This document shows, one piece after another, positions 1 to 47,664 of a stretch of DNA of 47,664 bases (its first letter is position 1; each line of letters starts with the position of its first letter). The translations under genes were made by a program, and so were the position numbers. Below the pieces are notes generated by a model. It made no database searches, had not been told where the DNA came from, and worked only from the letters and a program-made list of their open reading frames with translations. Source of the DNA: Opitutaceae bacterium (lineage in GTDB: Bacteria > Verrucomicrobiota > Verrucomicrobiia > Opitutales > Opitutaceae); the NCBI GenBank assembly GCA_028280945.1, contig JANQKV010000063.1, forward strand, positions 1 through 47,664. Reading direction: 5' to 3'.

Positions 1-2
1 TC

Positions 3-722
3 CTGACGGCGTCGGATGAGCGGATGGCAATTTCGGTGGTCGGCTCGACCAGGATATTGGCGGCAGCCTGTTTGCAGGCTCCCGATTTGATGCGCACGAA
101 GGTCAGCGGAGTTTGGCTCAACGCGGGTTCGACTGTTGCGGGCGAGCTTGAATGGAATGTTACGCTTGATTCGTCGGCGTATCGGGTGCTGTGGCAATCG
201 GGGTTACCGATCAATTGGTTTCCTTGTGCGACGGAGAACGGGGCATTTGATCCCGAGCCGGAGCGTGGAACCCACTGGTCGGCCACTCACGGAGAACTGT
301 TGGCGGGATTGGGTTCGCCGTGGCGAGGGTGGTTTGGCTATGGATTGAGCGGATCGGATCGGGTGGACGTGGAGCAAGCCATGGAAGAATCGGGGCAGGG
401 AGAATCCTGGGATAGCCTGATGGATACGCGCCGCAATCTCTGGTCCACGGCCTCGCTGGTGATGGCGGCGGGGCGATGCCTCGCCCGGACGGCTGAAGGC
501 TGGCGGTTCGTGCCCGAGTCTGAGATCGTCGCAGACCATGCCGAAACATGGCCGTGGCGTTTGGATCAGATCGCCGCGAAACCGAGGGATGATGCCCATG
601 TCGACTGGCATAAAACGAACGAGGCGAGTCCACATCGCATATTCGGTCGCCAATCTGGATCTGATTATGGTCGAGCGATGGCTGAGGCACTCAATGCACG
701 CCTGCTGACACTGCCAGAGTAG
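3..722 (+). CDS. Nucleoside hydrolase-like protein, C-terminal part
   Basis: The reading frame is open from the first bases, so the start lies outside the window and only about 239 C-terminal residues are visible. The stretch SDERMAISVVGSTR...NAGSTVAGELEWNVTLD, followed by SGLPINWFPCAT, matches the pattern of inosine-uridine-type nucleoside hydrolases: a 'transport of time' segment, then an E-W-N motif, then the 'GLPI' strand. This family cleaves the N-glycosidic bond of nucleosides. The N-terminal Asp cluster that binds calcium is not in the window and could not be checked. The C-terminal 100 residues are not recognisable and may be lineage-specific. Two other nucleoside-related genes, a NupC transporter and a purine nucleoside permease-like protein, lie downstream in the window. 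Family assignment is fairly sure; substrate is unknown. Confidence 0.7.
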   Translation: MTASDERMAISVVGSTRILAAACLQAPDLMRTKVSGVWLNAGSTVAGELEWNVTLDSSAYRVLWQSGLPINWFPCATENGAFDPEPERGTHWSATHGELLAGLGSPWRGWFGYGLSGSDRVDVEQAMEESGQGESWDSLMDTRRNLWSTASLVMAAGRCLARTAEGWRFVPESEIVADHAETWPWRLDQIAAKPRDDAHVDWHKTNEASPHRIFGRQSGSDYGRAMAEALNARLLTLPE

Positions 723-792
723 TCGAATTGGTATCGGCCTCCCGCATTCGCTTGTTGCTTGTGAATCAAGCCCCGGCCCCTAGGAAGGTGGG

Positions 793-1953
793 GTGCGCTG
801 GGAATTGGCATCGGTTGGACTCGTGATGGGGTGCTTCGCTGTGGGATTTCTCGGAGCCCGTTGGTCTGATGCTAGGCAAGCAATCGCAAGCCCCCAACAA
901 GGGGTGGAAAGCGCGGTGGGTGCGGATACGATTCAAGTTGATGAATCAACTGCGGCCCACCCTTCAAGTGAATCCACCTTCGTGGAGTCGCTGGACGAAT
1001 TACCGGATATCGAAGCCCGGGTGGGCCTCCTGCGGAACATGGGGTTTCCGGATGATGCGATTCTGTCGCTTCTGAATTCGGCCAACTGGGAGGCGGCTGA
1101 AATCGAACATAACCGAGACTGGCCTATGCCGGACTACAAATGGTGGCGGGATGGGATGTATCGCCGGCAATTGCCGGATGATGTGAGCAAGCGGCTGGGG
1201 CAGTTGAGTAGAGCGCTGCAATCTGAGTTGGGAGGGCTTCCGATGACGGCAATGGACTACCGATCCGCCCAACAGCGTTTCGGTGATCTATCTCCGGAGA
1301 AACTTCGAAAGATGCGGGATATCCGACTGGACTACCGGCAGATGGAGGGACGCATTCGAGGAGAGGAAGGCCCCGGAATGGAGGAAGCGTTGGCGTTGCT
1401 GCGCAGGGAATGGGAACGCGATGTTCAGGCCGTGCTTACCCCGGAGGAGCTGGCGGAGTATCAGCTAAGGTCTAGTCCGGGTGTCCGGCAGCTGGGCAAT
1501 CGGTTTCGGGAGATCGATATCTCGGTCGAAGAGTTTGAATCGTTGATTCCCACTTGGTCACAGGAGTCGGTATACGGAAATCCGGAATATCGAAATGCTC
1601 CTCGTTCGCCTGCGGCCAGTATCGGGAAGATGAAAATTGATGCGCAGGTTTGGGCCACTTTGGGAGCGGAGCGTTTTTGGCAATATAAGGAGCAAGACTC
1701 CGACCGTCGGTTTAATGAGTTGAGACGATTTACTGACGCCGAGTCCCTCTCGCGTGATGAGACTCTGGCCATCTGGGCGATTCGCATGGAAATGGAAGCG
1801 GGGGTAGTGCCTGATGTAGAAGGCATCGTTGGGTCGGATGGCACTCCAACAGATCGATTGATCGGGATTTTGGGTGAAGACCGATTCGAGAAGGCTGTTT
1901 CCGAAGTTGCATTCGATTGGCTGACCAAGCCGAACGGGGAGGATGGCGAATGA
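793..1953 (+). CDS. Membrane-anchored or secreted hypothetical protein (paralogue 1)
   Basis: GTG start with an AAGGTGG ribosome-binding site just upstream. The 386-residue protein begins with a hydrophobic segment (about residues 6-22, SVGLVMGCFAVGFLGAR) that can act as an uncleaved anchor or signal peptide. The rest is soluble, charged and mostly helical. A recurring motif of the type LTPEELAEYQLRSSP near residue 218 is, to my recollection, common in Verrucomicrobiota proteins without assigned function. It overlaps the next gene by 4 nt (ATGA), and that gene encodes a protein of the same architecture, so the two were probably made by duplication and are cotranslated. No catalytic motif was seen. 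Function is unknown. Confidence 0.75.
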   Translation: MRWELASVGLVMGCFAVGFLGARWSDARQAIASPQQGVESAVGADTIQVDESTAAHPSSESTFVESLDELPDIEARVGLLRNMGFPDDAILSLLNSANWEAAEIEHNRDWPMPDYKWWRDGMYRRQLPDDVSKRLGQLSRALQSELGGLPMTAMDYRSAQQRFGDLSPEKLRKMRDIRLDYRQMEGRIRGEEGPGMEEALALLRREWERDVQAVLTPEELAEYQLRSSPGVRQLGNRFREIDISVEEFESLIPTWSQESVYGNPEYRNAPRSPAASIGKMKIDAQVWATLGAERFWQYKEQDSDRRFNELRRFTDAESLSRDETLAIWAIRMEMEAGVVPDVEGIVGSDGTPTDRLIGILGEDRFEKAVSEVAFDWLTKPNGEDGE

Positions 1954-3134
1954 AGATTGCTTTCGTTGCTCTTGCTGCACTTCTCGCAGGCATCCTCGGC
2001 TGGTCACTCGGCGAAATGACATCGGCGCAAGTGGGAGAAGTAGGCTCCTCGCACGTGCGGGACGATTCCGGATCGACTGAGGGGGAGCAAGCACCCGGAG
2101 CCGACCCGGAAAATGAAGCGATTGGAATGGAACCCGTCGCATGGAGTTCGTTGTTTGCGTCAAGCGACCTGCGTCCTTTAACGCTGGCATTAAGACAAGC
2201 TGGCTTCTCCGGTAGATCGATCCGTTCCTATTTGGAGCATGCGATCAATCAACGACAGGAAAAGGCGTGGTTGGATATCATGCACCCGGAATCCGCCCGT
2301 TGGTGGGAGACGATCAATCACCGCAAACAAGACATGGGGAGGGTCTTGCGACTTCAAACTGAAGCGCGGCAGATCGTCGACGATCTGATGTTTGATCAAC
2401 CGGAGTCTGATCTGGAAAAACGGGAACGATTGGCAACTTGGGGGAGAATTTCGCGAGAAAAAGTCAAAGCCGTTCAACGTATAAAAAGTGAATCTCAACT
2501 TCAAATGGTTGAGGCATCGGCAAGTGATGAGGCGGGGGCCAATCGCTATCAGGAAATCGAAGCCGCAGAGGTAGAGACAATTCGCTCTCTGTTATCGGAG
2601 GCGGAGTTCCGAGATTATGTTGCTAGATACAGCGATGAATCTGGACGACTTAGGTCGCGAACGAGATTTTTGGATTTAACTGAAGAGCAATTTACCACTG
2701 CGGTTTGGGCAGATCATAATTTTCAAATGGTAGCCAAAAGGGTCGATACCCGTTCCGAATCGGAACGGTATGGAATCGCCAAAGCTGGGATCTTGGCCCA
2801 ACGTGAAATCTGGCGAGCATTTGGAGATGAACTGTATTATGAGTTCACTCGGAGTGATGCAGGCCGTGAACCTCCCGGTTCCCACACCGGATTGATTCCG
2901 CCAGAGCGCATTTTGAGTGGAATGGAAGTCAGTTTTCGTCTGACCGAATTGCTGGCCGATATTCACAGCAACTATTCAGCCGACAATCCGCTCCAGTTCT
3001 CGTTGTTGTCGGAAGCCTATGACCAACACGTGGCCGAAGTTCGGCAGTCCATGACGCCTGCGGAATTCGAAGCTTACCTCAAGAGTGATGACGGTCGCTG
3101 GATCGAACGCATGCGGCCTCGTCCACCGGGTTGA
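1950..3134 (+). CDS. Membrane-anchored or secreted hypothetical protein (paralogue 2)
   Basis: The ATG at 1950 overlaps the stop of the preceding gene (ATGA). It is preferred over an in-frame upstream start because it places a clean hydrophobic segment, KIAFVALAALLAGILGWSLG, at the N-terminus. The 394-residue product resembles its neighbour in layout: an anchor, an acidic low-complexity linker, then a long helical region with a diverged copy of the same motif (LLSEAEFRDYVARYSDESGRL) and a C-terminal MTPAEFEAYLKS. Sequence identity between the pair is low by eye but order and spacing are conserved. No enzymatic motif can be seen. The pair probably acts at the cell envelope, an inference from topology alone. 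Confidence 0.75.
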   Translation: MKIAFVALAALLAGILGWSLGEMTSAQVGEVGSSHVRDDSGSTEGEQAPGADPENEAIGMEPVAWSSLFASSDLRPLTLALRQAGFSGRSIRSYLEHAINQRQEKAWLDIMHPESARWWETINHRKQDMGRVLRLQTEARQIVDDLMFDQPESDLEKRERLATWGRISREKVKAVQRIKSESQLQMVEASASDEAGANRYQEIEAAEVETIRSLLSEAEFRDYVARYSDESGRLRSRTRFLDLTEEQFTTAVWADHNFQMVAKRVDTRSESERYGIAKAGILAQREIWRAFGDELYYEFTRSDAGREPPGSHTGLIPPERILSGMEVSFRLTELLADIHSNYSADNPLQFSLLSEAYDQHVAEVRQSMTPAEFEAYLKSDDGRWIERMRPRPPG

Positions 3135-3193
3135 TTTTTGTGAAAGTGCTCCGGGTGGCTTGCCGTCACATTGAGTCCGATTGAATTCGAAGT

Positions 3194-4033
3194 ATGAGCG
3201 AACATCCAGATGACTCATTAGAGGTTACCCGGCGGTCAATGATGGGACGGTTGGCGGGCTTGTTGGCAATCGGGGCTTGGCCGGGGGCAGCGTTGGCAGC
3301 TTCAAAAAAACCATCCGGCAAGGCCGGATCTGTTCGTTTTGTGGTCACCAACGATTACCACCACGAGGAGCCGGATTGTGATCCTTGGCTGGCGGCGTTG
3401 TTTGATCAGGTGGCTCAGACTGAGGGGGCAGCGTTTTGTTTTGGATTGGGCGATTTGGCCAATACCGGGAAACGCGACAGTCTGCTGAGCGTGGCGCGTC
3501 TGGCCAAACGAGCCGGGATGCCGTTTTATCCGTCGCCGGGAAATCACGATTTGGACCTTTCCCCGGTCGGGGGATTCTACGCCGAGGTTTTCCCCGGGCG
3601 GCGGAATTACATCGTCACTGAGCAAGGCTGGCAGTTTGTGGTCGTGGACACCACCGAAGGTGACAAATGGAAGGACGTGACAATCTCGTCCGATACCCTG
3701 AGTTGGCTGGATAAAACGATGCCGACGTTGGATCCGGCCGCGCCGACCGTGCTTGCCACCCATTTCCCGCTGGCCGCGCAGGTCCGGATGTGTCCGCTCA
3801 ATGCGGAAAGTCTGTTGGCGAAGTTTGTGGGCTACAATCTGGTCGGCACATTTGGTGGTCACTTTCATGGCCAAACCGAAAACCGGCGGGGCCAGGCGAC
3901 CTTGGTGACCAACGTCTGCGTTGCCCGGGTTCGCGGCAACCACGACGGGACCGAGTTCAAGGGCTACTGGGTGTGCGACGGCAGCCCGGATGGCACGCTG
4001 ACGCGCACGTTTGTGCCGTTTACGGGGGTGTGA
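3194..4033 (+). CDS. Tat-exported calcineurin-like metallophosphoesterase
   Basis: The 279-residue protein has an N-terminal twin-arginine signal: TRRSMMGRL at residues 12-20, then a hydrophobic stretch ending in ALA at about residue 35. The metallophosphoesterase signature follows in order: D-x-H (DYH, residues 54-56), GD (GLGDLAN, 84-90), GNHD (116-119), ATHFPL, and GGHFHG. These residues bind two metal ions and make a phosphodiesterase or phosphomonoesterase active site. The likely location is the periplasm, reached by the Tat pathway; a tatC gene is present at 29.3 kb. It starts 60 nt after the preceding pair on the same strand, so cotranscription is possible. Substrate cannot be told from sequence. 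Confidence 0.88.
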   Translation: MSEHPDDSLEVTRRSMMGRLAGLLAIGAWPGAALAASKKPSGKAGSVRFVVTNDYHHEEPDCDPWLAALFDQVAQTEGAAFCFGLGDLANTGKRDSLLSVARLAKRAGMPFYPSPGNHDLDLSPVGGFYAEVFPGRRNYIVTEQGWQFVVVDTTEGDKWKDVTISSDTLSWLDKTMPTLDPAAPTVLATHFPLAAQVRMCPLNAESLLAKFVGYNLVGTFGGHFHGQTENRRGQATLVTNVCVARVRGNHDGTEFKGYWVCDGSPDGTLTRTFVPFTGV

Positions 4034-4134
4034 TCCCGACGGGTGGCAGGAGAGGGGAGCGGAAGCGACCCGTAGAAAGGCCATGCTCTTTGGGATATGG
4101 GGAGGGCTCTCGGCTCCGGTGAGAATCAGCTCAC

Positions 4135-5097
4135 TCAGTCCGGCAATGCTTCGACTTTTGCCACGGCGGTGCTGAAGAGATTGCCAACCTTGTGCCAGAT
4201 TTCTTGGGAGAGGGGGCCTTCCGTGGCTTTTAAGGCACCAAGGATGTGGTCGGGTTTTTTCACCCCGACAATCGAGCTGCTGATGGCGGGATGGGTGAGG
4301 GTCCAACGCAGGGCCAGTTGGGCCATGGTGAGATCGAGCTCCGCCGCGATGACCTTGGCCTTTTCCATGGCCTCGGCCACGATGCGCAGTCCCTCGCCGT
4401 GGAAAAACGGACCGAAGGCGCGGCCGTCCTCAATCTTGGAGCCAGCCGTGTAACGGCCGCCCAATAGGCCGCGATACAACGGGGAATAGTTGATGACGCC
4501 GATCCCGTGGCGCAGACAATAGGGCAACTCGCGTTGTTCGATCCGGCGGTCCAGCAGGCTGTAGCCGGGTTGCAGGCTGTTGATTTCAAAATGGTCCCGG
4601 TAGAGATCCATTTGCTCGGGGTTCAGGTTGCTCACGCCGAACCAGCGCACCTTGCCCGCTGCCTTCAACGTGGCGAAAGCCCGGGCCACCTCGTCCGGAC
4701 GGGTAAGGGCGTCCCAGCTGTGGATCTGGTAGAGATCGATGTGGTCGGTTTGCAGGCGCCGCAGCGAGTTCTCGCAAGCCCGGATGATGTAGTCGTGGGT
4801 CGTATCGGCAAAGCGGGTATCACCATCGGAGAAGTTCCAAAAGAACTTGGTCGCGATCACAAATTGGTCCCGGAGGCCGGCGGAGTGGAGGAATCGCCCC
4901 AGCTCCTCCTCCGCCACCCCGTCGCCATAGGCATCAGCCGTATCGATAAAATTGATACCAACATCGAGGGCGCCGCGCACGGCCTCTTCCCAACCCGCGA
5001 TATCCACCTCCCCCCAGAACTTGGGATTGAGCTGCCAGCAGCCAAAACAGAGTCGCGACACGTTGAGATCGGAGGAACCAAGCCGGGTATATTTCAT
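4135..5097 (-). CDS. Aldo/keto reductase
   Basis: The 320-residue protein shows the complete aldo/keto reductase tetrad: Asp52 and Tyr57 in DTADAYG, Lys84 in IATKFFW, and His126 in LYQIHSWD. The N-terminus MKYTRLGSSDLNVSRLCFGCW and the 'GVSNLNPEQM' strand are typical of the YajO/Tas/IolS branch of this NADPH-dependent family, which reduces aldehydes and ketones or oxidises polyols. The enzyme is cytoplasmic, with no signal peptide. It converges with the phosphoesterase gene and diverges from the beta-glucosidase gene across a 178-nt gap that must hold both promoters. That setting is compatible with sugar metabolism, but the substrate is unknown. Confidence 0.92.
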   Translation of the reverse strand: MKYTRLGSSDLNVSRLCFGCWQLNPKFWGEVDIAGWEEAVRGALDVGINFIDTADAYGDGVAEEELGRFLHSAGLRDQFVIATKFFWNFSDGDTRFADTTHDYIIRACENSLRRLQTDHIDLYQIHSWDALTRPDEVARAFATLKAAGKVRWFGVSNLNPEQMDLYRDHFEINSLQPGYSLLDRRIEQRELPYCLRHGIGVINYSPLYRGLLGGRYTAGSKIEDGRAFGPFFHGEGLRIVAEAMEKAKVIAAELDLTMAQLALRWTLTHPAISSSIVGVKKPDHILGALKATEGPLSQEIWHKVGNLFSTAVAKVEALPD

Positions 5098-5275
5098 GGA
5101 AATACCAGGTTACACCGCGCCAAGTTGCAGCGCAAGGTGGCGATCGGGGGGCGTCCTCTCCCTCTGAAGAGGCATCCCTTTGCTTCCGTGAATATTCAGA
5201 TGAAATTCTCTCGTATCGCGTGCGGAGTTTTCGTGAGGCTGTGGGTTTACGCTTTTGCTTAAACTCCTCCTGAAT

Positions 5276-6661
5276 ATGAAAGAATTTCCCGCAGGGTTCA
5301 CGTGGGGCACTGCCACCGCGAGTTATCAAATTGAAGGCGGCTGGAACGCCGATGGCAAAGGTCCCTCGATTTGGGACGCCTTCACCCAGACTCCCGGCAA
5401 GATCGCGGAAGGCGGCACCGGCAACGTTACATGTGATCACTATCACCTGATGGAAACCGACGTGAAGCTGATGGCCGACATGGGGCTGAAGGCCTATCGC
5501 TTTTCACTTTCGTGGTCGCGGATCATGCCGACGGGCCGCGGCGAGGTGAACCAGGCCGGAATCGATTTCTACTCCCGACTGCTCGATGAGTTGGCCAAAC
5601 ACGACATCACCCCTTGGGTGACACTTTACCATTGGGATTTGCCGCTGGCACTTCAGTTGGAACTGGACGGTTGGCTGAACCCGGAGATGGCGGATCACTT
5701 CGCGGGCTACGCGCGGGTTTGTTTCGAGCACTTTGGCGACCGGGTGCAAAACTGGATCACTTTTAACGAGCCGTGGGTGATCTCGATCATGGGCCACAAC
5801 AACGGCATCATGGCTCCGGGCCGGCAGTCCATCACCGAACCCTATCTGGTCGCCCACCAATTGCTCCGTTCCCATGGCAAGGCAGTGGACGTGTATCGCC
5901 GGGAGTTTCAGACGAAGCAGGGCGGTCAAATCGGCATCACCAACAACTGCGATTGGCGCGAACCGAAGACAGACTCGCCCGTCGATCAGGAAGCGGCGCA
6001 GCGGGCCCTGGAGTTTTTTCTCGGGTGGTTCGCCGATCCCATTTACCTCGGGGATTACCCGGCGGTCATGCGGGAGCGGTTGGGCGATCGGTTGCCGGAG
6101 TTTTCGGATGAGGATCGCGAGCTGCTGGCGGGTTCGAGCGATTTCTTCGGCCTGAACCATTACTCAACCCTGTATGCCGAGGAGAAATCGGCGGACGAGA
6201 TGAGCAAGCAGAACCCTTATGGCAACGGCGGCATCTCGGAGGACCAGGACGTTGAGCTGACGATGGATCCAAGTTGGAAGGTCACCAGCATGCAGTGGTC
6301 AGTTGTTCCCTGGGGATGCACCAAACTGCTGCATTGGATCGATCAACGTTATGGTCACCCGCCGATCGTGATCACGGAGAACGGCTGTGCGTTGGAGGAC
6401 AAATTGGTCGACGGCAGGGTGCACGACCCCGACCGTGCGGAATTCATCACGTCCTACGTCGAGGCGTGCCATCAGGCGATCCAGGAGGGCGTCGATCTGC
6501 GGGGATACTTCGTGTGGACACTGTTGGATAACTTTGAGTGGGCATGTGGTTTCACCAGGCGCTTTGGCCTGCATTACACGGATTACGAAACACGGAAACG
6601 TTATCCCAAGGACTCGGCGCAGGTGTATGCCGACATCATTACCAACAACGGCCTTACCTGA
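5276..6661 (+). CDS. Glycoside hydrolase family 1 beta-glucosidase
   Basis: The ATG at 5276 gives the standard GH1 beginning MKEFPAGFTWGTATASYQIEG, which includes the conserved Gln-Ile-Glu-Gly of the sugar site; an upstream in-frame TTG is less likely. The 461-residue length is normal for the family. The acid/base catalyst is Glu165 in TFNEPW and the nucleophile is Glu368 in VITENG, so the enzyme should be active and retaining. There is no signal peptide, so it probably acts in the cytoplasm on imported beta-glucosides such as cellobiose. A sugar symporter gene lies 105 nt downstream, with a large palindrome between the two. Confidence 0.95.
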   Translation: MKEFPAGFTWGTATASYQIEGGWNADGKGPSIWDAFTQTPGKIAEGGTGNVTCDHYHLMETDVKLMADMGLKAYRFSLSWSRIMPTGRGEVNQAGIDFYSRLLDELAKHDITPWVTLYHWDLPLALQLELDGWLNPEMADHFAGYARVCFEHFGDRVQNWITFNEPWVISIMGHNNGIMAPGRQSITEPYLVAHQLLRSHGKAVDVYRREFQTKQGGQIGITNNCDWREPKTDSPVDQEAAQRALEFFLGWFADPIYLGDYPAVMRERLGDRLPEFSDEDRELLAGSSDFFGLNHYSTLYAEEKSADEMSKQNPYGNGGISEDQDVELTMDPSWKVTSMQWSVVPWGCTKLLHWIDQRYGHPPIVITENGCALEDKLVDGRVHDPDRAEFITSYVEACHQAIQEGVDLRGYFVWTLLDNFEWACGFTRRFGLHYTDYETRKRYPKDSAQVYADIITNNGLT

Positions 6662-6666
6662 AGCTA

Positions 6667-6728
6667 TCGGGCGTAAAGCCCGACCCACACGAGAGACGTG
6701 AAACTCGTGGGTCGGGCTTTACGCCCGA
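6667..6728. repeat. Large palindromic repeat element, copy 1
   Basis: Two perfect 22-nt arms (6667-6688 and 6707-6728) with core CGGGCGTAAAGCCCGACCCAC are separated by 18 nt. Each arm also contains an internal palindrome, CGGGC...GCCCG. The element lies between the GH1 and symporter genes. A second copy with the same core is at 16008-16075. This is a REP-like dispersed palindrome. In RNA it would form a strong hairpin and could attenuate transcription or stabilise the upstream mRNA. No poly-T tract follows, so it is not a classic terminator. Confidence 0.85.
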
Positions 6729-6766
6729 CAAATCCTATCAACTCAACCCCCCCGAACCTGCCTCAA

Positions 6767-8113
6767 ATGAGCGCCTCGAATTCACAGATCCCGACCAAGG
6801 AATGCATCGCCTACGCGCTGGGTGACACCGCCACCAACCTCGTGTGGCGGACCCTCATGACGTTTCTCGGTTTCTTCTACACCGATGTTTACGGCATCTC
6901 ACCGGCGGCAATGGGCACGCTGCTGCTGGTCTCGCGCATCCTCGATGGACTGTCCGATGTGGGGATGGGCGTGATCGCCGACCGCACGCAAACCCGCTGG
7001 GGTAAATTCCGGCCGTGGATTCTGTGGACCGCCGTGCCGTTTGGCATCCTGACGGTGCTGACCTTTACCACGCCCAACCTCGGTGAAACGGGGAAGATTG
7101 TTTACGCCTTTCTCACCTACAACGCGCTCATGATCGTCTTCACGGCGAGCAACGTGCCTTATTCGGCAATGACCGGGGTCATTTCGCCGAACCCCGCCGA
7201 GCGCACCCGGCTGTCCTCCTTCCGGTTTGGGGGAGCGTTTGTGGGCGCGTTGCTCACGCTGGGTCTGAACCAACCGTTGGTGAATCTCTTCGGCCAGGGC
7301 GATGACACCGTGGGTTACAAGTGGACCATGGTCGTCTTCGCAGTGGTGGCGGTGGTCTTCTTCCTCATCACTTTCGCCATGACGAATGAGCGGGTTAAGC
7401 CCGCGCCGGTTGAGAAGATCAATTTGTGGAAGGATCTGGGCGATCTCTTCCGTAATCGCGCCTGGTTTGTCCTGTTCCTGGTCGGCTTGTCTTTGATCAC
7501 CGTCAATACGCTGCGGCAGGGCTCCACGATGTATTACTTCGCTTACTTCCTGGATTCGAAGGGACTCGCCGGGATGTATTTTGTGATCACGACCATCGGC
7601 GCGTTCATCGGCGCCGTGCTGACGGCCAAGCTGGTGGCGCTCTTCAGCCGCAAGGCTGTGATTCTGGGCGCTTTTGCCGTCATGGCGTTTGGCAGCCTGG
7701 CGATGTATTCTGTCAGTCGCGAAGGTGTCGTGCCGGTCTTTGTGCTCGGCTTCATCATCGAAGCGGCTTCGGGGCCGATCGTGACGTTGTTCTTTGCGAT
7801 GCTGGCGGATGCATCGGATTTCTCGGAACTGAAGATGGGGCGGCGTGCCACCGGATTGGTTTACTCCGCCGGCACCGTGTCGTTTAAGTTTGGCTCGGGC
7901 ATTGGCGGATCACTGGTGGGATTTGTGCTCGCGGGCACGGGTTACGTGGCCGATGTCCCCCAGACTCCCGAGGCCCTCAACGGGATCAAGGTGTTGATGA
8001 GTCTGCTGCCGGCTGCCGGTTGTTTTGTCGGCATGGCGGCGTTCATGCTCTATCCGATCAGTGATGCGAAACTGGAGGAGATCCGCGCCGAGCTGGAGCA
8101 ACGGCGCGGTTAA
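6767..8113 (+). CDS. GPH-family (glycoside/pentoside/hexuronide:cation) symporter
   Basis: The ATG at 6767 is chosen because the family usually starts shortly before a segment like KECIAYALGDTATNLVW; the frame upstream of it is made of palindrome sequence. The 448-residue protein has about 12 hydrophobic segments. It carries the family's conserved loop around residues 64-80, DRTQTRWGKFRPWILW, matching the MelB/XylP/UidB pattern D-R-T-x-(S/T)-R-W-G-K-x-R-P. These carriers import sugars or glycosides with Na+ or H+. Following the beta-glucosidase on the same strand, it most likely imports that enzyme's substrate. The gene ends 10 nt from the convergent NupC gene. Confidence 0.92.
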   Translation: MSASNSQIPTKECIAYALGDTATNLVWRTLMTFLGFFYTDVYGISPAAMGTLLLVSRILDGLSDVGMGVIADRTQTRWGKFRPWILWTAVPFGILTVLTFTTPNLGETGKIVYAFLTYNALMIVFTASNVPYSAMTGVISPNPAERTRLSSFRFGGAFVGALLTLGLNQPLVNLFGQGDDTVGYKWTMVVFAVVAVVFFLITFAMTNERVKPAPVEKINLWKDLGDLFRNRAWFVLFLVGLSLITVNTLRQGSTMYYFAYFLDSKGLAGMYFVITTIGAFIGAVLTAKLVALFSRKAVILGAFAVMAFGSLAMYSVSREGVVPVFVLGFIIEAASGPIVTLFFAMLADASDFSELKMGRRATGLVYSAGTVSFKFGSGIGGSLVGFVLAGTGYVADVPQTPEALNGIKVLMSLLPAAGCFVGMAAFMLYPISDAKLEEIRAELEQRRG

Positions 8114-8123
8114 CCCAAAAACA

Positions 8124-9449
8124 TCAGATCAACATGCCGGCGATGCTGGCGGGGATGAAGCAGGCGAGGCTGCCGCCGAGCAGGGCGCGCCAGCCGAGCT
8201 TCGCCAGCTCCTGGCGTTTTTCGGGGGCAAGGGCGCCGATGCCGCCAATCTGGATACCGATGGACACCAGGTTGGAAAATCCGCACAGCGCATAGGTCAG
8301 GATGATCCGGGTGCGCTCATCGGTCAGTTCGCCGTTGGCCTGCAGGGTGTTCATCGAGAAGTAGGCGACAAACTCGTTGAGCACCACCTTTTCGCCGAGC
8401 AGGGCGCCGGAGACCAGGAGATGTCCGGGGTCGATGCCCATCAGCCAGGCCAGCGGGGCACAGACCACACCCAGGACAAACTGCATGGAAAACTGCTCGT
8501 ATTGTCCGCCGGTGACCGAGGCGACAAGTGAGTTAAGCCCCAGCCACTGGCCGAGCATGTCCCCCATGGCGTAGTTGAGCATGGCTACAAGCGCGGTGAA
8601 GACGATCAGCATCGCACCTACGTTGACGGCCAGCCTTACGCCATCCGTCGTGCCGCTGCAAATGGCATCCAAGACATTGGCTCCAAATCTTTCCCGCGGG
8701 ATTTCAATGTTGGGATCAATCTCCTCTTCCTGCGGAAGCAGAATCTTGGCAATGACCAGGGCGCAGGGCGCGGAGATGACGGACTTGGTCAACAGGTGGG
8801 TGGCGAACTGCACCTGGGCTTCGGGATCGGTGCCACCGAGGAGGGCGATGTAGACGGCCATGACTCCCCCGGCGATTGTGGCCATGCCGCCGCACATGAT
8901 GGCCAGCAATTCCGAACGGGTCATGCGATCGAGGTAGGGTTTGATGAGCAGCGGGGCCTCGGTCTGTCCCACAAAAATGTTGGCCGAGGCCGACATGCTT
9001 TCGGCCCCGCCGAGCTTCATCGTCTTGGACATCGCCCAGGCAAAGACGTAGACGACACGCTGGAGGATGCCCAGGTAGTACAGCAACGCGGTGAGCGCGG
9101 CGAAGAAGATGATGGTGGGCAGGATCGTGACCACAAAGACCGGTCCCCCTTGGGTGAAGGCGAGGTCCTCGACGTTGCCTCCGGCGATATTGGTAAACCA
9201 ACCGAAGACCAGACTGGTGCCGGCGTTGGTGAAATCGATGACTTTAACGAAGAAACTGCTGATGACCTCAAACAACGTCCGCACCGGGCCGACCTTCAGC
9301 ACGATGATGGCGATGATGACCTGAAGCAGCATGCCGGTGCCGACGAGTTTCCAGTCGACGGCCTTGCGGTTGGTGCTGAACGCGTAGGCGATGGCGGTGA
9401 ACGCAGCCATGCCCAGCAAGCCACGCAGAATCGGAATCAAAGTATCCAT
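8124..9449 (-). CDS. NupC-family concentrative nucleoside transporter
   Basis: The 441-residue polytopic protein has the concentrative nucleoside transporter signature: SMSASANIFVGQTEAPLLIK (about residues 159-178), where GQTEAPL lies in the nucleoside and cation site. Further typical segments are FVVTILPTIIFFAALTALLYY and, near the C-terminus, TYALCGFSNLVSIGIQIGG. These inner-membrane carriers import nucleosides with Na+ or H+. The ATG start gives a hydrophobic first segment. A 180-nt region upstream of the coding start on this strand is occupied in part by a GxxExxY cassette arm. The gene pairs conceptually with the nucleoside hydrolase at the window start and the purine nucleoside permease-like protein at 16.2 kb. 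Confidence 0.93.
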   Translation of the reverse strand: MDTLIPILRGLLGMAAFTAIAYAFSTNRKAVDWKLVGTGMLLQVIIAIIVLKVGPVRTLFEVISSFFVKVIDFTNAGTSLVFGWFTNIAGGNVEDLAFTQGGPVFVVTILPTIIFFAALTALLYYLGILQRVVYVFAWAMSKTMKLGGAESMSASANIFVGQTEAPLLIKPYLDRMTRSELLAIMCGGMATIAGGVMAVYIALLGGTDPEAQVQFATHLLTKSVISAPCALVIAKILLPQEEEIDPNIEIPRERFGANVLDAICSGTTDGVRLAVNVGAMLIVFTALVAMLNYAMGDMLGQWLGLNSLVASVTGGQYEQFSMQFVLGVVCAPLAWLMGIDPGHLLVSGALLGEKVVLNEFVAYFSMNTLQANGELTDERTRIILTYALCGFSNLVSIGIQIGGIGALAPEKRQELAKLGWRALLGGSLACFIPASIAGMLI

Positions 9450-9462
9450 ACAGGGTGTGTGT

Positions 9463-9492
9463 TTTTACAGGAGAAAACGGAGGAAAGCAGAG
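9463..9492 (+). repeat. Left arm of inverted repeat flanking the GxxExxY gene
   Basis: This 30-nt segment contains TTTACAGGAGA and AAAGCAGAG. It matches the reverse complement of 9901-9930 at 24 of 30 positions. It lies 4 nt downstream of the stop codon of the GxxExxY gene. A related solo copy is seen at about 43658-43686. Confidence 0.7.
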
Positions 9493-9496
9493 GAAC

Positions 9497-9919
9497 TCAG
9501 TCTTTGGCGCCGGGAAGGATCAATCGAGACACTCCATCGACAAGACGAGTTACATTAAAGTTGATGAGCAGCCCGAGGGGAACATCGAGGAGTTTCATGT
9601 AAGTGAGGAGCTGGGCTTTGTGAATTGGGAGGATTTTTTCCACGGACTTTGCCTCGATCAGCAGAGATTGGTCCAAGAGAACATCGAATCTCAGCGGTTC
9701 CTCCCTGATGAATCCCTTGTATTCGATTTTAACAACCTGCTGGTTCACAGCGGGAGTTTTCCTTATTTCGAATTCTCGCATCAGGCACCATTCGTAAATC
9801 TCCTCTTTGAGTCCCGGGCCACGATGGCGATGCACTTCGATAGCCGCTGCGATGGCGCCTTCGGTCATTGAGGCGGCTTTTTCATAGCGGGGATGCATGG
9901 CTCTGCTTTTCTCTGCCAT
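9497..9919 (-). CDS. GxxExxY family protein
   Basis: The 140-residue protein contains the defining motif G-L-K-E-E-I-Y near residue 36. It then has a core, RFDVLLDQSLLIEAKSVEKI, that looks like the D...(E)xK strand pair of PD-(D/E)XK nuclease-fold proteins, and ends with QLLTYMKLLDVPLGLLINFN. The nuclease relation is an inference and no activity is established that I know of. Proteins of this family occur in many copies in Verrucomicrobiota and Planctomycetota, often beside short intergenic repeats. Here the gene is bounded by inverted repeats. Its first codons (MAEKSRA) are encoded within the right-hand arm, so the gene and repeats probably move or spread as one unit. Confidence 0.9.
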   Translation of the reverse strand: MAEKSRAMHPRYEKAASMTEGAIAAAIEVHRHRGPGLKEEIYEWCLMREFEIRKTPAVNQQVVKIEYKGFIREEPLRFDVLLDQSLLIEAKSVEKILPIHKAQLLTYMKLLDVPLGLLINFNVTRLVDGVSRLILPGAKD

Positions 9920-9930
9920 CTCCTGTAAAG
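9901..9930 (-). repeat. Right arm of inverted repeat flanking the GxxExxY gene
   Basis: Partner of 9463-9492, read on the minus strand as CTTTACAGGAGATGG...AAAGCAGAG. It contains the GxxExxY start codon at 9919-9917 and the first few codons of the gene. The AGGAG within it sits about 5 nt upstream of the ATG and can serve as ribosome-binding site. Confidence 0.7.
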
Positions 9931-9988
9931 ATCAGCAGAGCACTGGAGCTTGCGGTTGGTGGGGTGGGGGGCGAGAACCAAAGGCGCT

Positions 9989-10528
9989 ATGACCATTGAC
10001 GAACGTCTGCGGAAACACCTGTCCTGCACTCCTGATATTGCGGCGGCCAATTGGGTTGCCCCGACCGCCACCGTGGTGGGTGATGTGGTGCTGGCCCCGG
10101 AATCGAGCGTGTTCTACGGAGCCGTGCTGCGCGGCGACATCGCCCGCATCCGGCTGGGCCGCGGCTCCAACATCCAGGACAACTGCATCGTGCACCTCGC
10201 TGACGATCTGGACGCCATCATCGGAGACTATGTCACGGTTGGCCACGCCGCCATCATCCATGCCTGCACGGTCGAGGACGAGTGCCTCATCGGCATGAAC
10301 GCAACGGTTCTCGACGGAGCCCACGTTGGGGCGCGAAGCCTGATCGCCGCCGGAGCAGTGGTCACACCTGGCACGGTCATTCCACCGGGATCGATGGTGG
10401 TCGGCACCCCGGGCAAGGTGGTCCGGACGTTGTCCGACGAGGCCCAGGCGGGACTCAAGGAATGGGCCACCAAATACGTCTCGGTTTCGGCCGCCTTTGC
10501 CCGCCGCGACCGTGGGGAAGAGATTTAG
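9989..10528 (+). CDS. Gamma-carbonic anhydrase-like hexapeptide-repeat protein
   Basis: The ATG at 9989 is taken because it gives the usual short N-terminus (MTIDERLRKH). The 179-residue product is a left-handed beta-helix of hexapeptide repeats, seen as runs such as TVVGDVVLAPESSVFYGAVLR. The three metal-ligand histidines of the gamma-carbonic anhydrase/YrdA/PaaY group are present: His69 (NCIVHL), His86 (VTVGH) and His91 (AIIHACTV). The fold forms trimers with metal at subunit interfaces. Carbonic anhydrase activity is possible but many members have none, so the assignment is at family level. The gene follows the GxxExxY cassette and precedes the sigma factor gene by 53 nt on the same strand. 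Confidence 0.9.
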   Translation: MTIDERLRKHLSCTPDIAAANWVAPTATVVGDVVLAPESSVFYGAVLRGDIARIRLGRGSNIQDNCIVHLADDLDAIIGDYVTVGHAAIIHACTVEDECLIGMNATVLDGAHVGARSLIAAGAVVTPGTVIPPGSMVVGTPGKVVRTLSDEAQAGLKEWATKYVSVSAAFARRDRGEEI

Positions 10529-10581
10529 TTAAACTTTTTTGTAAGGAGCATGCGGTTATCGGCCACCAATGGGGTGAACCG

Positions 10582-11112
10582 ATGAAAACCGCTGATCCGC
10601 ACGAATCCACCTTCGCCGCCTGGCTCGACGAGCACGGGGCGATCTTGCGTCAGCTCAGCCGCGTTTATGCCCCCGAACCGGCCGATACCGATGAGCTGCA
10701 GCAGGAGATGATGGTGCAACTGTGGCGCTCGGTGCCGCGGTTTGCCGGGCAGGCCAAGCCGTCGACCTGGATCTATCGGGTGTGTCTGAATACCGGACTA
10801 ACCTGGCAACGCACCAGTCGCCGCCGGGAGGCCCGGGTCGTGGCTGCCCCCGAGCCCGTCGAATCCGCCATCAGCACCGATCACGATCCTGCTGATCGTG
10901 AGGAACAGGGTGATTTGGTGGATCGCCTGATGGCAGCCGTGCGGAGCCTGCCCGCCGCCCAGCGTTCGTTGATTGTGCTCGCGCTTGACGACCTGTCCTA
11001 CCGGGAGATCGCTGAGATCACCGGTCTGACCGAAAACCACGTGGGGGTGGCGCTGAACCGCGCCCGCAAGGCCCTCGCGACCAAAATGGAGGAAATTTCC
11101 CATGAGTTTTGA
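10582..11112 (+). CDS. ECF-type RNA polymerase sigma factor
   Basis: The 176-residue protein has region 2 at about residues 20-85 (ADTDELQQEMMVQLWRSVPRF...STWIYRVCLNTGLTW) and region 4 at about 113-170. The region 4 helix-turn-helix includes LPAAQRSLIVLALDDLSYREIAEITGLTENHVGVALNRARKAL. The ATG at 10582 is the only start that gives a family-sized protein. It would direct RNA polymerase to an alternative set of promoters. The stop overlaps the start of the next gene by 11 nt, so the two are translationally coupled. That neighbour is a membrane protein and the natural candidate for a regulator of this sigma factor. Confidence 0.93.
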   Translation: MKTADPHESTFAAWLDEHGAILRQLSRVYAPEPADTDELQQEMMVQLWRSVPRFAGQAKPSTWIYRVCLNTGLTWQRTSRRREARVVAAPEPVESAISTDHDPADREEQGDLVDRLMAAVRSLPAAQRSLIVLALDDLSYREIAEITGLTENHVGVALNRARKALATKMEEISHEF

Positions 11113-11731
11113 TGAACTGCAGCTTGTCTGGCAGCAGCAACGCGCTGCCCAAACCCGGACCGTGTTTGATCCCGCTGTCTTGCGCGACGTCCGCGCCCAG
11201 AGCCGGGCATTCACGCGGGCCATTTTCTGGCGCGACGTGCGCGAAGTGTTGGCCAGCTTTCTAGTGGCCGGAGTATTCGGCAACGTTGCCTGGCAGGCCC
11301 ACCGCGAAGGTGCGGTCTCGTGGCCGGCGTGGTGGGCCGCCGCCTTGGGGCTTGGAGTCGGACTATGCTTCTTGGTCGACCGCTGGATTATGCGCCGGCG
11401 GGCCGCCCCGCAGGGGGACAACTTGCGGACGGAGCTCAGGCGGGCCATTGGCGAAGTGCAGCACCAGATCTGGTTGTTGCGCAATGTCGCCTGGTGGTAT
11501 CTCGCGCCGCTGGCCTTGAGCACTATTCTACTTGCCGTCCAGATCACCTTTTTTGGTCCCGTGGATGCTCCCCTTTGGTCGAAGGTTCTGGTTTGGGTTA
11601 TCATCCTCGGCACCACCGGTTGGCTGGACAAGTGGATCTGGCAACTCAACGAAAACGCCGTCCGTAACGACCTGGAACCGCGCCTCCAAAAACTGCAGTC
11701 CCAGCTGCGTGAATTCGATACCGTAGCCTGA
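11102..11731 (+). CDS. Membrane protein coupled to ECF sigma factor, candidate anti-sigma factor
   Basis: The 209-residue protein starts inside the sigma-factor gene (11-nt overlap). About 40 cytoplasmic residues at the N-terminus (SFDELQLVWQQQRAAQTRTV...) precede hydrophobic segments near residues 48-64, 72-92, 125-150 and 157-176. A coiled-coil-like C-terminus (EPRLQKLQSQLREFDTV) follows. I recognise no anti-sigma zinc motif (HxxxCxxC is absent). The overlap with the sigma factor and the soluble N-terminal piece suggest it senses an envelope signal and holds the sigma factor, but this is inference from gene order. It may instead be a simple membrane accessory. Confidence 0.75.
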   Translation: MSFDELQLVWQQQRAAQTRTVFDPAVLRDVRAQSRAFTRAIFWRDVREVLASFLVAGVFGNVAWQAHREGAVSWPAWWAAALGLGVGLCFLVDRWIMRRRAAPQGDNLRTELRRAIGEVQHQIWLLRNVAWWYLAPLALSTILLAVQITFFGPVDAPLWSKVLVWVIILGTTGWLDKWIWQLNENAVRNDLEPRLQKLQSQLREFDTVA

Positions 11732-11755
11732 GCTGACCACTCATTTTTTGCTCTG

Positions 11756-13387
11756 ATGAACTTTCCGGTGATGAAAACAAAACTCTCAATCTGCCTCGGC
11801 TTGCTGGCCTCCGCTCTCAATCTCAACGCAGCCAACACTGGTTTGCAGGCCCAGCTCGAAGACTGGGCGGGTGAACGGCCGGGCGCCATTGTTGCCGTGA
11901 CCGTCGATGAAACCGGAACTCACTTCTACACCGCAGGCACGTGGAGTGAAGCCGAGCCCGACCGCGCGATCACGGATCAAACGGCCTTCGAGATTGGTTC
12001 CATCTCGAAAGTGCTGACGGCCTGGCTTGCCGCGGAAGCCCTCGCAGACAGCGGCTTGAGTTGGACTGATGCGATTCCCGAGTCGAACGAGGCGAACCCC
12101 CTCACGTTTCATCAACTGGCGACCCATACCTCCGGCTTGCCCAGTCTGCCCGGCAATTTTCCCGAGCGTGGTCTGGAGAACCCTTACCGCTGGATCGGTT
12201 CCGATGCGGTGTGGACCGCGTTGGAGGTCGAGCTGGCCTCCCGCTCCGAGGAAGCCGTTGGCTCGTGGTCGTATTCAAATTTCGGATTCGCCGTGCTCGG
12301 CCAATCCGCGGCGAAATTGCTGCAGACGGATTATGAACGCGCCCTCGATGCGCGGGTGCTTGAACCGCTCGGTCTGAGCGATACGTGGATGTCGGGTGGT
12401 GCCGATGAACATGGACTGGATCAACTTACGCCGGGTCACAACTCCGCGGGAGTCGCATCGCGCTGGGAGTTTGATGGATATGCGCCTGCCGGGGCCTGGG
12501 TCAGCACGGCGGCGGACATGGCAGGTTGGCTTGAGGTCATGCTTTCCGCCGGAAGCGCGGATTTGCCTACCTCCTGGGCTGAGACCTGGTCGGAACAGGC
12601 TGAGACGGGTGGACCGGATCGCATGGGTTATGGTTGGATGATTCGCGAAGTTGGTGGGGCTGATGTGCATTGGCACGGGGGCGGCACAGGGGGGTATCGT
12701 TCGTTCGTGGGAGTGCAGCGGGAGACCGGTCGCGGAATCGTCGTCATGGGGGCGCGCGACGAGGATGTGGCGGTGCTCGGTTTGGGATGGTTGCAGGGGC
12801 TTTACACCGACACGGATGAGCAGATGGCCGAATGGACCGCGGCTGACTATGTGGGCGACTATCCCTTGGCGCCGGAGTTTGTGCTGGCGGTTTTTGAAGA
12901 GGCCGGGGAATTAAAAATTCAAGCGACGGGACAGCCCAGTTTTCCGCTGCACGCGGTGGGGCCAGACCGTTTTGATTTGGTCGGCGTCCCGGCGACGGTG
13001 AGCTTCACTCGGGAGGATTCGGGCGAGGTCACTGGTTTGACCCTGCATCAGGGTGGCCGCGACATGCCGGCCGAGCGTCATGTGGCGGGGAGCCGGCAAA
13101 TAGCCCGTCCGGGGATCATCCTGTCGGAAGCGGAGTTGGAAGGACTGGTGGGACGTTACCAGCTCGGCCCCCGGTTCATCATCGCGATCACGCGCAGCGG
13201 CGACCAGTTGTTCGCCCAAGCCACCGGGCAGGGGAACTTCCCGATTTATGCCGAAGCGTCCGATGCGTTCTTCTACGAAGTGGTGGAGGCACGTATCACG
13301 TTCCAGCGCGATGACGAAGGCAACGTCACCGCCCTCACCCTGCACCAAGGCGGCCGTGACATGCCGGCCCGGAGGATGACGGAGTAA
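11756..13387 (+). CDS. Secreted serine hydrolase (class C beta-lactamase fold) with C-terminal tandem repeats
   Basis: The 543-residue protein has a signal peptide (MKTKLSICLGLLASALNLNA; the second ATG at 11771 is also possible). The serine hydrolase triad is complete: Ser82-x-x-Lys85 in GSISK, Tyr173-Ser-Asn175 in WSYSNFG, and His307-Gly-Gly in VHWHGGGTGG. This is the AmpC/D-aminopeptidase/esterase-type fold that acts on peptidoglycan peptides, esters or beta-lactams. Two tandem beta-rich repeats follow, at about residues 366-440 and 465-539. Each ends in LTLHQGGRDMPA and resembles the domain often attached to such hydrolases (DUF3471-like). Resistance activity should not be assumed. The gene starts 24 nt after the sigma-factor partner gene. 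Confidence 0.88.
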   Translation: MNFPVMKTKLSICLGLLASALNLNAANTGLQAQLEDWAGERPGAIVAVTVDETGTHFYTAGTWSEAEPDRAITDQTAFEIGSISKVLTAWLAAEALADSGLSWTDAIPESNEANPLTFHQLATHTSGLPSLPGNFPERGLENPYRWIGSDAVWTALEVELASRSEEAVGSWSYSNFGFAVLGQSAAKLLQTDYERALDARVLEPLGLSDTWMSGGADEHGLDQLTPGHNSAGVASRWEFDGYAPAGAWVSTAADMAGWLEVMLSAGSADLPTSWAETWSEQAETGGPDRMGYGWMIREVGGADVHWHGGGTGGYRSFVGVQRETGRGIVVMGARDEDVAVLGLGWLQGLYTDTDEQMAEWTAADYVGDYPLAPEFVLAVFEEAGELKIQATGQPSFPLHAVGPDRFDLVGVPATVSFTREDSGEVTGLTLHQGGRDMPAERHVAGSRQIARPGIILSEAELEGLVGRYQLGPRFIIAITRSGDQLFAQATGQGNFPIYAEASDAFFYEVVEARITFQRDDEGNVTALTLHQGGRDMPARRMTE

Positions 13388-13420
13388 TCCCCTACATACA
13401 CTGATCAGTTTCGGGCTTCT

Positions 13421-13560
13421 ACAGAAGGCAACTAAGGTAACGAAGACTCACCCGACTCGGTCTTTGTTATCTTTGTTTCCTTTTGTAAGAAATCTGCTGC
13501 ATAGAGGTGGCTCTGTGCCCTCCGTGATTCCCTCGGTGTGCTCAGTGTAAAGAGTCGTTG
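13421..13560. repeat. Intergenic imperfect hairpin followed by 'GTGGCTC' repeat debris
   Basis: The 247-nt gap between the hydrolase and ald holds no gene. An imperfect inverted repeat pairs 13421-13447 with 13460-13486, matching at 22 of 27 positions. Four of the five mismatches would be G-U pairs in RNA, so a transcript of the plus strand could fold. At 13491-13560 a degenerate stretch with GTGGCTCTGTGCCCTCCGTG is related to a stretch at 16084-16147. Repeats of this look are scattered in Verrucomicrobiota intergenic DNA. Confidence 0.55.
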
Positions 13561-13634
13561 GACTGGCTTTGACCATCGTTGCGTTCCCCATCGCCTGAGC
13601 TTGATCCTTTCCCTGTTTAGGCCAGTTTCGTCGC

Positions 13635-14723
13635 ATGATAATTGGCGTCCCCACTGAGATCAAAGATGGTGAAACGCGGGTCGCGATGACCCCCAATTTG
13701 TGCCACCGTTGCGTTAAACTCGGCGCAACGGTTTTGGTGCAAAAAGGTGCGGGTTCCCGGGCGGGGTTTTTGGATACGGAATACCGCCGGGCCGGTGCGA
13801 AGATCGTCAACCGTGCGGACAAAGCCTGGGGTGACGCCAACCTGGTGGTGAAGGTCAAGGAACCGCAGTCCAGCGAGTTCAAGTATTTCCGACCCGACCT
13901 CACGTTGTTCACCTACCTGCATCTCGCCGCCGTGCCAAAACTGGCCGCGGCGCTGGTCGAAAAACAGGTGCTGGCGATTGCTTATGAATCGGTGGAAAGC
14001 CGGGACGGCTACCTGCCGTTGCTGAAACCCATGTCTCACATCGCCGGGCGGCTCTCGATTCAAACCGGGGCCTACCTGTTGCAGACCCAGAATGGTGGTT
14101 CCGGGGTTTTGCTCGGCGGTATTCCCGGGACGATGCCGGGTCGGGTGGCGATTGTGGGTGCGGGTAATTCCGGCGCCCACGCATGCCGGATGGCGATGGG
14201 CATGGGCGCACGGGTGGCGATTCTCGATCTCGATGCCAGCAAGCTGGAGATGATCGACGACGAATACCGCGGTGGGGTGGTGACCCTGATGGCCAACCCC
14301 GGCAACATTGAGATGGCGGTGCAGGACTGCGACCTGTTGATCGGTGCCGTGCTGGTGCCCAATGCCAAGGCCCCCACCGTGGTGACCTCGGCCATGGTGA
14401 AGGCCATGCGTCCAGGCAGCGTAATCGTCGACATTGCCATCGACCAGGGTGGTTGCGTGGCGACCATCGAACCGACCAGCCACCGGAATCCAACTTATCT
14501 GAAACACGGTGTCTTGCATTATGCGGTGCCAAACATGCCGGCGTTGGTCGGTCGCACTTCAACGCTTGGCCTCACCCAGGCTACTGAACCCTACCTCGTG
14601 CACATGGTCTCGCGCGGGATCGAGCTTGCGCTCCAGGAACACGATGGCCTCGCCAAGGGAATCAACACTCGGGCTGGTGAAGTGGTGAACGCCCAAGTGG
14701 CGAAAGCGTTGGGCTATCGCTGA
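13635..14723 (+). CDS. ald: Alanine dehydrogenase
   Basis: The 362-residue protein has the family's length and all its key residues at the numbering of known enzymes: Arg15 (GETRVAMTP), Lys75 (VKVKEPQ), His96 (LHLAAV) and Asp270 (DIAIDQGG). The NAD-binding loop is VGAGNSGAHA at 174-183. It catalyses L-alanine + NAD+ + H2O <-> pyruvate + NH4+ + NADH in the cytoplasm. The ATG at 13635 gives the usual MIIGVPTEIK start. It is a single-gene unit: the next reading frame downstream on this strand is a decayed PAS gene, and the next real gene faces the other way. Confidence 0.96.
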   Translation: MIIGVPTEIKDGETRVAMTPNLCHRCVKLGATVLVQKGAGSRAGFLDTEYRRAGAKIVNRADKAWGDANLVVKVKEPQSSEFKYFRPDLTLFTYLHLAAVPKLAAALVEKQVLAIAYESVESRDGYLPLLKPMSHIAGRLSIQTGAYLLQTQNGGSGVLLGGIPGTMPGRVAIVGAGNSGAHACRMAMGMGARVAILDLDASKLEMIDDEYRGGVVTLMANPGNIEMAVQDCDLLIGAVLVPNAKAPTVVTSAMVKAMRPGSVIVDIAIDQGGCVATIEPTSHRNPTYLKHGVLHYAVPNMPALVGRTSTLGLTQATEPYLVHMVSRGIELALQEHDGLAKGINTRAGEVVNAQVAKALGYR

Positions 14724-14730
14724 TCATATC

Positions 14731-15058
14731 ATGACCCCTTGGCGGATACCACAGCATGACTTGGTCGGCTGGATCAAAAGCCGCTCAAGTGAATTGTGGG
14801 CCGTGGTTATGGATGCGGTTGATGACATGATCTTTGTGAAGAGCCCAGAAGGCACGTTCGTTTACAATAATGCCTCCCATTTGGCGTTTTTGGGCCGCTC
14901 CCGCGAGGCCGTGACCAACTGCAGCTTTCAGTTCGGAGGAAGTCGAGGGGCTCTTCGCTTACGACACGTGGTCGCTCTTCCGTGCGGGCAGTGAGCGGAA
15001 GCGATTGGCAGTGGGGCGGACTTCCGCCACCGCGTCGACAAAAAACCCCGGTTTCTGA
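14731..15058 (+). pseudogene. Frameshifted PAS-domain relic
   Basis: The first frame reads MDAVDDMIFVKSPEGTFVYNN...LGRSREAV, the beginning of a PAS sensor domain. About 195 nt in, PAS-like sequence jumps by +1 to another frame, SSEEVEGLFAYDTWSLFRAGS, which is a plausible continuation. The second frame ends at 15056-15058, inside the cyclophilin terminator. No kinase, GGDEF or other output domain follows. This is therefore what remains of a sensor gene after a frameshift and loss of its 3' part. It begins 7 nt after ald. The frameshift could in principle be a sequencing error, but the missing output domain could not. Confidence 0.65.
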
Positions 15059-15065
15059 ACCGGGG
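15040..15065 (-). terminator. Rho-independent terminator of the cyclophilin gene
   Basis: On the minus strand an 8-bp perfect stem CCCCGGTT/AACCGGGG (15065-15058 with 15053-15046, 4-nt loop) is followed directly by six T residues. It lies 66 nt past the stop of the minus-strand peptidyl-prolyl isomerase gene, in the right orientation to end its transcript. Confidence 0.85.
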
Positions 15066-15087
15066 CCGGAGGCGGCGACCCAGAGTA

Positions 15088-15110
15088 AGTGTCACTTAAT
15101 AAGTGACACT
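15088..15110. repeat. Perfect short palindrome AGTGTCACTT-AAT-AAGTGACACT
   Basis: A perfect 10-bp inverted repeat with a 3-nt centre lies between the cyclophilin stop codon and its terminator. It could be a protein-binding operator or an extra hairpin in the cyclophilin 3' untranslated region. It has no T-tract of its own. Confidence 0.6.
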
Positions 15111-15130
15111 CTTTCGGGGGATGGAAGTCG

Positions 15131-15649
15131 TCAGGTGGTTTGGATGGAGATGCGGGTGACCTCGATGCGGTCGATCGGGGTGCTGTTTTCACCTCCACCG
15201 CCGGCTTTGGTCGGGACGGTGGCGATTTGTTCGAGCACGTCGTCGCCGGCGGTGAGTTCACCAAAGGCGGTGTATTGGCGGTCGAGGAAACGCGCGTCGC
15301 CGTGGCAAATAAAGAACTGGCAGCCGGCGCTGTTGGGGTCGGCGGCGCGGGCCATCGAGATCACTCCGCGCACATGAGGCTTGGTATTAAACTCGGCATC
15401 GAGCTTGTAACCGGGGTCGCCGGTGCCCGGCATGCCGCGAGCGCCTTCCTTGGTATTGGGGCAGCCGCCTTGGATCATGAAACCCTTGATGATGCGGTGA
15501 AAGGCAGTGCCATTGTAGAAGCCGTCATTGGCCAGCTTCTTGAAGTTTTCGACGGTCTTCGGCGCGACGTCCGGCCAGAAGGCAATGGTCATGTCGCCAT
15601 AATTGGTGGAGATTACAGCGACTTCGGATGAGGAGTTTTCGTTGCTCAT
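15131..15649 (-). CDS. Cyclophilin-type peptidyl-prolyl cis-trans isomerase
   Basis: The 172-residue protein has the cyclophilin core: NFKKLANDGFYNGTAFHRIIKGFMIQGG, GVISMARAADPNSAGCQFFIC and YTAFGELTAGDDVLEQI. The active-site Arg (FHRI), Phe and Gln (FMIQGG) and the SAGCQFFI strand are present. It accelerates proline isomerisation during protein folding. There is no signal peptide, so it is cytoplasmic like PpiB. The Gly-rich loop GGGGENSTP near residue 155 is a small local peculiarity. The gene is alone on the minus strand and has its own terminator at 15040-15065. Confidence 0.95.
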   Translation of the reverse strand: MSNENSSSEVAVISTNYGDMTIAFWPDVAPKTVENFKKLANDGFYNGTAFHRIIKGFMIQGGCPNTKEGARGMPGTGDPGYKLDAEFNTKPHVRGVISMARAADPNSAGCQFFICHGDARFLDRQYTAFGELTAGDDVLEQIATVPTKAGGGGENSTPIDRIEVTRISIQTT

Positions 15650-16205
15650 AAAGGGTCAAACATCGCGAGCCGGAGGAGGGACGGTCAAGCGTGATTCCCC
15701 GTGGCCGCGGGATCATTCTCATGCTCTCACTCATTCTCGATCCATTGAGGATGACACCTTAACGCCGTTTTGTTTCCCAGAAGGCAACGAAGAGGAGGAA
15801 GGCCACTCTGTTGTTGTGGCTTACCGTAGGAAGCAGAGAAAAACAGAGAAGCTGATGCGTGTCAGTGCGCCCTGCTCGACGCTCCGTTGTCTCGGTGTGA
15901 TCCAGCAAGCTGACGGGGACGTCGAAGGCGTCTGAACTTTGTTTTCTTCGCGTCTCTCCCCGAGGCGGACAAGCTTTCGAGAAACTTGAACCTCAAATCC
16001 CATTCGTTGTCGGGCGTAAAGCCCGACCCACAAGTAAGTTGCTTCCCCGATGTGGATCGGGCTTTACGCCCGACAGTCTGCGCTTCTGTAAAAAACCAGC
16101 AGAGGAGTGGCTCAGTGGGCTCCGTGAAAAACTCAGTGATCTCTGGGTAACCTCCCAGATTGAATTGGGTTTGGATCACGGCATGGACCGTGCTTCCGTT
16201 GCGCC
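15650..16205. other. Gene-free region with repeat debris
   Basis: The first part holds the cyclophilin promoter region. From about 15777 there is degenerate repeat sequence (GAAGGCAACGAAGAGGAGGAA, AAGCAGAGAAAAACAGAGAAG), then the palindrome at 16008-16075. At 16084-16147 another repeat (GTGGCTCAGTGGGCTCCGTG) resembles the one at 13491-13560. No credible coding frame was found. Confidence 0.6.
16008..16075. repeat. Large palindromic repeat element, copy 2
   Basis: Arms of 25 nt (16008-16032 and 16051-16075) match with one mismatch and have the same CGGGCGTAAAGCCCGA core as the element at 6667-6728. The 18-nt centre differs in sequence from copy 1 but has the same length. Conserved arms with an unrelated loop of fixed length point to a REP-like unit. 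Confidence 0.85.
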
Positions 16206-17255
16206 ATGCGTTCCCTTCTGTTTCCCGCTCTGCTGTTCAGTCTGCTGGTCTCTGGTTTGACCGCGGCCGAGCCAATCAAGGTCAAGGCCGTCATCGTGGC
16301 CATGTTCGAGCGCGGAGAGGACACCGGCGACCGACCGGGAGAGTTTCAATACTGGGTCGAGCGCGAGGGTCTCACCGAGACGTATCCGTTTCCCCAGGGC
16401 TACCGCGACCTCCGGGGCAGCCCCAACGGCGAGATCCTGGGGGTGGTCACGGGCGTGGGCACGGCCAAGAGTGCGGCTACCATCATGGCGGTGGGGTTGG
16501 ATCCGCGATTTGACCTGACCGAGGCGTATTGGCTGGTGGCCGGGATAGCCGGGGCTGATCCCGACGACATGGCGCTCGGATCGGCGGCCTGGGCGGAGTG
16601 GCTGGTCGACGGTGATCTGGCGCACGAGATCGATTTTCGTGAAGTGCCTGAAGGCTGGACCACCGGTTACATTCCCCTGCGCAAGGCCCATCCCTATCAA
16701 CCGCCGGTCGATCGCAGCGAAGGACAGGCATACCGGCTGGTGCCGTCCCTGGTGGAATGGGCGTATCAACTGACCAAAGACACCGAGTTGGGCGATACCG
16801 AAGCCATGCAGAGGCGCCGGGCCCTGTATGAAGGATATCCAAATGCCCAGCGGCCGCCTTTTGTGCTCAAGGGCGACCAACTTGCCGCCATGACCTATTG
16901 GCACGGAAAACACCTCAACCAATGGGCCAACGAATGGGTGAAGTATTTTTCTGATGGCACCGGCGAATATGTGACTACAGCCATGGAGGACACCGGCACC
17001 TACGGTTCCTTGTTGTGGCTGGACCGGGCGGGCAAAGTCGATGTGGAGCGGATGCTCGTGCTGCGCACGGCGAGCAATTTTGACATGCAATGGCCGGGAG
17101 GCGACGCCGCCGAAAGTCTGAGCGGGGAAAAACTGGGTCCGGGTTACTCCGCCTATATCCCGGCCTTGGAATCGGCTCACAGGGTAGGCAGCCAGGTCCT
17201 GCACGCGCTGCTCGACGGCTGGGACGTCTACCAGCACGAACTGCCGAAGCCGTAG
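16206..17255 (+). CDS. Purine nucleoside permease-like (NUP family) secreted protein
   Basis: The 349-residue protein has a cleavable signal peptide (MRSLLFPALLFSLLVSGLTAAE). It then shows the NUP-family pattern: VKAVIVAMFERGEDTGDRPGEFQYW, GVVTGVGTAKSAATIMAVGLDPRFDL, YWLVAGIAGADPDDMALGSAAWA and, later, TTAMEDTGTYGSLLWL. The family was named after a fungal purine nucleoside permease but has the fold of nucleoside phosphorylases. A periplasmic nucleoside-binding or -cleaving role is therefore as likely as transport. It supports a nucleoside-salvage theme with the hydrolase at the window start and NupC at 8.1 kb. Confidence 0.88.
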   Translation: MRSLLFPALLFSLLVSGLTAAEPIKVKAVIVAMFERGEDTGDRPGEFQYWVEREGLTETYPFPQGYRDLRGSPNGEILGVVTGVGTAKSAATIMAVGLDPRFDLTEAYWLVAGIAGADPDDMALGSAAWAEWLVDGDLAHEIDFREVPEGWTTGYIPLRKAHPYQPPVDRSEGQAYRLVPSLVEWAYQLTKDTELGDTEAMQRRRALYEGYPNAQRPPFVLKGDQLAAMTYWHGKHLNQWANEWVKYFSDGTGEYVTTAMEDTGTYGSLLWLDRAGKVDVERMLVLRTASNFDMQWPGGDAAESLSGEKLGPGYSAYIPALESAHRVGSQVLHALLDGWDVYQHELPKP

Positions 17256-17265
17256 GTAGATTCAG

Positions 17266-17351
17266 ATCTTTCTTTTCAGTCTTTCTCCTTCTCTTGCTCG
17301 TCAGACTGGGATCCGGGGTCCTGACGAAAGATAAGGATAAGGAATAAAGAT
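17266..17351. repeat. Imperfect inverted repeat, possible hairpin
   Basis: Downstream of the NUP gene, a pyrimidine-rich left arm ending in CGTCAG (17299-17304) faces CTGACG (17321-17326) followed by purine-rich GAAAGATAAGGATAAGGAA. Arms of about 30-38 nt match imperfectly around a 16-nt loop. In organisation it resembles the hairpin at 13421-13486, but with a different sequence. It may act as a terminator-like structure for the upstream gene. Confidence 0.5.
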
Positions 17352-17412
17352 AAAGAGGGGTTGGTGCATGGTCGCTTGCCAGTGGGCGATCCCCGGCGCA
17401 CGTTAGCGGGCT

Positions 17413-18564
17413 GTGCCGTATTTTGATTACAATGCGACGACGCCGCTGAGTCTGGCCGCCCGGGATGCCTGGTTAAAGGCCCACGAGGAAGCGTGGCAGA
17501 ATCCATCGAGTCCGCACCGGGCCGGCGTGCGGGTGGGACTGCGATTGCAGGCGGCGCGGGAAAAAGTGGCTCTGGCATTGGGCTGTGCCGCGGAGCGCAT
17601 TGTTTTCACCGGCGGAGGCACGGAATCGGCCAACGGAATCATCAATCACTTGGCCCGGACCTTGTCGGCCGATGCCAAGGTTGCCGTCAACCCAACCGAG
17701 CACCCTTGTGTGCTCGCACCGCTTGGACTGCACTTTGGCGGAGACCGGGTGGTGAATCTGCCGGTCGATGCCAACGGGGTGGTCACGGTCGATGCGGTAA
17801 AGGCGGCATTAACCGAGGGCGAAGTAAAGGCGGTGTTGGTCATGGCGGCCAACAATGAGACCGGGGTGCTGCAGTCGTGGGAGGAAATTGCAAAAATCTG
17901 TCGAGCAGCGGGAGCGGCTTGCATTTGCGACGCGTCGCAGTGGCTGGGGAAATTGCCGGGAGCCGGTTTGGGCATGGCAGACTGGATGTTCTGCGCCGCG
18001 CATAAATTTGGCGGACCCAAGGGCGTGGGTTTCCTTCTCCGCCCCACCGCCGAGAACGGTTTCTCAGTGCGACCCGGTGGTGCGCAGGAGAAGGGGCAGC
18101 GTGCCGGCACGGTGGATTTTCCCGGGATTGCGGCGATGGTCGCGGCCTTGCTGGATTGTGAGCAGACCAAGGTGCTGCACGAAAGCGACCGGGTGCGCAC
18201 CCGCGAGGCGTTTGAACAGGAGATCACACGACGATTGCGGGGCGTGCGAGTTGCCGGCGCAGGGGTGGAGAGGCTCTGGAACACCGTGACCTTGATCATG
18301 CCGCACGGCGAAAATCACCGCTGGGTGGCGCGTCTGGACAAGTGTCGCATCGAAGTTTCGACCGGCTCGGCCTGTTCCAGTGGCAAGGACGCCCCGTCCC
18401 ACGTGCTGGCGGCGATGGGAGTGCCCGGCGATCAGGCGCGAAGGGTGATTCGCATCAGCGCAGGCTGGGAGACCACACGCGAAGAATGGCAGGAGTTGGC
18501 CGATGCCTTGGTGGCCATCGCCCCGGATCTCAAGCCGGCGGACAACGTCATCTCGATCGGATGA
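17413..18564 (+). CDS. Cysteine desulfurase (NifS/IscS family)
   Basis: GTG start; 383 residues. The N-terminus YFDYNATTPL is typical. The pyridoxal-phosphate enzyme's residues are present: His97 (NPTEHPCVL) over the cofactor ring, Lys198 (AAHKFGGPKG) that binds PLP, and the catalytic Cys321 in STGSACSSGKDAPSHVL. It removes sulfur from cysteine as a persulfide for iron-sulfur cluster or thio-nucleoside synthesis. The mobile loop is short and of the S-x-G-S-A-C-S-S-G type. Its stop codon overlaps the recF start (ATGA), so the two are co-translated even though they are not known to work together. No IscU or SufE gene is nearby. Confidence 0.93.
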   Translation: MPYFDYNATTPLSLAARDAWLKAHEEAWQNPSSPHRAGVRVGLRLQAAREKVALALGCAAERIVFTGGGTESANGIINHLARTLSADAKVAVNPTEHPCVLAPLGLHFGGDRVVNLPVDANGVVTVDAVKAALTEGEVKAVLVMAANNETGVLQSWEEIAKICRAAGAACICDASQWLGKLPGAGLGMADWMFCAAHKFGGPKGVGFLLRPTAENGFSVRPGGAQEKGQRAGTVDFPGIAAMVAALLDCEQTKVLHESDRVRTREAFEQEITRRLRGVRVAGAGVERLWNTVTLIMPHGENHRWVARLDKCRIEVSTGSACSSGKDAPSHVLAAMGVPGDQARRVIRISAGWETTREEWQELADALVAIAPDLKPADNVISIG

Positions 18565-19646
18565 GGATCAAGGCCATCGGCTTGCAACACTTCCGCAATG
18601 TGGCGGAGGCTCGATTGGAATTTTCCGGACGCCTGCAGTTTTTGCTGGGCGCAAACGGCCAGGGTAAAACCAACCTGTTGGAGGCGGCCGGATTTGTGAC
18701 CGCACTGCGTTCCTTCCGCACCTCCGATCAATCCAGTCTGATTCAACAAGGTCAGCGGGAGGCATTCGTGGCCTGTGATCTGGAACACGAGCGTGAGGGT
18801 GAAGCGCAGCTCAAGGTGCAGTTTAAACCAGGTGGTAAAACGGCTTGGCTGGACGGGCAACGGGTCACGCGGTTGGCCGATGTTATCGGGAAGTTTCCCA
18901 CCGTCGTATTTTCGTCGCAGGATCAACAGCTGGTGCGGGGTTCGCCGGCGGGCCGGCGGCGTTGGCTCGACATGACGTTGTCCGCCACCGACACGACCTA
19001 TCTCGCGAGCTTGCAGTCCTATCACCGGGCTCTGGCCGGGCGGAACGCATTGTTGAAACGGGAAGCAACCACGGCGGAGTTTGATGCTTTCGAAGCGGTC
19101 CTGGCCGAGCACGGCTGCGAGTTGGTGCAGCGGCGCACGCGGGCGTTGGCGGAACTGGCGGCGGTATTGACCACCCGCTATGCCGAGATCTCGGATCAGG
19201 CCGAACCGGTGGGATTCGCTTACGCTCCGCAGATGCACCTGGAGTCCGGCGCAGAACTGCAGGTCAAGCTCGCCGCCAATCGCGAGCGGGACCGGATCCT
19301 CAAATCCACGGGCAACGGTCCCCATCGGGACGACTTTGAGTTCACCCTGCACCAAAAACCGGCTAGGGAATTTGCCTCGGAAGGCCAGCAACGGGCCCTG
19401 GTATTGTCGTTGCGGTTGGCGCAGGCGGAGTGGTTCCGTGAACGCACCCAGGTCGAGCCCGTGCTCCTCGCCGACGACGTTTTGGGTGAACTGGATGCCG
19501 CCCGGCGGCAACGATTTTGGTCGGCGGTCCCCGCTGCCAGTCAAGTCATCGCGACTGGAACCGAAGAACCGGCCGGAACACCGGCAGGCTGGCAGGTGTT
19601 CGAAGTCGAGAAAGGCGCCTTTGCGGAGCGGAAGGAATCCGGGTAA
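18561..19646 (+). CDS. recF: DNA replication and repair protein RecF
   Basis: The ATG at 18561 overlaps the desulfurase stop and gives the standard beginning MRIKAIGLQHFRNVAEARLEF. The 361-residue length is normal. Walker A is GANGQGKT (residues 30-37), the ABC signature region is FASEGQQRALVLSLRLAQ, and Walker B is VLLADDVLGELD. RecF loads RecA at single-strand gaps with RecO and RecR. In many bacteria it sits beside dnaA/dnaN, which is not the case here. Its last 20 codons lie in the first junction of the PEP-CTERM array, and degenerate copies of that tail recur downstream at 21.36, 23.01, 24.76 and 26.49 kb. Confidence 0.95.
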   Translation: MRIKAIGLQHFRNVAEARLEFSGRLQFLLGANGQGKTNLLEAAGFVTALRSFRTSDQSSLIQQGQREAFVACDLEHEREGEAQLKVQFKPGGKTAWLDGQRVTRLADVIGKFPTVVFSSQDQQLVRGSPAGRRRWLDMTLSATDTTYLASLQSYHRALAGRNALLKREATTAEFDAFEAVLAEHGCELVQRRTRALAELAAVLTTRYAEISDQAEPVGFAYAPQMHLESGAELQVKLAANRERDRILKSTGNGPHRDDFEFTLHQKPAREFASEGQQRALVLSLRLAQAEWFRERTQVEPVLLADDVLGELDAARRQRFWSAVPAASQVIATGTEEPAGTPAGWQVFEVEKGAFAERKESG

Positions 19647-19860
19647 ACCTCAAGCTAGGGGGAGGTCAGTCCAGCCGGGTGCCTTCCATGGCGGGCAGGC
19701 TGGTCGCCAGCGATCATCACCACACTGGAATGGCAGAAGCAGTTGGCGGTGAACTCAGGGGTAAAACGAAAGCAGATTGCTGCGAGAGAGGAAGCAAACT
19801 GACCGTAGGGTTTACCCAGATCCTTATCCTGCCAAACCTGCCAAGATTGATTTTAAAAAC

Positions 19861-20688
19861 CTAGGATGCCCGCTTCCTGCGAGCAAATTGGAGGTAGCCC
19901 AAAGCTACAAACCCCATCATCAAGGCGTAAGCAGAGGGTTCAGGAACTGCATTGACCGTGTAAAGCCCGCTAATTTGCCCTTGAGTCAGGACATTATCAT
20001 AAACCCATACTTCATCGATGAGGCCGTCAAAACTGTTACTGCCTATGTTAAAATCATTCGGGTTGGTTGTTCCCAAAAAATCATTGTTGGCTATTCTGGT
20101 GCCAATTAGCGTGCCATTAACGTAGATAGCTTGTTGGTTGGTCGAGCTATCATAGGTCATCGTATAATGATACCAGTTTGCCGTTGCATCAAATGTGCCA
20201 ATTCCAAGTTCCGTAGCGACTTGAGTAGCAGCAATGCTCAAATCATCGGCATAAAATCCCAAGAATGGTCCACTGGCAGCGGTAGGATGATTGTTATTTC
20301 TAATTCCTATATGAAGCAATTCGTTGGCTGTCCCACCTTGGCCCGTCGTCAAGATTGACTGAGCGCCTGTTCCCAAACTATTGAGTTTGGCCCAATAGCT
20401 GATAGTAAAACTATTATTCTCCAAGGGAAGGGCATCCTCAGTGGCTCCGGCCGCTAAAGCCAAACGCTGATTAGACCCTGCTGTAAATTCCGCAGCGTTG
20501 CCAAAGGGGGTATCAGCCCCCGTGTATTGGCTGACGCTATTAGTATTGGTCAGGTTGGAGACATTACCGGAATCATCCGTAACCAAGTCTGTGTCGAATG
20601 ACCAGTGGGCCAGAAGGACCGTCTGAGAAGAGGCAATCGTGGTCATTGTGCAGGCAATGAACGTTGCCAGAATTGTTAATCGTTTCAT
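19861..20688 (-). CDS. LamG-domain PEP-CTERM protein, copy 1
   Basis: The start at 20688 is chosen because all four copies share MKRLTILATFIAC there; this is the most divergent of the four. The 275-residue protein has a signal peptide ending near ASSQ, then a LamG/concanavalin-like jelly roll (LLAHWSFDTDLVTDDSGNVSNL ... NSFTISYWAKLNSL ... ANWYHYTMTYDSSTNQQAIYVNGTLIGTR ... FDGLIDEVWVYDNVLTQGQI). It ends with a PEP-CTERM sorting tail: VPEPSAYALMM, a hydrophobic helix, and RRKRAS. It should be exported, its tail removed by an exosortase (not in this window), and the LamG domain displayed on the surface or in extracellular matrix, where such domains often bind carbohydrate. Confidence 0.9.
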   Translation of the reverse strand: MKRLTILATFIACTMTTIASSQTVLLAHWSFDTDLVTDDSGNVSNLTNTNSVSQYTGADTPFGNAAEFTAGSNQRLALAAGATEDALPLENNSFTISYWAKLNSLGTGAQSILTTGQGGTANELLHIGIRNNNHPTAASGPFLGFYADDLSIAATQVATELGIGTFDATANWYHYTMTYDSSTNQQAIYVNGTLIGTRIANNDFLGTTNPNDFNIGSNSFDGLIDEVWVYDNVLTQGQISGLYTVNAVPEPSAYALMMGFVALGYLQFARRKRAS

Positions 20689-20991
20689 ACTGAGACGAGG
20701 CTGAGCGTTTGAAATTAAATTTGATATCAATTACAGATTGCCACAAATGATGTCTTTAATACACAGATGTATAAAAATTAAAACTATCGAGTGGTGGAAT
20801 GAGTTTGTTTTTACTGATTTATGAAAGGAAGAAGGGGGATTGAAATTGACGTATAAATCTCTTGAGGTTGTCTGTCATACAACCAACTGAGCAATGGCTG
20901 AAAGGAACTCTGTAAAATCACAAAAAACACGACAGCTGGGCCAGGATAATGGAATGGAAGTTTAACTGGGATTGATGGAAAGGCTGGGCTC

Positions 20992-21070
20992 AAAAAAGTC
21001 CACGTAAATTTGCCGGAAATACCTTAATATAAAAATAATATTATCTTAATTTAAGTCGTCATACTGGTGG
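20992..21070. other. Conserved AT-rich noncoding block, unit 1
   Basis: The block begins with a run of A then GTCCACGTAAATTTGCCGG, passes through an AT-rich stretch (TTATCTTAATTTAAGT) and ends GTCATACTGG. Near-identical blocks are at 22635-22714, 24389-24467 and 26166-26244. It lies about 300 nt upstream of the gene on the gene's strand. It carries no open frame. A promoter, silencer-binding or replication role are all possible. Confidence 0.6.
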
Positions 21071-21355
21071 CCAAATTATGCCTTTGCAGAGCGCAATCTC
21101 CCATGTGAGTTGGAACTTTGCCTGCGTTTTGCTGTTCCTGTAGCTCTTGTTACTCTGGATTCACACATATCACCATTTTCCATGCACCTGGCTCCTTCGC
21201 GTTGCCTTGGGATTTGGTGTGGACGGGCCCCATCGACGTCCTCCCGTGCCAGTTTTTGGCAGGCCGGTCGAGTTCGTCTTCGTTGGGGATGTTGCCGCTG
21301 CAGTCCCCAGTGTTTCCTTTAGCAGCTCATTGTGCCCAAGGGGGGGCGCAGCAGA

Positions 21356-23012
21356 CTGGCAGGTGTTTGAGGTCGAGGAAGGCCACCTTTGCGGAGCGGA
21401 AGGAATCCGGGTGAACCTCAAGCTGAGGCGAGGGGAGGTCAGTCCAGCCGGGTGCCTTCCATGGCGGGCAGGCTGGTCGCCAGCGATCATCACCACACTG
21501 AAATGACAAAAGCAGCTGGTGGAAAACTCACGAGTTAAGCGAAAGTAGATCGCCACAAGAGAGGGAGTGAGCTGAGCGTAAGGAGTTACCCAGATCCTTA
21601 TCCTGCCAAACCTGCCAAGATTGATTTTAAAAACCTAGGATGCCCGCTTCCTGCGAGCAAATTGGAGGTAACCCAAAGCTACAAACCCCATCATCAAGGC
21701 GTAAGCAGAGGGTTCGGGGACTGCATTGGCTGTATAAAGCCCGGTAATTTGCCCTTGAGTCAGGACATTATTATAAACCCATACCTCATCGAGGAGGCCA
21801 TCAAAAGCGTTACTACCTAATACAAAAGCATCAAGGCTGGCTGATCCCGTAAAGCCAGTGGTAGCTGTTCTGGTGCCAACCAACGTGCCATTAACGTAGA
21901 TAGCTTGTTCTTTGGTTGAGCTGTCATAGGTCATCGTGTAATGATACCAGTTGTCCACGGCGTTAAATGTCCCACTTCCAAGTGCCGTATCGACGGCAGC
22001 AGTTGAGACGTTCAGATCATCGGCCCAAAATCCCAGAAATGGTCCGCCGGCAGCAGAGTGGCCAGTGTTTCTAAACCCTATATGGAGCAGTCCACCAGTT
22101 GTTCCGCCTTGGCCCATCCCAAAGATTTGCGGAGCAACGCCTCCCAAATTATTAAGTTTGGCCCAATAGCTGAGGGTAAAACTATTATTCTCCAAGGGAA
22201 GGGCGTCCTCAGTGGCCCCGGCTGCCAAAGTCAAAGTGCGACTTCCCCCACTAAAGTCAGCAGAACCAGCACCAAAAATGGTATCAGACGTGCTTCGGGT
22301 GACACTATTGTTGGTCAGGTTGGCGACATTGCCGGAATCATCCGTAACCAAGTCTGTGTCGAACGACCAGTGGGCCAGAAGGACCGTCTGAGAATAGGCA
22401 ATCGTGGTCATTGCGCAGGCGATGAACGTTGCCAGAATTGTTAACCGTTTCATACTGAGGCGAGGGAAGAGGCGAAGTAGAATGTTAAAATTGAAGTAAA
22501 ACCTACTGAAAATGGATGTCATACAACCAACCGAGCAATGGCCGAAAGGAACTCTGGAGAATCACAAACAGCACAACAGCTGGGCTAGGATAATGGAATG
22601 GAAGCTTAACTGAGACTGATGGAAAGGTTGGGACAAAAAAAGTCCACGTAAATTTGCCGGAAATGTCTTAATGTAAATATAATATTATCTTAATTTAAGT
22701 TGTCATATAGGCGGTCAAGCCAGGCGCTTTGCTAAGCGCAATCCCCGCGTGAGTTGGAACTTTGCTTGCGATATTGCCGTTCCATGGCTCTTGGTAATCT
22801 GAACTCGCGCATGTCACCATTTGTCATGCACTTGGCATGTTTGCGTTGCCTTGGGATTGGGGGTGGGCGAGCCCCCCATCACATCCTCCCGCACCAGTTT
22901 TTGACTGGTCGGTCGTAAATTGAGACGGTTCAGTCTTCGGTAGGGATGTTGCCGCTGCAGTCCCCAATGTTTCCCTCCTGCAAGCCCTTTGTGTCTGGGG
23001 AGGGGCGGCAGA
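21356..23012. repeat. Array unit 2 (junction with recF and ldhA tail relics)
   Basis: The junction 21356-21483 keeps WQVFEVEEG, as in recF, then a 1-nt insertion puts the rest out of frame. Its nucleotide sequence is close to the real recF end (GCGGAGCGGAAGGAATCCGG is identical). The antisense ldhA-like tail is identical to that of unit 1. The noncoding part 22454-23012 lacks a stretch of roughly 90 nt present upstream of genes 1, 3 and 4, so the unit is the shortest. Confidence 0.75.
21635..22453 (-). CDS. LamG-domain PEP-CTERM protein, copy 2
   Basis: This 272-residue copy starts at the shared MKRLTILATFIACAMTTIAYSQ signal peptide; an in-frame upstream ATG exists but lies in sequence not conserved as protein among the copies. 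The LamG body is intact (HWSFDTDLVTDDSGNVANL, SFTLSYWAKLNNLG, NWYHYTMTYDSSTKEQAIYVNG, DEVWVYNNVLTQGQI) and the tail AVPEPSAYALMMGFVALGYL with RRKRAS is identical to copy 1. Differences concentrate in the middle, residues about 45-60 and 95-160, which may be ligand-facing loops. Its 3' flank (TTGATTTTAAAAACCTAGG) is shared with copy 1 but not with 3 and 4, marking 1 and 2 as one subgroup at that end. Confidence 0.9.
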   Translation of the reverse strand: MKRLTILATFIACAMTTIAYSQTVLLAHWSFDTDLVTDDSGNVANLTNNSVTRSTSDTIFGAGSADFSGGSRTLTLAAGATEDALPLENNSFTLSYWAKLNNLGGVAPQIFGMGQGGTTGGLLHIGFRNTGHSAAGGPFLGFWADDLNVSTAAVDTALGSGTFNAVDNWYHYTMTYDSSTKEQAIYVNGTLVGTRTATTGFTGSASLDAFVLGSNAFDGLLDEVWVYNNVLTQGQITGLYTANAVPEPSAYALMMGFVALGYLQFARRKRAS

Positions 23013-24759
23013 CTGGCGGCAGGTGTTTGAGGTCAAGCACGGCACCTTTGTGGAGCTGGCGGTGATCCGGTTGGACCTCAAGCGAGGGCGAAGGGAGAGG
23101 TCAGTCCAGACAGGTTATCTCCTAGGCGGGTGGGCTGGTCGCCAGCGATCATCACCACACTGGAATGGCAGAAGCAGTTGGCGAAGAACTCAGGGTTAAA
23201 GCGAAAGCAGATCGCTGCAAGAGAGGGAGTGAGCTGAGCATAAGGATTACTCAGATCCTCACCCTGCCAAATCTGCCGGAGTACTAAAACCTAGGATGCT
23301 CTCTTCCTGCGAGCAAATTGGAGGTAGCCCAAAGCTACAAACCCCATCATCAAGGCGTAAGCAGAGGGTTCGGGGACTGCATTGGTCGTATAAAGCCCGG
23401 TAATTTGCCCTTGAGTCAGGACATTATTATAAACCCATACCTCATCGAGGAGGCCATCAAATCGTCTTAATTCAAAATCATCGGGGTCAGTTGTTCCTAT
23501 AAAATCATTATTACCTAGTCTGGAGCCAACCTGCTTGCCATTAATGTAGATAGCTTGTTCGGTGCTTGAGCTATCATAGGTCATCGTATAGTGATGCCAG
23601 TTATCCACGGCATCAAATGCGCCACTTCCAAGTGCCGTATCAACTTGAGTAGCTGTAATATTCAAATCATTGACAAAAAATGACAAGAATGGTGAGCGGG
23701 AACCGACTCTAATCCCCAAATGAAGCCATCGATTAGCTCCTGGTGTTGCTCCCATCGACATGAATATTACATTACTTGATAAACTATTGAGTTTGGCCCA
23801 AAAGCTGAGAGTAAAACTATTATTTGCCAAGGGAAGGGCATTCTCAGTGGCTCCAGCTGCCAAAGTCAAATCACCGTTCGTAAAGTCAGCGGAGCCAGCG
23901 CCGAAGACGGTATCAGTTGTGCTTCGAGTGACACTATTGTTGGTCAGATTGGCGACATTGCCGGAATCATCCGTAACCAAGTCTGTGTCAAATGACCAGT
24001 GGGCCAGAAGGACGGCCTGAGAATAGGCAATTGTGGTCATTGCGCAGGCGATGAACGTTGCCAGAATGGTTAACCGTTTCATACTGAGACGAGGCTAAGT
24101 GTTTAATTTAATATTAATTGCAGATTACCACAAACGATGCCTATGATGTACAGACACATAGAACTGAATTCGTCGAGTGGTGGAATGGGTCTGTTTTTAC
24201 TGAATTATGAAAGGAGGAGGGGGGATTAAAATAGAATATTAATATTGAAGTGAAACCTCCTGGGGTTACCGGTTATATAACCGGTCGAGCAATTATCTAA
24301 GGGAGCTCTGAAAAATCACAAAAACACAACAGCTAAGCTAGGGTAATTGGGTGGAAGTTTAACTGAGATTGATGAAAAGGCCGGGGGCAAAAAAGTCCAC
24401 GTAAATTTACCGGAAATATCTTAATATAAAAATAATACTATCTTAATTTAAGTTGTCATACTGGCGGTCAAGTTGTGCGCTTTGCGAAGCGCAATCTCCC
24501 GCGTGAGTTGGAACTTTGCCTGCGTTTTTGCTGTTCCGTAGCCCCTGTTACTCTGGATTCAGGTATGTCACCATTTACCGTGCATTTGGCATGTTCACGT
24601 TGCCTTGGGATTGAGGGTGGGCGGTCTCCATCGCGTCCCTCGGGCCAGTTTTTGGCAGGTCGGTTCGTAAATTGAGACGGTTCGTCTTTGGCAGGGATGT
24701 TGTCGCTGCAGTCCCAAGAGTTTCCTCCCTGCAGCCCATTGGGCCAAGGGGCTGGCAGA
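23013..24759. repeat. Array unit 3 (junction with decayed recF and ldhA tails)
   Basis: The junction starts at 23013 with CTGGCGGCAGGTGTTTGAGG (a 3-nt insertion relative to the others). The ldhA-like antisense tail has an internal stop (LATSPPA, stop, EITCLD). The noncoding part 24083-24759 includes a small perfect palindrome CCGGTTATATAACCGG at about 24268-24283, where the other units have imperfect versions. Confidence 0.75.
23291..24082 (-). CDS. LamG-domain PEP-CTERM protein, copy 3
   Basis: At 263 residues this is the shortest copy. It has the same signal peptide (MKRLTILATFIACAMTTIAYSQ), LamG strands (NSFTLSFWAKLNSL, NWHHYTMTYDSSSTEQAIYING) and sorting tail (VPEPSAYALMMGFVALGYL, RRKRAS). 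The middle differs: VIFMSMGATPGANRWLHLGIR replaces the Gly-Gln-rich stretch of copies 1 and 2, and one strand before FDGLLDEVWVY is shortened to FELRR. The frame is intact, so the copy is probably functional. Its 3' flank (GCCGGAGTACTAAAACCTAG) is shared with copy 4. It would be exported and sorted as the others. Confidence 0.9.
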   Translation of the reverse strand: MKRLTILATFIACAMTTIAYSQAVLLAHWSFDTDLVTDDSGNVANLTNNSVTRSTTDTVFGAGSADFTNGDLTLAAGATENALPLANNSFTLSFWAKLNSLSSNVIFMSMGATPGANRWLHLGIRVGSRSPFLSFFVNDLNITATQVDTALGSGAFDAVDNWHHYTMTYDSSSTEQAIYINGKQVGSRLGNNDFIGTTDPDDFELRRFDGLLDEVWVYNNVLTQGQITGLYTTNAVPEPSAYALMMGFVALGYLQFARRKRAS

Positions 24760-26487
24760 CTGGCAGGCGTTAGAGGTCGAGGGGAGGAGCACCTTGGCGA
24801 AGCGGCGGTATCCGGGTGAGCCTCTCAAGCTGGGCCAGGTGGCAAGGTTAGTCCAAACGGGTTACCTCCAAGGAGGGCGGGCTGGTCGCCAGCCGATCAT
24901 CACCGGACTGAAATGGCAAAAGCAGTTGGCGGAGAACTCAGGGTTAAAGCGAAAACAGATCGCTGCAAGAGAGGGAGTGAGCTAAGCGTAAGGATTACCC
25001 AGATCCTCACCCTGCCAAATCTGCCGGAGTACTAAAACCTAGGATGCTCTCTTCCTGCGAACAAACTGGAGGTAGCCCAAAGCTACAAACCCCATCATCA
25101 AGGCGTAGGCAGAGGGTTCGGGGACTGCATTGGTCGTGTAAAGCCCGGTAATTTGCCCTTGAGTCAGGGCATTATTATAAACCCACACTTCATCGAGAAG
25201 ACCATCAAAATTATTACCAAATACAAAAGCATCCGGGCTGGCTGAACCTGTAAAGTCACCACCAGCTGATCTGGAGTCAATTAGCGTACCATTAATGTAG
25301 ATAGCTTGTTCTTTGGTCGAACTGTCATAGGTCATCGTGTAATGATACCAGTTAGCCGTTGCATCAAATGTACCACTTCCAAGTGCCGTAGCGACGTCAG
25401 CAGTTGTAATGTTCAAATCATCGCCAAAAAATCCCAGGAATGGTCCGCCAGGATGGCCAGGATTATGAGCGTTTCTAATCCCTACATGGAGCCATTGGTT
25501 AGCTGCTGGTGTTCCCATACTCAAGATTTGCTGAGCCTGAGGACCTCCTGCTGTTCCCAAATTATTAAGTTTGGCCCAATAGCTGAGAGTAAAACTACTA
25601 TCTGCCAAGGAGAGGGCGTCCTGAGTGGCTCCAGCTGCCAAAGTCAAAGTGCGACTACCCCCGGTAAAGTCAGCAGAACCAGCACCAAAGCTGGTATCCG
25701 TCGTGCTTCGGGTGACACCACCACTGTTGCTCAGATTGGCGACATTGCCGGAATCATCCGTAACCAAGTCTGTGTCAAACGACCAGTGGGCCAGAAGGAC
25801 CGTCTGAGAATAGGCAGTCGTGGTCATTACGCAGGCGATGAACGTTGCCAGAATTGTAAACCGTTTCATATTGAAGCAAGACTGAACATTTAAACTCAAC
25901 ATCATTACAGATTGCCACAAATGATGCCTTTAATACGCAGATGTATAAAAATTAGATCTATCGAGTGGTGGAATGGACTTGTTTTTACTGATTTATGAAA
26001 GAAGGAGGGGGGGATTGAAGTTGGCGTGAAGTCTACTGGATCTGTCTGCCATACAACCAGCCGAGCAATGACCGAAGGGGACTCTGGAGAATCACAAACA
26101 ACACAACAGCTGGGTCAGGATTATGGGATGAAAGTTTAACTGAGACCGATGGAAAGGCCGGTGTCGAAAAAGTCCACGTAAATTTGCCGGAAATATCTTA
26201 ATATAAACATAATACTATTTTAATTTAAGTTGTCATACTGGCGGTCAAGTTGTGCGCTTTGCCAAGCGCAATCTCCCGCGTGAGTTGGAACTTTGCCTGC
26301 GTTTTTGCCGTGCACTTGGCATGTTCGTGTTGCCTTGGGATTAGCGGTGGGCGAGCCCCATCGCGTGCCTCGGGTCAGTTTTAGCAGGCCGGTCGTAAAT
26401 TGAGACGGTTCGTCTTTGGCAGGGATGTTGTCGCTGCAGCCCCAGTGTTTTCCTTCAGCAGCCCATTGTGCCAGGGGGGACGGCAGA
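24760..26487. repeat. Array unit 4 (junction with recF and ldhA tails)
   Basis: The junction 24760-24902 has diverged recF-like sequence (CTGGCAGGCGTTAGAGGTCG). Its antisense ldhA-like tail encodes LATSPPSLEVTRLD and a stop on the minus strand, so that frame is still open. The gene is at 25039-25869. The noncoding part 25870-26487 resembles that of units 1 and 3. Confidence 0.75.
25039..25869 (-). CDS. LamG-domain PEP-CTERM protein, copy 4
   Basis: The 276-residue copy starts MKRFTILATFIACVMTTTAYSQ, slightly diverged from the others. It keeps the LamG layout (HWSFDTDLVTDDSGNVANL, SFTLSYWAKLNNLGTAGG, NWYHYTMTYDSSTKEQAIYING, FDGLLDEVWVYNNALTQGQI) and the tail VPEPSAYALMM with VRRKRAS. Central residues about 95-125 contain QAQQILSMGTPAANQWLHVGIR, a blend of features seen separately in copies 2 and 3, as gene conversion among the copies would produce. 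The gene is intact. Its product should be handled by the same exosortase. Confidence 0.9.
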   Translation of the reverse strand: MKRFTILATFIACVMTTTAYSQTVLLAHWSFDTDLVTDDSGNVANLSNSGGVTRSTTDTSFGAGSADFTGGSRTLTLAAGATQDALSLADSSFTLSYWAKLNNLGTAGGPQAQQILSMGTPAANQWLHVGIRNAHNPGHPGGPFLGFFGDDLNITTADVATALGSGTFDATANWYHYTMTYDSSTKEQAIYINGTLIDSRSAGGDFTGSASPDAFVFGNNFDGLLDEVWVYNNALTQGQITGLYTTNAVPEPSAYALMMGFVALGYLQFVRRKRAS

Positions 26488-26615
26488 CTGGCAGGCGTTT
26501 GAGGTCGAGGGGGGCTCCTTGGCGGAGCGGCGGGGATCGGGTGAACCTTGAGCCGGGGCAAGGGGGCGACGTCAGTTCAGCCGGGTTCCCTCCAAGGCGG
26601 ACTGGCCGGTCGCCA
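26488..26615. repeat. Terminal junction of the array (contains the real ldhA 3' end)
   Basis: It begins with a recF-tail relic (CTGGCAGGCGTTTGAGGTCG at 26488) and continues directly into the genuine 3' end of ldhA, whose stop codon is at 26572-26574. Homology to the other junctions stops within the ldhA codons for LAT, at about 26615. This junction therefore marks the right edge of the array. Confidence 0.75.
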
Positions 26616-27588
26616 ACCGGCAGATGTTGGTGGCGGTGACCCGGGCTATTTCTGCCAAGGCTTCGTTGGTGAGGAAGGCCTGATGGGCGGTGATGAGCAC
26701 GTTGGGAAAGGTCAGTAGCCGGCTCAACTCGTCGTCATCCAACATGGTGTCGGAGAGGTCCTCAAAAAACACCCCTTCCTCTTCCTCGTATACGTCGAGT
26801 GCCACCCCGCCCAGTCGACCTGATTTCAGATTTTCGATCATGGCCGTGGTATCGATGAGTTTGCCCCGGCTGGTGTTGACAAGGTAGGCACCGGGCTTGA
26901 TGCGCTCGAACTGGGTGTGATCGAACAGGTGCATGGTTTCCAGGGTAAGCGGGAGGTGCAACGAGATGACATCGCTGCGTGAAACCAACTCCTCCAGAGA
27001 GACGTAGCCCACCTGGTTTCCCTCGGCCCATTCTGCGCCGGGGCAGGGGTCGTAGGCCAGCACCGTGGTGCCGAATCCGCGGAAGATCTCCGCGGCGAGG
27101 CGGCCAATTTTTCCCGTGCCGACAATGCCCACGGTTTTGCCGTGCAAGTCGAAGCCAACGAGTCCTTTCAAGGAAAAGTTCAGATCCCGCACGCGGCTGT
27201 GGGCCCGGTGAATGTGCCGGTTGAGGGTCAGCAGCAATGCCACGGCGTGCTCGGCCACGGCGTGAGGTGAGTAGGCAGGCACACGGGTGACGGTAATCCC
27301 CAGTTCGCGGGCCGCCGGAAGATCAACGTTATTGAAACCCGCGCATCGCAGGGCGAGGTGCCGAACGTCGGCCAAACGCAGTTTTTCCAGGCAGGCACGG
27401 TCGATTTGGTCGTTAACGAACACACAAGCCGCTCTCACATCACCCACCGCTTCGACGGTTTCGGAACTCAAACGGAATTCGCGAAATTGCCAATCGAGTT
27501 GGGCCGAGGTCGGGGCGGCGAGAAAGAACTCCCGATCATAGGGTTTCGTATCGAAAACAGCGACTGGAACAGGGGGAGAAGCGGTCAC
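26572..27588 (-). CDS. ldhA: D-lactate dehydrogenase (D-2-hydroxyacid dehydrogenase)
   Basis: The GTG at 27588 gives a 338-residue protein, close to E. coli LdhA in size; a longer frame upstream runs into the divergent neighbour and lacks homology. Landmarks match LdhA: AVFDTKPYDREFF at the start, the substrate Arg in HLALRCAGFNNVDL, GKTVGIVGTGKIGRLAAEIF for NAD, YLVNTSRGKLIDT, ALDVYEEEEGVFFEDLS, and catalytic His in ITAHQAFLTNEAL. It reduces pyruvate to D-lactate with NADH in fermentation. The last 15 codons lie in the array's terminal junction. It diverges from the TauE/SafE gene with about 97 nt between starts. Confidence 0.93.
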   Translation of the reverse strand: MTASPPVPVAVFDTKPYDREFFLAAPTSAQLDWQFREFRLSSETVEAVGDVRAACVFVNDQIDRACLEKLRLADVRHLALRCAGFNNVDLPAARELGITVTRVPAYSPHAVAEHAVALLLTLNRHIHRAHSRVRDLNFSLKGLVGFDLHGKTVGIVGTGKIGRLAAEIFRGFGTTVLAYDPCPGAEWAEGNQVGYVSLEELVSRSDVISLHLPLTLETMHLFDHTQFERIKPGAYLVNTSRGKLIDTTAMIENLKSGRLGGVALDVYEEEEGVFFEDLSDTMLDDDELSRLLTFPNVLITAHQAFLTNEALAEIARVTATNICRLATGQSALEGTRLN

Positions 27589-27685
27589 GAACACCACGCA
27601 ACCAGCGACGGGGGCAAAAGCAAAACAAGGAGGAGGAAAGTCCTCCGGCAGGGGCGTTTTTTGCGACCGGAGGGCAAGGGAAACG

Positions 27686-28462
27686 ATGCAGGCTTGCCTG
27701 GCCGCGGGTGCTGCCTTCCTTTCCCAGGGAATGCAGTTGGAACTCTGGCAGTGGGCCCTGGCGGTGGCGGGGGCGATGTGTATCGGGATTTCCAAGACGG
27801 GTATCGGCGGCCTGGGGCTCGTGGCCGTCACGATTTTTGCCAACATTCTGCCGGCCCGTGAGGCCAGCGGGTTTGTGTTGCCCATGCTCATTTGTGCCGA
27901 CTTGGTGGCGGTCAAGAGCTACCGGGCCCACACGCAGTGGAAGCATCTGGGGCGCTTGTTTCCCTGGACCGCCGGCGGGGTATTTATCGGCTGGCTGGCC
28001 ATGGGGCGGATCGATGACCGGCAGGCGAGTGTGCTGATCGGCGTGATTGTGCTGACGATGGTCGGACTGCACTTGTGGCGGATGCGCAAGGGCAAGGCAC
28101 ACCCGCCTGAAAGCATCGTTTTTGCGGCCTTTATTGGGATCCTGGCGGGTTTCACGACCTTGGTTGCCAATGCTGCCGGCCCGTTGATGGCCCTCTATTT
28201 GTTGGCCATGCGGTTTCCCAAGATGGAGTGGATGGGCACGGCCGCGGTGTTCTTCTTTTTGATCAATCTCTTCAAAGTGCCGTTCATGGTGCACCTGGGG
28301 CTGATCGATGGTTCGAGCATTGCCGGCAACCTTTTGATGTTCCCGGCGGTCATCGTAGGAGCGCTGTTTGGCCGCTGGCTGCTGCCCAAGATCAACCAAA
28401 AGCTCTTCGAGACGCTGGCGCTCTGGATGAGCCTTATCGCCGGCGTGAAACTCATGTTCTAA
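27686..28462 (+). CDS. TauE/SafE-family (TSUP) membrane permease
   Basis: The ATG at 27686 has a good ribosome-binding site (GGAGGGCAAGG); an alternative ATG at 27731 removes 15 residues. The 258-residue protein has seven to eight hydrophobic segments and the family's motif pair, MCIGISKTGIGGLGLVAVTIFANI near the N-terminus and the repeated half FIGILAGFTTLVANAAGPLMALYLL in the middle. The proteins of this family export or import small anions such as sulfite, sulfoacetate or other organosulfonates. No sulfur-metabolism partner is adjacent, so the substrate is open. It diverges from ldhA. Confidence 0.88.
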   Translation: MQACLAAGAAFLSQGMQLELWQWALAVAGAMCIGISKTGIGGLGLVAVTIFANILPAREASGFVLPMLICADLVAVKSYRAHTQWKHLGRLFPWTAGGVFIGWLAMGRIDDRQASVLIGVIVLTMVGLHLWRMRKGKAHPPESIVFAAFIGILAGFTTLVANAAGPLMALYLLAMRFPKMEWMGTAAVFFFLINLFKVPFMVHLGLIDGSSIAGNLLMFPAVIVGALFGRWLLPKINQKLFETLALWMSLIAGVKLMF

Positions 28463-28572
28463 CGTATTTTAGCCCACAGATGTCTCAGTTTGACGCCGAC
28501 GATTTGTGAACTTCCCGCATCAAATTAATCGGAGTGCATCTGCGGCAATCTGCGGTTCACACTTTCCCCGGA
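28463..28572. repeat. Intergenic 'CAGATG/ATCTGCGG' repeat debris
   Basis: The 110-nt gap before ruvC contains CCACAGATGTCTCAG and GTGCATCTGCGGCAATCTGCGG. These are fragments of a repeat type (CACAGAT...ATCTGCGG) common in intergenic DNA of this group, as I recall it. No gene is seen. Confidence 0.4.
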
Positions 28573-29181
28573 ATGGCACGTAAGACGGTTCGAGACATGT
28601 GGAAGGCGAAGTTGGCGGGTGAAGAGGTCGCACCTTCCCCGCATGGTCGTCGCACCAAGGCCGATGTGACAGCCCCGCTGAACCTGCAACGCGTGCCGTT
28701 TTCCGGACAGGTGCTCGGCATCGATCCTTCCCTGCGAGGAACCGGGCTGGCCGCCATCGAGTTTTCCGGGGGGCGCCAGCCGATCATGCTAAGTTGTCGC
28801 ACGGTGAAAGTGAAACCCAAGGTGCCCATGGCCGAGGCCTTGGCCGAGATCCACCGGGCCGTCACCGAAATGATCGATCGATTCCCTCTCACCCACGTGG
28901 CGCTGGAGCAGACGATCTACGTGCAGAATTTCCAGACGGCCCAGATCCTGGGTGCCGCGCGCGGGGCGGCCATCGCGGCGGTGGCTCTGCGGGAGTTGCC
29001 GATCTTCGAGTATCCTCCCCTGCGCGTGAAACAGGCGGTGGTGGGCGCGGGACGCGCCAGCAAGGAGCAGATGGCTCGGACCGTGATGGGGTTGTTGGGC
29101 CACGGAGCGACCTTGGGCCACGACGAAGCCGATGCTGCCGGCGTGGCGCTTTGCCACGCCTTCACGTGGCGCGAGGGCTAG
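28573..29181 (+). CDS. ruvC: Crossover junction endodeoxyribonuclease RuvC
   Basis: The ATG at 28573 starts a 202-residue protein, about 30-45 longer than usual because of a basic N-terminal extension (MARKTVRDMWKAKLAGEEVA...). The core begins at LGIDPSLRGTGLA. Catalytic acidic residues are Asp51 (GIDPS), Glu112 (ALEQTIYV) and Asp184/Asp187 (GHDEADAAG). RuvC resolves Holliday junctions with RuvAB; ruvA and ruvB are not in the window. The extension has no recognisable domain and could bind DNA. The gene is followed 107 nt later by tatC on the same strand. Confidence 0.92.
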   Translation: MARKTVRDMWKAKLAGEEVAPSPHGRRTKADVTAPLNLQRVPFSGQVLGIDPSLRGTGLAAIEFSGGRQPIMLSCRTVKVKPKVPMAEALAEIHRAVTEMIDRFPLTHVALEQTIYVQNFQTAQILGAARGAAIAAVALRELPIFEYPPLRVKQAVVGAGRASKEQMARTVMGLLGHGATLGHDEADAAGVALCHAFTWREG

Positions 29182-29288
29182 CGCCAAAATCCCCCGAATC
29201 CGCGATCTCAGCCCGGAGACTTAAAATTCCTCGCTTTCCTCGCCTTGAATTTCCTCCACGATCATGGGTTTCGTTTGCCCAAATCCGC

Positions 29289-30116
29289 ATGCCGCAAGAC
29301 CCGGAAGAACCATCTGACCCACTCGACTACGAGCTCGAAGACGAGGACCTCAACCCTCGCGAGAAGCCCATGGCATTTCTCGATCACCTGGAAGAGCTGC
29401 GCTGGGTGTTTGTGAAGGCGGCGGGGGCATTCATGGTTTGCGCGGTTTTGATCGGAGTTTCACTGAAGAAATTCAACCAGGTGCTCTTGTGGCCATTGGA
29501 GTCGGTCAAGGACGATTACCCCCAGTTTGCCCTCGATCTGGGCACAACCTCCGTGATGGAGGGCTTCACGGTTGTCATCCAAATGTGCGTTGTGGGTGGG
29601 CTCATCATGTCCGCTCCGTTCATCCTGTTTTTCATCGCCCAGTTTGTGGCGCCGGCGCTGCACGAACGGGAAATGAAAATGGTGGCCCCCGCCTGCATGG
29701 TGGCTGCCGTGCTGTTTCTCCTCGGCGTTTGCTTCAGTTTCTTCCTGCTGGTGCCGGGCACGATTCGGGTGTCCATCGAACTCAATGAGCTGTTTGGCTT
29801 CATCACCCGTTGGACCCCGGGTTCCTATTACGGGACATTAATCTGGCTGACGCTGGGGGTGGGGGCGGCTTTCGAATTTCCCCTGCTCATCGTGATTTTG
29901 GTCTACCTTGGTTTGGTCACGAGTGAGAAGCTGAAGAGCTGGTGGCGCCATGCGCTGATCGTGAGCTTTGTGGTGGCTGCTTTTGTCACCCCGACCCCCG
30001 ACCCGATCAATCAATCGATTTTGGCGGTGTCGCTCTACATGCTTTATTGGATCGCGATCGTGGCGGCCAAACGCGTCGAAAAGAAGCAGCGCGAGAAAGC
30101 CGAGGCTGACCTTTAG
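29289..30116 (+). CDS. tatC: Sec-independent protein translocase TatC
   Basis: The ATG at 29289 gives 275 residues: an acidic N-terminal extension (EEPSDPLDYELEDEDLNPREK), then the TatC motif FLDHLEELRWVF, six hydrophobic segments, and the late motif VTPTPDPINQ, which corresponds to the conserved T-P-P-D-P-x-x-Q. TatC recognises twin-arginine signals, for example the phosphoesterase at 3.2 kb. No tatA or tatB is nearby. The C-terminus is highly charged (KRVEKKQREKAEADL). No Shine-Dalgarno sequence is evident, which is common among genes in this window. Confidence 0.93.
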   Translation: MPQDPEEPSDPLDYELEDEDLNPREKPMAFLDHLEELRWVFVKAAGAFMVCAVLIGVSLKKFNQVLLWPLESVKDDYPQFALDLGTTSVMEGFTVVIQMCVVGGLIMSAPFILFFIAQFVAPALHEREMKMVAPACMVAAVLFLLGVCFSFFLLVPGTIRVSIELNELFGFITRWTPGSYYGTLIWLTLGVGAAFEFPLLIVILVYLGLVTSEKLKSWWRHALIVSFVVAAFVTPTPDPINQSILAVSLYMLYWIAIVAAKRVEKKQREKAEADL

Positions 30117-30222
30117 GCAGCCGGTTTACGCCGAATCCGGATTGGTCAACAGGCAACAAGCAGACGGTTTCCGCGGTGAAGCAGGGGCGCCAGTCTTGGC
30201 GAGTCGCTCCGTTCCCGTTCCC

Positions 30223-30741
30223 ATGCCAAGTCCCCGCTTTTTCCCAATTCTGCTCGTTTCAGCCTGTTTGCTGACCCCGTTGCCCGGCTCAATCACGGAG
30301 GACCGATCCGCTGCGAAGGCTGAAATCATTCGCGACATCAAAACCGAGGCAAAGGCATTCGCCATGCGTGATTATGAGACCTGGCAAAAACACTGGGTGC
30401 AAACCGATGAGCTCCGGTTTGCCCATTCCGATGCGGAAAAACTCAGCTACATTCCCGGCTGGGAAACCTTCAACGCCGGGGTGCAGGGCGAGTTCAAGCG
30501 ACCGCCAAGTCCCTCCGGTGACATCCCCAAATACAACTACACGATCACGGTGCGCGGCGACATGGCGTTCGTGGAATACGAGTTCATGATCGGGGAAGAC
30601 CCGATCCGCACGTTTAATGTGATGATTCGAGAGGGTGGGGTCTGGAAGTTCCTCTACATGCACCAGACCAATCTGAATTCCTACACCGACGTGGAGAAGC
30701 CGACCGAAGTGGCAGCGACCGAGTCAGCGCCGGCCGAGTGA
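30223..30741 (+). CDS. Secreted NTF2/SnoaL-like protein
   Basis: The 172-residue protein has a signal peptide (MPSPRFFPILLVSACLLTPLPGS). The mature part resembles the NTF2-like/SnoaL (DUF4440-type) cone fold: KAEIIRDIKTEAKAFAMRDYETWQKHWVQTD at the start, and strands with VRGDMAFVEYEFMIG and EGGVWKFLYMHQTNL at the end. Such domains bind small ligands or act as enzymes, and sequence does not reveal which. It follows tatC by about 106 nt on the same strand. It converges with mntR, 21 nt away. Confidence 0.72.
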   Translation: MPSPRFFPILLVSACLLTPLPGSITEDRSAAKAEIIRDIKTEAKAFAMRDYETWQKHWVQTDELRFAHSDAEKLSYIPGWETFNAGVQGEFKRPPSPSGDIPKYNYTITVRGDMAFVEYEFMIGEDPIRTFNVMIREGGVWKFLYMHQTNLNSYTDVEKPTEVAATESAPAE

Positions 30742-30762
30742 ATCCCGCCGGGTTGTTAAGGT

Positions 30763-31212
30763 TTAGTCTGGAGTCGAACTACGGTTAAGTGAGTCCCGCA
30801 ATGCGGGATTGGCCTCCAGGTGGGCATTGAGGCGCTCCAGCGCTTCAAACGTCTCCGGACTCACGTGGTGTTCCATGCCTTCGACATCTCGAGAAATGAC
30901 TTTTTCATCCAAACCCAAGTGGCGGAGAAACTGGGTCAGGAGTTCGTGGCGATGGGCGATGCGGGCGGCCACGGCCTCGCCGGCTTCGGTCAACACCATG
31001 CCCCGGTATTTCTCGTAGTTGACCAGTCCTTCAGCATCCAAGCGTTGCACCATGGTGGTGACGCTGGCCTGGGAAATCTTCAATTCGGCCGCGACATCAA
31101 CCACCCGCGCGTAACCCTTGGTCTTGATCAACTCACTGATACGCTCGAGGTAGTCCTCGGCGGCTGCGGTGGTGCGGGGGTTGGTAGGGCCAGGGGGCAC
31201 AGGTTGACTCAA
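30763..31212 (-). CDS. mntR: DtxR/MntR-family manganese-responsive repressor
   Basis: The 149-residue protein shows the MntR pattern: EDYLERISELIKTKGYARVVDVAAELKISQASVTTMVQRL (winged helix), LVNYEKYRGMVLTEAGEAVA, then HRHELLTQFLRHLGLDEKVISRDVEGMEHHVS. The dimerisation helices carry metal ligands Glu/His/His (DVEGMEHH). It lacks the SH3 domain of longer DtxR proteins. It should repress manganese uptake genes when metal is bound; none is in the window. The start is uncertain: TTG at 31212 or GTG at 31200, both before the helix-turn-helix. It closes a minus-strand run of hemX, hemA and a small membrane gene. Confidence 0.88.
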   Translation of the reverse strand: MSQPVPPGPTNPRTTAAAEDYLERISELIKTKGYARVVDVAAELKISQASVTTMVQRLDAEGLVNYEKYRGMVLTEAGEAVAARIAHRHELLTQFLRHLGLDEKVISRDVEGMEHHVSPETFEALERLNAHLEANPALRDSLNRSSTPD

Positions 31213-31263
31213 CCCACCCGGGCAGGGTGGTCAAAAGGAATCCTTCTGCCAGTGATGCGGGGT

Positions 31264-31503
31264 CTACTTCCGCGCGTTGAGTTCGCGCTGGTAGCGCATC
31301 ACGGTGCGGAACATCCAGCAGGACATCCAGAAGACCCCCGTCATGCAGGCGGCGGTGCCCGCCGACCACAGCGCGATCATTGCCGGATCATTGGACGGGA
31401 CGTGCTTTTGCAACACGACATACATAAAGGCGAAGAATGCGCCGCTCAGGACAACATCCATCAGGAAGTCGGTTTTTTTGACGGTGACTTCAGATTCGGC
31501 CAT
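31264..31503 (-). CDS. Small membrane protein of unknown function
   Basis: The 79-residue protein has two hydrophobic helices (about residues 13-31 and 44-64, MDVVLSGAFFAFMYVV and ALWSAGTAACMTGVFWM). A charged N-terminus (MAESEVTVKKTD) precedes them and the tail is RYQRELNARK. It lies 61 nt after hemA and 51 nt before mntR on the same strand, and is probably cotranscribed. No family is recognised. Confidence 0.7.
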   Translation of the reverse strand: MAESEVTVKKTDFLMDVVLSGAFFAFMYVVLQKHVPSNDPAMIALWSAGTAACMTGVFWMSCWMFRTVMRYQRELNARK

Positions 31504-31564
31504 AGGAGGTCAAAGAGAGGGGGGAGGTCGGTAATGTCGACGTGATTCTGCGGAAAATCCAAAA

Positions 31565-32611
31565 TCAGCTTTCGTTGCCCGGTCGCCGTTTCAGCGATTC
31601 CCACAAATAGGTGGATTTTTCCGTGATCATGTCGCGGGCTTTTTCGATTTCCGCCACGCGGGCGGCTCGATTCTCCTCCGAGATTCGGGCCAGGTCATCG
31701 AGGTTATAGAGGTAGACGTTGTCGAGGTCGCCGGCGGCCGGGTCGATGTCGCGGGGCAGCGCGAGATCGATCAAGAATAATGGTGCGGCCGGCCGACGGG
31801 CCATGGCGGTGGCCAGGGCCGGGCCTGAGAGAATCGATCCGGGAGCGGCGGTTGCACAGACGATGATGTCGAAGTCGGCCAGGCGGCGACCGAGTTTTTC
31901 AAAAGGCAGGGCGCGGGCGTCGAGGGAGGCTGCAAGGCTCATGGCCTTTTCCATGGTGCGGCTGGTGACGGTGAGGTCGTTTGCGCCCCGGCTGCGGAAC
32001 GCTTTCGCCGCCTGTTCGCCGATTTCGCCGGCGCCCGCCAGCAGCACGCGGGCGTCCGCCAAACTACCGAAGATGGTTGTGGCCAAGTCCACCGCAACGT
32101 TGGCCACGCTCACCTGGCCTTCGGCAATGGCGGTGTGGGTGCGCACGTGTTTGGCGGCCTGAAACGCTTTCTGGAAGACCTTGTGCAAAACCGGTCCCAC
32201 TGAACGCACGTCCTGAGCCTCGGCGTAGGCGTCCTTTACCTGACCGAAGATCTCATTTTCTCCAATCAGCTGTGACTCCAGCCCGGCGGAAACACTGGTC
32301 AGGTGGTAGATCGCCTTTGCGTCCAACTCACGCATCTCCAAGCTTCGGAAGGCATCGACCTCGATGTCCTGATGCTCGCACAGCGCCGTTCGCAGGGTGT
32401 CGAGGGTCGATTCCTCGTCAGCGACGCCGTAAATCTCCAATCGGTTGCAGGTATTGAGCACGGCGAATTCCTGCAACCCGGGCAGGGCGGCCAGCCGACT
32501 TTGGAACTCCGGCATTTTTTCCGGAGTCAACGCCAGTCGTTCCCGCCACTCGAGCGGCGCCGTATGGTGCGTGGCCCCTACGACAAAGAGGGTGGGATCG
32601 GACGCACTCAC
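31565..32611 (-). CDS. hemA: Glutamyl-tRNA reductase, short form
   Basis: The GTG at 32611 overlaps the hemX stop (GTGA), which supports this start. Motifs are LFVVGATHHTAPLEWRERLAL, the catalytic Cys55 in LNTCNRLEIYG, LESQLIGENEIFGQVKDAY, and the NADPH domain VLLAGAGEIGEQAAKAF. It reduces glutamyl-tRNA to glutamate-1-semialdehyde, the first step of tetrapyrrole synthesis. The length is 348 residues, while the usual protein has about 410-430. It stops just after the spinal helix (ITEKSTYLWESLKRR), so most of the C-terminal dimerisation domain is missing. Short forms are also known from chlamydiae, as I recall. Confidence 0.92.
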   Translation of the reverse strand: MSASDPTLFVVGATHHTAPLEWRERLALTPEKMPEFQSRLAALPGLQEFAVLNTCNRLEIYGVADEESTLDTLRTALCEHQDIEVDAFRSLEMRELDAKAIYHLTSVSAGLESQLIGENEIFGQVKDAYAEAQDVRSVGPVLHKVFQKAFQAAKHVRTHTAIAEGQVSVANVAVDLATTIFGSLADARVLLAGAGEIGEQAAKAFRSRGANDLTVTSRTMEKAMSLAASLDARALPFEKLGRRLADFDIIVCATAAPGSILSGPALATAMARRPAAPLFLIDLALPRDIDPAAGDLDNVYLYNLDDLARISEENRAARVAEIEKARDMITEKSTYLWESLKRRPGNES

Positions 32612-33447
32612 GGTTGGGAGAAGGAAGATGCCGGAGCCTCGTCCCCGCCGTGACGCGAGGAGTCGACCGGATAGACTGACAACAGGGCGGCACCAAACAA
32701 CACGATGCACACCCAGGAGAGTTTGGTGCCGTAGAGCTTGCCCCGGCGGCGCAGGAAGAATGCGGCCCCATAGGCAATCCAGATGGTGACTGTCACCAGC
32801 AGCTTGGGCAGATCCACGGTATCGAGCGCGCGTATCCAGTGCGCCGCGCCCACCAGCAGCGAGGCGGAAAGGAGGCTGACCCCCACTGTCAGGAGTCGTA
32901 CGCTGATATGATCGAGATCGCGGATCGCGGGCAGAAAGGTGAAGGCGCCACTCAGACGTTTATGCTTCAAGCTGTAGTTGCGCAGCAGGAACATGATCGA
33001 GGTCAGCGCCAGCAGGGCGAAGACACCGTAGCTGAAAAGCGCCAACGCGGCATGAAACTCGATCCACACGTTGCCGCCGAACACGTTAACCCGGCGGGTG
33101 GCGTCCCATGCCGGTATCGCCAGGGAAACCGTCGTCAGCACCACGGAAAGCAGCGACGTAAAATATCCCAGCAGACTGAGGCGAAAGGTGAGCCCCACGA
33201 CCAGATACAGCGCCGTGGCCGACCAAGCCGTGAACTGGAAGAGCTCAAACGTATTGCCGAGCGGACAACCGCCCACGGCCAGGCCGCGCAGGTAAAGCCC
33301 CACGGTTTGCGATACAAATCCTCCTGCGACGATCACGTAAATGGTTGCGGCGGGCTGTTTGCGATGCCGCACCAAAGCGATCGTGCCAATCACCACACCC
33401 ACGAGGTAGCAGGCGGCGGCAATCCAGATCCAGTGGCGGTCAATCAT
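32608..33447 (-). CDS. HemX/CcsA-like integral membrane protein
   Basis: The ATG at 33447 is used; a TTG 12 nt upstream is possible. The 279-residue protein has about eight hydrophobic segments. It shows the YpjD/HemX-type cytochrome c assembly domain, with GGCPLGNTFELFQFTAWSATALYL and the late segments LDHISVRLLTVGVSLLSASLLVGAAHW. The tryptophan-rich WWD motif of true CcsA haem handlers is not obvious, which points to HemX rather than CcsA. HemX-like proteins are commonly encoded directly before hemA and affect the amount of HemA. The 4-nt overlap with hemA fits that. Confidence 0.82.
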   Translation of the reverse strand: MIDRHWIWIAAACYLVGVVIGTIALVRHRKQPAATIYVIVAGGFVSQTVGLYLRGLAVGGCPLGNTFELFQFTAWSATALYLVVGLTFRLSLLGYFTSLLSVVLTTVSLAIPAWDATRRVNVFGGNVWIEFHAALALFSYGVFALLALTSIMFLLRNYSLKHKRLSGAFTFLPAIRDLDHISVRLLTVGVSLLSASLLVGAAHWIRALDTVDLPKLLVTVTIWIAYGAAFFLRRRGKLYGTKLSWVCIVLFGAALLSVYPVDSSRHGGDEAPASSFSQP

Positions 33448-33530
33448 GTCCGGAGGCAAAATCCTAAATCCCAGAATCTAAATCTTAAAATTTGGCCCAA
33501 GCCGGGCGGCAGGAGCGATTCTGCGTGGTG

Positions 33531-34304
33531 TTAGCCGCGCTTCGCGACCCAGAAACGGCACTCGTCCGAGAAGTCACGCACCGCGCGGGACTCCCTGCTG
33601 ATGGTCCGGCGCATGGCGTCCCACTCGTGCGTCCAGCCGGTCGCGGCTAAATCCTCGAGGATTTCCTCCCGCACGGGCAGATGCATGAAGGTTCGGCCGA
33701 GGTCATCCTCGAAGTAGCGGTCGCCGAACTCCACCAGGGCCGGATCCTGCCGGCCGGTCAGCCAAAGCTTGGTCTCGCGCTCCCAGAGTTTGCGTTCGAG
33801 TTTGGAGTGCCGGCGGTCGTGGGTGGTGAAGATGAGTGGCGCGCCCGGTTTGCAGCATGCGTCCAGGGAACGCAGCGCCGCCCGGCGATTGCGGCGCCCG
33901 GGGATTTGCATGAGCCCGTTGAACATGAAGAGGGCGGCATCAAATGACATGCCCGTGACCACGGGATGCCGGGCAACCTTGCGAGCATCGGCGTGGAAGA
34001 GCGTGACGGCTTTGCCGACCTCGCGCTCGAGAAACAGCGATTGGGCCTGGGCACAGAGTTCCTCGGCAAAGTCGAACGCATGGATCTTTTTGTAGCCGAG
34101 TTCCCACAGTCCGAGCGTCACGCGGCCCGCGCCGCAGCCGGCTTCAAGGATGCGGGCGGTTTTTTGCTGGGGCAGGAACTGGTCAAAGACCTTCAGCTCA
34201 GAGGCCCATAATCCCAGTCGATGCGCTGCCCGCGTGTAATGCACCACCGCCCGCAGATCATTAAAATCCGCGCGGACCTGTTTGGACGAGAGTCGTTGAG
34301 GCAT
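33531..34304 (-). CDS. Class I SAM-dependent methyltransferase
   Basis: The 257-residue protein has motif I, ILEAGCGAGRVTLGLWELG (residues about 52-70), an acidic residue at the end of the next strand (IHAFDFAEEL), and a motif II/III region MSFDAALFMFNGLMQIPGRRNRRAALRSL. This is a Rossmann-type methyltransferase with an S-adenosylmethionine site. The C-terminal half (HDRRHSKLERKLWERE...) is lineage-specific. Substrate is unknown; small molecules are as likely as macromolecules. It lies upstream of hemX on the same strand with an 83-nt gap that carries AATCCTAAATCC-type repeat debris. Confidence 0.88.
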   Translation of the reverse strand: MPQRLSSKQVRADFNDLRAVVHYTRAAHRLGLWASELKVFDQFLPQQKTARILEAGCGAGRVTLGLWELGYKKIHAFDFAEELCAQAQSLFLEREVGKAVTLFHADARKVARHPVVTGMSFDAALFMFNGLMQIPGRRNRRAALRSLDACCKPGAPLIFTTHDRRHSKLERKLWERETKLWLTGRQDPALVEFGDRYFEDDLGRTFMHLPVREEILEDLAATGWTHEWDAMRRTISRESRAVRDFSDECRFWVAKRG

Positions 34305-34310
34305 CGATTT

Positions 34311-34404
34311 AAGCGCAAAGCCGCGAGGGGAACGAAGGCAACGGGAAGGAGGGGAGTTTGGAGTAGCTTGGCGTAGTCTTTGCGCGCTTGGCGTCTTTGC
34401 GCTT
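34311..34404. repeat. Intergenic inverted repeat with 'GCGCAAAG' ends
   Basis: AAGCGCAAAG at 34311-34320 is the exact reverse complement of CTTTGCGCTT at 34395-34404. Between them lie GAACGAAGGCAACGG and a second internal TTTGCGCGCTTGGCG. The element fills the gap between dnaE and the methyltransferase gene. Such GCAAAG/GAACGAAGG repeats are widespread in intergenic DNA of related phyla. It may fold in the dnaE transcript. Confidence 0.6.
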
Positions 34405-34413
34405 ATCCGCGTC

Positions 34414-37400
34414 CTACCGGCGTTTGCCCCAGCGGCGGGTTTCCTTCACTTCGACCGGGGATGTTTCGATTTGCACGCCGGCAACGGCGGGGTGCTGGCG
34501 AAGGAGTTGGAAGAGTTCGCCGGTGCAGGCCCAGTTCAGGGCAGTCGAAACGTCGGCCACGGCCACCGCCCGGTCTTTGCCGAGGAAACCAAAGCTGGTC
34601 GCGGTCGGTCCGCTTTTAGCGTCGAGGATCGGGCGCAGCTCCGCCATAAACTCGTGATTCCCCGCATTGGCCGGATCGAGCAGCCAGGTGACGCGCTTGA
34701 CGTGCTGGCCCACGTAACCTGGAAGTGAATACGCCTCCTTCACGTTAAGGCGGGCGCCGTCATCGCGGACCATGACCGTGCCGACGATGACCACCGGCAC
34801 GTTTTCGCCCAGGATGTGCCCATACTCCTCATATGCATCGGAGAACATGTTAAGATCCAGCGACGCCTCCTTGGTGGCTAGGTGAAAGGCAACCCAGGGC
34901 CGGTTGTCCCGTTTCGCCAGTTTCTTTTGCAGGGAACCGGCGATGCCGCAGATGCGGAAGGGCGTGCGGTCGTCCTGCTGCATCAGTTCATCCAGCGTGT
35001 GGGAGTCCAAGGCATCGGCCAGGCCGATGTAGGTGTTCATCGGATGCCCGGAAACATAGAAACCGAGCAACTCCTTTTCGAAGGCCAGCCTCTCGGCCGA
35101 GTCGAAGTCGTCTTCTAATTTCGGATTTCGGATTTCGGATTCCGGATTATCCGAGCGCGGAGCGCTCGGAGGTTCCTCAGCCAACATGTCGAGGAAGTTA
35201 TTCTGCCCGGCGGCGCGATCCCGGGCCTGTTCGGCGGCGGCGGCCATTGCGCCGTCAATGCGCTCGAAGATGGCCTTCCGGGACTCGCCCGAAAAGTCGA
35301 ATGCACCGGTTTTCACCAAGTGCTCGAGCACGCGCTTGTTGGCGGCCTTGCCGTCGACCCGGGCGACAAAGTCGTCGAAGTCCTCGAAGGGGCCGTGGGC
35401 TTCGCGTTCTTCGATGATTTTGAGGGATGCCGCCTCCCCCACACCCTTGATGCCGGCGAGGCCAAAACGGATCTTGCCGCCGGCCACGGGGGCAAAGTTC
35501 TCGCGGGATTCGTTCACGTCGGGGCCTTGGACGTCGATTTCCATGGCGAGCGCTTCGTCGATGAAGTGCGCCACCTTCTCGGCGTTGCCGAGCTCGGCGG
35601 TGAGCACTGCGGCCATGAACTCAACGGGGTAGTTGGCCTTGAGATATGCGGTCTGGTAGGCGACCACGGCGTAGGCGGCGGAGTGGGACTTGTTGAAGCC
35701 GTATTCGGCGAACTTGTTGAGGAGGTCGAAAATCTCGTTGGCCTTCTTCTCCGGGATATTGTGCTGCTCCTTGGCCCCGGCCACAAATGTGATGCGTTGC
35801 TGAGCCATGGCCTCCGCGTCTTTCTTGCCCATGGCGCGACGCAGCACGTCGGCACCACCGAGGGAGTAACCCGCAATGCGTTTGGCACATTCCATCACCT
35901 GCTCCTGGTAAACGATGATACCGAAGGTTTCCTCCAGGACCGGCTCGAGCAGCGGATGGGGATAGGCGATCGAGGCCGGGTCGTGTTTGCCCTTGGCGTA
36001 GTCGGGAATGAACTGCATCGGGCCCGGCCGGTAGAGGGCCGAGATGGCATTGATGTCGTCGATCGTGGAAATGCCGACCTGGCGCGCGGCGTTCTGCATG
36101 CCGGGGGATTCCAGTTGAAATACGCCGACGGTCTTGCCGGCGTTGAGCAGTTCATAGGTCCTGGGGTCGTCGAGCGGGACGTCCTCGATGTTAAAATCAG
36201 GGTTGGCGTGGCGGCGGACGTTGGCGACGGCGTCGGAAATCACGGTCAGTGTCTTCAGGCCGAGGAAGTCCATCTTCAGCAGGCCGAGTTTATCCACGGC
36301 CTTCATGGAGAACTGCACGGTCACATCACCTTCCTGCAGGGTGAGGGGGACAAAGTTTTCCAGCGGTTGATCAGTGATGATGATCCCGGCGGCGTGTTTC
36401 CCCGTGTTGCGCACCATGCCTTCGAGCACGCGGCCGGCCTCGACGACTTTTTTGGCGACGGGGTTTTTGCTGATCTCGGTGCGAAGCTCGGCGGACTTCT
36501 CGATGGAGTCTTCGAGTGAGATGTTCAGCTCGTCCGGGATCATCTTCGCGAGACGGTCGGCTTCGGCAAAGGGCAGGTCGTTCACACGCGAGACATCACG
36601 GATGACCATCTTGGCGCCCAGCGTGCCGTAGGTGATGATGTTGGCGACGCAGTCCTTGCCGTATTTCTCGCGCACATAGTCGATCACTTCCCCGCGGCGA
36701 CGCATGCAGAAATCGATATCAAAATCGGGCGGGCTGATGCGCTCCGGGTTGAGAAAGCGCTCGAACAGCAGGCCGAAACGCATCGGGTCCACGTTGGTGA
36801 TGCCCAGCAGGTAGGCGACCAGGCAACCGGCGCCGGAACCGCGGCCCGGGCCAACCGGGATTTCCTGTTGCTTGGACCAGTTGATGAAATCCCACACCAC
36901 GAGGAAGTAGTCGACGAAGCCGGTGACGTTGATGATGGAGAGCTCGTAGCCAAGGCGGAGGACCAGTTCCTGAGGCTGCGACAATTCGGAGTAGTCGGGT
37001 GGCCGGGGCTTTTGGCCCTCCGGCAGGTCCGTGAGCAGTGCCAACCGGGCGGCGACGATGTTATCTTGGGCGACGGCATCAAAATCGACATCGTAGCGGC
37101 TCTTGAGGCCCTTCCGGCAAAGATCGTGCAGGTAGTCGGAGGGCGACGAGGTTATCTCCGTCGGGAGGGGATACTTCGGGTAGCGCTCGGAGCCTTTGGG
37201 GAAGGGGATCTCCAGCTCACACATTTCCGCCACCGCGTGAGTATTGGTGATGGACTCGGGCACTTCGCCAAAAACCTTCTCCATCTCGGCGCGGGACTTG
37301 AGGTAGAACTGGTCGCCGGAAAAGCGCATCCGATTTTCATCGGCGATCTTGGAGCCGGTCTGGATGCAGAGCAGAGCATCGTGCGGGCCGGCATCGGACG

Positions 37401-38049
37401 CGTTCACGTAGTGCACGTCGTTCGAGGCGATCACCTTGAGCCCAAATTCCTCGCCAAGTTTAAGCAGGCCGGGGATGATTTTGCGCTGTTCCGGAATGCC
37501 GTGATCCTGAATTTCCACAAAGTAGTTTTCCCGGCCAAAGATATCAACGAAGCGGGCACAGGCTTCCCGGGCGTCTTCCTCACGATCGTGGAGAAGCATC
37601 TGCGGGACAACGGATGCGAGGCAACCGGTGAACCCAATCAAGCCCTCCGAATACTGGGCCAAGGTCTCCCAGTCGGTGCGGGGTTTGTAATAAAATCCCA
37701 GCAGGTGGGAGTCCGATACAAGTTTGAGCAGATTCTGGTAGCCGGTGAGGTTTTTGGCCAGAAGCCCGAGATGATAATAACTTTTGCCGTCCTCGGCGCG
37801 GCCCTTTTTCTCCAGGCGTGAGCCGGTGGTCATGTAGAGCTCGCAGCCAATGAGCGGTTTAATGCCGTTGGCCTTGGCGGCGGTGAAGAAATTGATCGCG
37901 CCGAAGAGGTTGCCGTGGTCGGTGAGTGCCAAAGCCTTCATATCCAGCTCTTTGGCTCGATTCATTAGCCGGTCGATGCGGCAGGCGCCATCCAGCAGGC
38001 TGAAGTCGGTGTGAACGTGGAGGTGGCAGAAACTCGAATCGCAGGGCAC
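34414..38049 (-). CDS. dnaE: DNA polymerase III subunit alpha
   Basis: GTG start, 1211 residues. Order of domains: PHP (CHLHVHTDFSLLDG at residue 8, TDHGNLFGA), palm with GPGRGSGAGCLVAYLLGIT and the catalytic aspartates in PDFDIDF (441-447), fingers, helix-hairpin-helix region FGLAGIKGVGEAA, and an OB-fold (FRICGIAGSLQKKL). This is the DnaE1-type replicative polymerase. The residue-968 linker contains NPESEIRNPK, encoded by intergenic-type repeat sequence. The gene seems to be transcribed alone or with the methyltransferase; rpsU diverges from it. Confidence 0.97.
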   Translation of the reverse strand: MPCDSSFCHLHVHTDFSLLDGACRIDRLMNRAKELDMKALALTDHGNLFGAINFFTAAKANGIKPLIGCELYMTTGSRLEKKGRAEDGKSYYHLGLLAKNLTGYQNLLKLVSDSHLLGFYYKPRTDWETLAQYSEGLIGFTGCLASVVPQMLLHDREEDAREACARFVDIFGRENYFVEIQDHGIPEQRKIIPGLLKLGEEFGLKVIASNDVHYVNASDAGPHDALLCIQTGSKIADENRMRFSGDQFYLKSRAEMEKVFGEVPESITNTHAVAEMCELEIPFPKGSERYPKYPLPTEITSSPSDYLHDLCRKGLKSRYDVDFDAVAQDNIVAARLALLTDLPEGQKPRPPDYSELSQPQELVLRLGYELSIINVTGFVDYFLVVWDFINWSKQQEIPVGPGRGSGAGCLVAYLLGITNVDPMRFGLLFERFLNPERISPPDFDIDFCMRRRGEVIDYVREKYGKDCVANIITYGTLGAKMVIRDVSRVNDLPFAEADRLAKMIPDELNISLEDSIEKSAELRTEISKNPVAKKVVEAGRVLEGMVRNTGKHAAGIIITDQPLENFVPLTLQEGDVTVQFSMKAVDKLGLLKMDFLGLKTLTVISDAVANVRRHANPDFNIEDVPLDDPRTYELLNAGKTVGVFQLESPGMQNAARQVGISTIDDINAISALYRPGPMQFIPDYAKGKHDPASIAYPHPLLEPVLEETFGIIVYQEQVMECAKRIAGYSLGGADVLRRAMGKKDAEAMAQQRITFVAGAKEQHNIPEKKANEIFDLLNKFAEYGFNKSHSAAYAVVAYQTAYLKANYPVEFMAAVLTAELGNAEKVAHFIDEALAMEIDVQGPDVNESRENFAPVAGGKIRFGLAGIKGVGEAASLKIIEEREAHGPFEDFDDFVARVDGKAANKRVLEHLVKTGAFDFSGESRKAIFERIDGAMAAAAEQARDRAAGQNNFLDMLAEEPPSAPRSDNPESEIRNPKLEDDFDSAERLAFEKELLGFYVSGHPMNTYIGLADALDSHTLDELMQQDDRTPFRICGIAGSLQKKLAKRDNRPWVAFHLATKEASLDLNMFSDAYEEYGHILGENVPVVIVGTVMVRDDGARLNVKEAYSLPGYVGQHVKRVTWLLDPANAGNHEFMAELRPILDAKSGPTATSFGFLGKDRAVAVADVSTALNWACTGELFQLLRQHPAVAGVQIETSPVEVKETRRWGKRR
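35111..35169. repeat. Intergenic-type repeat and hairpin inside dnaE
   Basis: On the plus strand, ATTTCGGATTTCGGATT lies at about 35118-35140. It is followed by a perfect 8-bp hairpin CCGAGCGC-GGA-GCGCTCGG at 35151-35169. Similar GGATTTCGGA text occurs between genes at 43612-43640. In dnaE it is in frame and encodes NPESEIRNPK and nearby residues between two domains. Confidence 0.75.
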
Positions 38050-38205
38050 GGAGTCCAGCAGAAAGGATGAAGCCGGAAGTCAGAAGTCAGAAGTTGGATC
38101 CGGTGGTAAAAATTCCCTTTGAGGTGGGGCAAAAATTGCCGTTGACCCGGGGCGAACGGTTTGGCCTCCTCGACCTTTTTCCCTTTCCGAAAGAGGTCAA
38201 ACGAC
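38050..38205. promoter_or_regulatory. dnaE/rpsU divergent intergenic region
   Basis: The 156-nt gap contains tandem debris GGAAGTCAGAAGTCAGAAG at about 38075-38093 and must hold both promoters. AAAGAGGTC upstream of the ATG at 38206 is the rpsU ribosome-binding site. No convincing promoter pair could be singled out. Confidence 0.4.
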
Positions 38206-38403
38206 ATGCCGATCGAAATTAAAATCCGTAAAAGTGAGCCGGTGGAGCGCGCCCTGCGCCGCCTGAAGAAGAAGCTCGAGCGCGAGAACGTCATCAAAGG
38301 CGTCCGGGCCAAGCGCTACTTCGAAAAGCCCTGCGACAAGAAGCGTCGCAAAAACAAAGTGATGGCTTTCACGCAGATGCTGCGCGACCGTCACCAGAGC
38401 TAA
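38206..38403 (+). CDS. rpsU: 30S ribosomal protein S21
   Basis: The 65-residue basic protein starts MPIEIKIRKSEPVERALRRLKKKLERENV and ends KNKVMAFTQMLRDRHQS. Its length and its pattern of lysine- and arginine-rich helices match S21, which helps base-pairing between the 16S rRNA anti-Shine-Dalgarno tail and mRNA. A clear ribosome-binding site (AGAGG, 7-8 nt upstream) and a terminator at 38433-38472 make it a single-gene transcript. The KPCDKKRRKNK stretch is typical. Confidence 0.93.
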   Translation: MPIEIKIRKSEPVERALRRLKKKLERENVIKGVRAKRYFEKPCDKKRRKNKVMAFTQMLRDRHQS

Positions 38404-38432
38404 TCCGGCCTCGTTCCGCTTCCCCGGTCGGC

Positions 38433-38472
38433 ACCGCGCCGGTTGAACCTCTGGTTCAGGGCGCGGTTTTTT
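38433..38472 (+). terminator. Rho-independent terminator after rpsU
   Basis: Outer stem ACCGCGCC/GGCGCGGT (38433-38440 with 38460-38467) and inner stem TGAACC/GGTTCA (loop TCT) are followed by TTTTT up to 38472. It starts 30 nt after the rpsU stop codon. Confidence 0.88.
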
Positions 38473-38546
38473 GTGCCGTTGTGAACCGCTGTGATTGGGC
38501 GACGCGTTCCCGTTAGCTCCCTTCTGATCCGTCTTTCCCCTTTTCT

Positions 38547-39500
38547 GTGAAACCCATCCTTGCCCTGTCGACCTGCTGGAACTCCTACCGTCACAGCGAC
38601 GGCTACGAGATGCTCGTCGAGGCGCGGGAAATGGGCTTTGACTATGTCGAATTGAGCCACGGCACCCGCATCGTGTTGGTCGAGGGCATCCTCCGGGCCG
38701 TCCAGGAGGGCGTGGTGAAGGTGAGCTCCACGCACAATTTTTGCCCCTTGCCTATGGGCATCAATCACTCGGCTCCCAACCTTTTTGAGCCCTCCGTGCG
38801 ACAGTCGCAGGAGCACGATCAGTGGCTGCGGCACACCAAGCGCTCGATTGAGTTTACCGCCAAAGTGGGCGCGGACGCCATGGTCACGCACTTGGGCAGC
38901 GTGCACTTTTTTTGGACCAACCCCGTCCGCAAGATCCGCCGCTATCTGCACGCCCACCCGGACACCAAGGTGGCGGAGGACGCAGCCTTTCGAAAAGTCC
39001 TGGAGAAGGCGTGCCTCAAGCTGCGCAATCGCATGCCGGCGTATTGGGATCAGGTTAAGCAGAGTCTAGAGGAGGTGCGCTCCCACGCACTGGAGCACGG
39101 CGTGACCCTGGGTTGTGAAAACCGGGAGAAGTTTCAGGAACTGCCCGTGGATGCCGATTTCCCGGCCTTCCTGGCCGAGTTGGTGAAGGAGGGGAAATCC
39201 CATTGCGCCTACTGGCACGACACCGGCCACGCCGCGCTCAAGCAGAACATGGGGCTGATCGACCACCGGGAACACTTGGAGCAAAACGTCGACCGCCTGA
39301 TTGGTTGGCACCTGCACGATGTCGCCGACAACGACGATCACCAACCCATTGGCTACGGCGACATCGACTTTGACATGGTGAGCGAGTTCTGGCGACCCGA
39401 GCACAAACTTACGCTCGAACTCAGCCCGCGGGTCACTCCCCAGCACGTGAAGGAATCACGCGACCGGGTGACTGAGTTGATCACCAAACGTTTTGCGTAA
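38547..39500 (+). CDS. Sugar phosphate isomerase/epimerase-like TIM-barrel protein
   Basis: GTG start; 317 residues. It shows the xylose isomerase-like/AP endonuclease 2 fold: ILALSTCWNSYRHSDGYEMLVEAREMGFDYVELS at the start, THLGSVHFF, LGCENREKFQELP, AYWHDTGHAALKQN and GWHLHDV. Metal ligands are the Glu in CENREKF, the Asp/His in HDTGH, and the His in HLHD. Members are isomerases, epimerases, dehydratases or repair nucleases; none of these can be chosen here. The gene is alone on this strand and ends 3 nt from the convergent mutY. Confidence 0.87.
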   Translation: MKPILALSTCWNSYRHSDGYEMLVEAREMGFDYVELSHGTRIVLVEGILRAVQEGVVKVSSTHNFCPLPMGINHSAPNLFEPSVRQSQEHDQWLRHTKRSIEFTAKVGADAMVTHLGSVHFFWTNPVRKIRRYLHAHPDTKVAEDAAFRKVLEKACLKLRNRMPAYWDQVKQSLEEVRSHALEHGVTLGCENREKFQELPVDADFPAFLAELVKEGKSHCAYWHDTGHAALKQNMGLIDHREHLEQNVDRLIGWHLHDVADNDDHQPIGYGDIDFDMVSEFWRPEHKLTLELSPRVTPQHVKESRDRVTELITKRFA

Positions 39501-39503
39501 GGG

Positions 39504-40601
39504 TCAATCCGCCTGAAGCAGCTCCCGCACCCAACGGCGGTGAGGTCCGGACAAGGTGATCTTTTCCAAGACGTCGATATCGACCCAGTCGAGTTCGTCA
39601 GACATGGTATCCGGTGCCGCGATACGATGGATCGTCTCGGTGATACGATAACGGGTGATGCCCCGTTTTTTGGTCGCGATGGCCGGGGCCGAGACCGGGA
39701 TGTTGACGTGCTCCGAGGAGGGAAGCTCATGCTGGCCCGCGAGCCGTTTGGCTGATGGGGGAATGCGGTGCAGCAGGAGCCGTCCGTTGTGCACGCACCA
39801 GGCCCGGGAGATTGCGACGTTCTCAAATTTTACCTTTTCCAATCGCGGGTAGGATTCGGGATCTCCGGCGGCACAGCCCGCGCAATGTTCGCGCACCGGG
39901 CAAATCGTGCAGAGCGGACTCTTGCGATGGCAGACTGTCGCCCCGAGTTCCATCATGGCCTGGTTGTGGTCGCCGGGGCGCTCGCGGTTGAGCACATGGT
40001 CAGCCAGGGGGGCAAATGCCTTCGAGGCGGATGCGGAGTCGCGAAATTGGGAGGCGTCGGCGGTCAGGCGCGCGAGGATGCGGACGACGTTGCCGTCGAC
40101 ACAGGCCACGGGCATGTCCTGCGCGATGGAAGCGATGGCGGCGGATGCATAGGGGCCGATTCCCGGCAACTCCATCCAAGCCTCGCGGGTGGCCGGTGGT
40201 GAAGGCAGGGCGACGAATGCCTGGGCCATTTTGTGTAGGTTGCGGGCGCGGGAGTAGTAGCCGAGCCCCTCCCACAGTTTGAGCACGGTGGTTTCATCGG
40301 CCGCGGCCAGGGCCCCGAAGTCCGGCAGGGTTTGCATCCAACGTTCGAAATAGGGCAGGGCCGTTTTGATCTGGGTCTGTTGCAGCATGAACTCGCTGAC
40401 GACCGTGCCGTAGAGCGAGGGGCGCTCCCGCCAGGGCAGGCGGCGGCGGTTGGCCTGATACCAACTCAGAAGATCGCGTCGGAATGGATCGGGATTGTCG
40501 GGAAATGTGTTCGCCACGGCGGGAGAAGCAGGCGCAATTTTCTGGCCTGATGCCACCCTGGATTCCGGGATGGCGTGATTTCGCAGTCCCCGCTTGTCCA
40601 T
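39504..40601 (-). CDS. mutY: A/G-specific adenine glycosylase MutY
   Basis: The protein has the MutY core: LLSWYQANRRRLPWRERPSLYGTVVSEFMLQQTQ with catalytic Glu, LWEGLGYYSRARNLH, LPGIGPYASAAIASIA, and the catalytic Asp in VACVDGNVVRIL. The 4Fe-4S cysteines follow as C-x6-C-x2-C-x5-C (CHRKSPLCTICPVREHC). The C-terminal part is a diverged NUDIX-like domain that reads 8-oxoG. It removes adenine mispaired with 8-oxoguanine. The start is not certain: the ATG at 40601 overlaps the ATG of the divergent rnhC, and a later GTG would give a shorter N-terminus of more usual length. No signal or promoter space exists between the two starts. Confidence 0.93.
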   Translation of the reverse strand: MDKRGLRNHAIPESRVASGQKIAPASPAVANTFPDNPDPFRRDLLSWYQANRRRLPWRERPSLYGTVVSEFMLQQTQIKTALPYFERWMQTLPDFGALAAADETTVLKLWEGLGYYSRARNLHKMAQAFVALPSPPATREAWMELPGIGPYASAAIASIAQDMPVACVDGNVVRILARLTADASQFRDSASASKAFAPLADHVLNRERPGDHNQAMMELGATVCHRKSPLCTICPVREHCAGCAAGDPESYPRLEKVKFENVAISRAWCVHNGRLLLHRIPPSAKRLAGQHELPSSEHVNIPVSAPAIATKKRGITRYRITETIHRIAAPDTMSDELDWVDIDVLEKITLSGPHRRWVRELLQAD

Positions 40602-41607
40602 GGCCAAAAAGAAGAAAGCAGATCCCGATGCCCCCAAAAAGTTGGCAAGCTATACCGTGAAGCTTGATGACGAGCAGATGGACAAGCTGCAGGCGTGGTG
40701 CGAAGGCCGGGGGTGGGAAGCGAAGGAGGTGCCCTATGCGCGGTTCGGATTCAAGGGCCCGAACGTCAATGTGACCGCCTACGAAAGCCGCAAGGTTGTG
40801 ATCGCCGGCAAGGGCACCGAGGAGTTTGTCACCATGACGCTGGAGGCGGAGATCACCGGGGAACCGAAGCTGGGTTATGACGAAGTGCTGCACCCGGAGT
40901 GGTTCGAGCCACACGCCGGATTGGACGAAAGTGGGAAAGGCGATTTTTTCGGGCCGGTTGTGGCGGCAACTGTGGTTGCGGACACGGCGGCGATTCGGGC
41001 TTTGGTGGCCGCCGGGGTGAAGGATTCAAAGAAAATTGCCGATTCCCAGATCCTCAAACTCGACAAGATCATTCGCTCAACCAAAGGCGCAACCTGGGAG
41101 TTCAGCGTCTTCGACATGGTGAAATACAACGACTTCATGTCACGACCCCGCGCCAACCTGAACAAACTGCTCGCGTGGCAGCACGGCATCGCGCTGATCA
41201 AGGCGTTGGCGAAGCAGCCGGTGGAGCGCGGTCTGCTCGATCAGTTCAGCAAAACGCCGCTGGTGCAGCAGGAGTTGAAGCGGAAAGGGGTGAAAGACTT
41301 CGATCTGGACATGCGGACCAAGGCGGAGGAGGACCCGGTGGTTGCGGCCGCCTCCATTGTGGCGCGGGCCGAATACGTGCGCATCATGCGCCGATTGTCT
41401 GACAGATTTGGTGAGCCGCTGCTCAAGGGGGCGAGCGTTGGCGTAAAGAAGCAGGCGGTGCAAATCATGGACAAGTTCGGCGCGCAGGCCCTGGGCGAGT
41501 TTGCCAAGCTGCACTTTCGGACGGCCTACGAGGTCGTGAAGGCCGAGGGTCGCTTGAGCGAATTGCCGTTGCCGGAGCCCAAGGAATACACCGGCTTCTC
41601 ACGCTGA
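40600..41607 (+). CDS. rnhC: Ribonuclease HIII
   Basis: The ATG at 40600 begins a 335-residue protein. The N-terminal ~100 residues (LDDEQMDKLQAWCEGRGWEAKEVPYARFGFKGP...) form the TBP-like substrate-binding domain of RNase HIII. The catalytic domain starts GLDESGKGDFFGPVV with Asp109-Glu110, then Asp214 (GLLDQFSK) and an acidic residue at 243-244 (KAEEDPVVAAASIVAR). It cuts RNA in RNA-DNA hybrids. The lysine-rich first residues (AKKKKADPDAPKK) are unusual. It precedes rnhB by 16 nt. Confidence 0.93.
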   Translation: MAKKKKADPDAPKKLASYTVKLDDEQMDKLQAWCEGRGWEAKEVPYARFGFKGPNVNVTAYESRKVVIAGKGTEEFVTMTLEAEITGEPKLGYDEVLHPEWFEPHAGLDESGKGDFFGPVVAATVVADTAAIRALVAAGVKDSKKIADSQILKLDKIIRSTKGATWEFSVFDMVKYNDFMSRPRANLNKLLAWQHGIALIKALAKQPVERGLLDQFSKTPLVQQELKRKGVKDFDLDMRTKAEEDPVVAAASIVARAEYVRIMRRLSDRFGEPLLKGASVGVKKQAVQIMDKFGAQALGEFAKLHFRTAYEVVKAEGRLSELPLPEPKEYTGFSR

Positions 41608-41623
41608 TTGTCCGCCCCGAATC

Positions 41624-42379
41624 ATGCCGAAACGCCGCCAACTCCGAGGCTTTGATCTGAAGCAGATCGACGGCTACGAGTGTTTGATCGGCGTCGACGA
41701 AGCGGGCCGTGGTGCCCTGGCCGGTCCGGTTTCGGCCGGCGCGGTGTTGGTCACGCGCACCTTTCTCGAAAGCAATTGGGTGGCGATCAATGCCCGGCGG
41801 ATCAATGACTCGAAGCAACTGACCGCCACGGATCGCGACACCCTCTGGCTGGATTTCGAGGCGCTTATGGCCGAACAGCAGATTCATGTGAACTACGGCA
41901 TGGCGGACGTGGCGGAGATCGAACAGTTCAACATTCTGGGCGCGACGAAGCTGGCCATGCGGCGCGCGCTGGAGGGGATCTATCCCCCGTCGGCGTTTGA
42001 GCAAAGAGTGGAGCCGGATCTTTTCTCGCCGGCCGAGGAAGTGGATTCTTTTCAACCCCAGGTCTCCGCCCGCATCCTGGTGGACGGGCTTCGCCTGAAG
42101 CACTTTCCCTATCCGCACGACAATGTGGTCAGGGGCGACTCGCGTTCGCTTTGCATCGCGATGGCGTCCGTCGTGGCGAAAGTCTCGCGGGACCGGGAGA
42201 TGATAAAACTCGACCACGAGTTTCCCGGCTACGGTTTCGCCCACCACAAAGGCTACGGCACCGACGAACACCGCGAGGCCATCCTGGCGTTGGGACGCTG
42301 CCGGTTCCACCGCGCCACTTTCCTGCGCAAACTCATGGCCGGTCGCGTCGATCCCGGACAGATGGATTTTCTAAAGTGA
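41624..42379 (+). CDS. rnhB: Ribonuclease HII
   Basis: The 251-residue protein has GVDEAGRGALAGPV (Asp25-Glu26), LVDGLRLKHFP (Asp154), IAMASVVAKVSRD, and the C-terminal FPGYGFAHHKGYGT. It removes single ribonucleotides misincorporated in DNA. It is longer than typical RNase HII (about 200 residues) owing to an insertion at about residues 121-147 (SAFEQRVEPDLFSPAEEVDSF), before the Asp154 strand. It is translated right after rnhC, so both hybrid-cutting enzymes are probably made from one transcript. Confidence 0.93.
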   Translation: MPKRRQLRGFDLKQIDGYECLIGVDEAGRGALAGPVSAGAVLVTRTFLESNWVAINARRINDSKQLTATDRDTLWLDFEALMAEQQIHVNYGMADVAEIEQFNILGATKLAMRRALEGIYPPSAFEQRVEPDLFSPAEEVDSFQPQVSARILVDGLRLKHFPYPHDNVVRGDSRSLCIAMASVVAKVSRDREMIKLDHEFPGYGFAHHKGYGTDEHREAILALGRCRFHRATFLRKLMAGRVDPGQMDFLK

Positions 42380-42426
42380 ATTTGGCCTGCTCGACATGAG
42401 TCGAGAACGGGATTTGCCTCAATGTA

Positions 42427-43602
42427 ATGCCCCCGAAGAAACATAACAGTTCCTTGGATCGTGTGCTGGGCCGGTTGGACCAGCTCGATTCCGTTAACCT
42501 CACCAATCTGGTGCAGCGGTTGGCGCGCGAGCGGGCTCTGTTTGAGGACATCTTCAACACGCTGCAGGATGGGGTGTTGGTCATCAGTTCGGAGGGTGAG
42601 ATTGAATATGCCAACCAATCGGCCCACCGCATGATCGGGCTCAATGCCGACGAGCTTTCCGGCCAAACCCTGTGGCGGCTGGTGCCGGGACTGAGACCGT
42701 CTCTCGAACCAGCGCTTGAGGACGGGGCGCTGCCGGTGGTGGCCCGGGAGTTCCAGCTCACCTATCCTGAATTGCGCACGGTGCGTCTTTACATGGTGCC
42801 TTTTGCCGCAAGCGATCCGACCGAGGGTCGGCGGTATGCGGTGATCCTCGCCGATGTGAGCCGGGAGAAAGCGTCGACCGAGGAGATGATCGAGAACGAA
42901 CGCACGTCTTCCATCCTGCTGCTTGCCGCCGGGGTGGCCCACGAGCTCGGCAATCCGCTCAACTCCCTGAACATCCATCTGCAACTCATCGAGCGTAAGC
43001 TCAAGAAGCTGCAGGCCGCCGCGAAGGACGTCGAGTCGCTCACCGATTCGATCTCAATTTGTCAGGACGAAGTCGGACGCCTCGATGGCATCATCAACCA
43101 CTTCCTTGACGCGATCCGCCCCCAGCCGCCGGACTTGGCCGACTTGCACGTGCTGGAGGTTTTGGACGAGGTGCTGCGCTTCCATCAGAGCGAGCTGGAG
43201 AACCGCGAGATTTCCGTCGACGTGGAAGCCGAGCCCGATCTGCCCATCGTCATGGCCGACCGCAATCAACTGAAGCAGGTGTTCTTTAATGTCATCAAGA
43301 ACGCCATGGAGGCGATGCAGCCGGGCGGTCAACTCCACCTCAAAACCCGGGCGGATGATGACTCGGTGTATCTGCTTTTTGGAGACACGGGGACCGGCAT
43401 CAAACAGGAGGACCTGCTGCGCCTGTTTGAGCCCTACCACACCACCAAACCCGGCGGCAACGGCCTTGGCCTCATGATCGTGCAACGCATCATGAAGGAG
43501 CACGGCGGCCAGGTGGGGGTGGAGAGCAAGGAAGGCGTGGGCACGGTCATTACCCTGGAGTTTCCGCGCAAGGACCGGCGCGTGCGGGTGCTGGAAGAGT
43601 GA
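42427..43602 (+). CDS. PAS-domain sensor histidine kinase, NtrB-like
   Basis: The 391-residue soluble protein has a PAS domain (about 38-145, [25 protein letters not shown]), then a histidine kinase: the H box [15 protein letters not shown] with His172, N box [12 protein letters not shown]1 GDTGTGI and G2 [10 protein letters not shown]. There is no membrane segment, so it senses an internal signal. An NtrC-type regulator starts at 46809, about 3.2 kb downstream on the same strand, and is the likely partner. The gene begins 47 nt after rnhB. Without a receiver nearby it would otherwise be an orphan. Confidence 0.93.
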
Positions 43603-43812
43603 TCCGAATGCGGATTTCGGAGTGCGGATTTCGGATTGGCCGTCAGTCCGAATGATTCACAGGAGAGAGCGGAGGTAAGCAGAGGAGTTTACGCGCCACT
43701 GGCGTACTGGTTGGGCCTTAGGCGCACTTTGCTGAACCTCTATGATCTCGGTGACAGAAACTGTAGGGGAGTGGGGTTGCCGGTCGTGGTGGGTGGTCGC
43801 GGGGGCGAGGCC
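43603..43812. repeat. Intergenic repeat debris
   Basis: GCGGATTTCGGAGTGCGG at about 43612-43634 and CACAGGAGAGAGCGGAGG at 43659-43676, continuing to AAGCAGAGG, resemble the repeat in dnaE and the arms flanking the GxxExxY gene at 9.46-9.93 kb. No gene was found in the gap, which separates the histidine kinase from the convergent UroD-family gene. Confidence 0.6.
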
Positions 43813-44901
43813 CTAGAGTTTGGTGCGCCGTTCCTTGGCCACAACGCCCTTTTGGTCGAGCAGGTCGTTGAGTCGCAGAATTGTGTCGAGGGAATAGCCC
43901 GGTTCCATGTGGCAGACGAATTTCAACGGGCCGCCATCGTTGCCCTCCAGCACCTCATCCAACCAGCGGTCGATGTCATGCGGATCGGAACGCTCCATCA
44001 ACACGTCGACCGGGGGCGCGACGTTGACCTCAAAATCGGACCCAAATTCATCGCGAATAGCGCCCACCTTGGTACCCGACCCGGTGTCGATGATCTTAAG
44101 GCGTTCGCATTCGCACAGGGGTTCAATGAGGTGGTTGGAATCGCCGCAGGAGTGCCACCGCAAATCTCCGGTTTCGCGGCCGAGTCGATTGGCGTGAGGC
44201 AGCACGAAGTCGGTGAACTGGTCCGGGCTGAGCATGGTGCCGGTGCACTCACCCACGTGGACCGAGGTGACCGGGATTTCCGCCAACTCGGAGTAGTGCC
44301 GGATGAGCGCCTGGTAGACATCGGTGATCCAGCCATGCACCTCGTTCACGAGGTCGGGATCGTCGACCATCATCAGGAAGATGTTTTCGCCGAACAGCTT
44401 CATCGAGGTCGTGATGAAGCCGTGAATGGTGGCGCGGCCGGACGTGTCCCAGAAGTAGGGGGGGATGACCGTGTAGTCGGGCTTCTGCTCGCGCAGGCGC
44501 AGGATTTCGGCGTCGAAGTCCCGGATAAGCTTTGCATCCAAAAACGATTCCACCGATGGCAGCTTGTCCGGCGTTGCCAGCAGGTGCTCCAGCGGACGGA
44601 TGGAGATGTCGGAGTCCTTGTCGACGTCGCAGAAAAAGTCCGCCCCAGCGGCAAGGCCGATGATCAGATTGGGTTGGATGCCACCGACCAGAATCTGCTT
44701 TTTGCGGGTGAACTCAATCTGCCCGAGATTGGACTCCATGTTGTAGAGCGGGTAGTCGGGGAACCGTTCGTCGAGGTAGCGATCGATCCGGTGATCCTGA
44801 TCCCAGCGATACTCCGGGTCGAAATAGTAGCGTTCATCGAATTTGAATCCCGCCTCTTGGTTGAGCCATCCCTTGCTGACACTGCCTTGAATTCGAATCA
44901 T
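43813..44901 (-). CDS. Uroporphyrinogen decarboxylase family protein
   Basis: The ATG at 44901 gives 362 residues. A longer frame upstream is low-complexity and unlikely. The C-terminal half matches UroD/MtaA-like TIM barrels: EIPVTSVHVGECTGTMLSPDQFTDFVLPHANRLG, LRWHSCGDSNHLIEPL, and KFVCHMEPGYSLDTILRLND. The HSCGD motif suggests zinc/thiol chemistry, as in corrinoid methyltransferases, more than haem synthesis; the Arg/Asp pocket of true HemE was not identified. It diverges from the sulfatase across 169 nt, so both may answer one signal. Substrate is unknown. Confidence 0.8.
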   Translation of the reverse strand: MIRIQGSVSKGWLNQEAGFKFDERYYFDPEYRWDQDHRIDRYLDERFPDYPLYNMESNLGQIEFTRKKQILVGGIQPNLIIGLAAGADFFCDVDKDSDISIRPLEHLLATPDKLPSVESFLDAKLIRDFDAEILRLREQKPDYTVIPPYFWDTSGRATIHGFITTSMKLFGENIFLMMVDDPDLVNEVHGWITDVYQALIRHYSELAEIPVTSVHVGECTGTMLSPDQFTDFVLPHANRLGRETGDLRWHSCGDSNHLIEPLCECERLKIIDTGSGTKVGAIRDEFGSDFEVNVAPPVDVLMERSDPHDIDRWLDEVLEGNDGGPLKFVCHMEPGYSLDTILRLNDLLDQKGVVAKERRTKL

Positions 44902-45070
44902 ACTGTGGTGTGGAGTCGGCGGCAGTGAGGGCGAACTGGGCGACGATTTACAGCTATAAAATTCTGAAATTTCAGACGCAGGTTGCTGCCACTTAACGCT
45001 CGAATCTAGGGAGTTTGCCCGCGTTTTGCCATCGCGTCGGAATCGCCCGCAAGATCCCGCATCCAACCTC
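44902..45070. promoter_or_regulatory. Divergent intergenic region of UroD-family gene and sulfatase
   Basis: The 169-nt gap must hold both promoters. It includes the AT-rich stretch TACAGCTATAAAATTCTGAAATTTCAG at about 44950-44975, with a small AATTCTGAAATTTCAG near-palindrome. No promoter pair could be fixed with confidence. Confidence 0.35.
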
Positions 45071-46747
45071 ATGATTCGCCCCCTTCGTATCGTTTTTCAC
45101 TTCCTGGCGTTGCTCAGTTTGCCGGGAGCCTTCACGGTCGCCGCCGTCGAATCTCCGCCCAACATCGTCCTGATCTTCAGCGATGAATTGGACCCGTCCT
45201 ACTTGGGCATCTACGGCGGGGACTGGCCCACGCCGACTCTCGATGCGTTGGCGGCGGACGGGGTGGTGTTTGACCGGGCGTTTAGCGTCGGCGCGATGTG
45301 CACGCCGAGCCGTTATTCACTGCTGACCGGCAACTATCCGGGGCGCTGCCGGGCTCCGGTTTTTCTGGCTGAGAATCCCCGCGATGACGTCTACAATATT
45401 GCTTGGAACACTGAACTGACCGCCGTCGAACCCAGCATGGGGCGATTGTTTACTGACCTTGGCTACCAAACCGGCATTGTTGGCAAATGGCACCTGAGCG
45501 GTGATCCTTACACCATCGATGTGCCGGAAATTGCGCCTGATGCCAATGTGACGGATCCGGTGGTGCAGGCCCTGCTCGCCGAGCGCCAGGCATTGATTGA
45601 GGAGCATGTCCGGCAGGTCAGTGGCTTTGAGCAGGCACGCAGTGTGTTGTGGGCGAACTTCGACAACGATGGCATGCTCGAGGTCGCCCTGCGTGATCAC
45701 AACTATGAGTGGATTCTGAACGGTGCCCTGGATTTCCTCGACACGGTCGAGCGTGACCGGCCCTTCCTCATGGTGTTTGCCTCCACCTCGGTGCATGGCC
45801 CCAACCATGTGAAAAGCCTCGCTGCTGATCCCCGGATTTCTCCTGCCGGCCGAATCGAACTGCCCGGCGACTATTATCCCAGTCGGGAGCGCATCCAAGC
45901 CGAGTTGACCGAGTGGTCGGGCCGTGATTCCGACGACCACATCAGCGCCGGCATGATCCAACTGGACTATCAGGTCGCGGGGATTCTGCAAAAGCTTGAA
46001 GAGCGTGAACTCGACGAGAACACGTTGGTGATCTTCCTCGCGGATCACGGGATCGAGCCGGGCAAAGCCACCAGTTATCTGCGGGGAGGGCGGATTCCGT
46101 TTTTTGCAACTTGGCTTGGACAAGACGAAGAAGGACGGCGCAGCGACCGGATCGTGCAGGTGCCGGACGTCCTGCCGACGATTCTCGCTTTGGCCGGCGG
46201 CGCTCCGACGGGGGAGGACGTCGCCCGGGACGGTCGATCTTTTGCCCACGAACTTGGCGGCCCGTTGGGCGAGTCACGGGAGTTTGCCTACTTCGAGAAC
46301 GGATTTACGCGGTCGATCCTGCAGGGCCACTGGCATTACATCGCCTGGCGCTATCCGCGACGGATTGTGGAAGCATTGATTTCCGGCGAGCTTTCCGAGG
46401 CCCCTGATCACCTCGACACCGTCGACAATGGACAGGCGTCGATCACCATGCAGCTCATCCCGCATTATTGGGACGCGGATCAGCTCTTCGACGTATCGAG
46501 TGATCCTTACGAGATGAACAATCTCTTTGGCGATCCGACCCATGAGCAGCAGGTTCGGAAACTGAAGTCCCAACTCCGGAGGGTGTTGATGACGTTTGAT
46601 CATCCCTTCCCGTTGGATGCGACTCCGTTGCAAAGCCTGCCTGAATTCGAGGCGATGAAAGCCCCTCGTCTGGAGCGGGGCACCGACCACATTTACTGGT
46701 ATACCCCCGGTTCGATCGTTTGGCCGCCCGAGGGGGCCACCAACTAG
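45071..46747 (+). CDS. Secreted sulfatase (formylglycine-dependent)
   Basis: The 558-residue protein has a signal peptide (MIRPLRIVFHFLALLSLPGAFTVAA). The sulfatase signature Cys77-Thr-Pro-Ser-Arg81 (MCTPSRYSLLTGNYPGR) holds the cysteine converted to formylglycine. Other residues are GIVGKWHLSGD, LADHGIEPGKATSYLRGG, and a C-terminal DQLFDVSSDPYEMNNLFGDP. The metal-site motif is SDELDP (usually DD), so the second Asp is Glu. Sulfatases of this type release sulfate from algal or host polysaccharides and are numerous in Verrucomicrobiota. It precedes the NtrC-type gene by 61 nt. Confidence 0.93.
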   Translation: MIRPLRIVFHFLALLSLPGAFTVAAVESPPNIVLIFSDELDPSYLGIYGGDWPTPTLDALAADGVVFDRAFSVGAMCTPSRYSLLTGNYPGRCRAPVFLAENPRDDVYNIAWNTELTAVEPSMGRLFTDLGYQTGIVGKWHLSGDPYTIDVPEIAPDANVTDPVVQALLAERQALIEEHVRQVSGFEQARSVLWANFDNDGMLEVALRDHNYEWILNGALDFLDTVERDRPFLMVFASTSVHGPNHVKSLAADPRISPAGRIELPGDYYPSRERIQAELTEWSGRDSDDHISAGMIQLDYQVAGILQKLEERELDENTLVIFLADHGIEPGKATSYLRGGRIPFFATWLGQDEEGRRSDRIVQVPDVLPTILALAGGAPTGEDVARDGRSFAHELGGPLGESREFAYFENGFTRSILQGHWHYIAWRYPRRIVEALISGELSEAPDHLDTVDNGQASITMQLIPHYWDADQLFDVSSDPYEMNNLFGDPTHEQQVRKLKSQLRRVLMTFDHPFPLDATPLQSLPEFEAMKAPRLERGTDHIYWYTPGSIVWPPEGATN

Positions 46748-46808
46748 GCGTGTCAGAACGTCACACCTTGGCTTGACCGGGGAGCGAGGAGGAGGATGAT
46801 TCGGGCTT

Positions 46809-47664
46809 ATGGTTCCGACGGTTTTGATCGTGGATGACGAACGCCACACCCGGGATGGCCTGCAGCAGGCGCTAGAGGACAGTTTCGACGTCTCGGTCGC
46901 GGCCAGTGCCGACGAGGCGTTCAACCAAATGGGGGCTCAGGAGTTTGATGTCGTGGTGACCGACCTGCGCATGCCCGGGAAAAGTGGGCTCAAGGTCATC
47001 GACAAGGCCTTGGCCCTGCCAAACCGCCCGGCGGTGCTTATGATGACGGCCTACGGTAGCATCGATACCGCGGTGGAGGCGATGCGACGCGGGGCGGTGG
47101 ATTTCCTTACCAAACCGGTCAACATCGAGCGCCTCGAGATCCTGATCAACCGGGCACTCAAAAACCGTATCTTGGAAGTGGAGGTGAAACAGCTGCATGA
47201 GCGGCTGGACGAGAAGTTCAACTTCAACGGCATCGTGGGGGACTCCCCCAAACTCCAGGACGTCATCGACCGGGTGAAGTTGGTGGCGCCGTCGAAGGCC
47301 ACGATTCTGGTCGAGGGTGAATCCGGCACGGGCAAGGAGTTGATTGCCCAGGCCATTCACCAGTCCAGTCCCCGGGCGCGTGCACCGTTTGTGGCGGTGC
47401 ATTGTGCCGCGCTTTCGGAGAACTTGTTGGAGAGCGAAATCTTTGGCCATGAAAAGGGCTCCTTCACCGGCGCGATGGAGCGGCGCATCGGCCGCTTCGA
47501 ATCGGCGGATGGCGGCACGTTGTTTCTCGATGAGATCGGAGAAATCTCCGCGTCAACCCAGGTGAAGCTCCTTCGGTTTCTGGAGTCCAAGTCGATCGAG
47601 CGTGTCGGCAGCACCAAGTCGATAGATCTCGACGTGCGTCTCGTCGCCGCGACCAACCGCGATC
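46809..47664 (+). CDS. NtrC-family sigma-54-dependent response regulator, N-terminal part
   Basis: The ATG at 46809 opens a frame that runs off the window after 285 codons. Residues 1-120 are a receiver domain with phosphoacceptor Asp52 (VVTDLRMPG) and Lys102. The AAA+ domain follows: FNGIVGDSPKLQDVIDRV, Walker A GESGTGKE (170-177), the sigma-54 contact loop as GSFTGA (217-222, consensus GAFTGA), and Walker B GGTLFLDEIGE. The output is activation of sigma-54 promoters. The DNA-binding Fis-type domain would lie beyond the window. It is probably the partner of the histidine kinase at 42.4 kb. The start has no strong ribosome-binding site. Confidence 0.95.
   Translation, partial: MVPTVLIVDDERHTRDGLQQALEDSFDVSVAASADEAFNQMGAQEFDVVVTDLRMPGKSGLKVIDKALALPNRPAVLMMTAYGSIDTAVEAMRRGAVDFLTKPVNIERLEILINRALKNRILEVEVKQLHERLDEKFNFNGIVGDSPKLQDVIDRVKLVAPSKATILVEGESGTGKELIAQAIHQSSPRARAPFVAVHCAALSENLLESEIFGHEKGSFTGAMERRIGRFESADGGTLFLDEIGEISASTQVKLLRFLESKSIERVGSTKSIDLDVRLVAATNRD

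Follow-up and report, generated by a model that had tools for sequence, protein, structure and literature searches.

The 47,664-nucleotide window that we analysed, from contig JANQKV010000063.1 of Opitutaceae bacterium GCA_028280945.1, contains four tandem LamG/PEP-CTERM genes lying between the unrelated genes recF and ldhA. The recF gene is intact and on the plus strand (18561..19646; NCBIfam TIGR00611 recF, E 3.3e-97); ldhA, coding for a member of the D-2-hydroxyacid dehydrogenase family, is also intact and lies on the minus strand (26572..27591; Pfam 2-Hacid_dh_C, E 2.9e-53), followed by a plus-strand TauE/SafE permease gene (27686..28462; Pfam PF01925, E 9.1e-30). The LamG/PEP-CTERM genes are all open reading frames on the minus strand, at 19861..20688 (gene 1; Pfam Laminin_G_3 E 9.6e-19, PEP-CTERM 3.2e-4), 21635..22453 (gene 2; Laminin_G_3 E 3.6e-22), 23291..24082 (gene 3; Laminin_G_3 E 2.7e-21), and 25039..25869 (gene 4; Laminin_G_3 E 5.2e-16). 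One and the same minus-strand promoter-like site recurs in each of the four units (21035..21062, 22679..22706, 24432..24459, and 26209..26236). The array has a GC content of 49%, lower than that of recF (62%) or ldhA (59%).

A shared repeat is present at every junction, such that four units are accompanied by five blocks (n units and n + 1 repeats), as in tandem amplification. Across 19582-26615 all five junctions are built alike: sequence from the recF 3′ end comes first, then a spacer of ~20-35 nt, then antisense sequence from the ldhA 3′ end. J1 (19582..19709) carries the real recF end (19582-19646, the final 65 nt of the gene and the parent of the recF-like relics), a spacer, and an ldhA-like relic (19669-19709); J2 (21351..21482), J3 (23006..23144), and J4 (24754..24895) carry recF-like relics at 21351-21412, 23006-23070, and 24754-24817, with ldhA-like relics at 21442-21482, 23104-23144, and 24851-24895, respectively; and in J5 (26481..26615) a recF-like relic (26481-26541) faces the real ldhA end (26575-26615). 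The ldhA-like relic of J1 reads LATSLPAMEGTRLD-stop and is identical in J2, the real gene reading LATGQSALEGTRLN-stop, and the recF piece reads WQALEVE in J4 and WQAFEVE in J5. J3 is less clean: its recF piece contains an additional codon, and its ldhA piece is interrupted by an in-frame stop. Local scores are 48, 29, 29, and 35 for the recF-like relics of J2-J5 (shuffle maxima 15-18) and 27, 27, 21, and 27 for the ldhA-like relics of J1-J4 (shuffle maxima 12-15), and for each of the eight matches none of 300 dinucleotide shuffles reaches the observed score. An earlier note on this DNA had described the five-junction pattern, had placed the real recF end in the first junction and the real ldhA end in the last, and had quoted the relic and real ldhA peptides; all of this is borne out, and chance matching of the tails, which it named as grounds for abandoning its reading, is not what we find.

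The homology detected is confined to a block of ~130 nt. Beyond it, scores on the recF side of J2-J5 are reached by 94, 109, 217, and 283 of 300 shuffles, those on the ldhA side of J1-J4 by 29, 254, 159, and 157 of 300, and an anchored extension, on the recF side only, ends after 3-5 nt; we therefore reject longer recF or ldhA relics. Nor is the repeat the source of the recF and ldhA ends, because orthologues share recognisably the same ends: among 33 other recF loci, three of which are cut short, the W is present in 30 of the remaining 30 and WQxFxV in 20, and an xGT motif stands at the matching place in seven of ten other ldhA loci. By DNA comparison the repeat was found in its own genome solely at the recF-ldhA array, and among 250 family genomes (own included; two first-look candidates scored per genome) four gave a match, namely its own and three with 26-51 nt. 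No structured RNA or terminator was recognised in the junctions, there being no Rfam match at E ≤ 0.5 across 17000-29000, and the fold z-scores of four stretches are 0.34, -0.28, -0.29, and 0.75.

Next to the blocks, J1-J4 hold a decayed plus-strand piece similar to the helix-turn-helix at the C-terminus of large serine recombinases, at 19713..19793 (the weakest copy, 3.2 bits), 21486..21620 (broken), 23148..23234, and 24893..24982. This relic is ~48 codons long and broken, with no catalytic part seen, and when the N-terminal half of this family of tails was sought across the block, the scores were reached by 49, 18, 14, and 33 of 60 shuffles; with an i-E of 8.9 as well, the idea that the block interrupts a recombinase-tail gene, as in a permuted circle, is not supported. 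Plasmid matches to the relic come from 685 records, those among the matches listed having E values of 0.6 or worse and many being annotated as ParB-like. Nine other frames of the array have no Pfam match at E ≤ 0.1, so that of a resolvase the array shows the C-terminal relic and no catalytic domain in these frames; a search for inverted repeats of at least 30 nt (a single threshold) in 17000-29000 found none, and neither a transposase nor terminal inverted repeats were seen. The statement of the earlier note that no transposase is present thus stands for intact genes as far as the nine frames go, but it had missed the recombinase-like relic in J1-J4. For positions 24240-25040 we found no phage DNA similarity. 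A single 30-aa match in phages has an E value of 8.

Gene order in relatives bears on the age of the junction. Of 94 family genomes syntenic here, 82 have the TauE permease gene within 300 nt after recF, the interval being enlarged in the other 12, and ldhA is beside recF in none of the ten relatives with a close ldhA. As the recF-permease order is the usual one and ldhA lies away from recF in all ten, ldhA arrived first, as a newcomer between recF and its usual direct downstream neighbour. Synteny thus indicates that the recF/ldhA junction itself is young and that the recF-permease interval is an insertion hotspot. No relative that we examined has recF and ldhA side by side. Among the family genomes searched we found no empty recF/ldhA junction and no genome with a single unit, and no second strain of the species turned up among the collections covered; the later steps proposed below, insertion and amplification, therefore rest on one genome.

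J1 and J5 differ at 26 sites in the block, and at nine of these all three internal junctions side with one outer copy. The three leftmost of the nine are J5-like (19588, 19604, and 19645) and the six rightmost J1-like (19651, 19652, 19664, 19671, 19695, and 19701), a clean split that is one arrangement of 84, were the sites independent; part of it is expected anyway, because coding selection acts on the two real gene ends but not on the relics. The remaining 17 sites are mixed, with J3 and J4 being J5-like at three right-hand sites (19681, 19684, and 19689) and J2 and J3 being J1-like at three left-hand sites (19597, 19612, and 19622), and the pattern would therefore have been blurred by later exchange or independent change. 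The units are 80-83% identical overall, and their 111 four-way informative sites support the three possible groupings 53, 36, and 22 times; adjacent informative sites agree beyond chance (3 of 5,000 permutations) and the longest run of agreeing sites is long (14 of 5,000), the units being mosaics of one another. Both the partial left/right pattern and the mosaic units fit duplication of the block followed by amplification of the unit. Of what was put forward earlier, duplication of the junction around the unit and amplification of the unit after entry are supported, by the common order of all five junctions, the site split, and the mosaicism; the junction, however, is not deeply ancestral, given the gene order in relatives.

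We favour, with reasonable though far from full confidence, a junction-copying insertion at recF/ldhA, followed by unequal crossing-over to four units whose genes were kept by selection. In the first step, which the synteny shows, ldhA entered between recF and the permease gene, facing recF and creating a convergent junction. A segment comprising a LamG/PEP-CTERM gene, the region upstream of it, and a serine-recombinase-like stump would then have inserted at this junction, doubling ~130 nt of it; J1 and J5 bear the same block in direct orientation, as in a target duplication, and recF and ldhA would both have been left whole because the duplicated block contains both gene ends. Replication template switching could do this in one step and without a transposase, by exiting at the junction, copying the donor, and re-entering upstream of the block, as could staggered-break repair. 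Counting against this step, a target duplication of ~130 nt exceeds, to our knowledge, any that is usual for bacterial transposons. Finally, one unit may have become four by unequal crossing-over, first between the two ~130-nt copies at its sides and later between whole units, with further exchange turning the units into mosaics. That there is a transposase-free insertion process which writes ~130-nt target duplications, harmless at convergent gene ends, and leaves a repeat ready for tandem amplification is a larger claim, to which we give low credence.

The same map would arise by single-crossover integration of a circle that carried the recF/ldhA block and a LamG unit into the chromosomal block, in the manner of Campbell. 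Such an event reproduces the observed map exactly and suits an array whose GC content is unlike its flanks, but the circle must already have held a junction known from this genome alone; no relative of the LamG protein was found in viral contigs, and plasmids gave one match, in a single record (31% identity over 38% of the query). We judge it rather unlikely. Somewhat less probable still is a tandem duplication of the whole locus with its left break in recF, after which most of the first ldhA copy was deleted and the last LamG unit lost: recF-tail and ldhA-tail pieces in the observed order would also follow, and the truncated recombinase relic would be explained as a deletion edge, yet one duplication and two deletions are required, and the ldhA-permease gap shows no convincing remains of a lost unit. 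When that gap was compared with six pieces or combinations from the array, the scores were reached by 2, 6, 20, 58, 219, and 236 of 300 shuffles (uncorrected), and the two lowest counts leave such a trace some room; neither a lost unit nor an ancestral recF-permease gap, as in one relative (G007), could be convincingly traced there.

The recombinase-like relic in J1-J4 could also be the remnant of an enzyme that carried the LamG gene as cargo and targeted convergent gene ends. Serine recombinases, however, leave short cores and are not known to make duplications of 130 nt, and what is left is a short, broken tail with no catalytic part seen and an N-terminal half undetectable across the block, making such an element very unlikely. 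As for chance tail matches or misassembly of the array, we found no evidence in their support; the genome is a draft in 75 contigs. Chance is contradicted by the shuffles for all eight relics, and an assembly artefact is disfavoured because units differing by 17-20% are too divergent for collapsed or duplicated reads, so that we discount both almost entirely.

Under the favoured course of insertion and amplification, the genes are what selection has kept. All six gene pairs have dN/dS values of 0.42-0.55, showing that the four genes are under purifying selection, and dN rises from 0.01-0.06 at the gene ends to 0.19-0.29 in the middle part, the signal and sorting regions being conserved and the LamG middle diverged. 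PEP-CTERM (PF07589) is recognised in all four proteins at 20.7-21.7 bits (cut-off 20.7), whereas NCBIfam TIGR02595 falls slightly under its cut-off of 16 in the two of the four proteins scanned (14.6 and 15.8), and the genome has six exosortase (PF09721) matches above cut-off. The most likely role of the four genes is to provide several related, predicted exosortase-sorted surface lectins; the junction relics are probably without present function, except as homology for copy-number change. A PEP-CTERM tail in every one of the genes, with exosortases in the same genome, is as in the PEP-CTERM/EpsH (exosortase) system (PMC1569441).

Structures of the form SRS*N + unit + SRS*N occur in 9 of 50 prokaryotes, with median repeats of 2-11 bp in a screen of up to 200 bp (PMC8831618). 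There, too, head-to-tail units are joined by a short repeat, often found at the outer ends as well, and unequal exchange at the repeat is proposed; the repeat here differs in being ~130 nt long and built from the 3′ termini of the two protein genes on either side. Gene-turnover hotspots in 80 bacterial species, many of them reported to be without recognisable mobile elements (PMC5635113), resemble the recF-permease interval in that a core-gene interval is filled differently from genome to genome. Our comparison differs from that study in staying within a single family, where 12 of the 94 syntenic genomes have an enlarged interval, and in that the array locus retains a decayed record of insertion.

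How the array arose can in effect still be read from it, in five copies of the junction, decayed where unneeded and kept where needed. Gene turnover between core genes, insertion accompanied by a long duplication, and the tandem expansion of a gene for a surface protein are usually met with separately; here they would be joined. Tail pieces of the left and the right neighbouring gene, found between the units of an array, may serve as a practical sign for spotting other such insertions. If true and general, transposase-free insertion of this kind would allow genes for surface proteins to enter hotspots of the recF-permease type in a form that can be expanded at once.

Between recF (18561-19646, plus strand) and ldhA (26572-27591, minus strand) lie four minus-strand genes, each coding for a Laminin_G_3 domain and a C-terminal PEP-CTERM motif, in array units of ~1.65-1.78 kb with 80-83% mutual identity; the contig is presented whole, and is one of 75 in a 5.44-Mb genome. 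Named records matched by its recF point to the Opitutaceae or a close relative of that family. The tails of both flanking genes, which the earlier note had described at every junction, are real: five sites carry the last ~65 nt of recF, a spacer of ~20-35 nt, and then ~41 nt of the antisense ldhA end, and all eight relics, four of recF and four of ldhA, outscore every one of 300 shuffles. Judged by sequence comparison, the two ends are old parts of their genes. Among recF ends at 33 other loci, three of them cut short, the tryptophan is kept in all 30 usable and WQxFxV in 20; an xGT motif ends seven of ten other ldhA loci at the corresponding place. The residue preceding the tryptophan is D in the four recF relics and G in the resident recF; of the five recF genes from the same genus among those listed, four have D or E. 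Homology was not found beyond this ~130-nt block on either side, the nearest to a signal being the ldhA side of J1, the leftmost junction (29 of 300 shuffles), and an anchored test on the recF side likewise found none past the block. A ~250-300-nt stretch is also repeated directly left of each recF-like relic (about 21060-21350, 22704-23005, 24455-24750, and 26230-26478); one such stretch used as a query has no phage match, and there is no Rfam match.

In this family, the usual direct downstream neighbor of recF is a TauE-family permease gene (here 27686-28462, plus strand). We searched for both genes in 150 family genomes and entered the 128 with recF in a gap comparison; both are present in 120, with 94 having them co-oriented on a single contig and ≤20 kb apart, 23 on different contigs or strands, and three far apart. 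The gap is <300 nt in 82 of the 94 syntenic genomes and larger in 12, including this one (8,042 nt). Within the genus, it is short in G007 (125 nt), and other members carry a gene there: G001 an amidohydrolase, G002 a glucuronyl-esterase-like gene, and both G004 and G005 a sugar transporter. The varied fillings together with the enlarged gaps therefore identify the interval as an insertion hotspot in the family. Where examined, different genes occupy the counterpart of 19646-27686 in different species. G003, whose permease is 89% identical, has no recF match, and the ~5.8 kb of open frames upstream of its permease include none matching the genes here.

The earlier note proposed duplication of an ancestral recF/ldhA junction; the duplication stands, but the history differs, in that ldhA itself arrived in the recF-permease interval. 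Because the permease usually adjoins recF and the close ldhA of relatives is never beside recF, we conclude that ldhA was the earlier arrival, making the junction that was duplicated afterwards. A close ldhA (≥52% identity) occurs in ten of 37 other genomes compared, in all ten either megabases from recF or on a different contig, and the longest recF-permease gaps in relatives (G020 and G013) have no ldhA match. The ldhA-permease gap (27592-27685) does not match the recF-permease gap of G007, and comparing it with those pieces of the array that were tried gave no convincing match.

At the internal junctions the pieces of the block follow one another just as they do at the two outer junctions. 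Tandem duplication after a plain insertion between the recF and ldhA ends would not produce this arrangement; a single insertion event that copied the block onto both sides would account for it. J1 and the rightmost junction, J5, differ at 26 sites within the block, and all three internal junctions side with one of them at nine, with three on the recF side J5-like and six on the ldhA side J1-like. Such a left-right split is what unequal exchange between the outer blocks should leave behind; this is support rather than proof, because the remaining 17 sites show mixed agreement, in part contrary to a simple split, and because coding selection acting on the real recF and ldhA ends would favor the same pattern. 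Conflicting, clustered site groupings show that the units exchanged sequence later.

The earlier note also reported that no transposase is present. This holds for nine other frames of the array, none with a Pfam match, but J1-J4 carry, between the ldhA relic and the LamG gene stop, a decayed stretch (19713-19793, 21486-21620, 23148-23234, and 24893-24982) resembling the helix-turn-helix that large serine recombinases have close to their C-terminus. Used as a query within the phylum, this relic has matches at E ≤ 0.001 (best 5.3e-6) in six of 287 other genomes; its family includes both long enzymes that have Resolvase, Recombinase, and zinc-ribbon domains and short orphan frames, and similar helix-turn-helix regions also occur in ParB-like proteins. 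A matching N-terminal recombinase part was sought across the block on the opposite side and not found. The relic suggests only that the LamG gene originated beside such a recombinase-like gene.

All four LamG genes have open reading frames, their dN/dS is 0.42-0.55, and their ends are conserved; the genome also encodes exosortases. The likeliest predicted role of the four LamG proteins is as a set of related surface lectins. Searches for a close relative of the LamG protein found none: the best match elsewhere in the genome has E 1.9e-4 at 26% identity, and the best among 18 relatives has E 1.4e-9 at 31%. A promoter-like minus-strand site, ATGAC[AG]-16-TATTAT, lies at the same unit position in all four (21035-21062, 22679-22706, 24432-24459, and 26209-26236), about 230-350 nt upstream of the gene; single sites weigh little, since the region has 17 against 7.1 expected. 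If real, they would give LamG transcripts a long leader. Each process involved is already known singly, and the array is a clear fossil of insertion followed by expansion.
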